Virus record (IMG/VR): IMGVR_UViG_3300036851_000073
Location: 1 to 32,810 of that record
Length of the DNA: 32,810 nt
Source: a virus
Reading direction: 5' to 3' (one strand)
In this document: positions 1 through 32,810 of the stretch, piece after piece
How the letters are laid out: each line of letters begins with the position of its first letter
Numbering within the stretch: the first letter of the stretch is position 1
Notes under the pieces: model-generated
What the model was told of the DNA's origin: nothing
What the model saw: the letters and a program-made list of their open reading frames with translations, nothing else
The model's database searches: none
Program-made: the position numbers and the translations under genes

Positions 1-188
1 GCATCCCAACGGTGATCGACGTTCGGCTGGTTGACGGGCCTGGGGCCGAGCCTTCGCGTGGGTTCGTCCACGAACAGCCGCTTGCCGCGTGCCCGCGCCT
101 TGCGGATCGTCCACACCGCAGCGCCGAGGAAGAGCCACGAGGGGAAGAGCCACGCAGCGTTGGCGGCATGCTCGGCTAGCCACGTCAC
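1..188 (-). CDS. Small membrane protein, partial (runs off window)
   Basis: At least 62 residues are visible and the gene continues past the left edge. It starts at GTG, which overlaps the stop of the preceding 27-residue gene in a GTGA junction, with GGAG about 6 bases upstream. Residues about 9-30 are hydrophobic (AWLFPSWLFLGAAVWTI) and form one likely membrane segment, followed by a basic stretch (RKARARGKR) that would stay in the cytoplasm by the positive-inside rule. No family is recognised. It is the last visible member of the early operon downstream of the RAMP-like gene. The coding call rests on frame, ribosome site and membrane pattern only. Confidence 0.55.
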   Translation of the reverse strand, partial: MTWLAEHAANAAWLFPSWLFLGAAVWTIRKARARGKRLFVDEPTRRLGPRPVNQPNVDHRWD

Positions 189-268
189 GACTGCTCCAAC
201 GGCTGCATCCTAGAGACCGCGGCCTCGTACTCACCCGCGCGGATCATGTCGGCGATCGTGAGGTTCAT
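185..268 (-). CDS. 27-residue ORF coupled to RAMP-like gene
   Basis: A very short frame (MNLTIADMIRAGEYEAAVSR, then seven more residues) starts at an ATG that overlaps the stop of the 222-residue gene (ATGA) and ends in a TGA that overlaps the GTG of the next gene (GTGA). Such stop-start overlaps recur throughout this operon, which argues that it is translated by coupling. The peptide looks like one amphipathic helix with acidic and alanine residues. No function can be assigned; chance is possible at this length. Confidence 0.45.
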   Translation of the reverse strand: MNLTIADMIRAGEYEAAVSRMQPLEQS

Positions 269-933
269 GCCTTGTCCCACGATGTGACGGTGTACTTGCC
301 GAACCCCTGGGAGCGGGAAGCGCCGATGCCCTGGCGCTCACCGGTCAGCCAGATGTGCGCCCACTGCTCGTCGGTGAACTTGTAGTCCGTCTCGACGGTG
401 AACGCGATCTTGGCGTCGGTAACGTACTCCTCGTACTGGATGCCGGTTCCGCGGAAGGTGTGGACGAATCGCTGGGTGATGCCGCTGGCCTCGGTGACGC
501 CGAGGTGCAGCTTGTCTTCGATGACGTGGACGTGCTCGGCGAGGAACGACAGCAGGCCCTTGTTGGTCTTGCCCCAGCCGCGCATCTCCAGCTTGCCGGC
601 GGCAACGGCGACGGAGGCGGCTTCCTTGAGCGCTGCCTTCAACTGGCGACCCTCAATAAAGAGTCCGTTCTCGTCGCGCTTGAAGCCGTTCAGGTGCTTC
701 TGCGCGTCGACGATCTTGGCGGCCTCGTCGGCGGTGACGCCGCGCTCGGCCATGGTCTCGGCGACCATCTCGCGCAGCAGGTCGTCCTTCGCGCCGAGCT
801 TGGTCCGGAGCCAGCCTTCGGCCACGTTCTGGTCGGTCGGGGTGCCGCCAGCGATGGTGCCGACCAGCAGCGTGCCGTTGAAGCGGTGGGGCCAGGATTT
901 GACGTTGAACTTCTGGAACACGCTTTCAGTCAT
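265..933 (-). CDS. RAMP-like (Cas7-like) phage protein
   Basis: A 222-residue soluble protein. Two features recall the RAMP superfamily of CRISPR RNA-binding proteins. The first is a central segment (FIEGRQLKAALKEA, near residues 92-105) that resembles the [IP]-x-G-x-x-[LI]-[KR]-x-[AG]-[LI]-[RK] motif of Cas7/Csm3/Cmr4 proteins. The second is a C-terminal glycine-rich loop, GERQGIGASRSQGFGKY, which closely follows the GxGxxRxxGFG loop of RAMPs and is followed by a last beta strand. It begins with MTESVFQKFNVKSWP, with AGAGAGAA as ribosome site 9 bases upstream. No cas gene or CRISPR array is visible nearby. It lies in the early operon immediately downstream of a C-rich repeat region. RAMP assignment is by motif only; RNA binding is inference. 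It could be a phage family that shares the loop by convergence. Confidence 0.8.
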   Translation of the reverse strand: MTESVFQKFNVKSWPHRFNGTLLVGTIAGGTPTDQNVAEGWLRTKLGAKDDLLREMVAETMAERGVTADEAAKIVDAQKHLNGFKRDENGLFIEGRQLKAALKEAASVAVAAGKLEMRGWGKTNKGLLSFLAEHVHVIEDKLHLGVTEASGITQRFVHTFRGTGIQYEEYVTDAKIAFTVETDYKFTDEQWAHIWLTGERQGIGASRSQGFGKYTVTSWDKA

Positions 934-1496
934 TTCAGTTCTTCTCTCTGGTTAGTCGGTAAGAGGTGGAGCGGCGAGTGGGGGGTGGGGCTGGGAAGTC
1001 GGATTAGGCGGGGGCAGTCGGTAGTGACTGGATCTGGGTCGGTGCGGGTTGTCGGTGCGGGTAGGGCGGGAAAGGGCTGCGCGGTAGCGGCTTGGCGTGG
1101 GCTGTCGGTGCGGGCGGAGACGACATGGGTGGCGGCGGGTGGTCGGGCAGGCGAGGGCTGACGGGGGCAGGTCTGCGGTGGGCTGGGCAGTCGGGTAGGG
1201 GCGGATGCGGGCGGGGATGGCGCGCGTCGGCACGGGTCGTCGGTGAGGGGTGATACGGGGCGACGCGGGGTGGTGTGGGACGTCGGGTGGGGGACGAGTT
1301 GGGTGGAACTGGGCTGGGGGGTCGGGCTGGGGACGAGTTGGAGAGGACATGGCTGGGGCAGTCGGGATGGGCAGGGCTGAGATGGAAAGACGAGGGCGGG
1401 CCTGGGAAGTCGGGACGGCTGGGGACGAGACGGGAAGGGAGGACCAGGGAAGTCGGGTAGGTGTGGGGTCGAGGCGTATTGGGGGGGCATGGGTCG
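934..1496 (-). repeat. C-rich CCGACTNCCC repeat region upstream of RAMP-like gene
   Basis: About 560 bases without a convincing gene. On the minus (transcribed) strand the sequence is strongly C-rich and carries about 15 copies of a motif near CCGACTNCCC. On the plus strand this reads as GTCGG cores beginning near 955, 998, 1017, 1038, 1051, 1104, 1142, 1190, 1226, 1239, 1282, 1321, 1361, 1409 and 1452. Most steps are 36-53 bases, with a few inserted extra copies. A second word, CTCGTCCCC, occurs three times between the motifs (plus-strand GGGGACGAG near 1291, 1330 and 1421). The last copy ends 16 bases before the ATG of the RAMP-like gene. Spacers are not conserved and the copies fall in different reading frames, so repetition is at nucleic-acid level. 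The plus strand is rich in GGG runs and could form G-quadruplexes. Possible roles are a replication origin with iterons, a structured or unstructured leader RNA, or a protein-binding array. Confidence 0.75.
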
Positions 1497-2033
1497 TCAG
1501 GCGGCCTTGTTCTTGGGCGCTCGGATCGACGAGCGCAAGCGGAGGTACTCGTCCTCGGTCAGGACGTCTGCGGTGGTCTTGCCAGCGGGGATGCGCTTCG
1601 CAACCGCACGATGAAAGGCGGCCTCGAACAGCGCGGCATTGGAGCGCTTCACGTGCTCGCCAGCGACGAACAGGTGATCCGCGCGCGTCATGTCACCGAG
1701 GCGTCGGCGGAGCATGTCGTCGCTGACCACGAAGTGCAGGTCGAACGCCTTCAGCGCGTCGGAGTCGCCGTCACCGAACCGCTCGGCGGCATCCTTGAAG
1801 GCAGACCGAGGAGCGTCCGCAGCCCGCCTGCCGCGACGGGACCGGGCCTGGTCCCCCAATACCTGAGTCACGAACTGCTCGGCGTTCGCGTTCAGCCAGC
1901 CGGCCAGCAGGGAGGGGTTCGTCTTGCGCAGTTCGGCCACCAGATCGGCAGCCAAGACAGGCAGGATGTAATCCCCGCTGGGGATGCGCTGATCAACGAA
2001 CGCTTGGAATTCGGCCCGGTAGTCGCGTGCCAT
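1497..2033 (-). CDS. Hypothetical early phage protein, 178 aa
   Basis: A soluble, charged protein of 178 residues starting MARDYRAEFQAFVDQ, with AGGAGAGC about 4 bases before the ATG, a strong ribosome site. It is rich in helix formers. An arginine-rich patch (RSRRGRRAA, near residues 63-72) and a basic C-terminus (SSIRAPKNKAA) could contact nucleic acid, but no known domain is recognised. It follows the 82-residue gene by 11 bases and is followed by the C-rich repeat region, which is the main break in this otherwise compact operon. Function unknown. Confidence 0.85.
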   Translation of the reverse strand: MARDYRAEFQAFVDQRIPSGDYILPVLAADLVAELRKTNPSLLAGWLNANAEQFVTQVLGDQARSRRGRRAADAPRSAFKDAAERFGDGDSDALKAFDLHFVVSDDMLRRRLGDMTRADHLFVAGEHVKRSNAALFEAAFHRAVAKRIPAGKTTADVLTEDEYLRLRSSIRAPKNKAA

Positions 2034-2044
2034 GTCTGCTCTCC

Positions 2045-2293
2045 TCAGTCTTTGGGGTTGTCTTTGGGTTCGGTCTCATCCAGCGCGTCGAACACCAGCT
2101 CGGTAGCCCCGTTGTGGCCGTGGATGAACTCGACGTCGCGGATGTCGTTCCACACGGCAGTCGAGGGGTGCTCCCCAAGCCAGCGGACAGCAACGGAGCC
2201 GTCAGAGAACTCGCAAAACTCAGCTACGTCGCCGGTACCTGACACCTTGGAGATGTCGATGTGGCGGCGGAGACGGCCGGTCATGACTGTCAT
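2045..2293 (-). CDS. Hypothetical early phage protein, 82 aa
   Basis: The start ATG overlaps the stop of the upstream 96-residue gene (ATGA). A second in-frame ATG three codons later (MTGRLRRHIDIS) is an alternative start. The protein has a basic N-terminus and an acidic C-terminus (DALDETEPKDNPKD), with a central stretch (VAVRWLGEHPSTAVWNDIRD) that looks like beta strands and turns of a small barrel. No family is recognised. It belongs to the early operon by position and spacing. Confidence 0.8.
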   Translation of the reverse strand: MTVMTGRLRRHIDISKVSGTGDVAEFCEFSDGSVAVRWLGEHPSTAVWNDIRDVEFIHGHNGATELVFDALDETEPKDNPKD

Positions 2294-2580
2294 TTCGCAC
2301 CGCCGTTGATCAGATCCAGCACGGCATCGGCCACGTCCCTGGCAGCCTCTTGCGCGTGAATGATGTGGGCGCCGCCGTCGATATACAGCTGCCGGATGCG
2401 CTGTTCGATCTGCTCTCGGGTCAGCTGGGGTGCGAGGTGCGGCAGGGCAGCCTCCAGAGCGGCGCGGGCATCCAGCCGAAAATCCTTCGAGCCGGCGATC
2501 GGCGCGTTGGTGACGAATGTCTTAGCGAGGGATCGCGTGGCTGCTTCCACGGCCTCCTCGGTGATGCGCGGGTCGCTCAT
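2290..2580 (-). CDS. Hypothetical early phage protein, 96 aa
   Basis: The chosen start is MSDPRITEEAVEAATRSLAK at 2580, where the ATG overlaps the stop of the 105-residue gene upstream (ATGA). A longer open frame extends upstream but only as a shadow of that gene. The product is almost entirely helical, with repeated alanine and acidic residues (AARAALEAALPHL-type and ARDVADAVLDLI segments). It resembles many small actinophage proteins that begin with an EEAVEAA helix, whose function is unknown. Confidence 0.82.
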   Translation of the reverse strand: MSDPRITEEAVEAATRSLAKTFVTNAPIAGSKDFRLDARAALEAALPHLAPQLTREQIEQRIRQLYIDGGAHIIHAQEAARDVADAVLDLINGGAK

Positions 2581-2894
2581 GAGACACCGCCCCTGGGCCG
2601 GACGTGGATCGTGAGCGACTGATCGACCAGAACCTCTTCCACCGCGGCGCCGCTTTGCAGGCTGAACAGGTCCTGCTTCCTGCGCGCCTCGGGCAAGGCG
2701 TGGACCCATTGGTGCAACACGCCCGTACCGGCGTCGACGATGATGTCGACGTGGCCGGCCGGGGTGGCCGTGGCGCGCACCCACACGAGTTCCGGGTGCG
2801 CCCTCAGCAGGTCGGCTAGGCGGGTCATGCCCTCACTGAACGAGTGGACGGCGTACACATTGGCAGCCTCGCCAGGTCCCCCCGGCGCGGTCAT
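2577..2894 (-). CDS. Hypothetical early phage protein, 105 aa
   Basis: Soluble alpha/beta-looking protein that begins MTAPGGPGEAANVYAVHSFS. It has stop-start overlaps (ATGA) with the genes on both sides, so it is embedded in the coupled early operon. The segment VWVRATATPAGHVDIIVDAG and the C-terminal TIHVRPRGGVS look like beta strands. No catalytic motif or known family is recognised. Confidence 0.8.
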   Translation of the reverse strand: MTAPGGPGEAANVYAVHSFSEGMTRLADLLRAHPELVWVRATATPAGHVDIIVDAGTGVLHQWVHALPEARRKQDLFSLQSGAAVEEVLVDQSLTIHVRPRGGVS

Positions 2895-3073
2895 GGCTTG
2901 TCCTCGTCGACACGGATGCTGCCTTCGGCAACCATCGCGTCGAGGTGCCGCTGCGCGTACTCGGCGGGCGTCTCGCCCGTCATGATGGGGTACTGGTTGT
3001 CGGCAATAGCGGCCAGTACCGCCAGGGCGTAGGAGGCGGTGGCATGGTGGTCATTGATGCGGTAGGCGGTCAT
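2891..3073 (-). CDS. Hypothetical early phage protein, 60 aa
   Basis: Short protein starting MTAYRINDHHATASYALAVL, predicted to be mainly helical with an acidic tail (RVDEDKP). The ATG overlaps the stop of the 33-residue gene upstream and the stop overlaps the ATG of the next gene. Histidine-rich N-terminus (NDHH). No function can be proposed. Confidence 0.7.
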   Translation of the reverse strand: MTAYRINDHHATASYALAVLAAIADNQYPIMTGETPAEYAQRHLDAMVAEGSIRVDEDKP

Positions 3074-3171
3074 GACCGGCCGCCTGACAGGTTGTCCTCG
3101 TCACGCAGCGGCAGCTCGGTGGCGTCCAGGCGGCGCTTCAGCCAGTTGCTCAGTGCCTCGATGATGAACAT
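3070..3171 (-). CDS. 33-residue ORF with strong ribosome site
   Basis: Starts MFIIEALSNWLKRRLDATEL, an amphipathic helix followed by an acidic-polar tail. The upstream AAGGGGAG about 8 bases before the ATG is one of the better ribosome sites in this operon, and the stop overlaps the start of the 60-residue gene (ATGA). These two features support translation despite the small size. No family recognised. Confidence 0.55.
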   Translation of the reverse strand: MFIIEALSNWLKRRLDATELPLRDEDNLSGGRS

Positions 3172-3185
3172 CTGCGATACTCCCC

Positions 3186-3290
3186 TTAGTCGGTGGCCTC
3201 TTCGTTCTGTCTTGGCTGGCAGCGAGGAGGCCGCTGCTTTTTCTTGGCTGTGAAGTTGGAAGCCCGGTCGGTACTGGGAGCGATGGCCAC
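3186..3290 (-). CDS. Possible 34-residue basic ORF
   Basis: Frame from GTG to TAA encoding a very basic peptide (MAIAPSTDRASNFTAKKKQR, then PPRCQPRQNEEATD). Its stop lies just before the ribosome site of the 33-residue gene and contains the word CACCGACTAA, which is shared with the end of the C-rich repeat region. No good ribosome site precedes the GTG; another GTG upstream at about 3326 is in frame. The rest of this roughly 165-base gap shows nothing else. It could equally be an untranslated leader. Confidence 0.3.
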   Translation of the reverse strand: MAIAPSTDRASNFTAKKKQRPPRCQPRQNEEATD

Positions 3291-3337
3291 TCGGCGCCCC
3301 GGGGGGACAGGCGCGCTAACCAGCACCGACCGGGGTC

Positions 3338-3607
3338 TTAGGAAGCGCGCGGCTGTCGCGTGCGCGCTTCGATGAAGGCCTCGATGTCGTCAGCCCGGAC
3401 CCTCGTCCGCGACCGCTTGGCGGTGGACGAGGCCATGTCCACGGCCCGCAGATCGCCATCGGCGATCAGCTTGTAGACCGTGTTAGGCGACACGTCCAGC
3501 TTCTCGGCCGTCTCCGGAATGGAGTACAGGAGCCGGGTGTCGCCGACACTCTTCAGCAGTTCACTGAGCTGATCGGCCAGCTGCTCGGCGCGGGGCTTCG
3601 GGCTCAT
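3338..3607 (-). CDS. xis: Excisionase-like helix-turn-helix protein
   Basis: 89 residues from MSPKPRAEQLADQLSELLKS. Residues about 26-85 form a winged-helix DNA-binding domain of the excisionase/AlpA (HTH_17, MerR-like) type: YSIPETAEKLDVSPNTVYKL is the helix-turn-helix, and RVRADDIEAFIEA is the conserved C-terminal part that follows the wing. The N-terminal 25 residues form an extra helix. Being second in the early operon, divergent from repressor and integrase, fits a recombination directionality factor, but a role as early transcription regulator (Cro-like) is also possible. The ATG overlaps the stop of the upstream gene (TGATG). Confidence 0.8.
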   Translation of the reverse strand: MSPKPRAEQLADQLSELLKSVGDTRLLYSIPETAEKLDVSPNTVYKLIADGDLRAVDMASSTAKRSRTRVRADDIEAFIEARTRQPRAS

Positions 3608-3867
3608 CAGATCTCCTCGTACTTGAATTCGAAGGTGGCGGCGTCCACCGGGTAGAACTCGGCGTTCGTGCCGCGGACGATGTAGTCGCCGATGCGCACC
3701 TTCGTGACGTGGCGCAAAGTGGTGCAGATCAGGTCCTTGCCGCGCATCTTCAGCAGGTCCGTCGAGCGCCACTCGGCCGGCAGGTCGGTGAAGTTCCCGT
3801 TCCACTGGATGGCGTCGATCTCGCGCGGCCTGGCCACGTACCTGCGGACCTTCGATGCGCTGCTCAT
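3607..3867 (-). CDS. Conserved small phage protein (first early gene)
   Basis: 86 residues from MSSASKVRRYVARPREIDAI. The pattern is that of a widespread phage family: a basic start, a QWNG motif (IDAIQWNGNFTDL), and the C-terminal GDYIVRGTNAEFYPVDAATF, normally read as GDYIxxGxxGEFYPCxPxxF. Its function is unknown, although it is common in phage early regions. The start was chosen because the frame upstream is the operator region and because a TTGACA box lies 29 bases before the ATG, so the mRNA may begin at or near the start codon. GGAG lies only 3 bases before the ATG. Confidence 0.82.
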   Translation of the reverse strand: MSSASKVRRYVARPREIDAIQWNGNFTDLPAEWRSTDLLKMRGKDLICTTLRHVTKVRIGDYIVRGTNAEFYPVDAATFEFKYEEI

Positions 3868-3979
3868 GGCTCCACTTTGCGCAACTATGCGCGACATGTC
3901 AACCCACAACGCCCCACAATGCGCAACATTTTTTGGACGGTGACTAGCGCAATGTGGCCTGGTTGCGCATACTGGCGCC
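3868..3979. promoter_or_regulatory. Divergent operator region with five TGCGCA-type repeats
   Basis: This 112-base gap separates the repressor from the early operon. It holds repeated words: TTGCGCAA (3877-3884), TGCGCGAC (3888-3895), TGCGCAAC (3920-3927), AGCGCAAT (3946-3953) and TTGCGCAT (3963-3970). They share a near-palindromic GCGCA core, as expected of sites for the XRE-type repressor and perhaps the excisionase-like protein. Two sites overlap the early promoter spacer and two overlap the presumed repressor promoter. Binding is inference. Confidence 0.7.
3874..3902 (-). promoter_or_regulatory. Early promoter, probably leaderless
   Basis: On the minus strand a perfect -35 box TTGACA (3902 to 3897) is followed after 17 bases by CAAAGT (3879 to 3874), a weak -10 box. 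The expected transcription start falls at or next to the A of the ATG at 3867. The spacer contains two of the TGCGCA-type repeats, so repressor bound there would block RNA polymerase. Confidence 0.55.
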
Positions 3980-4492
3980 GTGGCCAGGAAGATGACCGCA
4001 GGGATGCAAGCTGCTGGGCGGGAGCTTCGCCGAAGGCGGAACGACATCCAGTTGACCCAGGAAGATCTCGCGGAGAACTCCGGGGCATCCCGTCGCGCCA
4101 TCCAGGATTTCGAGGCGGGTCTCAGGTGGCCACGCGAGTCGACACTGGGCCATCTGGAGCACGCTCTCGGCTGGGACCGCGGGTACCTGTCCGAGTACGC
4201 CGCCCGCGTCGATGCTCTGGAGGCTGACGAATCGGGAGATGACGGGGAGCGGCAGATCCAGGAGATGCCGTACCTGCTGCCGGCGGATCGGGAACTATTC
4301 CTGAAGATCTACCGGACCCGCCGAGATGACGACGCGGTGTTGCGTCTCGCGGAACTGGAGCGGCTGCGTGAGGCCGCGCGGTCACATCCTGACGCGGAGG
4401 TCGCGGGCCATTTGGTGGCAGCGTTCGACCGTCAGATCGCGGACCTGCGCAGCCGCGGCTACGAGTCGGTACCTATCGAGACCGAATCGTGA
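3980..4492 (+). CDS. XRE-family immunity repressor
   Basis: 170 residues from a GTG start. Residues about 11-66 are a lambda-repressor-like XRE helix-turn-helix (LTQEDLAENSGASRRAIQDF is the core, followed by EAGLRWPRESTLGHLEHALG). The C-terminal half is charged and helical without a LexA-type peptidase Ser-Lys signature, so induction by RecA-stimulated self-cleavage is unlikely from the sequence. CATACT lies 6 bases before the GTG and is the best -10 box, so this mRNA may also be leaderless, which is common for actinophage repressors. Its position divergent from an excisionase-like gene and upstream of the integrase supports the immunity repressor call. Confidence 0.85.
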   Translation: MARKMTAGMQAAGRELRRRRNDIQLTQEDLAENSGASRRAIQDFEAGLRWPRESTLGHLEHALGWDRGYLSEYAARVDALEADESGDDGERQIQEMPYLLPADRELFLKIYRTRRDDDAVLRLAELERLREAARSHPDAEVAGHLVAAFDRQIADLRSRGYESVPIETES

Positions 4493-4513
4493 TGTCGCCA
4501 GATGTAGCGCTTT

Positions 4514-4531
4514 GCATCGTCGTAACGATGC
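4514..4531. other. Perfect 7-bp inverted repeat after repressor
   Basis: GCATCGT-CGTA-ACGATGC lies 22 bases downstream of the repressor stop. There is no T-run after it, so it is more likely a regulator site or RNA hairpin than a classical terminator. The remaining bases up to 4636 contain no clear promoter, although CTATAG at 4570-4575 could be part of a -10 box for the following genes. Confidence 0.45.
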
Positions 4532-4636
4532 TGAGAGTACCGACCGCGCCCACCACCCCACGGGGTAGGACCTATAGAGCGGCGAACGCAGCCGGTACCC
4601 GTATGGGACAACGGCTCACGAGGGGACCGAGTTACG

Positions 4637-4936
4637 GTGCGGATACCGACAGTGTTAACGAAGTGCAAGTTCATGGCCGGAGGCGCAGTGGCGCTGATGA
4701 CGGCGAGCACAGTGGGAGACCTCGACTGGCTGGCACGCTGGTCGATCCTGGCCAGCATCCTGGCCGCTGGCATGTGCCTGCGAGCCGCGGTCCGGGAAGT
4801 TGCCGACAACATCCAGTCGTACATCAAGAGGTGGTCCCACGACGTGTTCGAGGACGGTCTCAAGCGAGGTATCGAGATCGGCCGCGAGATGGAGGCGACC
4901 CGGCAGTTCATCTCCTCCACGCGTGACCGGGACTAA
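4637..4936 (+). CDS. Small membrane protein between repressor and integrase
   Basis: 99 residues from GTG, with GAGGGGA upstream at a rather long distance; ATG at 4673 (MAGGAVALMTASTVG) is an alternative start. Two hydrophobic segments (residues about 13-27 and 35-50) suggest a membrane anchor, followed by a long amphipathic and charged helix (DNIQSYIKRWSHDVFEDGLK, GIEIGREMEATRQF). Its stop is 2 bases from the integrase start, so the two are probably co-transcribed and expressed in the lysogen. A superinfection-exclusion role would fit the position and topology but is not shown. Confidence 0.68.
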   Translation: MRIPTVLTKCKFMAGGAVALMTASTVGDLDWLARWSILASILAAGMCLRAAVREVADNIQSYIKRWSHDVFEDGLKRGIEIGREMEATRQFISSTRDRD

Positions 4937-4938
4937 CC

Positions 4939-6021
4939 ATGGCCCACATCCGCAAGCTGAAGTCGGGGAAGTGGCAGGCCACGGTCCGCCACCCCTCCGG
5001 GCAGCGTTGGTCGAAGACTGACCCGTTGAAGCGGGTGGTGCAGCAGTGGGCCAGCGACACCGAGGCGGCGATGCGGCGCGGCGACTTCATCGACCCGGCC
5101 GCCGGCAAGATGACGCTCGGGGACTGGTGGGTGAAGTGGTCCGCCACCCGGCGGGTCGAGTCCGCCACGGCCGCGAAGAACACCTCCCACTGGCGGGTGC
5201 ATGTCGAACCCGCCTTCGGGAGGTGGCCGCTCGCGACGATCAAGTCGTGGGACGTGGAGAAGTGGGTCAGCGATATGGTGGCCGCGAAGGTCGGGCCTCC
5301 CACGGTCGCGGCGTCGCTGAGTCTCCTGACTCACATGCTGAATGCCGCGGTGAAGCACCAGCTGGTCGGCGCCAACCCGGCGTCACTGGTGAGCGCGCCG
5401 ACCGTGCCGAAACACAAGGACCGGTTCCTGTCTCGCGATGAGGCGGCGCGGCTGCTCGACCAGTTCGACGGGGTGAATCGGCTGTTCGTGGAGGTGCTAC
5501 TGGGGACGGGGTTGCGGTGGGAGGAGGCCACTGGTCTGGACGGCCGGCACGTCAACTTCCTCCGCAGGACGATCACGGTGGAGCAGGCACTCGGCAGAGA
5601 CCGGCAGATCAAGCCACCGAAGACCCGTGCCGGCTACCGGGATGTGCCGTTGACCGACGAGCTCACGGAGGGGCTGTCACGGCATGTGGTGAACCTGGCC
5701 AAGCCGGTGTTCCAGCAGCCGAACGGGGAGAGGTTCGACTACTCCAACTGGCGGTCGCGGGTGTGGGTGCCTGCGGTGAAGGCGGCGAACCTGGCGGACC
5801 CGCAGCCGACGCCTCATGATTGCCGCCACACGTATGCGTCGTGGCTAGGTGAGCAGGGTGTGTCGCCTCAGGACCTTGCTGCGCTGCTGGGGCATTCGGA
5901 CTGGCGGATGGTGCAGCGGTACGTCCATTCGTCGGAGGCGCGTATGGACAGGGCAAGGGACGCGTTGGGCGTACCCTCGAACAAGAGTGCCCGGCACAGC
6001 GGCAAGGCTGCACCGGGCTGA
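4939..6021 (+). CDS. int: Tyrosine integrase
   Basis: 360 residues, the usual length of actinophage tyrosine integrases. Residues 1-55 form the arm-binding domain (MAHIRKLKSGKWQATVRHPS). Residues about 58-155 are the SAM-like core-binding domain. Residues about 160-345 are the catalytic domain. The catalytic set is visible: Arg193 (TGLRWEEA), Lys228 (PPKTRAGYR), His293 and Arg296 (HDCRHTYASW), His319 (LLGHSDW) and the nucleophile Tyr328 (QRYVH). It catalyses site-specific recombination of attP with the host tRNA-Ala gene. The attP core lies about 620 bases downstream. The gene follows the small membrane protein by 2 bases. Confidence 0.97.
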   Translation: MAHIRKLKSGKWQATVRHPSGQRWSKTDPLKRVVQQWASDTEAAMRRGDFIDPAAGKMTLGDWWVKWSATRRVESATAAKNTSHWRVHVEPAFGRWPLATIKSWDVEKWVSDMVAAKVGPPTVAASLSLLTHMLNAAVKHQLVGANPASLVSAPTVPKHKDRFLSRDEAARLLDQFDGVNRLFVEVLLGTGLRWEEATGLDGRHVNFLRRTITVEQALGRDRQIKPPKTRAGYRDVPLTDELTEGLSRHVVNLAKPVFQQPNGERFDYSNWRSRVWVPAVKAANLADPQPTPHDCRHTYASWLGEQGVSPQDLAALLGHSDWRMVQRYVHSSEARMDRARDALGVPSNKSARHSGKAAPG

Positions 6022-6043
6022 CCGAACTGATTGGAGTTCGACC

Positions 6044-6520
6044 ATGACTGAGATTACAGGTGAGACAGTATGGGTGCTGTCGCACGGTGAGTACTCTGAC
6101 TACAGGGTGATGTGCGCGTGCCCTTCCAAGGATGCGGCCGAGCTGCTGGCCGCTCGATTCAACTCGACCACCAGCTCGTACGACTCGGCCTCTGTTGAGG
6201 AGCTGCCGATCTGCGGACCGGACACGCAGCAGGTGGAGATCCTCCACGTGACGGCGAACCTTTGGGACAACGGCAAGGAGTCGGAGACCAAGACGTCGAT
6301 CCGCACCGTGTGGCCGTTCGCCGACTTCGCCGGGATGCCCTCTGCGGTTTCATGGCGCTGGGTCCGCGCGCCGGTGCACAACAGTGCTGGCGGGCGGCTC
6401 GACGTAGAAGGCGTTGATCACGAACGTGTCCGCAAGGTGTTCGGGGAACGCCGGGCGCAGATCCTCGCCGATGAGACCGGTCAACTGCGCAAGGCTGGTG
6501 AGCGGACCGGCGGTGCCTGA
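6044..6520 (+). CDS. Hypothetical protein downstream of integrase, 158 aa
   Basis: The ATG at 6044 has GGAG 8 bases upstream; the frame is open further upstream only inside the integrase gene. The N-terminal third (TVWVLSHGEYSDYRVMCACP, then DAAELLAARFN) follows a pattern found in small phage proteins with a YSDY motif, resembling DUF7336-like proteins: a strand, a short loop, and a helix that starts with DAAE. The rest is charged and alpha/beta. It lies between integrase and attP, so it is probably expressed in the lysogen or with integrase. Function unknown. Confidence 0.75.
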   Translation: MTEITGETVWVLSHGEYSDYRVMCACPSKDAAELLAARFNSTTSSYDSASVEELPICGPDTQQVEILHVTANLWDNGKESETKTSIRTVWPFADFAGMPSAVSWRWVRAPVHNSAGGRLDVEGVDHERVRKVFGERRAQILADETGQLRKAGERTGGA

Positions 6521-6523
6521 TCC

Positions 6524-6546
6524 GAGCGGCAGGAGAGCGGCAGGAG
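6524..6546 (+). repeat. Left arm-site pair, GAGCGGCAGGAG x2
   Basis: Two exact copies of the 12-mer GAGCGGCAGGAG, starting at 6524 and 6535 and sharing one base, so they repeat every 11 bases (one helical turn). They lie about 90 bases left of the attP core. A matching pair in the same orientation lies right of the core. Spaced repeats of this kind are what arm-type integrase sites look like. Confidence 0.65.
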
Positions 6547-6637
6547 CAGTGACCAATACTGGGCAACAGTGGTCAACATGAGGCATGTTTTACGCTCAGC
6601 CGACAGGCGACCGGCCTCTGACCTGCGTCTTTCGCAT

Positions 6638-6683
6638 CCATGGCATGGAAGAGGTCAGGGGTTCGAATCCCCTAAGCTCCACC
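6638..6683 (+). other. attP: attP core, 3' half of tRNA-Ala(GGC)
   Basis: The sequence matches a tRNA from the anticodon loop to the acceptor end: loop ATGGCAT with anticodon GGC, stem half GGAAG, variable loop AGGTC, perfect T-arm AGGGG-TTCGAAT-CCCCT, acceptor strand AAGCTCC and discriminator A. The U at position 70 of the acceptor strand is what the alanine G3-U70 identity pair needs. There is no 5' half (no D-arm or 5' acceptor strand), so this is not a tRNA gene. It is the portion that restores the host tRNA gene after integration. Phage genes lie on both sides, so it is attP and not attL or attR. Confidence 0.88.
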
Positions 6684-6744
6684 TAGGATTTCACGCTCAA
6701 CGATCACTTTCCGAAGCGGTTCCGAAAGCCCGCTCCATAACTCG

Positions 6745-6767
6745 GAGCGGCACACGAGCGGCAGGAG
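6745..6767 (+). repeat. Right arm-site pair, GAGCGGCA x2
   Basis: GAGCGGCACAC starts at 6745 and a full GAGCGGCAGGAG starts at 6756, again 11 bases apart and in the same orientation as the left pair. They lie about 60 bases right of the attP core. Further weak copies (GAGCGG at about 6500, 6779 and 6796) may extend the set. Proposed arm-binding sites for the integrase N-terminal domain or excisionase sites. Confidence 0.6.
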
Positions 6768-6789
6768 TTTCCAGCATGAGCGGAGTCGA

Positions 6790-7020
6790 GTGGTGAGCGG
6801 CGCAAGCGTTCACCCCATGAGCCACCCCGAAGATCCCGCGCCAGAAGCGACCATGGGTGACCTGCTGATCCAGCTGCGGCGGATGGCCGACGCAGCAGAG
6901 GCCCAGCTCGACCGTTGCGGCGAGAGACGCGGAGGTGGCAATGCGGCGTGCGGCCTGCTGCCGAACCACCGCGGCTACCACGTCACGCTGGACGGCCGCG
7001 ACATGTGGCTGGACGACTGA
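6790..7020 (+). CDS. Small hypothetical protein right of attP
   Basis: Up to 76 residues. The start is uncertain: tandem GTG codons at 6790 and 6793, the second 7 bases after GGAG, or ATG at 6817 (MSHPEDPAPEAT). The core (MGDLLIQLRRMADAAEAQLD) is an amphipathic helix and the C-terminus (NHRGYHVTLDGRDMWLDD) looks like a beta hairpin. The stop is 7 bases before a strong bidirectional terminator, which fits a real last gene of the plus-strand group. A six-codon frame (MSGVEW) overlaps its start. Function unknown. Confidence 0.5.
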   Translation: MVSGASVHPMSHPEDPAPEATMGDLLIQLRRMADAAEAQLDRCGERRGGGNAACGLLPNHRGYHVTLDGRDMWLDD

Positions 7021-7027
7021 CACAAGA

Positions 7028-7065
7028 AAGTCCCCCCACTCCCGGCGAGGGGAATGGGGGGACTT
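7028..7065. terminator. Bidirectional intrinsic terminator between gene arms
   Basis: An 11-bp perfect inverted repeat, AAGTCCCCCCA and TGGGGGGACTT, with a 16-base loop that can pair further (CTCC with GGGG). It separates the plus-strand integration genes from the end of the minus-strand structural operon. On the minus strand the hairpin is followed by TCTTGTG; on the plus strand by CTGCTTACC. T-runs are short, as is usual in actinobacterial terminators. Confidence 0.8.
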
Positions 7066-7111
7066 CTGCTTACCCGCACGTGCGCATTTGGGCTTGCCAG
7101 CCCAGGCTACA

Positions 7112-7450
7112 TCAGCCGAGGTCGTCGCTGATCCGGATCTGGATGTAACCCCTGGTCGGGAAGGTTTGCTTGTGGCCACCCGGCCAGGTCGCCTCGAACT
7201 CCACCAGCAGCAGCCCCGCGGCGGCGGTCTGCGGTGAGACCCACTGGTGGATGACGGTGGCCTTCCACTTGTCGGTCGGGTCCACTACCGGGGTGGTGGT
7301 GGCGTTGATCAGGAGGGCCGTCTCCCCACGTAGCCGGCCGAGGATCTTCCACGACTCCACGAGGGTCAGGTCCACCGTCGTCGGGGATGCGACCAGGTCC
7401 ACGACCAGGTCAGGTTCCAGGTCACCGCGTTTCGGTCCGTCGATCGTCAC
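7112..7450 (-). CDS. Minor structural protein, last gene of structural arm
   Basis: 112 residues from MTIDGPKRGDLEPDLVVDLV. The chain is mainly beta strands (VDLTLVESWKILGRL, ETALLINATTTPVV, KATVIHQWVSPQ, GLLLVEFEATWPGG) and fits small phage proteins of the BppU-like N-terminal type that form part of the tail tip or baseplate. The ATG overlaps the stop of the repeat-bearing tail protein (ATGA), so the two are coupled. The terminator lies about 45 bases after its stop. Confidence 0.7.
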   Translation of the reverse strand: MTIDGPKRGDLEPDLVVDLVASPTTVDLTLVESWKILGRLRGETALLINATTTPVVDPTDKWKATVIHQWVSPQTAAAGLLLVEFEATWPGGHKQTFPTRGYIQIRISDDLG

Positions 7451-8766
7451 TCGGGGCTCCTAGCGGTAGCGGTAGACACGGCCGGAACAGCGGCAGCGGT
7501 GAGGGTCGCAGCGCGTGGGGCCGCGACGGTGGAGTAGTCCCGGACGGTGGCGGTCACTTCCTCGGGAGCCTCGAACTGGGCCACGACCTCGGCCGCGCCG
7601 GCCAGGAGTGCGGTGATGGACAGGGGGCCCGTAGCGATCCGCTCGAGCAGGGCGGTACCCGAGAGTGTCGCCGTCCCCGAGAGATCGCCTGAGGCGACGC
7701 GTGTGGCCTCTGATGCGCCCGCTAGCGTGGCCGTGGTGGTCAGGTCACCTGCTGCCGTGCGGACCAGCAGGCCGTCGCCTGTGAGCCCAGCGGTGACCGT
7801 TAGGTCTCCTTCGGCGGACAGGCCACTGAGCACGTCGGCAGCACCGGTCAGGGTTGCGACGGCGGAGAGATTCCCGCTGCCAACCTTGGCTACCGATGCC
7901 GCACCGGTAGTGAGGACCGTGGCCACGAGGTCGCCGAGGACCGGCTTGATCCCGGTAGCCGCACCCGTGAGAGCAGCGACAGCAGCAAGGGTACCCACTG
8001 CGGACATCGCCAGGGATGCGGCACCCGAGAGGGTAGCGGTGGATGACCGGTCACCTGAGGCCGACTTCTCGGCCGAGGCAGTTCCAGCGAGGGACGCGGT
8101 AGTTGATGCGTCGCCGGTCGCGGAGTGGGTCGTGAACGACGGCACGAGCTCCAACGCGACGACGTAGGCCGCGGTGCCCGCCGTTGCACTCGTCCACGCG
8201 GCAGGCGACTCCGGGACCCCAGCCGTGAGCCCGGTGAGCTTGTCCGCGATGACTACGCACGTGCCCCCGGATCCACCGGTGGCGAACGAGCCGCGCACCG
8301 CGTACCCCGCAGGGGCGGAAGGGACCACGGAACTCGACACCCGGTCCATGTAGATCAGGACGATCGCCGACCCGCTGTCCGTGGGGGTGATGCTCGGACT
8401 GTTGTGGCTGGTGACGCCCGTACCACTCGTCTCGTTCTGCGAGGTGACGTTGGTGATGCTGGGGTTGTAGCCGCGGTACAGCGCGATCACACCAGTCTGG
8501 CGGTTCGCGCCACCACAGATCAGCGACACGTCCCCGGATTCCGAGCCGGTGCTGTCCAAGCTGGCAACGATGGCGCGCAGGGAGCCGTCCGCGTTGGTGA
8601 ACTCGGACGTGAACCCCGAGGGCGGCTCCGTGCGCGTCTGCGTGTTGTCGCTCGCCCATCCCACGATCGCGACGTCGTCGGCGTTGTGCGCCGGCCAGGT
8701 GGTCCCGGTGAGGGTGGTGACGGAGGTGGTGGTGGACGAGGCGTCAGCCGCTACGAAGGTGCCCAT
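7447..8766 (-). CDS. Tail protein with nine 20-residue repeats
   Basis: 439 residues, with AAGGTGAGCG before the ATG. Residues 1 to about 210 form a beta-rich domain that is clearly related to the first 210 residues of the Gp37-like tail protein at 16368-18362 (shared TTSVTTLTG, ESGDV, ETSGT, YMDRVS). Residues about 212-395 consist of nine units of 20 residues with consensus GDLxxTATLxGAA. The same unit occurs three times in the other protein. The C-terminal 40 residues are low in complexity. It is likely a surface-exposed tail fibre or tip protein. The repeats suggest length variation by recombination between 60-bp units. Confidence 0.82.
   Translation of the reverse strand: MGTFVAADASSTTTSVTTLTGTTWPAHNADDVAIVGWASDNTQTRTEPPSGFTSEFTNADGSLRAIVASLDSTGSESGDVSLICGGANRQTGVIALYRGYNPSITNVTSQNETSGTGVTSHNSPSITPTDSGSAIVLIYMDRVSSSVVPSAPAGYAVRGSFATGGSGGTCVVIADKLTGLTAGVPESPAAWTSATAGTAAYVVALELVPSFTTHSATGDASTTASLAGTASAEKSASGDRSSTATLSGAASLAMSAVGTLAAVAALTGAATGIKPVLGDLVATVLTTGAASVAKVGSGNLSAVATLTGAADVLSGLSAEGDLTVTAGLTGDGLLVRTAAGDLTTTATLAGASEATRVASGDLSGTATLSGTALLERIATGPLSITALLAGAAEVVAQFEAPEEVTATVRDYSTVAAPRAATLTAAAVPAVSTATARSPE
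7570..8135 (-). repeat. 60-bp coding repeats, nine units
   Basis: Nine consecutive degenerate units of 60 bases inside the 439-residue tail gene, each encoding x-[AS]-x-GDLxxTATLxGAAxxxx. Units have diverged, so selection keeps the protein pattern rather than the DNA. The first complete unit encodes HSATGDASTTASLAGTASAE and the last IATGPLSITALLAGAAEVVA. Confidence 0.75.
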
Positions 8767-8784
8767 CGCTCACCTTCGTGTGGG

Positions 8785-9186
8785 TTAGGCCGCGATCGGC
8801 GTCAGCGAGGCGGTGTGTGAAGTGAGGGTCAGGGTGTCCCCGGTGTTGACCGTCTTGGATGCGGTCAGGGCGTACGAGTACAGAAAGTTGCCCGCGGCGG
8901 ATGCGTCCCACACCGAGATGTGGCTGACGACCTCACCGTTGGTCCCGGCCCAGTTCGTCCACGCCGGGAGGGTGGTGGTGATCGCCTTGCTGCCAGCGGA
9001 CGCGGCGGACCAGGTGAACTGCATGCGGGTCGTCACCGAGGAGGCCGACCCACCCGCCGTTCCGGTAGGTCCAGGATCGGCAATGCAGAGCTTGGCCCAC
9101 GCCCCTGCTGGAGCGGTGAACGCAGTGCCGCCCAGCATGTCGAGCCACTTGTTCGCCAGGGTGGTAGCGGCGAGTCCAGTAGTCAT
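8785..9186 (-). CDS. Phage tail fibre-type protein, 133 aa
   Basis: Starts MTTGLAATTLANKWLDMLGG. The composition (many Thr, Ala, Ser, Gly) and order (short N-terminal helix, then strands such as WTNWAGTNGEVVSHISVWDA and FLYSYALTASKTVNTGDTLT) match small phage tail-fibre or adaptor proteins of actinophages that begin with LANKWLD and contain a VSHISVWDA-like segment. It lies between lysis genes and the repeat tail protein, as part of a distal-tail or fibre module. Confidence 0.75.
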   Translation of the reverse strand: MTTGLAATTLANKWLDMLGGTAFTAPAGAWAKLCIADPGPTGTAGGSASSVTTRMQFTWSAASAGSKAITTTLPAWTNWAGTNGEVVSHISVWDASAAGNFLYSYALTASKTVNTGDTLTLTSHTASLTPIAA

Positions 9187-9189
9187 CCG

Positions 9190-9471
9190 TCAGGCCACCT
9201 TCGTGATCAGCACGTACACATACGAGATGTCGGCACTGGTGTGACCTGACATCCAGAGGTCATCACCGGCGTCCAGTACGAACTCGATGCCGCCATCCTC
9301 CGGAATGAGGAAGCCGGAACCTGCCTGCGTCACCTCTTCTTCGGCGAATCCGATGCGTTGTTCGGCTTCACCAACGACATACATGAACACCCGCCGAGCG
9401 ATGGTGTCGGACCCCTCGATGGTGCCCGCGGTTGTACGGGCGCTGGTCCTGAAGCCCTTGTATCCGGCCAT
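9190..9471 (-). CDS. Small probable structural protein, 93 aa
   Basis: Starts MAGYKGFRTSARTTAGTIEG, beta-rich (ARRVFMYVVGEAEQRIGFAE, GIEFVLDAGDDLWMSGHTSA, SYVYVLITKVA). This profile is seen in small tail-tip or decoration proteins. Its stop is 3 bases before the next gene. No definite family recognised. Confidence 0.68.
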   Translation of the reverse strand: MAGYKGFRTSARTTAGTIEGSDTIARRVFMYVVGEAEQRIGFAEEEVTQAGSGFLIPEDGGIEFVLDAGDDLWMSGHTSADISYVYVLITKVA

Positions 9472-9474
9472 GTA

Positions 9475-9597
9475 TCAGCCCTCTTCTTTCTTGGTTTCGG
9501 TCTCAGCTTCTTCGGCTTCCTTGGCCGCTGCGATGTCAGCGGCCTTGGTCACTTCGGCCTCGCCTGTGAAGACGAGTTCGTAGCGGGTATCGGGCAT
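9475..9597 (-). CDS. 40-residue acidic/lysine-rich ORF
   Basis: MPDTRYELVFTGEAEVTKAA, then a highly charged tail (AAKEAEEAETETKKEEG). GGAG lies 3 bases before the ATG and the stop is 3 bases before the next start. The size, charge and context resemble the small linker proteins found beside tail genes in actinophages. Unknown function. Confidence 0.55.
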   Translation of the reverse strand: MPDTRYELVFTGEAEVTKAADIAAAKEAEEAETETKKEEG

Positions 9598-9609
9598 GGC
9601 TGGCTCCGG

Positions 9610-9762
9610 TCAGGTGAGGGTCTGCAGCAACTGCAGCGCTGGGACGAGGACCCACAGCGCCAGGCCGGCCGCGGTCAGGTTGAACCGGGCGGGGACACTG
9701 AAGGTCGCCAGGACGAAGAAGACGAACGAGACGGTCAGCAGCAGGAGGTAGACGACGGTCAC
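9610..9762 (-). CDS. 50-residue two-segment membrane protein (holin candidate)
   Basis: Frame from GTG: MTVVYLLLLTVSFVFFVLAT, then FSVPARFNLT and AAGLALWVLVPALQLLQTLT. Two hydrophobic segments with a single Arg turn between them make a hairpin across the membrane. The GTG lies 1 base after the stop of the neighbouring 59-residue membrane protein. It is immediately downstream of the lysis genes, so it is a candidate holin or antiholin partner. Confidence 0.6.
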   Translation of the reverse strand: MTVVYLLLLTVSFVFFVLATFSVPARFNLTAAGLALWVLVPALQLLQTLT

Positions 9763-9763
9763 G

Positions 9764-9943
9764 TCACGCCTCCGCCGGCTTGTTCGGGATGGCGAAGGTG
9801 GCGACCGCGGTGCACGCTGCGCTGGCCAGCATCAGCCAGGGGCGGACGCTGTCCGGTACGGGCACGTCTGGCATGCCGAGGACGGCGGTGATGACGCCAC
9901 CGATGAGAGCGGCGTACGCCTTGGCCCGTTCGGCGAACTTCAT
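9764..9943 (-). CDS. Holin-like small membrane protein, 59 aa
   Basis: MKFAERAKAYAALIGGVITA, with segment 1 at residues 9-24 and segment 2 at about 36-52 (LMLASAACTAVATFAI), separated by a Pro/Asp turn (MPDVPVPDSVRP). The plan (charged N-terminus, two membrane segments, short polar C-terminus) and the position two genes after the endolysin match actinophage holins. The ATG overlaps the stop of the 60-residue gene (ATGA). Confidence 0.7.
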   Translation of the reverse strand: MKFAERAKAYAALIGGVITAVLGMPDVPVPDSVRPWLMLASAACTAVATFAIPNKPAEA

Positions 9944-10122
9944 GGAGTGCTCCCTACTTCGGTCTCAGGCAGTTGCCGGAGATGGTTCACGTTGGGGTTC
10001 CGCTCGCCGAGGACGAGCTGGTCATCGACGGTGAGGAACAGGACGTGGCCGGGTTTGAACACGACCTTGTCAGCCTCGACCTGCTGCTTGATCCCGGACC
10101 ACGACTCGAACTCGTAGGTCAC
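9940..10122 (-). CDS. Small protein downstream of endolysin, 60 aa
   Basis: From GTG (MTYEFESWSGIKQQVEADKV) in a GTGA overlap with the endolysin stop. The remainder (FKPGHVLFLTVDDQLVLGER) looks like a small beta barrel. Co-translated with the endolysin and the holin-like gene. It may be a lysis accessory protein; no family recognised. Confidence 0.6.
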   Translation of the reverse strand: MTYEFESWSGIKQQVEADKVVFKPGHVLFLTVDDQLVLGERNPNVNHLRQLPETEVGSTP

Positions 10123-10946
10123 GGGATCCTGTCGGTGTCGGCCTCGATGCGGTCCAGTTGGAGGCCGATGCGGCCACCTGCGCCGAGCGCCTCGGCGCCT
10201 ATCCGGGCCTTTACCTGTGCGTCCTCGGCGGTGGACTGGGCACCGGCGGGGCCCATCATCTTGGCCCAGACGAAGTTCGCGATCTTCTGGGCGTCGGCGT
10301 CGGAGATAGCCATGAGTACGTCCTCCGTAATGGTGGGCCCAGCCTTCAGGCGGGCATCTACTGCGGAACGGAACTTGTACATGAGTACGTTGCCCGGGTC
10401 GTTCTTGCGGCGGGTGTGCTCGCGGTGGGCGAGGCAGGACGCTGCGGTCCAGCCGTGGAAGTCGCAGACTGCGGCGGCGACGAGGACGGCGCTGTTCCAC
10501 ATCGCGGCGGTGGGCGGCTGGCCACCGTCGTATCGCCATTCGTTGCCGTAGTAGTAGCCGTTGCCGTTGAGGTCGTCCGGGCCGGGCTTGATCTCTTCCG
10601 TGTAGGCGTCATAGTTCTCGGACGTGACCTTGGCTAGCGTCGTACTGGATCCGGACCCGGCGTGGTTGGCCCGGCCTGCAGCGCCGAGGTGGACGTCTCC
10701 GTCCATGTCGGTGGCGATGTTGCATAGCGGCCCCGGGATGCCTTCCTCGGGGCGGCCACGGACGAACAGGAAGTTCAGGTAGTCGTCGGACTGTCCGCCG
10801 TCCGAGCCGGTGTGGTGCTGCATGAAGCCGCGAGGCGCGAAGTCCCCGGGTCTGCCGCGAGTGCCGAAGCCGGGGTAGACCTTGAACTTGACGCCCCACT
10901 TCAGCATCTGGAAGACCCACTGGGTTTCGTTCATAGGCTTAGCCAT
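10119..10946 (-). CDS. lysA: Endolysin, N-acetylmuramoyl-L-alanine amidase (Amidase_2)
   Basis: 275 residues. The N-terminal 200 residues form an Amidase_2 (PGRP-like) zinc amidase: zinc ligand in QHHTGSDGG (His44 or His45), the asparagine-histidine pair GRANHAG (94-95), His174 in LAHREHTRRKNDPG and Asp183 at the end of that motif. It cleaves the bond between muramic acid and L-alanine in peptidoglycan. The C-terminal 70 residues (DADAQKIANFVWAKMMG and IGAEALGAGGRIGLQLDRIE) are a helical region seen at the end of some actinophage lysins, possibly for oligomerisation. No signal peptide is seen, so a holin is needed. Confidence 0.93.
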   Translation of the reverse strand: MAKPMNETQWVFQMLKWGVKFKVYPGFGTRGRPGDFAPRGFMQHHTGSDGGQSDDYLNFLFVRGRPEEGIPGPLCNIATDMDGDVHLGAAGRANHAGSGSSTTLAKVTSENYDAYTEEIKPGPDDLNGNGYYYGNEWRYDGGQPPTAAMWNSAVLVAAAVCDFHGWTAASCLAHREHTRRKNDPGNVLMYKFRSAVDARLKAGPTITEDVLMAISDADAQKIANFVWAKMMGPAGAQSTAEDAQVKARIGAEALGAGGRIGLQLDRIEADTDRIP

Positions 10947-10961
10947 TGCTGTTCCCCGTTC

Positions 10962-11621
10962 CTAGTTGCCCGCGGGCGGATCGATCACGGCCAGCCGGCA
11001 GGGGCCCTGGGCAGTGCTCGTGGTTCCGTCGGTGTAAGTGATGACCCAGTGGGACTCGGCACCGTTGCCTACACAGTCGGTGTCGGAGATCCCTCGGCCC
11101 TGGGTGCCTTGCGGCCCTACTGACCCGGGTTCGCCTTGGGGCCCGGTCTCGCCGTCGGCGCCAGTCGGGCCTTGATCGCCCTTCTCACCTGTAGCCCCGG
11201 GTTCACCCTGCGGTCCTTGGGGCCCGGTCTCGCCTCGCTCTCCGGCGGCCCCTGTGGGACCTGACGGGCCAACACAGCGAGATGGCTCAAGCAGGCACTG
11301 AGGAGACCTGCCCGTGATGCCGATCGGGCCTTGCTTGCCCTGGATTCCCGGAGGCCCCTGAATTCCCTGCAACCCGCGCGGCCCCTGAGAGCCTTGGGGA
11401 CCCGCCGGGCCTTGGCCGCCAGGCTTCCCTTCTGCCACAGGCTGTCCACCGAGGGAGCGGACCTGTGCCGCGAGCGCGGCGTTGTCGGCCTGCGTCTGCT
11501 CGAGCTCGTTCCAGAAGAACGCGCCGGCACCGACCACCACCGCGAGGACTGCGGAGCAGAGCAGGGCCAGCAGCAGCACCACCAGGTCCCGCCGCTGCTT
11601 CGTGTGCTGGGACTCGGGCAT
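10962..11621 (-). CDS. Membrane-anchored collagen-like protein
   Basis: 219 residues. Residues 12-36 form a membrane segment after a basic start (SQHTKQRRDLVV), giving a type II anchor with the rest outside. A short coiled coil (NELEQTQADNAALAAQVRSL) follows and could trimerise. Gly-X-Y triplets run from 65 to 104 and from 118 to 177, interrupted by a Cys-containing break (PQCLLEPSRC). A small C-terminal domain (ESHWVITYTDGTTSTAQGPC) carries two further Cys. This is the order expected for a trimeric collagen-like stalk. It lies directly upstream of the endolysin, an unusual place for a fibre, so a spanin-like or cell-surface role is possible. It may alternatively be virion-associated. Confidence 0.82.
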   Translation of the reverse strand: MPESQHTKQRRDLVVLLLALLCSAVLAVVVGAGAFFWNELEQTQADNAALAAQVRSLGGQPVAEGKPGGQGPAGPQGSQGPRGLQGIQGPPGIQGKQGPIGITGRSPQCLLEPSRCVGPSGPTGAAGERGETGPQGPQGEPGATGEKGDQGPTGADGETGPQGEPGSVGPQGTQGRGISDTDCVGNGAESHWVITYTDGTTSTAQGPCRLAVIDPPAGN

Positions 11622-11627
11622 TGCCTA

Positions 11628-11960
11628 TCAGCCCTTCAGGGTCAGAATGATGCCGACGAGGATCGGCGCGATCACTGCGGTGAAGACCGCGAACAGTGCC
11701 TGCCGACGTTGCGCGGCGGCACGATTGTCGGCCTCTGACTTCTCGCGTTCCCGCTTCTCCCGCTCTGCCTTGGCTTCGGCCTGCACAGTGGTGATGTCTT
11801 TCTCGTTCTCGCGCATCCGGAAGTCCATCGATTCCTTCTCGGCCTTCCATACCTCGACCGTGAGGACCTTGCTGGCGAGTTGATCGATGGTCCGTTGCAG
11901 GCCGGCGAGAATGCGTACCACCTCACCGATCGTTGGCTCGTCTGCCACATCAGTCCCCAT
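11628..11960 (-). CDS. Coiled-coil protein with C-terminal membrane segment
   Basis: 110 residues: residues about 10-85 are a long charged coiled coil (VEVWKAEKESMDFRMRENEK, then repeated KAEREKREREK) and residues 87-108 are one membrane segment (ALFAVFTAVIAPILVGIILT). This matches the XhlA-type proteins that accompany holins in phage lysis cassettes. It overlaps the upstream 64-residue gene by 11 bases and is followed by the collagen-like gene after 6 bases. Probable holin or holin partner. Confidence 0.72.
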   Translation of the reverse strand: MGTDVADEPTIGEVVRILAGLQRTIDQLASKVLTVEVWKAEKESMDFRMRENEKDITTVQAEAKAEREKREREKSEADNRAAAQRRQALFAVFTAVIAPILVGIILTLKG

Positions 11961-12144
11961 TCAGACGGGCGGCATTGGCCGGGTCGTCCCCCGGAGTGAT
12001 GCGCGGTATGGCGAACACCACGGCGAAGGCGCGGCAGGCTGCCTCGATGGCGGCGATGCGTTCCTCGTGGTCGGCGAGTTGGGCTTTCAGTTCGGCGATC
12101 TCCGCGTGCAGGTCTTCGATCGGGTCGGGTGTCTTCTTCCCCAT
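11950..12144 (-). CDS. Small coiled-coil protein, 64 aa
   Basis: MGKKTPDPIEDLHAEIAELK, then heptad-like QLADHEERIAAIEAACRAFA. One coiled coil over residues 8-45 and a polar tail. It overlaps its neighbours at both ends (TGATG at the start). Position in the cassette suggests a structural or lysis accessory function; no family recognised. Confidence 0.68.
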   Translation of the reverse strand: MGKKTPDPIEDLHAEIAELKAQLADHEERIAAIEAACRAFAVVFAIPRITPGDDPANAARLNGD

Positions 12145-12485
12145 CAGGGGAGGATGGGCTGCGCCAGTGCGGCGCGGATCTCGGCAACGACTGCGCTCAT
12201 GTCAGCCACCGCAGCGGTGAGGGCGTCGTCCTCGATCCCGTTCGCTGCGAGTGCCGCCTCCAGGGCGTCCGCGCGCTTCTCCAGCAGGCCCCCGTCGCGG
12301 CCGATGTCGTAGGCGTAGACGCCTCGCAGGTCGGCCTGGTAGCGCGTGTAGGGCTTGCCGTCGCGGTCCCGGGCACCAGGGATCGCGGTGGTGTACCAGG
12401 TCTGGATCTCCTCGCGGAAGATCTCCCGGAGGCGGGTCTCCTGCTCGGCGGTGAAAACGGGTGGGGCCACTACGAGGACTGGCAT
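12144..12485 (-). CDS. Hypothetical protein upstream of lysis region, 113 aa
   Basis: Start chosen at MPVLVVAPPVFTAEQETRLR because GGAGG lies 5 bases upstream; a TTG 12 bases further up is less likely. The chain has a short hydrophobic N-terminus, an aromatic turn (QTWYTTAIPGARDRDGKPYT) and a long helical C-terminal half (LLEKRADALEAALAANGIED). It is the first gene of the group leading into the lysis genes, with the methyltransferase promoter immediately upstream on the other strand. Possibly a tail-fibre assembly or tip protein. Confidence 0.7.
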   Translation of the reverse strand: MPVLVVAPPVFTAEQETRLREIFREEIQTWYTTAIPGARDRDGKPYTRYQADLRGVYAYDIGRDGGLLEKRADALEAALAANGIEDDALTAAVADMSAVVAEIRAALAQPILP

Positions 12486-12501
12486 GGTGGCCTCCAAGTT
12501 G

Positions 12502-12531
12502 TTGCCAGAGCCCGCTACTCCCCGCTACCTT
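12502..12531 (+). promoter_or_regulatory. Promoter of methyltransferase moron
   Basis: TTGCCA (12502-12507) matches five of six -35 positions, followed by 18 bases and TACCTT, which fits the actinobacterial TAnnnT -10 pattern. It faces the methyltransferase gene 46 bases away and lies just upstream of the divergent minus-strand gene, so the moron can be expressed independently of the late operon. Confidence 0.5.
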
Positions 12532-12576
12532 GGAGTCTCAGCTCGTGGGGGGCTGTAGGAGCATGGGGGAAACACA

Positions 12577-13302
12577 ATGACACGACCGTTGGGCCTTGGT
12601 GCGCCCAGATCCAACAAAGGCGACCGGGGCGTAGAGAAGAGGCTCACCGCACTCGCTGGCCTGACGCCGCTCAAAGGCGAACGGCTGCTTGACGTCGGCT
12701 GCGGTGACGGCACCTACACCAGGCGTTTCGCCGAAGGCTGGGAACAAGTCACCGCTGTAGACGTCGAACCCGCGCGGCTCATCGACTTCCGCACCGAGAT
12801 CGCGGGCACCGAACTCGACCGCATCGTCGTACGGCAGATGCCCGCCGAGCAGCTGGACCTGCCGAACGATGCGTTCGACACGGTCACCACCATCGAGGTG
12901 CTGGAGCATGTGCAGGATCTCGACCAGACGATCAGCGAGATCAACCGCGTACTCGAACCCGGCGGCCGGTTCCTCATCACGTCACCGAACCGGTGGTTCC
13001 CGTTCGAGACCCACGGGTTCTTCTTCCTGCGGAAGCGGAGGTGGGCACCGAGGTACAGCCTGTTCCTGCCATGGATCCCGCCGCTGCACCGCAGACTGGC
13101 GGACGCGCGATCCTTCACCGTGCGGGGACTGTCGCGGCAGATCGAAGGCCATGGCTTCACCCTCACCGGGGTGGACTACATCATGCCGCCGTTCGACCGG
13201 TCCGGGCTGGGCGGGAAGATCCGCCGACTCACGGACCGGGTCGAGCGGTCCCGGTTCAAGTGGTTCGGGATGGCATTGGTGCTGGTGTTCGAGAAGGACT
13301 AG
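12577..13302 (+). CDS. Class I SAM-dependent methyltransferase (moron)
   Basis: 241 residues of the UbiG/Methyltransf_11 type. Motif I LLDVGCGDGT (residues 37-46) binds the methionine part of SAM, VDVEP (61-65) the adenosine ribose, and LDLPNDAFDTVTTIEVLEHV (93-112) and LEPGGRFLITSPN (126-138) are the following strands. The C-terminal part is rich in aromatic and basic residues (GFFFLRKRRWAPRYSLFLPW) and may bind substrate or the membrane. It is alone on the plus strand inside the minus-strand late arm, with its own promoter and AGGAG/GGGGGA ribosome sites, so it is a moron. The substrate is unknown; small molecule, lipid or glycan precursors are more likely than DNA because no DNA-methyltransferase motif is present. 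Confidence 0.93.
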   Translation: MTRPLGLGAPRSNKGDRGVEKRLTALAGLTPLKGERLLDVGCGDGTYTRRFAEGWEQVTAVDVEPARLIDFRTEIAGTELDRIVVRQMPAEQLDLPNDAFDTVTTIEVLEHVQDLDQTISEINRVLEPGGRFLITSPNRWFPFETHGFFFLRKRRWAPRYSLFLPWIPPLHRRLADARSFTVRGLSRQIEGHGFTLTGVDYIMPPFDRSGLGGKIRRLTDRVERSRFKWFGMALVLVFEKD

Positions 13303-13478
13303 CAGCCGTGTGAGCATCCACCATGAAACGAGTGCTCGCGCCAGTGGGTCAGGGCGACCTTCAGTTCCTCGATGGTCTGTGGTTCCGTGAGGGCGGCACA
13401 CTTCTCGTCGCAGGCCACGAGGTCACCAGGCGTGTCCCATGTGCTCCGCGTCAACGGGGGCTGAGTAGTATCTGACAC
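13299..13478 (-). CDS. Small cysteine-rich protein, 59 aa
   Basis: Frame from GTG with GAGGAG 5 bases upstream: MSDTTQPPLTRSTWDTPGDL, then VACDEKCAALTEPQTIEELK and a C-terminal FHGGCSHGC. Four Cys in a CxxxC and CxxxC arrangement with His between could bind zinc. It lies after the tailspike-like gene in the late operon. Its stop overlaps the stop of the methyltransferase in a shared palindromic CTAG, so the two genes converge with no gap. Function unknown; the good ribosome site supports translation. Confidence 0.68.
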   Translation of the reverse strand: MSDTTQPPLTRSTWDTPGDLVACDEKCAALTEPQTIEELKVALTHWREHSFHGGCSHGC

Positions 13479-13503
13479 ATCGACTCCTCATCCAGTCGGT
13501 CAC

Positions 13504-13534
13504 GTCCCGGGGCGGCTACCACCGTCGCCGGGAC
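13504..13534 (-). terminator. Hairpin after tailspike-like gene
   Basis: Inverted repeat GTCCCGG and CCGGGAC with a 17-base loop that can pair in part. It follows the tailspike-like gene by about 35 bases and precedes the small Cys-rich gene. There is no T-run, so it may be a weak terminator or RNA stability element. Confidence 0.4.
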
Positions 13535-13567
13535 CTCGCATGCAGTCTACGCCGAGCCACCGGCGAA

Positions 13568-15376
13568 CTAGATCAGCAGCAGGCCATCGAGGAAGCTCGC
13601 GGTCGGGGTCGTACCCGAGATCGGGGTCGTTGTGTTCGCGGCCTTCACATTGCCGACCAGGTTGATGTTGTTGTATGTGCCGTCGTACCAGACGCCCCGC
13701 TGCGAGGTCTCGAACCGGATGCCCGACCCGACGCCACCGCGGTTGAACGCCGACAGTCCGGCGATGATCAGCTCGCTCGTCGACACCCGGAACCCGGCCT
13801 GGTTGCACGAGTCGGCCACCAGGCCGGCCGCGGTGTACGGTGACCCGTCGAAGTAGAAGCCGACCTCATCGTCCTGCGCCTCGAGCCCGGTGAGCGCACC
13901 CCGGCCGCTGGTGAAGTAGAACCCGGCAGTCTGGGAGTAGAAGGATTTCGAGTTGCTGATCTTCGTGTTGCCGGTGTCGATCCGGTACCCGTAGTTCATG
14001 CCGCCGATGTGGCAGTCGGAGATGAACGAGTCCGACGCAGCCTGAAGCCAGATGCCCGAGCCGCCCGTGTACGTGCCGCGGATCTGCAGCCCGTAGATGA
14101 TGTTGCCGCGGTTGTTGTCGCCCGACCCGGCGTGCAGATAGACGGCGTGACGGCTGGTCGAGCTGTTGAAGCCGGTGATGTACAAGTCGTGGATGTGATG
14201 GTCGGAGTCAGGGTTCGAGTCCGGATACAGGCTGGTGCTGCCGGAGCCCGTCATGTCGAAATTGATCCCCGAGCACGTGCCTCCCGAACTGCTGTTGCCG
14301 TTGAGCCAGAAGTCCGACAGCTCACACAGGTGGTCGTTCACGTTGGCCAAGGTAATGACCCCGGGCTGATTACAGGTGACTGCGCGGATCTCCGTCAGCC
14401 GCCCCTGACCCTTCAGGTGAACCCCTGTGCGCATCTTGATCTGGGTCGTTCCGACGTTCACCCGGCCGCCGCTGATCTCGACCATGCCCAGTTGCTTCGC
14501 GCCGGCAGGCATCCCCGCGTTGCGTGACTGCAGCGGGGCGGCCAGGTCGGTGGCCTGGTTCATGATCACGCCATCGTTGGTCCCGGTGAGGACCAGAGTG
14601 TACGGGTCGGCCGCTGCTGCGGTCTTCCATTCGGTGGGCGCATCGGCAGTGAGGATCTGCATCTTCACCGGCCGCGGCGAGGTGGTGAACCCACCGTGCG
14701 TGTGGTTGCCCTCGGCAGCGGTCCCAGCGGTGGTCCCGAGCACGACGCCGAGCGTCCGGTTCGTGGTTAGGTCTCCACCGCCCGACATTGCCGTGCCTGC
14801 GGAGACGGTGAGGGACGTTGGTACGGCGTTGAGGTCGGCGGCGGTGATCGTCACGTTGCCGGAATCGGTACCGCCCGCAGCGGTAGTGATGTCGATGACC
14901 CCGGACACCCCGGAGGAGGGCAGTTGTGCGGACGGGACCTTACCGGTCGCGTCGAGGGACGCCACGCCAAGGGCTGCCGCCTTCTCCGCCGAGCCGATCG
15001 GATCCAGCGCCTCCAGAACGCGCAGTCTGGCCACGTCGTTGACGGGGCGGGCCAGCCACCGCTGTCCACCCAGGACGCCCTGGCCCTGGCCGGTGACGTA
15101 GACGGCGTCGAGGGTGTCCTCGGCCCAGAACAGGAACGTGGACGAGGTCTCAGCCGGGAAGATGCCAGAGGGAGCCGCACTACCCGCAGTGGTGTAGGAG
15201 CCGGTGAACAGGGCGATGTCGGTGATCTGCGACCCACCGGAGCCAGCGCCCCACGCCTCCAGAGACGCGCCAGGGTTCAGCTTCAGTACGTCCACCGTGC
15301 CACCCGCCGAGGCGGGGACGGTAACGGTGGTGACCACGAAATCGGACGCGGTACCGGCGTACAGGATCTTCGCCAT
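13568..15376 (-). CDS. Tailspike-like protein with right-handed beta-helix
   Basis: 602 residues. Residues 1 to about 130 are a particle-binding domain like that of actinophage minor tail proteins (MAKILYAGTASDFVVTTVTV). Residues about 130-240 resemble a tail-fibre neck (GVASLDATGKVPSAQLPSSG, GDLTTNRTLGVVLG, EGNHTHGGF). Residues about 270-570 show the repeating short strand pattern of a pectate-lyase-like beta-helix (LSDFWLNGNSS, HDLYITGFNSS, NIIYGLQIRG, SFISDCHIGG, ISNSKSFYSQ). Such proteins bind or cleave host surface polysaccharide. No catalytic residues can be named. It ends the main tail gene series before the moron. Confidence 0.85.
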   Translation of the reverse strand: MAKILYAGTASDFVVTTVTVPASAGGTVDVLKLNPGASLEAWGAGSGGSQITDIALFTGSYTTAGSAAPSGIFPAETSSTFLFWAEDTLDAVYVTGQGQGVLGGQRWLARPVNDVARLRVLEALDPIGSAEKAAALGVASLDATGKVPSAQLPSSGVSGVIDITTAAGGTDSGNVTITAADLNAVPTSLTVSAGTAMSGGGDLTTNRTLGVVLGTTAGTAAEGNHTHGGFTTSPRPVKMQILTADAPTEWKTAAAADPYTLVLTGTNDGVIMNQATDLAAPLQSRNAGMPAGAKQLGMVEISGGRVNVGTTQIKMRTGVHLKGQGRLTEIRAVTCNQPGVITLANVNDHLCELSDFWLNGNSSSGGTCSGINFDMTGSGSTSLYPDSNPDSDHHIHDLYITGFNSSTSRHAVYLHAGSGDNNRGNIIYGLQIRGTYTGGSGIWLQAASDSFISDCHIGGMNYGYRIDTGNTKISNSKSFYSQTAGFYFTSGRGALTGLEAQDDEVGFYFDGSPYTAAGLVADSCNQAGFRVSTSELIIAGLSAFNRGGVGSGIRFETSQRGVWYDGTYNNINLVGNVKAANTTTPISGTTPTASFLDGLLLI

Positions 15377-15402
15377 GGGACTCCTTCAAGGCATGCGGAG
15401 GA

Positions 15403-15419
15403 GACCCACGCTGTGGGTC
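15403..15419. terminator. Short hairpin between tail genes
   Basis: GACCCAC-GCT-GTGGGTC is a perfect 7-bp stem with a three-base loop in the gap between the minor tail protein and the tailspike-like gene. On the minus strand it is followed by TCCTCC and not by a T-run. It may reduce read-through into the tailspike-like gene. Confidence 0.4.
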
Positions 15420-15432
15420 AGGGAGGGGAGGA

Positions 15433-16368
15433 TCAGAGGTCGGCGTAGCGGTAGTGCCAGACCGGGCTACCGCTGATGATCTGGCCGGCGGCCATCGTCA
15501 CGTCGTTGAAGCCCATCGACCCGGTGCCCGCCGAGATATACAGGCGGCACGGGCTGGACCCGGCCCAGATGGTCTCGGTGATGTCCACCCCGCCGCCGGG
15601 CCACAGCGCGGACGGGAGGGTGACGGAGAAGTCGACATCCGTCCCGGTGCCAGTGACAAGCTTGGTCCAGTTGAAGGCGACCTTCACCATGCCATTGCGG
15701 ATGCGCGCCTTCATCGTCCCGCCAAACCCTGCGGGAGCAGTGAGCGCATCATACCATCCGGTGTCACTGTCAGCCCTGAACGTCCATCGCTCTGACCCGA
15801 AGCCGCCGAGGAGGATCTTGCCGTTGTCCGGCGAGGTCACCAAGCGACCGGGGAAGGCGGTCGGCGCAACACTGTCGGCGGTCTGCGCCAACAGTCCGTC
15901 TACCAACCAGACCCGCCGGTCGCCTTGGGCGATCGTCGTCGCCGAGTAGTCCGCAGCGCTGTGCGGCAGCACTCCCTGACAGAGTGGCACGTCGAAGACG
16001 ACGCCCGGGGACTGGTTGTAGGCCGGCGGTTCCGGGCTGCTGCTCGGGGTCCCGGCGATCAGGATCAGCGCGGCTGCGTGAGTGGTCCAGTTGATCCTCA
16101 TGACCATCAGGTCGATGCGGGGCAGGCCGGACGTGTTCGCCGGCGCGGCGGCTGCCGCTGACGCCGCCGCATCCATGGTCACGTGGACGCCTGGGGCGAA
16201 GCACTCGCCGGGCTGAATCAGCATGTTCCGCGCGCCGGGTACGCGCGTAGCGGCCAGCGACGAGCCACCGTAGCCGCCGATGACACCGTGACCACCGACC
16301 GCGCCCATGATCTTGGAGAACTCGGTCTCGCTGACGGTGCCGACGAAGCCAACCGGGTCGATCGCCAT
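15433..16368 (-). CDS. Minor tail protein
   Basis: 311 residues from MAIDPVGFVGTVSETEFSKI. The N-terminal part (EFSKIMGAVGGHGVIGGYGG, ARNMLIQPGECFAPGVHVTM, GLPRIDLMVMRINWTTHAAA) is a known actinophage minor tail pattern in which an upper baseplate or fibre-attachment domain precedes a variable C-terminus (residues about 190-311, beta-rich). The ATG overlaps the stop of the Gp37-like gene (TGATG). Likely links the tail tip to the fibre. Confidence 0.8.
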   Translation of the reverse strand: MAIDPVGFVGTVSETEFSKIMGAVGGHGVIGGYGGSSLAATRVPGARNMLIQPGECFAPGVHVTMDAAASAAAAAPANTSGLPRIDLMVMRINWTTHAAALILIAGTPSSSPEPPAYNQSPGVVFDVPLCQGVLPHSAADYSATTIAQGDRRVWLVDGLLAQTADSVAPTAFPGRLVTSPDNGKILLGGFGSERWTFRADSDTGWYDALTAPAGFGGTMKARIRNGMVKVAFNWTKLVTGTGTDVDFSVTLPSALWPGGGVDITETIWAGSSPCRLYISAGTGSMGFNDVTMAAGQIISGSPVWHYRYADL

Positions 16369-18362
16369 CAGGCCTCCCTCTCGAACTTGTTGATCCGGGC
16401 CCGCAATCTGCGAAGCTCCAGATAGACGGCGCTCGCACGCTCCGCTGCGCCCAGGTCTCCGACGACCGGCTGCACATCGACGCCGTTCTCAACGGAGTCG
16501 GTGATGGTGACCTGCCGAACCTTGTCGGTCAGCGTCACGGACGGGAGTAGCTCCGTCGTGACGGTGTCGCCGAGGTTGTAGGTCTCGCCGAACCGCATCG
16601 ACTCCGTATCCCGCGGTACGACGGTGAACGAGTAGGTGGGGACGTTCTCCTCGAGGTCGTCGAGACCCTGCTCGTAGCGTTCGGCGTCGGTGTCACCGGA
16701 GCTGTCGTAGAACGACTCCGTGATACCCCAGCCCGTCTCCGAGGATGTCAGCTTCGACAGCATGTAGCGGCGGGCCGCGTCCTCACCGTCGAGGCCGATG
16801 ACGTTGCGGGTCTTCTTCGGGCCCTCACTGGTGAACTCCCAGTCACGGAGGTTCCCCAGCGAGCGGGAGAGCCTGACCGGTTGCGTCGCGGACTCGTAGA
16901 CATCGAACGACAGCTCGCCTGCCACCTGAGTGACACGCAGCCCCAGTCCGGTGATGTCTGCGATCCGGGCGCAGGCCTCGAGCACCGTCTCCCACCGCGG
17001 CCCGTAGGTCCTCACCGCGCCACGAGCCAGGTTGGTTGCCACCGACAATCCGGGGACAGCGAGCCGGGTGACACAGTTCCGGGTGACCCAGTACTTGATC
17101 ATCGTCTCGGCGTCGTCGGTGATCGCGTCCCGTACGGTCGGCTGGGTGAACCCCACCCCGTCGGCGGGGAAGGTCGCGAGCGGGTTGGGGAACGCCAGTC
17201 TGCGGTTGAGCCAGATCAGGTCGTCGTACCCGTAGACCTCAACGTCGTCGGTGTTCCCGTTGCGCGCGCGTCTGATCCCGAAGGCAGGGCCGGACATGAT
17301 CCGTGTTCCCCGGTAGTCGATCGTGACCCTTCGCCCAGCAGCGGTGAAGAGGTTCACTCCACCGTCAGTGAGGGCCAGCGTGAACCGCCACGACCCCACC
17401 TGGTTGTGACGGAGGATCACCTCGCTGGAGGTGTATGAGCCGATCCTCCCGGCCTTCACGAACGGGGTGGAGGTTCCGTCCCACACCTCGATCAGGAACG
17501 GTGAGCGGGGCTCGGCGGACGCGACCGGTACAGGGGGGGCCTCGGTCACATCCGCCGCGCCGGCCAGGGTGGCGGTAGCCGCGAGGTTTCCCGTCGCGGT
17601 CCGCGTGAGACCTGCAGCACCGACGAGACCTGCGGTTGTCGCCCGGTCGCCTGAGGCTTCGCGGGTGACTGCTGCAGCGCCCGTAAGGGACGCGGTGGCG
17701 GTCCTGTCTCCTGTGGCTTCGAGTACGGGTGCGAGCTCGACCAGGTAGACCATTGCCGACGTGGACCCGACCGAGACGTTCCAGTCCCCCGGCGTGAACG
17801 GCGTGAGGCCGTGCGTACCGGACAGGTCGTCGGCGACGTGCATGAAGATGCCACCCGTGCCCGACGTGCCGAACTCAAGCCTCGAGGTGAACCCGGACGG
17901 CGGGGTAACCGTCGTGTTGCCGGTGGACACGCGATCCATGTAGACGATCACGAATCCGGAGCCGGTCTTCTGTGGCGTGATCGCCGGGGACGCGTGGGTC
18001 GTTACCGCGGTGCCGCTGGTCTCGGGCTGGTTGACGATCTGCTGAACGTCGGTGTAGCCATTCCAGACGCCGAGCGCACCGACCTGCCGCGCACCGGTGG
18101 TTGTCGTGAGGGTGACATCCCCGGACTCGGAGCCGGTCATCGAAGAGGGGATCAGCTTGCCGATGACGGCACGCAGGTTCGTATCAGTCAGGTCCGCGAG
18201 CGACGTGAACGCCGCGTCCATGGTTCCGGTGTTGGTGCTGTCGCCGTAGCCGTGGGCAAGCAACGCCAGGTCGTCACCGGAGTGAGAGGGCCAGGTGACG
18301 CCGGTCAGAGTCGTGACGCTGGTTGTCAGAGCACTGATGTCGCCGGCGACAAAGGTGCCCAC
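16368..18362 (-). CDS. Gp37-like tail tip protein fused to repeat domain
   Basis: About 664 residues. The GTG at 18362 is chosen because it aligns with the start of the related 439-residue protein (MGTFVA); a TTG two codons earlier is also possible. Residues 1 to about 210 are the shared N-terminal beta domain and residues about 214-274 carry three 20-residue GDLxxTATLxGAA repeats. From about 290 the protein is a Siphovirus ReqiPepy6 Gp37-like tail protein (EVILRHNQVGSWRFTLALTD, RIMSGPAFGIRRARNGNTDD, YGYDDLIWLNRRLAFPNP), the tail-hub or Tal-like protein of actinophages. The fusion of a repeat domain to the hub is unusual. C-terminal coiled coil (ELRRLRARINKFERE). Confidence 0.87.
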   Translation of the reverse strand: MGTFVAGDISALTTSVTTLTGVTWPSHSGDDLALLAHGYGDSTNTGTMDAAFTSLADLTDTNLRAVIGKLIPSSMTGSESGDVTLTTTTGARQVGALGVWNGYTDVQQIVNQPETSGTAVTTHASPAITPQKTGSGFVIVYMDRVSTGNTTVTPPSGFTSRLEFGTSGTGGIFMHVADDLSGTHGLTPFTPGDWNVSVGSTSAMVYLVELAPVLEATGDRTATASLTGAAAVTREASGDRATTAGLVGAAGLTRTATGNLAATATLAGAADVTEAPPVPVASAEPRSPFLIEVWDGTSTPFVKAGRIGSYTSSEVILRHNQVGSWRFTLALTDGGVNLFTAAGRRVTIDYRGTRIMSGPAFGIRRARNGNTDDVEVYGYDDLIWLNRRLAFPNPLATFPADGVGFTQPTVRDAITDDAETMIKYWVTRNCVTRLAVPGLSVATNLARGAVRTYGPRWETVLEACARIADITGLGLRVTQVAGELSFDVYESATQPVRLSRSLGNLRDWEFTSEGPKKTRNVIGLDGEDAARRYMLSKLTSSETGWGITESFYDSSGDTDAERYEQGLDDLEENVPTYSFTVVPRDTESMRFGETYNLGDTVTTELLPSVTLTDKVRQVTITDSVENGVDVQPVVGDLGAAERASAVYLELRRLRARINKFEREA

Positions 18363-19324
18363 TACCAAGCCCGCCAGAACTTCGGCGTGAACTCAACCTC
18401 GACCTTCGTCCCCGCGTCGGAGCCGACCAGCGTCAGCCCCAGCTGCGTGGACGCAGACGCAGGGATCGCGCCGAACTCCACCGCGCCGGCATCTCCCCAC
18501 ATGTTCGCCCCCAGGTCGTCGACCATGGTCTGCTTCTCGGGGTTGGAGTCGATGCGGATCCAGTGGTTGAGGGTCTTGGTGATCGGGAGCGCGATCGACT
18601 TCCCGCCTACGGTTCCGGTAAACGAAGTAAACGGGCCATGGATCGTCCACGTCGGCCAGACGTCCACGTCGCCGGGGTTGGTGACGATCGCGTTGTCGGT
18701 GGTCTGCGAGTTCGCGATGTAGAAGTCGGGGGCGAAGGTTCCGACCCCGCCGCCGTAGAAGTTCACGCCCGTGACGGACTCGAACTCCAGCAGGACCGAG
18801 TCACCGTAGTAGTACGGCTGCTCCGCGGTGAAGCGGAGCTTGTGGCTGTACCAGTACAGGCCGTAGTTCGAGGACAGGAACTCCTCGTCAGCCCCAGACA
18901 GGTACCGCAGGTTCAGGTACCGCCGGTTCCCCAGCGGGTCGGCGACAGTGAGGACGCCGACCTTGTCCGGGCGCAGCGTCGACATGAACCGCGCCTGCTC
19001 CGCCCGTGCCTCCGTGGGCGTGGAGCCCGTGACGAAAACCGGGAAGTCAAAGACGCGCTGCTGCACCCGGTACCCCTGCCAGGTCGCGCCGTCGGTCGTG
19101 GCGGACTCGGTGAAGTACTGGGTGACCGGCGGCATCCCGAGACCGTTGCGGCCCTCAAGTTGCATCACCGCCGACGAACCGAGTCCGCCCTGGATCTGCC
19201 ACGTCTCGGCGTTCCATCCTGTCCAGGTGAACGACAGCAGGTCCGTCGCGATGTACGGATCCCCGATCCGGGTGGGGACATCGACGGGCGGGGTGACGGT
19301 TCCGGGGCTGACCACTACCGGCAT
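18362..19324 (-). CDS. Distal tail (Dit-like) protein
   Basis: 320 residues. The order of an N-terminal hub strand region (LLSFTWTGWNAETWQIQGGL), a central part (VFDFPVFVTGSTPTEARAEQ, ARFMSTLRPDKVGVLTVADP) and a C-terminal galectin-like part (WPTWTIHGPFTSFTGTVGGK, NHWIRIDSNPEKQTMVDDLG) matches the siphovirus-type tail component family. It would form the ring at the tail tip below the tape measure. It lies 1 base after the tape measure stop, as expected for a Dit protein. Confidence 0.85.
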   Translation of the reverse strand: MPVVVSPGTVTPPVDVPTRIGDPYIATDLLSFTWTGWNAETWQIQGGLGSSAVMQLEGRNGLGMPPVTQYFTESATTDGATWQGYRVQQRVFDFPVFVTGSTPTEARAEQARFMSTLRPDKVGVLTVADPLGNRRYLNLRYLSGADEEFLSSNYGLYWYSHKLRFTAEQPYYYGDSVLLEFESVTGVNFYGGGVGTFAPDFYIANSQTTDNAIVTNPGDVDVWPTWTIHGPFTSFTGTVGGKSIALPITKTLNHWIRIDSNPEKQTMVDDLGANMWGDAGAVEFGAIPASASTQLGLTLVGSDAGTKVEVEFTPKFWRAW

Positions 19325-19325
19325 G

Positions 19326-22300
19326 TCAGCCTCCGATCTCGTACGAGCGAGCGGCTTCCCGGTTCATGGTCTTGACCTCGGTGCGGACCACCCGTCGGAC
19401 CTCGCCTCCAACCTCGATCGGGATAGTGGCGTAGACGGTGCCCACGCCTGCGGTGCTCATTGCCCGAAGCATCGACTCAGCGAGCTTGTCGTAGTCGACG
19501 GCAGGCGAGGCGAGGTCGGCGAACTGGGTCTTGTTCAGGACCGCTTCCGGTTCGCGGGTCTCGTTGTAGGCGTACTGTCCGGGCCTCAGGACACCGCCGT
19601 TGCGATACCCGAGAGCGACTGGTCCGCCGTCGGAGAACGTCTGCTTCGAGGTGCTGTAGCCCAGACCTCCGCTTGTGACGGCTCTCTGGTTCGCGCTCTT
19701 GCCGCCCCCGCCCAGGCCGTTACCGCCACTGAGGAACGACTGCACCTGACGCTTAGCCGCGGGGGACGCGGACGAGTCGCCGATGGCGATGGAGTGGATG
19801 TGGTGACCCCATGGCCCCTGCGACGGGGTGCGGTGCCACGCGGCGAAGTTTGCCTTGCGGAGAGCGGCCACCGCGGCGCCCCAGCCTCGAGGGCCGTCGG
19901 TATCCATCGCCCCACCGCCGGCGTGAGTGGAACCAGACGCTGCCACCGAGGTGGAGTAGGAACCCTGGGTGATGTGGAACCTGGCGCCCAGGATTCTCTC
20001 GGCGTTCAGCAGCATCGCGATCGTTCGGGCGTTCAGCCTCTTACCTCGGAACGTCTGCACGCTCCCTGGCGGACCGCCCACGCCGAGGACTTCCTGGCTC
20101 TTCTTCGCGATCTCCTGGCCATAGAACCGGGCGATACCGTCCGCAACGCCTTGGACCGCGGCACCGCTCGGGGTGGAGGCGTTGAGGCCGATGTGCACGT
20201 CACCGCCCGCGGCGTAGCCCTTGAGGACACCCTGGCGCATCTTCTTGACCGCGCCGTGTCCGCCGGCCGCCTGGACTTCCTTCGCGGTCCACACGTGCTC
20301 GTTGTTGCTGAGCATCGCCGGGATGGAGTCGCTGGTCGCGGTGCCTGCGCCGAACACCGGTCCACCGGTGGCGAAATTGTTCTTGTTCTTCGGGTTCTGC
20401 CCCAGCGACGAGGTGTAGGCGAGGTTGACCCGGATCGCCTCATCCTTGATCCCGCGCAGCGTCTGGGTGACGTGGGTGGCGAAGTCGCCGACGTCCTTTT
20501 TCGACTGGTGCAGGTTCGTGATCGACACGTGGGTCGGCACGTTCTTCGGCAGCTTGTCCAGACCGTTGGTCTTGTAGTCCTCGGCCTGCCGCTTCGCTGC
20601 TCCGGCGGTGTTCGTGACGTTCGTGTTCACCGCGTCGGGGATGTCGATCAGTGACGTCGCCAGCGCCTCGGCCTGCTTCTTGTTGAGGCCCATCTGGGTC
20701 GCGACCTTGATGAACTCCGCGCGCGCCGTGACCGCAGTCTTGCGGGCCACGTCGTTGCTCTTGCCGGACTTCAGCATGGCGTCGGTCTGGTCGTTCGCCG
20801 CCTCAGCGAGATCGTTCAGCGCGGAGCGATTGGCGCGACCCTCTGCGGTGCTGATGTTGAGGGTCCGGCCGTTCTCCTTGATGCTCGCGGTCGCATCGTC
20901 CAGCGACTCCTGGAACGAGATCTGCGCGCCACTCAGCGACAGAGCGGCACCGGAAGCGGCGTGCATCCTGTCGATCAGGTCATCGAGGGACTCAGTCTCT
21001 TCCTTGATCTTCTCGTTGGCCTTCTTGACCGCGTCCGCCTGGAGTTCCTGGGCGGTCTTGTGTTCCTTCGCGCCCTCGCCCGCGAGCTTCTGCACCCGCT
21101 GGGCCTCGGTCAGCTGCTTGTTCGTGCCGAACAGCGCGTCCTTCAGCGCCTGGGCAGCGGCGCCTTCCTGGTAGAGATCGTAGGCGGCCTGGGTGGTGAC
21201 GGGGCCGTTGGTCTTACCGGCCTCGATCATCTTGTCGAGCTGGGAGACAACGCCCTTCAGTGCCGACTCATTACCGAGCGCGGCTTCGGTGATGGTGGAC
21301 AGGTTGAACCCGAGATCCTTCGCCTTCTGGGCAAGGCCGTTCTGCGCCAGCTCGTTCGCCACGTACGCCTTGGTGTTGCCAGTGATCGCGCCCGTCTGCT
21401 CATCGAGGGTCTGACGCAGATCCTCAGCCCTCTGCTTCGCCTCCGCGTTCTTCTTCGTGAACGCGCCGTAAAGGATCAGGCCGGCCGTGATGGCGACACC
21501 CACAGCGCCCATCGCCAGCGTCAGCCGTCGTCCTGTGGCGCCGAGGTTCTGCCACGCCTCACGTGCTTCGCTGGCAGCAGAGGCAGCCTTCAGGAGACCC
21601 GCAGCACCCAACCCGCCCACGGTGGCGACAGCGCCGAGCGCGAGGCCGACCTTGGAGACGCTCTCCGGGAGGTTCCCGATCCCATCCACCAGGAGGCCAG
21701 CGCCCTGCGCCAGTCCACGCAGAGCATCGTTCGCACCGGAGCCCTGCTGGATGAGGGCGGTGTCGATCGAACCGCCGAGGCGTTCGATGTCGCCCTTCAG
21801 GTTGTCGGTCTTGATCGCAGCGGTCTCGGCGGCGAAGCCCTGGTCGTTGACCTTGTCGGTCCACTCCGCGATCCCAGCGGCACCCTCGTTGTAGAGGACG
21901 CTCGCGGCGCGGATCGCGTCGGAGCCGAAGATGGTCGCGAGGGCAGCGTTTCGGGTCTGCTCCGACACCCCGCCCAGCTTCGTCTTCAACTGCTCGGCCA
22001 GCGGAGCCATCCCCATGAACGCGCCATTGGCGTCGTACACGTTGATGCCGAGTTCCTTCAGAACCCCGGCCGCCTTCACCGACGGGTTCGCCAGCGCGAG
22101 GAGCATCGTCTTCAGCGACGTACCCGCGTCCGAACCGAGCAGGCCGGCCGAGGCGAACGAGGCCAGGGTGCCGGTGGTCTCCTCGATGGACAGGCCCATC
22201 TGCGCCGCGACCAGACCGCCCTGCTTCAGGGCATAGGCCATGTCACTGACTTCGCCCTGCGCCTTGCCAGCTGCCGCCGCGAGGAGGTCGGCGACGTGTG

Positions 22301-22811
22301 GGACCTCGTCACCGGACAGCTTGAACTGGGTCATCGCAGTAGCAGCGACCTCGGCCGCATCTGCGACCCCCAACTCACCAGCAGCAGCAAGGTCCAGCGC
22401 GCCCGCCAGACCGCCACCGAGGATGTCCTTTGTGGACACGCCCGCCTTGGCGAGATTCTCGATGCCGGCCGCGGCTTCGGTAGCGGAGAACGCGGTGTCC
22501 TTGCCCGCCTTGATCGCGGCCTCACGCAGCTCCAGCATGTTGCCCGCAGTCTCGTGCGTGGCCGCCTGAACGCCGGACATGGCCTGGTCGAAGTCGGCGA
22601 ACTTCTTCACCGCGACCGCGATCCCAGCGCCGGCAGCAAGGCCCACGACGCCGAGGCCACGGGCCATGGTGTCCAGGTCGCCCTTATTCTTCTGGACGTT
22701 CTTCGACAGCCCGTCCGTGAAGTCCTTGGCCTGACGGTTCGCCTGCTTCAGCCCGGCAACGAACCCGTCGTTCTTGAGGGTGAGTCGGACGGAGACGGTG
22801 CGATCGGCCAC
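19326..22811 (-). CDS. Tape measure protein with peptidase-like domain
   Basis: 1161 residues from GTG, with AGGAGG 6 bases upstream. Residues about 1-400 are the PhageMin_Tail domain (VSVRLTLKNDGFVAGLKQAN, FDQAMSGVQAATHE, ENLAKAGVS, and ALKQGGLVAAQMGLSIEETT). Hydrophobic segments near 360-420 (LALGAVATVGGLGAAGLLKA and RRLTLAMGAVGVAITAGLIL) are usual for such proteins. Residues about 965-975 (GSTHAGGGAMDT) fit the SxHxxGxAxD zinc motif of M15 peptidases, with HHIH near 1003-1006 as a possible third ligand. It sets tail length and may cut peptidoglycan during genome entry. Confidence 0.92.
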   Translation of the reverse strand: MADRTVSVRLTLKNDGFVAGLKQANRQAKDFTDGLSKNVQKNKGDLDTMARGLGVVGLAAGAGIAVAVKKFADFDQAMSGVQAATHETAGNMLELREAAIKAGKDTAFSATEAAAGIENLAKAGVSTKDILGGGLAGALDLAAAGELGVADAAEVAATAMTQFKLSGDEVPHVADLLAAAAGKAQGEVSDMAYALKQGGLVAAQMGLSIEETTGTLASFASAGLLGSDAGTSLKTMLLALANPSVKAAGVLKELGINVYDANGAFMGMAPLAEQLKTKLGGVSEQTRNAALATIFGSDAIRAASVLYNEGAAGIAEWTDKVNDQGFAAETAAIKTDNLKGDIERLGGSIDTALIQQGSGANDALRGLAQGAGLLVDGIGNLPESVSKVGLALGAVATVGGLGAAGLLKAASAASEAREAWQNLGATGRRLTLAMGAVGVAITAGLILYGAFTKKNAEAKQRAEDLRQTLDEQTGAITGNTKAYVANELAQNGLAQKAKDLGFNLSTITEAALGNESALKGVVSQLDKMIEAGKTNGPVTTQAAYDLYQEGAAAQALKDALFGTNKQLTEAQRVQKLAGEGAKEHKTAQELQADAVKKANEKIKEETESLDDLIDRMHAASGAALSLSGAQISFQESLDDATASIKENGRTLNISTAEGRANRSALNDLAEAANDQTDAMLKSGKSNDVARKTAVTARAEFIKVATQMGLNKKQAEALATSLIDIPDAVNTNVTNTAGAAKRQAEDYKTNGLDKLPKNVPTHVSITNLHQSKKDVGDFATHVTQTLRGIKDEAIRVNLAYTSSLGQNPKNKNNFATGGPVFGAGTATSDSIPAMLSNNEHVWTAKEVQAAGGHGAVKKMRQGVLKGYAAGGDVHIGLNASTPSGAAVQGVADGIARFYGQEIAKKSQEVLGVGGPPGSVQTFRGKRLNARTIAMLLNAERILGARFHITQGSYSTSVAASGSTHAGGGAMDTDGPRGWGAAVAALRKANFAAWHRTPSQGPWGHHIHSIAIGDSSASPAAKRQVQSFLSGGNGLGGGGKSANQRAVTSGGLGYSTSKQTFSDGGPVALGYRNGGVLRPGQYAYNETREPEAVLNKTQFADLASPAVDYDKLAESMLRAMSTAGVGTVYATIPIEVGGEVRRVVRTEVKTMNREAARSYEIGG

Positions 22812-22821
22812 GGCCCGCCTC

Positions 22822-23717
22822 CTATGCTCGCTTGGCTCCCCACAGCAGGTGGGAGTGCTTGATCCTCGGGCGTCCGGTGTCCTTGTCGGGCCGCAGGACT
22901 TCCTCTTGCTTGGCGGCTATCGCCTTGCATTTGAAGCACTCCGTCGGGTCGAGGCCGGCCCAGTCGATGTCCGGGTTCGTGGTCTCGTGGAGTTGCCCAC
23001 CGCACCCACCGGGGCACTTGCCCGCCCCGTACGCGGCGAGCGCGAGCATCCAGGCGCGCTCCTCGTCGTCCCACTCCACCTCAGGGATGGAGGAGATCAG
23101 GAGCCCGTCTTCGTAGGTGTAGTGAGTGGTGGGCTCCCAGCCGAGGAACCGTTTCCGGCTTACTCCGAGGGAGCGGGCGAGTTCGACGTCTCGCCTGAGT
23201 TCCGGAGAGTTCTCGAGGCGATTGCGGAGAAAGGGACGCGCTGATCACCACGGTTCAGCCAGGCAACCGCTTCGACCAGTTGATCCCACTGGCCCTGGGT
23301 CAGTTCCTCGAGGAGCTTGTCGCGGGTCTCATCGTCGAGTTCGGGTTCCACCCAGCAGGCGGGGACGGCGTCGTTGTAGATCGACATGTCGAACTCTTTG
23401 GCGTCGTCCTTGGAGGGATGCTTCGCCACTAGATCAGCCCATGCCTTGCGCGGGAGCGCGCGGAGCAGGACGTCGATGGTGGAGTCCTGCGCCTCGGCGA
23501 TCAGGGCGTTGATCTGCTCGGCGAGGGCCGTAGCCTCCGGGTTTCCGCCGAGGGACTTCAGTTCCCCGTCGGCGTCGCGGAGCTTGATCAGTTCGCGCTC
23601 CAGCCCTTCGATCTGCAGCTGAATGTCGCCGCGCAGATTCAGGGGCACGACGCGCTCGCCGCGCTTGGCGTTCTGCACCAGGGCGCGGATCTTCTGGACG
23701 TCTTTCTTGGTGGTCAT
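22822..23717 (-). CDS. Tail assembly chaperone GT (frameshift product)
   Basis: This 298-residue product is made when ribosomes slip -1 at CCCTTTC (23229-23235) while translating the chaperone G gene; the coordinates give a whole number of codons after adding the slip. The extension in the -1 frame begins FLRNRLENSPELRRDVELAR and continues SLGVSRKRFLGWEPTTHYTY, a pattern known from actinophage GT proteins, so it is clearly coding although it has no start of its own. Near the end CPGGC and CFKC form a possible zinc site. It ends 11 bases before the tape measure start, and binds the tape measure during tail assembly. Confidence 0.85.
23160..23717 (-). CDS. Tail assembly chaperone G
   Basis: 185 residues from MTTKKDVQKIRALVQNAKRG, with AAGGAG 7 bases upstream. 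The chain is mostly helical and charged, with conserved-looking WADLVAKHPS and VPACWVEPELDDETRDKLLE segments typical of actinophage tail assembly chaperones between the tail tube and tape measure genes. The last 14 residues after the slippery site (SAIASRTLRNSGE and following) are a non-conserved tail used only when no frameshift occurs. Confidence 0.9.
   Translation of the reverse strand: MTTKKDVQKIRALVQNAKRGERVVPLNLRGDIQLQIEGLERELIKLRDADGELKSLGGNPEATALAEQINALIAEAQDSTIDVLLRALPRKAWADLVAKHPSKDDAKEFDMSIYNDAVPACWVEPELDDETRDKLLEELTQGQWDQLVEAVAWLNRGDQRVPFSAIASRTLRNSGETSNSPAPSE
23229..23235 (-). promoter_or_regulatory. Programmed -1 frameshift site CCCTTTC
   Basis: On the minus strand the heptamer CCCTTTC stands in the frame C_CCT_TTC, the X_XXY_YYZ form of a -1 slippery site, 69 bases before the stop of the G frame. 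The downstream -1 frame carries the conserved GT extension. Tail assembly chaperone genes of siphophages use such sites to make a small fixed share of the longer product. Confidence 0.85.
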
Positions 23718-23753
23718 CTTTGGCTCCTTGGCTCTGGCTCTGGTCGTGCGGAA

Positions 23754-23790
23754 GGCGCCGCCGGCCCGAGCCAAGTAGGCCGGCGGCGCC
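23754..23790 (-). terminator. Strong 13-bp hairpin after tail tube gene
   Basis: GGCGCCGCCGGCC and its perfect complement are separated by an 11-base loop in the gap between tail tube and chaperone G genes. There is no T-run. It would reduce read-through from the highly expressed tube gene into chaperone genes, or protect the 3' end of the tube mRNA. Confidence 0.65.
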
Positions 23791-23798
23791 GATCAGGG

Positions 23799-24281
23799 TC
23801 AGGCCGCAACGATCGCGTCGAGCTCCGGCTGGGACGAGACGTACCAGCGCGACCCGAAGGTCACACCACCGTTCGCTGTGGTCGGGTTCGGCTTCCTCTC
23901 GCCCGCGACACCGGGGAACACCAGGCACTTCTGCGCGGCGGCATAGTTGGTCTCGTACGCGACGCCGTACCGCAGGACGAGGAAGCCAGTCAGGCCGCGG
24001 AGCATCGTGGTCCACGCCACGTCGTCCACGGTCGCGATGTGGCGGTACATGGTGAGGTCGATCGCGTACGTCGCGCGGCCGGGGGACTGGGCGTCGAACG
24101 TCTCGCACAGCGCCGGCAGGGCGACCACGGCCTCGTCGACGGAGACGCTCAGGCCGTCGGCGGTGATGAGGCACTCCAGGTCGACACCGCCGTTGAGCGC
24201 GGTGGCGGTGGGGGCTGCGATGTCCGCGATGGACACCACGAATGTGGCCTTGACGTTGCCATCGGCCAGCATCTTCGCCAT
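23799..24281 (-). CDS. Major tail (tube) protein
   Basis: 160 residues from MAKMLADGNVKATFVVSIAD, with GGAG 6 bases upstream. Alternating beta strands (DLECLITADGLSVSVDEAVV, RATYAIDLTMYRHI, GLTGFLVLRYG, GGVTFGSRWYVSSQPELDAI) fit a compact tail tube fold. It lies directly upstream of the frameshifted chaperone genes and a strong hairpin, the classical position of the major tail protein. Somewhat short for the family. Confidence 0.82.
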   Translation of the reverse strand: MAKMLADGNVKATFVVSIADIAAPTATALNGGVDLECLITADGLSVSVDEAVVALPALCETFDAQSPGRATYAIDLTMYRHIATVDDVAWTTMLRGLTGFLVLRYGVAYETNYAAAQKCLVFPGVAGERKPNPTTANGGVTFGSRWYVSSQPELDAIVAA

Positions 24282-24284
24282 GAG

Positions 24285-24473
24285 TTACTCCATTTCCGTA
24301 CTGGCCGCGGGCGCGGCATGGGTGGGCTGGCTCGGCAGGTTCTTCTTCGGCTTCGCCTTGTCGGGGGCCGGGCCGTCAACGGGCTCCCAATCGGGGAGGT
24401 TGGGTAGCGCCGACTCCGGGAGCGACGCCACGTCGCCGGTTTCCTTGTGCCTGACGCGGACGAACTTGGCCAT
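24285..24473 (-). CDS. Small charged protein, 62 aa
   Basis: MAKFVRVRHKETGDVASLPE, then SALPNLPDWEPVDGPAPDKA and a Lys/Pro/Ala-rich tail. The start ATG overlaps the stop of the 110-residue gene (TGATG) and the stop is 3 bases before the tube gene. Small proteins with the same start (VRVRHxETGxxxxLPxSAL) are common between neck and tube genes of actinophages; their role is unknown. Confidence 0.75.
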   Translation of the reverse strand: MAKFVRVRHKETGDVASLPESALPNLPDWEPVDGPAPDKAKPKKNLPSQPTHAAPAASTEME

Positions 24474-24805
24474 CAGGCGTACACCGCGAACAGGTTCACC
24501 GAGGTGTTCGGCGCGGCGGTGACGTCGATCAGTCCGTCCACCGGGTCGGCGAGGTCGGCGGGCAGCATGAACGCTGCGTGGAGACCGGCGGTCACCGAGA
24601 TGGAGGTGATGTCCGGCTCCGCCTGCCCGTATCGCGTGGTACCGGGGGCCGTGATCGTCAGGACAGTGGCGGACGCGTTGCCGTTGTCGACGATCAGCAG
24701 GATCCGCTTGCCGGCGGGCGCGATCGTGTCCGGACCCGCAGTCGCGGTGGTGTTCGTCAGGAGAATGCCGTCCAGGTCGGCCGAGACGACAGGGATTGCT
24801 GCCAT
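24473..24805 (-). CDS. Small structural protein, 110 aa
   Basis: MAAIPVVSADLDGILLTNTT, then beta strands (KRILLIVDNGNASATVLTIT, SISVTAGLHAAFMLPADLAD). The fold suggested is a small beta sandwich such as a decoration or tail-associated protein; proteins of this type often stand between tail terminator and tube genes in actinophages. RBS AGGAG lies 10 bases upstream. Confidence 0.72.
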   Translation of the reverse strand: MAAIPVVSADLDGILLTNTTATAGPDTIAPAGKRILLIVDNGNASATVLTITAPGTTRYGQAEPDITSISVTAGLHAAFMLPADLADPVDGLIDVTAAPNTSVNLFAVYA

Positions 24806-24829
24806 GAGAGGGGCTCCTAAGAGAGGCGG

Positions 24830-24841
24830 CCCCGCTCGGGG
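24830..24841. other. Short C/G hairpin
   Basis: CCCC-GCTC-GGGG, a four-base-pair stem that can extend by wobble pairs, between the tail terminator gene and the 110-residue gene. May be a weak transcription or mRNA-processing signal. Confidence 0.25.
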
Positions 24842-24850
24842 ACCAAAGGG

Positions 24851-25243
24851 TCAGGCTGGGGAGGATGTGAAGCTCCAGCCGTCCACCGCGTAGAAGACAG
24901 CGGGTGAGACATCGCCGTCTCGGCGGGCCGGCTGGGTGTACTCGTTGCGGATCAGGCCTGTCTGCTGCCCTGTGATAATGGGGCGCACCTCTTCGACGCG
25001 CTCCCGGATCTTGTTCGCGTACAGCTGGGCCTGCTCGGTGGTGGACCCGACACAGGTGGTCTGGATCTCGTTGTCCGCCCGCGACCGCTGACCACAGAGG
25101 GCCTGGCTGTCGGGTTGCTTCCACGGCATCGCCGGGTGCACCACGACATACGGGGGCGCAGTCAGGTTCGGGGTGAAGGTGACGTACTTGTTCAGGTCGC
25201 CGAGGAGAGTGAGGAACGCCTCCACGTGCGGCTGCTGGCTCAC
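24851..25243 (-). CDS. Tail terminator-like protein
   Basis: 130 residues from MSQQPHVEAFLTLLGDLNKY. The N-terminal helix, the strand PYVVVHPAMP, the CVGSTTEQAQLYANKIRERV segment and the C-terminal strand fit the minor tail protein or tail terminator fold (lambda gpU/HK97 gp10 neighbour type). Position after the gp10-like gene and before the tube supports this. Confidence 0.78.
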   Translation of the reverse strand: MSQQPHVEAFLTLLGDLNKYVTFTPNLTAPPYVVVHPAMPWKQPDSQALCGQRSRADNEIQTTCVGSTTEQAQLYANKIRERVEEVRPIITGQQTGLIRNEYTQPARRDGDVSPAVFYAVDGWSFTSSPA

Positions 25244-25617
25244 AGGATGTCCTCAGCGACGTCCTGGATCGCCTTGACGTACCTCGGCTCCTCGGCCTTC
25301 GCGGCGGGAAGGAGGTGCGGGATCGGGGCGTTCTTCGAGGTGCCGAACTCCAGGATGTTGCCCAGAGCACCCTGCCTGCGGTTCTTGTCCGGGCCGATCA
25401 CAGCCTCGATCTTGCCGGGCGACTCGGAGGTCTCGTAGGTGATCGACTGTGGGTAGTGCGGGGCGTGAGACAGGCCAGACGCCAGCTTCTGCGCGTCCGT
25501 CTTCACGTTCAGCGCACCCCGCTGCACGATCGGGCGCACCTGACGGGGATGCTCCACGGCGGCCTTCGCCAGATCAGCGCCGAGTGCATCCATCTCGGAA
25601 GCGTCGAAGTCGATCAT
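25240..25617 (-). CDS. HK97 gp10-like neck/tail-completion protein
   Basis: 125 residues. MIDFDASEMDALGADLAKAA, then KTDAQKLASGLSHAPHYPQS and GNILEFGTSKNAPIPHLLPA; the LEFGT-x-x-x-P-x-P-x-L-P/A motif is the signature of HK97 gp10-like proteins. It joins the head-tail connector. The ATG overlaps the stop of the preceding gene and its own stop overlaps the next start. Confidence 0.87.
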   Translation of the reverse strand: MIDFDASEMDALGADLAKAAVEHPRQVRPIVQRGALNVKTDAQKLASGLSHAPHYPQSITYETSESPGKIEAVIGPDKNRRQGALGNILEFGTSKNAPIPHLLPAAKAEEPRYVKAIQDVAEDIL

Positions 25618-26015
25618 GACTGCGTCTCCTCCACTGCGAGACGGCGTGCCGTCATGTAGGACTTCTGCACCAGAGAGACCACGCGGAACCGCTTGCCCAC
25701 CAACTGCGGGTCGTTGGCGCTAGCGGTGTGAGTCCACACGTCGTCCACCGCTGCCTGCGGGGCGGACATCGGGATGTGGACCTCGAAGCGGGTCTCCATC
25801 ACGACCCGCTCACCCGCGTCGACGCCGTGGCCAATCGCGTCGGTAGTCTGCACCTTCCCGACGCCTGCGTACTTCAAGGTGCCGAGAACTACGGGGTAGG
25901 TGCCGTCCGGGTTGATCGGGCCCTGCGTGCTGGGTCCTCTGAGTTCGCCTTCTTCGCCGACCATCTGCTCTTCGGCGAACTCGCGGCCCGCTTGGAGGGC
26001 TTCACTGGCGGACAT
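25614..26015 (-). CDS. Head-tail stopper-like protein (DUF6093 type)
   Basis: 133 residues from MSASEALQAGREFAEEQMVG; the start overlaps the stop of the adaptor gene (TGATG). The N-terminal LQAGREFAEEQM helix followed by strands (TYPVVLGTLKYAGVGKVQTT, ERVVMETRFEVHIPMSAPQA, GKRFRVVSLVQKSYMTARRL) matches the DUF6093 neck proteins of actinophages. Known role: head closure between adaptor and tail. Confidence 0.8.
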   Translation of the reverse strand: MSASEALQAGREFAEEQMVGEEGELRGPSTQGPINPDGTYPVVLGTLKYAGVGKVQTTDAIGHGVDAGERVVMETRFEVHIPMSAPQAAVDDVWTHTASANDPQLVGKRFRVVSLVQKSYMTARRLAVEETQS

Positions 26016-26587
26016 CAGGCCGCCGTGTTGATGCTGCCGGTGGCCGGCCGGCGGGCGTACTTCTTGCGAAGCGCCTTCCCCAGGGCGCCGAGGTCGGAGC
26101 CAAGGGAGGCGTCGGCGAACGCCTCGCGGTAGTCGTCGATCGACCGCGAGGAGAGGTTCTTCGGGTTGTTCATCTGCTGCCCCGCGAGCGCGAGACAGGC
26201 ATCCCACGCGAGCGCGATGCCGTCAGACTCCGCCGCGTAGCCGTGGGTATAGACGACGTCGACCTCGTGCTCTTCGCACAGATCGGCCCAGGTGCCTTCA
26301 TTCAGGATCAGCCTGGAGCCACGGAGCTTCCACGCCGTGGTGGCGACGCCGTCGATCTCCACCGACGTCACCGCCACCACCGGGCGTTCAGGCAGCCATA
26401 GGACCCGCGAGATGGGTGCCTGAACGGTGATCTCGTCATCCACGACCAGGCTGATCCACTGGTCGGTGATGGCGCGGATTCGCGCGGTAGCACCCTCCAG
26501 GAACTGGTCAGCCTGCGACTCCTCGGCCGCGGTGAAGGTTCTCTTCAGCCGGGCCGCGAGATCGTCAGTGGTCGCGAACGACGCCAT
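26015..26587 (-). CDS. Head-tail connector adaptor protein
   Basis: 190 residues. MASFATTDDLAARLKRTFTA and FLEGATARIRAITDQWISLV are the N-terminal helices of gp6/HCP1-type adaptors, followed by a strand block (LWLPERPVVAVTSVEIDGVA, WKLRGSRLILNEGTWADLCE, DVVYTHGYA) and a C-terminal helix pair. It would sit beneath the portal. It lies 6 bases after the major capsid gene. Confidence 0.85.
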   Translation of the reverse strand: MASFATTDDLAARLKRTFTAAEESQADQFLEGATARIRAITDQWISLVVDDEITVQAPISRVLWLPERPVVAVTSVEIDGVATTAWKLRGSRLILNEGTWADLCEEHEVDVVYTHGYAAESDGIALAWDACLALAGQQMNNPKNLSSRSIDDYREAFADASLGSDLGALGKALRKKYARRPATGSINTAA

Positions 26588-26593
26588 CAGGGC

Positions 26594-27814
26594 CTACGCG
26601 AACAGTCCGCGGAGGACGCCGTGAGCGGCCTGGTTGCCGTAGGCAAGGCCGATCTCGCCGTACACCTGGGACTTCTCGGAGGCGCCGGTCTTCGCCAGCT
26701 CCTCCTCGAACAGGACACCCTTGCCCGGGATGTTCAGGAACACCGGGTCGACCATCTCCAGCGACACCACGGCCAGGGCATCGGCGGGGAGCGCCCGCTC
26801 GGTGACCAGGTTCAGGGTGCCGAAGTCGGTGACGATGGTGTCCATCGCGACACCGCCCACGTTCCGAGTGCCAGCCATGATCCCGGCGGTCGAGGAGTAC
26901 GCGGTCGCATACGCCTTGGTGATCGCGCGGCGCTGACCGGACGGCACGAACAGGGTAGCGGTGCCCTGCTCGTTGATGCCGCCGTTGTCGAACACCGACT
27001 GCAGCAGCCCGCCCACCAGGTCGGGGGTGACGAGGGTCGCGGCCTTGATGCCGTAGTACGACACGGTGGCGGTGCCCACGGTGATCGCGGTTCCGCCCTT
27101 GGTCGCGGCGATCTTGAACGAGGTCGTGCCCGTCACCGACTTCACCCAGTAGGCGCGGCCGACCACGATCGTGGTCGAGGCGCCGACGTCGGTGAAGACG
27201 ACCTTGTCATCGGCCACGAGGTTGTGGGTCGCGGTGATGGTATCCGTCGCCGCCGACGCGCCCACGGTGAGCGGGTTCGTCGAGTCGGCGATCTGGGCGT
27301 TCGAGGTGATCACGGACAGCAGGCCGGCCGTGGCGCGAGCGGTCGAGTTCGTGGTCGGCTTCACCTTGACGCCGTTCCAGAACACGTAGTTGGTGTCCCG
27401 GGCGATCTGCTTCAGCGTCTGCATGATCTGCCACGCGTGCTCGTCGTTGACCGGGTTCGGTCCGCCGTCGTTCGAGTTGAACGGCGCGGCCTGGACCGTC
27501 GCGTACTGCTGCGACGTGGCCTGCTTCGTGTATGAAGTGGTCACGGCCTCCTGGAAGATCTGGACCACGTTCTCGACCTGGCCACGGACGCGCGCCTCGG
27601 CGGTCGGCGCGTCAGCACCTTCCAGGCGGGGCCGCGACGCTGCATCGCGCAGGTCGTAGGTCTGCCACTCGAACGCGGTGGAAGTGGTCTGCTTGCCGCC
27701 GCCGAGGCCGCCGGCAGCGGACAGGAGCGGGGTGTCGGCGGGAGTGAGGGCGAAGAGTTCGCCGTGGTAGTTGGGCTCGTTGAAAGTCGTGCCCATCCCG
27801 GTGATACCGGACAT
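26594..27814 (-). CDS. Major capsid protein (SU10/DUF5309 type) with inserted beta domain
   Basis: 406 residues. AGGAGG precedes the ATG. Residues 1-110 match SU10-type HK97-fold major capsid proteins (ADTPLLSAAGGLG, FEWQTYDLRDA, RLEGADAPT, RVRGQVENVVQIFQEAVTTS). Residues about 181-256 look like an inserted beta domain (ATDTITATHNLVADDKVVFT, GRAYWVKSVTGTTSFKIAAT, GGTAITVGTA) of a kind found in other phage structural proteins as a surface decoration. The remainder (LFVPSGQRRAITKAYATAYS to the C-terminus) continues the HK97 fold. It forms the capsid shell and follows the scaffold gene. Confidence 0.92.
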   Translation of the reverse strand: MSGITGMGTTFNEPNYHGELFALTPADTPLLSAAGGLGGGKQTTSTAFEWQTYDLRDAASRPRLEGADAPTAEARVRGQVENVVQIFQEAVTTSYTKQATSQQYATVQAAPFNSNDGGPNPVNDEHAWQIMQTLKQIARDTNYVFWNGVKVKPTTNSTARATAGLLSVITSNAQIADSTNPLTVGASAATDTITATHNLVADDKVVFTDVGASTTIVVGRAYWVKSVTGTTSFKIAATKGGTAITVGTATVSYYGIKAATLVTPDLVGGLLQSVFDNGGINEQGTATLFVPSGQRRAITKAYATAYSSTAGIMAGTRNVGGVAMDTIVTDFGTLNLVTERALPADALAVVSLEMVDPVFLNIPGKGVLFEEELAKTGASEKSQVYGEIGLAYGNQAAHGVLRGLFA

Positions 27815-27823
27815 GGAACCCTC

Positions 27824-28399
27824 CTAGGGCTTCGTCTTGGCGGCAGCAGCTTTCTGCTCCCGCAGGGAGATGACGCGCACGAAATCGCGGGCCTTCTGGG
27901 CTTCGGCGATCTCGGCGTCGATGTCTGAGACTCCCGGTCGTGCACCCTGCGCCGGGTCCGGCTTCGGTACAGCCGGCTTCGGGTCGCCGCGCCACGCGAG
28001 CAACTTGTCCGCCGCTACACGCATGGCCGCTTCGTCGTTGCCGGTGAGGAGCTCGGCGTCGACACCCTTCTCGGCCGCGACCTTGTAGCGGGCGAGTTCG
28101 ATCTGGGCGTCGGCCGCGGCCTTCTCGGAGGCAGCGAGTCGCTCGGCTGCCTTCTCGGCCTCGGTCTTGTCGCGGTCCTCGAACGCCTTGACCTTCGCCG
28201 CGAGGTCGGCGTTTGCCTTCTCGGCGGCAGCGCGGGCCTCGCGTTCGGTCTGGAGCGCCTTCAGTCCAGGTGCGCCGAGCGGCTCGTCGGGCTTCGGCGG
28301 GTCGCCCACCGGAGCGACCGGGGTCGCAGGTACTGCAGGGACTTCGGGGACCACTGGGGGTGCAGCGGAAGCCGGGGCTTCCGGAGCGGGTACAGACAT
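27824..28399 (-). CDS. Capsid scaffolding protein
   Basis: 191 residues from MSVPAPEAPASAAPPVVPEV, with GGAGG 5 bases upstream. A Pro/Ala-rich N-terminal 45 residues is followed by a long coiled coil (residues about 55-115, KALQTEREARAAAEKANADL and following) and a charged C-terminus that includes RDFVRVISLREQKAAAAKTK. This is the scaffolding protein layout, and the gene lies between portal/MuF and major capsid genes. The N-terminus may be variable. Confidence 0.87.
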   Translation of the reverse strand: MSVPAPEAPASAAPPVVPEVPAVPATPVAPVGDPPKPDEPLGAPGLKALQTEREARAAAEKANADLAAKVKAFEDRDKTEAEKAAERLAASEKAAADAQIELARYKVAAEKGVDAELLTGNDEAAMRVAADKLLAWRGDPKPAVPKPDPAQGARPGVSDIDAEIAEAQKARDFVRVISLREQKAAAAKTKP

Positions 28400-28426
28400 C
28401 GTGCCTCCATCGCAGAGGGTGTTACG

Positions 28427-28452
28427 CCCATCCCGGAATCGCCCCGGGTGGG
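28427..28452. other. Imperfect hairpin before scaffold gene
   Basis: CCCATCCCGG and CCGGGTGGG pair with one bulge and a 7-base loop in the gap between the MuF-like and scaffold genes. Could moderate transcription entering the abundant capsid genes. Confidence 0.3.
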
Positions 28453-28455
28453 AAG

Positions 28456-29187
28456 TCAGATGAGATAGCCGGCCTGCTGCAGGAGGCTCAGTGCTTCGGT
28501 GCGGTCGTCGCCTGCGCGGCGGTAGACGGCATGCAGCCGGGCACTTCCCGGCAGGGTCATGTACAGCGACTCCCTGCCGTTCACGACACGGCTCATGTTC
28601 GCGCCGTCTTCGATCGCGGCCTGTTCGATCTTCGTCAGGCCGCGGATCTGGCCTGAGGCGAACAGCGCTTCGGGGTCGGTCCGGACATCCCCGGCTACAT
28701 TCTCGCGGGCCGGGATATGGCGGCATCCACAGTTCGGGTGCCTCAGGAACCCCTGATTCCAGGCGAACCACTTGCCTGCCTGGATCGCGCAGCGGGGGCA
28801 GCACGGCGCGTTCACCATGCGCACCCACCCGACACGATCGCGGGTCGTGATCGCCACGCCTGCCGCGACCCTTGCTGTGTCGCTGATCGCCGTTGAGACC
28901 ATCGACTCGAGGCGCCTCAGATCCGACGCCTCAGCCAATGGGGGCCGACTGTCTGCCGCGACAACTGCGGTGTTCACGGCAGCCTCAGGTGGGGCGTCGA
29001 TCCCCTGCTCGGAGAGCATGTCGTCCACCGAGGCCGCAGCGTCTCGCGCCGCGTAGGTCTGCAGCAGGATCAGGGCTCTCGTCGCAGAGGCTGGACTTCC
29101 AAGACCCCACGCCCTGCGAGCCGCAGCGAGACCCACGAGTACGTAGCGCTGCTGCTGACGGTAGTGCGCGTCAGCCGACCGGAGCAT
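28456..29187 (-). CDS. MuF-like minor capsid protein
   Basis: 243 residues, overlapping the portal gene by 17 bases. A helical N-terminal half is followed by the signature region WVRMVNAPCCPRCAIQAGKW and HPNCGCRHIPAREN, a Cys/His cluster found in MuF-like head morphogenesis proteins of actinophages (VG15-like). Such proteins are packaged with the portal; some carry toxin domains at the C-terminus, which this one does not obviously have. Confidence 0.85.
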   Translation of the reverse strand: MLRSADAHYRQQQRYVLVGLAAARRAWGLGSPASATRALILLQTYAARDAAASVDDMLSEQGIDAPPEAAVNTAVVAADSRPPLAEASDLRRLESMVSTAISDTARVAAGVAITTRDRVGWVRMVNAPCCPRCAIQAGKWFAWNQGFLRHPNCGCRHIPARENVAGDVRTDPEALFASGQIRGLTKIEQAAIEDGANMSRVVNGRESLYMTLPGSARLHAVYRRAGDDRTEALSLLQQAGYLI

Positions 29188-30550
29188 CGGTGGCCGCGGG
29201 ACGTAGGGCCGCCGTCAGGACCGGGTCCTCACGTTCGGCGTCGCGCATCTCCTTGAGCCGCTGCCGGCGGGTCGCCGAGTAGCCCATGTCTTCCCAGGCC
29301 GCCTCGGTCGGCAGGATGCCGTCAGCGTGGAGCTTCACCACCGCGTCAGCCTTCTGCGCGATCGTCGGCGTTGCGGCGTCGCGCCACAACATCTCCAGCC
29401 GCTGGTACTTCGGGTCCCAGTCGCCGGTCTGGAACCGGTTCACCAGGCGCCCCACGCGCTCCCAGGATCCACCGAAGCCGCGCTGCTTGCGCTCGGCACG
29501 CTTCACGAGACGGGCCTCACTCGAGCGGATCGCGTCCGCCGAAGCCGGGTTGTCCGTCGTGAAACCCAGGAACTGCGGCGGCAGGCCGGACAGGGACGCC
29601 ACGATGCGGGCGAGCTGGTTGAGGGTCTCGTGGAAGTTCCGCAGGTCGGCCTCCGGGAATTGCCCGACCGCGACACCGTCTTCCTTCGGGGACTTCTCGG
29701 TACGCCACACCCGGCCGGCGATCGCCTCCCACGTCGAGAGGGGGTTGCCTTCCTCGTCGGTGAAGTCGTCCTCGTCGAAGCCGAGGGCATACCGGCGGGG
29801 CATCGCGTGGAACTCCGCCGACACCATCATGTCCGTCGCTGACTTGCACGCAGCGTCCGACAGTGGGATCACGTCAGCGAGCTCGGAGACGCCGCCGGGG
29901 ATCATCAGCCGCTGGCGGTTCACCAGGGGGACAACTGACAGTTCGCCGAGGTTGTGGTCGTCACGCTCGACGACCTTCCAGCCGGCCGAGTTGGTCCGCT
30001 GATACCAGATCCGGGCGTTCGGCAAGTAGAGCATCGCGTTGTCCGCGAACTGCCCTGCGTCTCTTCCCGGCCACCGGTCGGACCAGCGCTTCAGCCCAGC
30101 GACAGGCTTCCGGGTGCGCGGGTCGGCCTCGACGTACATCTGCAGCGGCGACTCAAGCGTCACCAGAGGCGTGCTCGAGTCGTTCTCGTTCGTGCCCACC
30201 ACGGCGTACGAGCGGCGCATCACCATCGCGTCCAGATGCCCCTGCTGGGACCACTCGTCGAGGTCGTTAGCCTGCCACACCCGCCACAGATCTTCGTCGG
30301 CCTCATCCGCGTCGGGGAGGCGGAAGCCCTCGACGTCGAGGCGTTCCTCGATCGAATCAGCAACCAGCCGCGGCCAGTTGATGATCACCGGGCGGAGCCG
30401 GTCGCCCATCTCCAGGAGGAGCTTCGGGTGCATGTACGACAGTTCCTGGGTGCCCTCGTAGTACGAGTTCAGCGCCTTCAGGGACGGGAGTTCTTGGTTG
30501 TGGCAGCGCATCAGCCGGTCAAGCCAGTCCTCAGGCGTCAGATCGGCCAC
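29171..30550 (-). CDS. Portal protein (SPP1 gp6-like)
   Basis: 459 residues from GTG. Conserved regions are MRCHNQELPSLKALNSYYEG, LEMGDRLRPVIINWPRLVAD, ESPLQMYVEADPRTRKPVAG and a C-terminal ASLSGLPPQFLGFTTDNPAS, ADAIRSSEARLVKRAERKQR. These mark the SPP1 gp6-like portal family. It forms the dodecameric vertex for packaging. It follows the terminase by 20 bases. Confidence 0.92.
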   Translation of the reverse strand: MADLTPEDWLDRLMRCHNQELPSLKALNSYYEGTQELSYMHPKLLLEMGDRLRPVIINWPRLVADSIEERLDVEGFRLPDADEADEDLWRVWQANDLDEWSQQGHLDAMVMRRSYAVVGTNENDSSTPLVTLESPLQMYVEADPRTRKPVAGLKRWSDRWPGRDAGQFADNAMLYLPNARIWYQRTNSAGWKVVERDDHNLGELSVVPLVNRQRLMIPGGVSELADVIPLSDAACKSATDMMVSAEFHAMPRRYALGFDEDDFTDEEGNPLSTWEAIAGRVWRTEKSPKEDGVAVGQFPEADLRNFHETLNQLARIVASLSGLPPQFLGFTTDNPASADAIRSSEARLVKRAERKQRGFGGSWERVGRLVNRFQTGDWDPKYQRLEMLWRDAATPTIAQKADAVVKLHADGILPTEAAWEDMGYSATRRQRLKEMRDAEREDPVLTAALRPAATDAPVG

Positions 30551-30569
30551 CGAGCCACCGCCTTCCGGG

Positions 30570-32168
30570 TCAGCGCATGACGACCATGCGAGAGGACTTC
30601 TTCCGCTTCACCAACCCAGCGGACATCGCGTCCAATCGGGCCTGCCACGACAGACCGCCGGCCATCGCGGCGTCGATCTTGTTAGGGGAGTCGTGCCGTT
30701 CCTTGCTCATCACCCAGAGAGGCTTGCCCTCGTCGTCGACCATGTGGATGTCGCGCTTCTGCGCTGCTCCGATGTGCCGCGCGAAGTCGCCGGATCCGTC
30801 ATTGGTGACCTCGCCGGCCTTGATCGCGCCTGCGTAGGTACGGCACATCGAGGCCGTCTTCCGTAGGTTGCGCGAGTCTGTGTAGAACTCCGCCACGACC
30901 TTGTGTCCGTACTTCCCGGAGTAGGTCGCTAGCCGCTCATCCCAGCCGGCCGCCGGGTCGCCATACATGCGCAGCACCTTGAAGGTGTCGAACACGTCCT
31001 CGACAACCTGATCAACCTCGATGGGCGGGATGCCGTCATCGCCGAAATCTTCCGGCTTCCACAGGCCGCGCAGCCACTGCCAGCCGGTCTCCATGTGGGT
31101 CACGACCAGCGCTGTGGTGTCCTTCCAGCGGGACCCGTCGAGCCCGATCGAGACCTGATCGCCGAATGGAATCTTGAAGTCCGGCACAGCGAGATCGTCA
31201 CGCCACCGCTTCGCGTCGAACGCCTGCGCATCCGCCTGTGTCCAGCGGTTCAGCCAGGTCCGCTCGAGGTACCGCAGATCGGCGCCGGGGCGGTCCCACT
31301 GCTTCGCGATACCCCGAAGGTCCGACCATGCCGCCACGGCGGGACCGGACGCCTCCCGGATCGCCTCGACGCGGTGCGCCAGGAGTTCCAGGTCGTACTC
31401 TTCGCCCGTGGACGGGTTGTGCGTGCCGGCCTCGCGGTGGAAGTAGAAGAGCTCAGGCTCCTCGATCCCACCTTTGTCGATGAGTTCCGCCTCATCCTTG
31501 TCCTTCTCGGCCACCGACCCGCCGCCGGGGATTCCGGCAGTGGTGGTGCCGAGCGACCAGGGCTCGTCGAGGGGGCGCTTCGGGAGGTTCGCCTCCATCG
31601 TCTCGTACGCATGGAGGTGTGACGGGAGCACCAGGCGGTGGGTCTCGTCGTAGTACTGGTGCGTCGTGCGGGCGCCGTCGCGGGCGTTCGGCGACTGGGC
31701 CAGCGGGACGGCCTTGCCGTCGGCCTTGCCGCGCTCATTGATGCGGACGATCCGCTCGAGGCCGGCGTCGAACAGGTCCGCGTCAGGTCCCTCGGTGCAG
31801 ACCGTGTAGAGCACGCCATAGGCGAGCTCCATCACCTGCTCTTCGGTGTACGCGAGCATCGGGATATACGGGTCGCGCACCGGCCGGCCGACAGGGTTAC
31901 CTGAGGCGTCCCAGCCGTCGAACCGCACCGGCGCCTCAGGGTGGAGCTCGGCGAAGCAGATCCAGCCGCCGACCTCGGTCTTCGCGGTGCCCTTGCGCCA
32001 TGAGAACCGCACGCGGCGGAACCGTCTCTTTCCGGCGAGCTCGTGGCCCTTCGGGTAGACCTCGTACGCCTTCCAGATCGCGGCACGCTTCTCGTCGTCC
32101 AGTTTCGCCGGCAGACCCTTCAGGGAGCCGGGGCCGAACACGGCGCGCTCCTCGATGAGGTCGCACAC
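30570..32168 (-). CDS. terL: Terminase large subunit
   Basis: 532 residues from GTG, the first canonical start in frame. ATPase: Walker A-like RKGTAKTE at residues 58-65 and Walker B with catalytic acid in YYDETHRL (DETH at 174-177). Nuclease: IGLDGSRWKDTT (first Asp at 344), a middle MYGDPAAGWDE and C-terminal DSPNKIDAAMAGGLSW. The open frame continues upstream to residues FIVPPFDEEPWPSLG, which look conserved from known actinophage terminases, but there is no ATG, GTG or TTG there. The true start may therefore be the CTG at 32228, which overlaps the small-subunit stop (CTGA), giving about 552 residues. It packages DNA with the small subunit. Confidence 0.93.
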   Translation of the reverse strand: MCDLIEERAVFGPGSLKGLPAKLDDEKRAAIWKAYEVYPKGHELAGKRRFRRVRFSWRKGTAKTEVGGWICFAELHPEAPVRFDGWDASGNPVGRPVRDPYIPMLAYTEEQVMELAYGVLYTVCTEGPDADLFDAGLERIVRINERGKADGKAVPLAQSPNARDGARTTHQYYDETHRLVLPSHLHAYETMEANLPKRPLDEPWSLGTTTAGIPGGGSVAEKDKDEAELIDKGGIEEPELFYFHREAGTHNPSTGEEYDLELLAHRVEAIREASGPAVAAWSDLRGIAKQWDRPGADLRYLERTWLNRWTQADAQAFDAKRWRDDLAVPDFKIPFGDQVSIGLDGSRWKDTTALVVTHMETGWQWLRGLWKPEDFGDDGIPPIEVDQVVEDVFDTFKVLRMYGDPAAGWDERLATYSGKYGHKVVAEFYTDSRNLRKTASMCRTYAGAIKAGEVTNDGSGDFARHIGAAQKRDIHMVDDEGKPLWVMSKERHDSPNKIDAAMAGGLSWQARLDAMSAGLVKRKKSSRMVVMR

Positions 32169-32224
32169 GCCCCCGCCGAGAGAGGGCCAGGGCTCCTCGT
32201 CGAACGGCGGGACGATGAAGGTGG

Positions 32225-32677
32225 TCAGACGGCCCGCAGCGTGGCGCGCGGGTCGGTGCCTCCGTCAGCCTTCGGTTCCGGTGTGGGACGGTGACGTTCG
32301 CCGCGGCGCTGAGCTTCCTCGGTGCGCTCGATCTCCCACTGGAGGCGGCGGCGGTCGATCGGCGAGAGGCCGAACCGCTGGGACTGCTGCCGGATCTCGG
32401 CCGCGATCGGCATGCGCTCCCGGCTGTTGCCGGCCATCCAGTAGTCGTCGACGAGGACGGCGAGCATGTTCAGGCCGTGACGGTCGGACTCGTCGAACTC
32501 GGGAGCCATCGGCGAGGACCACACATCCCGCCACCACTCCCGCGTCTGGTCGTGCCAGGCCATGCGATTCGGTAGATCGGGGATCTCAGCCGTCGGATCT
32601 GCCTTCAGCACAGACGCGGTGGAGGTCTTGTTCCGCCGCTGCCGGGTCGAAGGGTCCTTCGGTGCAGGTCCAGGCAT
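32225..32677 (-). CDS. terS: Terminase small subunit
   Basis: 150 residues from MPGPAPKDPSTRQRRNKTST, with GGGAG 7 bases upstream; an ATG further up at 32728 lacks a ribosome site. The basic N-terminus, a helical DNA-binding core (ARE-type WWRDVWSSPMAPEFDESDRH, LAVLVDDYWMAG) and a C-terminal SQRFGLSPIDRRRLQWEIER motif are typical of actinophage small terminases. It recognises DNA for packaging. It is the first gene of the late arm. Confidence 0.85.
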   Translation of the reverse strand: MPGPAPKDPSTRQRRNKTSTASVLKADPTAEIPDLPNRMAWHDQTREWWRDVWSSPMAPEFDESDRHGLNMLAVLVDDYWMAGNSRERMPIAAEIRQQSQRFGLSPIDRRRLQWEIERTEEAQRRGERHRPTPEPKADGGTDPRATLRAV

Positions 32678-32810
32678 GATGTGCTCCCATCCAGGCGGCG
32701 TCGCGCCACCAAAGGGGCCAGCAGGCATCGCGCGTGCTGACTACTGCGTGTTACGAATGTGACTCAGAGAACCCGTACAGACCGAAATCCGCCTTCCCGG
32801 CGGTCTTTTG
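32678..32810. other. Leader of late operon, with plus-strand terminator
   Basis: The last 133 bases contain no gene. At 32789-32809 CCGCC-TTCCC-GGCGG followed by TCTTTT is a plus-strand intrinsic terminator. It would stop antisense transcripts or transcripts of a convergent neighbour. In the other direction the hairpin sits at the start of the late mRNA. The region could adjoin the cos or pac site, but no cohesive end can be identified here. Confidence 0.55.

Follow-up and report, generated by a model that had tools for sequence, protein, structure and literature searches.

A probable VIPR-like RNA-guided locus with gapped pentanucleotide guides in a temperate phage

Introduction

What a phage does with a protein resembling the Cas7 and Csm3 subunits of CRISPR systems is the question raised by the gene at positions 265-933 (minus strand, ATG at 933) of the window, that is, the whole stretch of DNA that was analysed, an IMG/VR virus record of 32,810 bases. 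A framework for the answer is offered by VIPR, a class of systems in which a RAMP protein encoded by a phage goes with a vap gene and with RNAs built of GGY/NN pentamers (PMC13142463, preprint first posted 27 April 2026). These RNAs read DNA with a one-base skip, usually at the wobble base, and are directed against competing phages (PMC13142463). The accessible part of the preprint describes seven types and words the vrRNA motif as GGY/NN 'or a related consensus', with variable arrays allowed (PMC13142463); a full-text literature search returned no further paper on VIPR. Very probably, the locus studied here is an RNA-guided system of the VIPR-like kind carried by a temperate phage. The combination of a CRISPR-like protein with a five-letter gapped array and with three guides that match genes of other phages gives it the look of a VIPR weapon in another spelling.

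A Cas7/Csm3-like RAMP protein in a temperate phage

The gene at 265-933 was characterized through its reading frame, a family alignment and a predicted fold, and its 222-amino-acid product is a predicted guide-RNA-binding subunit. The gene lies at the extreme end of the leftward block of early genes in the window. Because the window also encodes an integrase (4939-6021), a repressor-like HTH protein (3980-4492) and an excisionase-like protein (3341-3565), as assigned with PHROGs, it is considered to be a temperate phage, and the phage early operon described in an earlier note on this DNA corresponds to an operon in the leftward early block of such a phage. Several other frames were noticed by eye. 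Two structural ORFs at 7447-8766 and 16368-18368 (minus strand) resemble each other in their N-terminal domain (VGTFVA.D.S..TTSVTTLTG.TWP-like), after which come degenerate repeats rich in alanine and threonine; this suggests duplicated tail or decoration modules. A phage protein with collagen-like G-X-Y repeats is encoded at 10962-11621 (minus strand), and a class I methyltransferase-like ORF at 12577-13302 (plus strand) lies on the opposite strand within the late gene block.

Searches of Pfam, PHROGs and PDB sequences yielded no family for the 265-933 protein, NCBIfam returned only Cas6 (E 0.029), a search against plasmids gave no match, and Rfam gave no match in 10 sources. Microcystis phage Mae-JY09 is the one deposited phage with a relative, and the remaining relatives come from viral contigs and from two genomes of actinobacteria. 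The resulting set comprises 77 distinct loci (1.27 Mb), into which 57 near-identical loci were folded; the neighbour and array surveys of 47 loci additionally exclude the duplicates L026, L034, L017, L052, L053 and L054.

The earlier note had assigned the protein to the RAMP superfamily on the basis of two stretches, LFIEGRQLKAALKEA and GERQGIGASRSQGFGKY, both of which are present letter for letter in the 222-codon minus-strand frame. In the C-terminal loop, none of the 46 aligned family sequences departs from G202, G204, R207, S208 or G212, and L91, R96, K103 and E104, in or beside the IEGRQLKAAIKE segment, are equally invariant, so both stretches are conserved rather than fortuitous. They are also retained in the Microcystis phage protein at 36% identity. 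The collection of homologues that the note had proposed thus upholds the two stretches themselves, whereas the literal motif that it had cited, P-x-S/G-x-[IL]-[KR]-G, is absent, the corresponding segment being I-E-G-R-Q-L-K-A.

Structure prediction, likewise proposed in that note, supports the Cas7/Csm3-like fold. The AlphaFold model, built with 46 sequences, has a pLDDT of 87 and a pTM of 0.81. In Foldseek, 105 PDB chains are matched at E <0.001, with type VII Cas7 as the best (E 1.8e-7) and type III Csm3 next; VIA-align gives a Z of 11.8 for type VII Cas7 (166 residues, rmsd 4.4) and 11.5 for Csm3. One of the best viral models for this fold is titled 'Cas system-associated RAMP superfamily protein'. 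PADLOC gives weak matches to Cas6 (24), Csm4 (22) and Csm3 (13) in the 46 family members, and the family profile matches the PDB only weakly, with Cas5 and Csm4 amid unrelated entries such as FtsZ. RNA binding by the protein is plausible.

No conserved cas gene was found beside the relatives in 47 loci, in agreement with the statement of the earlier note that cas neighbours are lacking. Its description of a single-gene system, in contrast, does not hold, since a pentamer guide array lies near the gene in nearly all loci and a second protein is conserved. The latter, the sole other conserved neighbour, is a helical protein of ~171-195 amino acids found in 29/47 loci of the neighbour survey; in the window it is encoded at 1497-2033 (minus strand, 178 amino acids, all-helical) and represents a candidate vap. 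It matched no fold in the PDB (best Foldseek E 3.2; best Z 3.3), so a Cas11-like role is not supported and was dropped.

A pentanucleotide array with a recurrent C beside the gene

The main feature of the locus, absent from the earlier note, is a noncoding array of predicted guides at 950-1496 (minus strand), composed of pentamers of the form C-N-N-n-H with CGAC as punctuation and delineated by C autocorrelation, dinucleotide shuffles and a hidden Markov model. The vipr-like gene and the gene upstream of it are separated by ~560 bases, of which, on the gene strand, 54% are C and 16% G. The first CGAC comes immediately after the upstream stop codon, and the last ends ~16 nt before the vipr ATG. 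Within the array, a C recurs almost invariantly every 5 nt, and a 3-nt phase jump occurs at each CGAC, giving units of 3+5n nt. The autocorrelation of C accordingly peaks at lags of 5, 10, 15, 18-20, 23, 28, 33, 38, 43, 48 and 53. The period-5 score of the window array has a z of 5.9 against dinucleotide shuffles, and z is at least 3.0 in 33 of 35 tracts (three duplicates included), the exceptions being L003, which was wrongly delimited, and L040 with a z of 1.8. As RNA, the window array folds worse than 100/100 shuffles. No sigma-70 promoter was found near it.

The letters of the pentamer are constrained to very different degrees. C is present at 96-98%, NN is nearly unbiased even in high-GC phages, the third letter is loose, and the last is a base other than G. 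Unit lengths peak at 28, 33, 38, 43, 48 and 53 nt, mostly 5-10 pentamers, and 11 pairs of similar units differ once at C, compared with 15 and 18 times at the two N positions. In the sister phages L051 and L055, the flanks and the array ends are shared while most units differ; inverted repeats at the array start were noticed by eye in both.

The array accompanies the gene closely. The hidden Markov model of the pattern places an array beside the gene in 43/47 loci and at most 700 nt from it in 73/77 distinct loci, a count that includes the doubtful L107, with a short array on the other strand. The loci that lack one are L083, with none within 10 kb on either side, and L029, L093 and L096, where the gene lies at the contig end; L083 is on the same contig as L031, and its vipr-like gene is present. 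Control sequence (55 loci, 560 kb) produced two array calls, one of which falls within coding sequence. Phages of the actinophage group carry the array upstream of the gene. Divergent members, AT-rich marine phages among them, carry it downstream, and these marine phages retain only the C every 5 nt. Arrays are also found in Microcystis phage Mae-JY09 and in a prophage of Streptacidiphilus carbonis (L057).

Two further observations concern array layout. Two to five separate guide arrays surround the vipr gene in L036/L092, L046/L115, L104, L108 and L134. In the group with downstream arrays, inverted repeats precede the array, and in L048 a sigma-70-like promoter was noticed by eye ~740-790 after the vipr start; this promoter-like site and the inverted repeats may start or cap a guide RNA.

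Reading the code with a one-base skip

The 77 loci contain 1209 distinct complete CGAC-to-CGAC units, 454 of which have at least 8 pentamers and were compared with the same 77 loci after masking of the arrays, with 100 order shuffles as the control. When the two letters after each C were taken as the guide and one target base was skipped, 4/454 units matched perfectly, whereas the shuffles gave 0.12 on average and never more than 1; none of the other 11 phase-and-skip combinations fell outside its shuffle controls. The first matches to be found, without being forced to, each fill exactly one CGAC-to-CGAC unit, and in 4/4 of the perfect matches the skipped base is codon position 3. Two of these four guides target vipr genes of rivals; the other two target a portal-like gene and a terminase large subunit (PHROG E 3.8e-39, site VRGPHGLGK). 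A fifth, independent unit, from L058, matches another portal-like gene in wobble phase; in the search that gave it, two of three matching units are circular, since the added contigs had been retrieved with the patterns of those units, so that L058 alone counts as independent. The targets of L118 and L058 are presumed to be portal-like on inspection by eye, and PHROGs returned no family for that of L118.

At the level of sequence, the guide is demonstrated to read its target as NNxNNx with one base skipped, and natural targets in these phages follow the one-base skip rule with wobble phase, as in VIPR. A further candidate, an L080 guide against L075 (14/14), was rejected, as in the likely frame the base it skips is not the wobble base and shuffled controls also yield matches of 14 letters.

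Guides of the window and their targets

Targets were found for 3/13 segments of the window array, with comparison to the large collection of viral contigs confined to units named below. The three units and a fourth lie on the minus strand and are composed of CGA and pentamers. The unit at 959-1001 (CGA plus 8 pentamers) has the NN series TT AG CA CC TC GC AC TT and was compared with the 77 loci. It matches 16/16 in the vipr genes of 11/77 loci other than its own, with the skip at the wobble position, and its target codons there spell [K/N]VAEGWL[K/N], for example KVAEGWLK. The match to the vipr gene of its own locus is 14/16, both misses falling in the first dinucleotide, where that gene has an arginine codon.

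A search of viral contigs with the unit at 1055-1107 (CGA plus 10 pentamers) yielded a 20/20 match to one contig, antisense to AYRKLRAFVL in an HNH-terminase frame and again with the skip at wobble. The unit at 1146-1193 (CGA plus 9 pentamers; NN = TG AG AC AG TG CC AG TC TG) was compared with viral contigs and with genomes. It matches 18/18 in 50 viral contigs, against 3 for the pattern in shuffled order, and 46/50 sites are antisense to LGHLVLH, in HELGHLVLH-type codons assigned to ImmA/IrrE (Peptidase_M78) metallopeptidases, with the skip at wobble. One of the target proteins is a Peptidase_M78 with HTH domains (Pfam E 2.9e-17), that is, of the ImmA/IrrE type. Metallopeptidases of this type control the induction of prophages and mobile elements. 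In 391 Streptomycetales genomes, the same pattern has 29 matches in 28 genomes, compared with 0 for the backward control, and 10/10 of the sites that were read correspond to AHELGHLVLH. The fourth unit, at 1365-1412 (CGA plus 9 pentamers), had no target in viral contigs.

A near copy of the 1146-1193 guide is present in the array of L066, with three AG to AT changes; at the target motif these amount to isoleucine/methionine codons in place of leucine. The L066 guide matched 14 contigs, 3 of which encode HE[I/M]GH-type metallopeptidases; most of the other matches are to one unrelated gene in common, in another codon phase. An adaptation of the guide to a target variant might at best be hinted at by these changes.

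Proposed mechanism and rival explanations

It is proposed that the candidate accessory gene, the guide array and vipr form one leftward-transcribed operon, as their co-orientation and tight spacing suggest. The RNA of the array would be a string of guides in which CGAC serves as punctuation, with cutting presumably at or near CGAC. One Vipr subunit would probably occupy each pentamer and hold its invariant C, leaving the two following letters to act as the guide and to read the target as NNxNNx; we infer both expression of the array and binding of the target by the guide. Since the guides are in phase with the codons, the skipped base is the wobble position, and a synonymous change would therefore provide no escape. 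Escape would be costly where the targeted codons are invariant and their wobble base goes unread. Of the guides in the window, one appears to be aimed at rival vipr genes and, by hitting their core, would disarm the competitor. Another appears to be directed at ImmA/IrrE metallopeptidases, which would leave rival prophages uninduced, and a third at a packaging-associated gene; guides of this last kind would prevent rival particles from forming. By analogy with the VIPR system of Escherichia phage SUSP1, the effect is likely to be repression of competing phages or prophages.

The alternative that survives best retains the same array and protein and changes only the target: the ribonucleoprotein would silence or mark the transcripts of rival phages instead of acting on DNA. 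In its favour, each of the 7 supported guides runs antisense to its target gene and, as RNA transcribed from the array strand, would base-pair with the message; in addition, the closest folds include the RNA-targeting backbones of types III and VII. On the other hand, the NN composition is compatible with roughly equal shares of sense and antisense guides, the 7/7 could be due to chance (two-sided 0.016), and the related SUSP1 system binds double-stranded DNA (PMC13142463). An mRNA target is therefore regarded as a minority possibility, at perhaps one chance in five.

Far less probable is an autoregulatory leader or a Rho-dependent control element, with the RAMP protein merely binding its own mRNA. 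A C-rich, G-poor and unstructured RNA directly 5' of the start codon, as seen in the actinophage group, would suit such a role, yet in divergent members the array follows the gene instead of preceding it, some phages have it at several sites, and AT-rich phages keep only the C every 5 nt. A leader would also not decode to conserved codons of other phages, so the target matches already contradict it. Slightly less credible still is a DNA element read as a double strand, such as iterons or sites of replication or recombination: its tandem spacing and single orientation would be expected, but period 5 with a 3-nt phase jump misfits helical phasing, the units are hypervariable between sister phages, and the coding matches are noncontiguous. 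Least likely of all is the proposal of the earlier note that the protein acts against host CRISPR as a mimic of a Cas7 subunit, for which the Cas7-like fold and the phage origin speak, while no link to CRISPR loci was seen and the conserved partner is a phage-targeting array whose decoded guides aim at genes of other phages and at ImmA/IrrE.

Comparison with VIPR and other systems

The VIPR-like reading is strengthened by a series of correspondences with type II of SUSP1, in which a phage RAMP protein is accompanied by one conserved accessory gene (here a candidate), each pentanucleotide of a tandem, same-strand RNA has two variable letters, the target is read with one base skipped at the wobble position, and the targets lie in competing phages, including other vipr genes and genes of the lysogeny switch (PMC13142463). 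More generally, VIPR loci are minimal phage loci with long noncoding flanks and no cas genes, their RAMP homologue has an RRM core and a glycine-rich loop (here with invariant loop residues), and the NN of their tandem pentanucleotide repeats is hypervariable (PMC13142463); the present locus shares these features. The SUSP1 locus (KT454805), in which vipr was taken by layout and glycine loop to be the frame 28474-29061 on the minus strand, has the same one-strand layout and a GGYNN run of 55 nt on the vipr strand. Vipr of SUSP1 and the family described here are marginally similar (hhalign E 0.0064, probability 5.9%).

Several features set the locus apart. The conserved letters are C and non-G rather than GGY, and no run of at least 5 GGYNN occurs on either strand of the window. 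Unlike the array of SUSP1, those found here are long, contiguous and CGAC-punctuated, with units of 3+5n, and unlike VIPR type II, for which a structured 3' tail is described, the units abut with only CGAC between them. The candidate accessory protein differs from that of VIPR in being helical and without a known fold, and it has no match to a published vap. Given how the accessible text of the preprint words the consensus, there is a real chance that the C-N-N-n-H locus is one of the seven published types. At rather less than even odds, it can be viewed against that same text as a type outside the seven, with a C-pinned code and CGAC-punctuated arrays able to hold >50 guides, in actinophages, a cyanophage and marine phages. 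Such a type would form a fast-renewed multi-target arsenal with a broad guide against the rival Vipr core that spares its own gene by one codon, and it may act on mRNA.

Resemblances to other systems are more limited. The RAMP fold and the C-terminal glycine-rich loop are common to the class 1 CRISPR-Cas backbones (type III Csm3, type VII Cas7), but here CRISPR repeats, cas genes and adaptation genes are missing and the guide is gapped; the array has 5-nt repeats with CGAC, and no cas neighbour is conserved in 47 loci. Type IV-B Csf complexes, in the available description, also involve a Cas7-like filament not built on CRISPR RNA, but they comprise several subunits and heterogeneous RNA with no dedicated guide array (PMC7937560). 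TIGR-Tas systems, as far as the available text goes, share guide arrays encoded by phages but employ Tas proteins, another family, whereas the present array goes with a RAMP protein (PMC12045711). RNA anti-CRISPRs (Racr) are, in the part of the source at hand, phage noncoding RNAs that assemble with a Cas7-type protein; they mimic CRISPR repeats, in contrast to the guides for phage genes found here (PMC10651486).

Significance

The one-base skip code of VIPR has been recovered independently and purely from sequence, in arrays with other conserved letters, and the rules for decoding them are now supplied: C pins the pentamer, the next two letters guide, and CGAC ends the guide. The 1209 distinct complete guides of the 77 loci make phage targets directly countable. 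The guide against the rival Vipr core and the guide against the ImmA/IrrE active site constitute concrete predictions on conflict between phages, and the same two guides bear on how a gapped RNA code would outrun synonymous escape.

What the first reader, a model, noticed from the sequence alone, without database searches (positions are those of the whole stretch)
934..1496. C-rich array of CCGACTNCCC repeats immediately upstream of the RAMP-like gene
About 15 copies of a 10-base motif, mostly 36-53 bases apart with variable spacers, fill a gap of about 560 bases in an operon where most genes overlap or lie within a few bases. The strand asymmetry is extreme (C-rich transcribed strand, GGG runs opposite). 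Copies fall in all frames, so the repeat is selected as DNA or RNA. The last copy ends 16 bases from the RAMP-like start. Possible meanings: iterons of a replication origin, a transcribed non-coding RNA bound by the RAMP-like protein, or a G-quadruplex/R-loop element. The link to the RAMP-like protein is inference.
Basis: partly seen in the sequence, partly recalled or inferred. Interest (0 to 1): 0.72.

Follow-up and report, generated by a model that had tools for sequence, protein, structure and literature searches.

The report
Phage RNA array with Cas7-like protein
Next to a phage gene for a relative of Cas7, the RNA-holding backbone protein of CRISPR complexes, lies an array of variable units with a C at every fifth base; the pairing recurs in dozens of phages and bacterial genomes and looks like an undescribed, probably RNA-guided, system unlike CRISPR.

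Summary
The minus strand of 934-1496 carries 15 CCGAC anchors (about 5 expected) and is not an ordinary coding sequence. The neighbour is a true Cas7/Csm3-fold protein. Of 57 loci encoding it, 54 have such an array within 3 kb, 52 of them on the same strand, upstream in 32 and downstream in 22. They include 13 bacterial genomes found by protein sequence alone. Of the three exceptions, two are cut by a contig end and one phage carries its arrays elsewhere. Units turn over fast, yet shared units show 0 of 80 changes at the fixed C against about 18% at free positions. In the window's clade a conserved small helical protein precedes the array; a sister clade has a different one. Best reading: a transcribed array whose RNA is coated by the Cas7-like protein at a 5-nt step, most likely as guide RNAs. 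RNA binding and guiding are inferred. No target was found. It is not CRISPR-Cas by the defining features tested.

The parts
934..1496 (-). C-rich non-coding array: 15 CCGAC anchors at 1456, 1413, 1365, 1325, 1286, 1243, 1230, 1194, 1146, 1108, 1055, 1042, 1021, 1002 and 959 (first base, minus strand), separated mostly by pentamers NNNCC/NNNNC
265..933 (-). Cas7/Csm3-fold (RAMP) protein, 222 aa; conserved R96, K99, K103, K125, R207 and the glycine-rich C-terminal motif GIGASRSQGFG
   Evidence: AlphaFold model pLDDT 80, pTM 0.74; Foldseek PDB best E 2.6e-7, type VII Cas7 and Csm3 chains; VIA-align Z 12.2; conservation
1497..2033 (-). partner protein A, 178 aa, all-helical, no known family; next to the Cas7-like gene (usually separated from it by the array) in most loci of the main clade with enough flanking sequence

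Best explanation
The interval is the RNA array of a two-protein-plus-array module carried by phages and prophages, mostly actinobacterial as far as hosts are known. It is probably transcribed with its neighbours. The CGAC anchor marks the start of each unit of roughly 25-40 nt. The Cas7-like protein polymerises along the C-rich, weakly structured RNA and takes one contact per 5 nt at the fixed C, leaving four free nucleotides per step. The units most likely act in trans as small guide RNAs, the free nucleotides pairing with a target (a rival mobile element or a host transcript), with the small helical protein as a partner subunit. Shown here: the rhythm, the fold, the tight association, the strand coupling, the invariance of the fixed C and the turnover of units. 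Inferred: transcription, processing, RNA binding at a 5-nt step, guiding, and target identity.
For: The protein is Cas7/Csm3-like by fold: the listed PDB matches in both searches are class 1 CRISPR complexes, mainly Cas7/Csm3-type backbone subunits. 54 of 57 loci have an array within 3 kb, 52 of 54 on the gene's strand, 32 upstream and 22 downstream. 13 genome hits, found by protein sequence alone, all have one. Array-bearing records of 56 kb or more that were searched whole all encode the protein (6 of 6). NNNNC rhythm: C 0.84, 0.79, 0.73, 0.62 at +8, +13, +18, +23 with G about 0.03-0.12 in a 54%-GC phage; the same rhythm in GC-rich phages and in the divergent chromosomal clade. Anchor spacing is biased to 3 mod 5 (p about 2e-19). 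In units shared between phages the fixed C never changes (0/80) while free positions change at 12-21%. The array RNA folds less than its shuffles in 24 of 26 arrays (mean z +1.1). Units turn over: two phages with 91% identical Cas7-like genes share one 50-nt stretch of their 557- and 932-nt arrays, which suits a diversified repertoire better than a fixed site.
Against: No target was found. The own-genome search with the fixed C masked gave 0.690 matches observed against 0.6905 in controls over 523 units. The search across about 1.9 Mb of other phage and prophage DNA showed no excess. Two shared spacers were found only in arrays in IMG/VR and one had no match in 198 host-order genomes. Known Cas7 filaments step by 6 nt, not 5 (PMC11127173). 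No expression data exist here. No nuclease is conserved beside the module, and no Asp is conserved in the first loop. Two adjacent arrays lie on the opposite strand.
Confidence: 0.55

Rival explanations
1. The array RNA is bound by the Cas7-like protein but does not guide. It is a scaffold or decoy RNA (for instance a sponge that poisons host class 1 CRISPR complexes or another RNA-binding defence), and the free positions are simply unconstrained.
For: No target signal in any search. Phage-encoded RNA anti-CRISPRs that trap Cas6 and Cas7 are known (PMC10651486). Free positions look nearly unbiased in moderate-GC phages.
Against: A neutral scaffold should stay alignable between phages whose flanking gene is 91% identical, but arrays are almost wholly replaced. 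The array matches no Rfam family. The phage brings its own Cas7-like protein.
Confidence: 0.27
2. A DNA element: iterons of a replication origin, a partition or packaging site, or a G-quadruplex/R-loop element.
For: Repeated motif and strong strand asymmetry. GC-rich arrays contain G4-like motifs on the opposite strand (8.7 per kb).
Against: The strand is coupled to the Cas7-like gene in 52 of 54 loci whichever side it lies on. The 5-nt rhythm does not follow a 10.5-bp helix and the strand-specific C is not palindromic. In the 54%-GC phage G4 motifs are absent (0 in 2.6 kb) while the single-C rhythm stays. Several dispersed arrays per genome on both strands do not suit one origin.
Confidence: 0.07
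3. A cis-acting leader that regulates translation or termination of the Cas7-like gene (autoregulation or a Rho-type C-rich site).
For: In the window and most of its clade the array directly precedes the gene; the RNA is C-rich, G-poor and weakly structured.
Against: In 22 loci the nearest array is downstream of the gene, and large phages have further arrays tens of kb away.
Confidence: 0.06
4. A Pro-rich protein of 186 aa (ORF 930-1490, minus).
For: Open frame with plausible start and ATGA overlap; 20 of 27 arrays have at least one open frame.
Against: Flat codon-position composition; a 5-nt rhythm cannot be codon-level; 7 of 27 arrays have stops in every frame; the C-rich make-up alone explains the lack of stops.
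Confidence: 0.02

Closest known systems
Class 1 CRISPR-Cas (types III and VII): Cas7/Csm3 backbone with crRNA
   Same: Cas7-fold protein beside an array of anchors and variable units; a small helical partner gene (compare Cas11, by analogy only); rapid turnover of unit content
   Different: No long identical palindromic repeats; units carry a fixed C every 5 nt, so they cannot be verbatim captured DNA; 5-nt rather than 6-nt step; no other cas gene seen conserved alongside; no conserved loop Asp; no target found
TIGR-Tas (PMC12045711)
   Same: Phage-borne array of interspaced guide units with one or two proteins
   Different: Tas proteins have a Nop domain and sometimes HNH or RuvC; TIGR arrays have dual repeats giving 36-nt RNAs; here a Cas7 fold and pentamer-rhythm units
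RNA anti-CRISPRs (Racrs, PMC10651486)
   Same: Phage-encoded non-coding RNA that may engage a Cas7-type protein
   Different: Racrs are solitary mimics of the host's CRISPR repeat; here there are many units, no sign of repeat mimicry, and the phage encodes the Cas7-like protein

Membership tests
Class 1 CRISPR-Cas (type III/VII) | Cas7-type RAMP backbone protein | tested here: met
   Top fold matches are Cas7/Csm3-type chains; weak profile hits to Csm4, Csm3 and Cas6
Class 1 CRISPR-Cas (type III/VII) | Array of identical, usually palindromic direct repeats of about 20-40 bp | tested here: not met
   Only CCGAC plus a weak TNCCC is shared between units; the step across the anchor is 8 nt
Class 1 CRISPR-Cas (type III/VII) | crRNA bound with a 6-nt period | tested here: inconclusive
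   The sequence rhythm is 5 nt, which argues against it; the actual protein footprint was not measured
Class 1 CRISPR-Cas (type III/VII) | Signature effector or adaptation genes beside the array (Cas10, Cas3, Cas14, Cas5, Cas6, Cas1, Cas2) | tested here: inconclusive
   Only the Cas7-like gene and gene A are widely conserved within about 8 kb; Cas profiles were not run against every neighbour
Class 1 CRISPR-Cas (type III/VII) | Spacers matching mobile elements | tested here: inconclusive
   No signal; the DNA tested is limited and the pairing rule may differ
Class 1 CRISPR-Cas (type III/VII) | Catalytic Asp in the Cas7 loop (type III) | tested here: inconclusive
   No Asp conserved near positions 29-41 across 54 proteins, at least two of them mis-framed; not checked on a superposed structure
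TIGR-Tas | Nop-domain Tas protein | tested here: not met
   No Nop match in the Cas7-like proteins; gene A members give only isolated weak hits in single sequences, one of them Prp31_C; Cas7 fold
Racr RNA anti-CRISPR | Solitary mimic of a CRISPR repeat | tested here: not met
   15 anchors instead of a solitary unit; no Rfam match
Replication-origin iterons | Near-identical repeats in helical phase near an initiator | tested here: not met
   Spacing biased to 5n+3, units unlike each other; arrays dispersed in large phages
G-quadruplex element | G-runs on the opposite strand conserved | tested here: not met
   0-0.4 G4 motifs per kb in arrays of 52-55% GC phages that keep the rhythm

The most novel reading that the evidence does not exclude
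A new RNA-guided system of phages: a stand-alone Cas7-family filament that reads a register-coded guide RNA (one fixed C per 5 nt, four guide bases per step), with units diversified by a process other than CRISPR spacer capture, used against rival phages or host transcripts.
Probability: 0.42. Interest if true: 0.96.

Novelty: categorically new. Interest (0 to 1): 0.9.

Why it matters
If the units are guides, this is an RNA-guided system outside CRISPR built on the same Cas7 backbone. It would bear on how Cas7 filaments arose and give phages their own guide arrays. The fixed-C register would also be a sequence code by which a Cas7-like filament fixes its position on RNA, something known Cas7 proteins are not reported to use, and it is directly testable. 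Even the decoy reading would be a new kind of phage RNA. The protein family reached no curated Pfam, NCBIfam or PHROG model.

Tried and rejected
Pro-rich protein: rejected on flat codon positions and the 5-nt rhythm. G-quadruplex: rejected because moderate-GC phages keep single Cs but not C-runs. Iterons or an origin: rejected on spacing, dispersal and strand coupling. Cis leader: disfavoured by downstream and distant arrays. Self-targeting and cross-phage targeting with the fixed C masked: no excess over controls. Two shared spacers scanned against all of IMG/VR with N at the masked positions: only arrays found. One spacer against 198 genomes of the Streptacidiphilus order, 3 mismatches: none. 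Gene A: no fold match in the PDB, so it is not filed as Cas11. Rough strand calls of all array flanks were unreliable and not used. Plasmids: no homologue of the window protein. Literature: no paper found that describes such an array; the paper library lacks most preprints and subscription journals, so an existing description cannot be excluded.

Full report
Observation. The minus strand of 934-1496 carries 15 CCGAC, 12 CCGACNNCCC and 6 CCGACTNCCC. Shuffles that keep dinucleotides give 4.6 and 0.7 on average for the first two, never more than 11 and 5. The interval fills the gap between two genes of an operon of a temperate phage (integrase at 4939-6021; portal, SU10-type capsid and tape-measure genes). 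A 186-aa open frame spans it, but its three codon positions have the same composition (C 0.54, 0.53, 0.54), unlike real genes of the window.

The neighbour. The 222-aa protein at 265-933 has no Pfam or PHROG match, but relatives give weak profile hits to Csm4, Csm3 and Cas6. AlphaFold on 41 relatives gives pLDDT 80 and pTM 0.74. Foldseek's best matches are Cas7 of type VII (E 2.6e-7) and Csm3. VIA-align gives Z 12.2, and 11.3 with rmsd 2.9 over 139 residues for the Csm3 structure 5yjd. 'RAMP-like' is therefore right, and more exactly it is Cas7/Csm3-like.

Association. Searches by the protein gave viral loci, two bacterial genomes and further genomes. Of 57 loci, 54 have an array within 3 kb, 52 of them on the same strand, 32 upstream and 22 downstream. 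Two of the other three (L028, L035) have less than 60 nt of sequence upstream of the gene. The third (L029, record G039) has arrays elsewhere in its genome. The test is partly blind: the genome loci were found by protein sequence only and all have an array (13 hits apart from the overlap). In reverse, six of the array-bearing records found by DNA pattern and then searched whole are 56 kb or longer, and all six encode the protein. Several shorter fragments end inside the array with gene A on its other side. The small phages G021, G034 and G044 and the window have no strong array call elsewhere; large ones (G015, G039, G003) have several dispersed arrays.

Anatomy. Autocorrelation shows peaks at 5, 10, 15 and 20 nt, then at 28, 33, 38, 43 and 48. 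Aligned at CCGAC, C is about 0.8-0.9 at every fifth position for six steps in GC-rich phages. In a 54%-GC phage the pattern sharpens to NNNNC, with the other four positions near background. The divergent chromosomal clade shows the same rhythm. The step across an anchor is 8 nt, and anchor spacing is biased to 3 mod 5 (112 of 268, p about 2e-19). Common unit lengths are 28, 33-34, 38-39, 43 and 48 nt. Array RNA is less structured than its shuffles in 24 of 26 arrays.

Evolution. Phages whose Cas7-like genes are 91% identical (L025, L027) share one 50-nt stretch of their arrays. A few units are shared more widely: the window with L013 and L015, and L025 with L027 and L036. In ungapped alignments of shared stretches the fixed C shows 0 changes in 80, the other phases 58 in 330. 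The set is small and was selected for similarity, so it shows constraint on the C but does not show constraint on the free positions.

Partners. Gene A (1497-2033) is conserved in the main clade and is all-helical with no PDB match. In the divergent clade a different small protein lies upstream of the Cas7-like gene in 10 of 12 genome loci examined, unrelated to gene A by profile comparison. No other gene is widely conserved beside the module.

Mechanism. Published Cas7 filaments bind the guide RNA without sequence specificity and flip out every sixth base (PMC11127173). A strand-specific base fixed at every fifth position of a weakly structured RNA, beside a Cas7-fold protein, is best explained by a related filament that steps by five and recognises the C. 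The free positions are then available for pairing. Unit turnover suggests a diversified repertoire. Because each unit carries the register, units cannot be plain copies of foreign DNA, so this is not CRISPR adaptation. Targets were sought and not found. The guide role therefore remains an inference, and a decoy or scaffold role is the main rival. Every step after 'the array exists and accompanies the protein' is inference from sequence and fold.

Noticed in passing
L001 / PP395641.1 (Microcystis phage Mae-JY09): The only record of the phage collection found with the Cas7-like gene and array (array downstream of the gene). Its genome is 72-73% GC, which does not fit the stated host Microcystis; the host label may be wrong.
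   Followed up: partly
L220-L230, upstream of the Cas7-like gene: A second clade in genomes of the Actinomadura family pairs the Cas7-like protein with an unrelated small, probably coiled-coil protein (ADIEAITGQSLDGKTPRELFDLFRAIQ motif) and puts the array downstream.
   Followed up: partly
G015 (L190-L194), G039 (L166-L170), G003 (L174-L181): Phages of about 90-150 kb carry several dispersed arrays but only one Cas7-like gene.
   Followed up: partly
BFVD A0A8S5R426 (Siphoviridae sp. ctcMb1) and A0A8S5R8I9 (virus sp. ctpeS3): Other viral proteins with the same fold by Foldseek; whether they have arrays was not checked.
   Followed up: no
window 930-1490 (-): A 186-aa Pro-rich open frame fills the gap with an ATGA overlap to the next gene; gene callers may annotate it wrongly.
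   Followed up: yes
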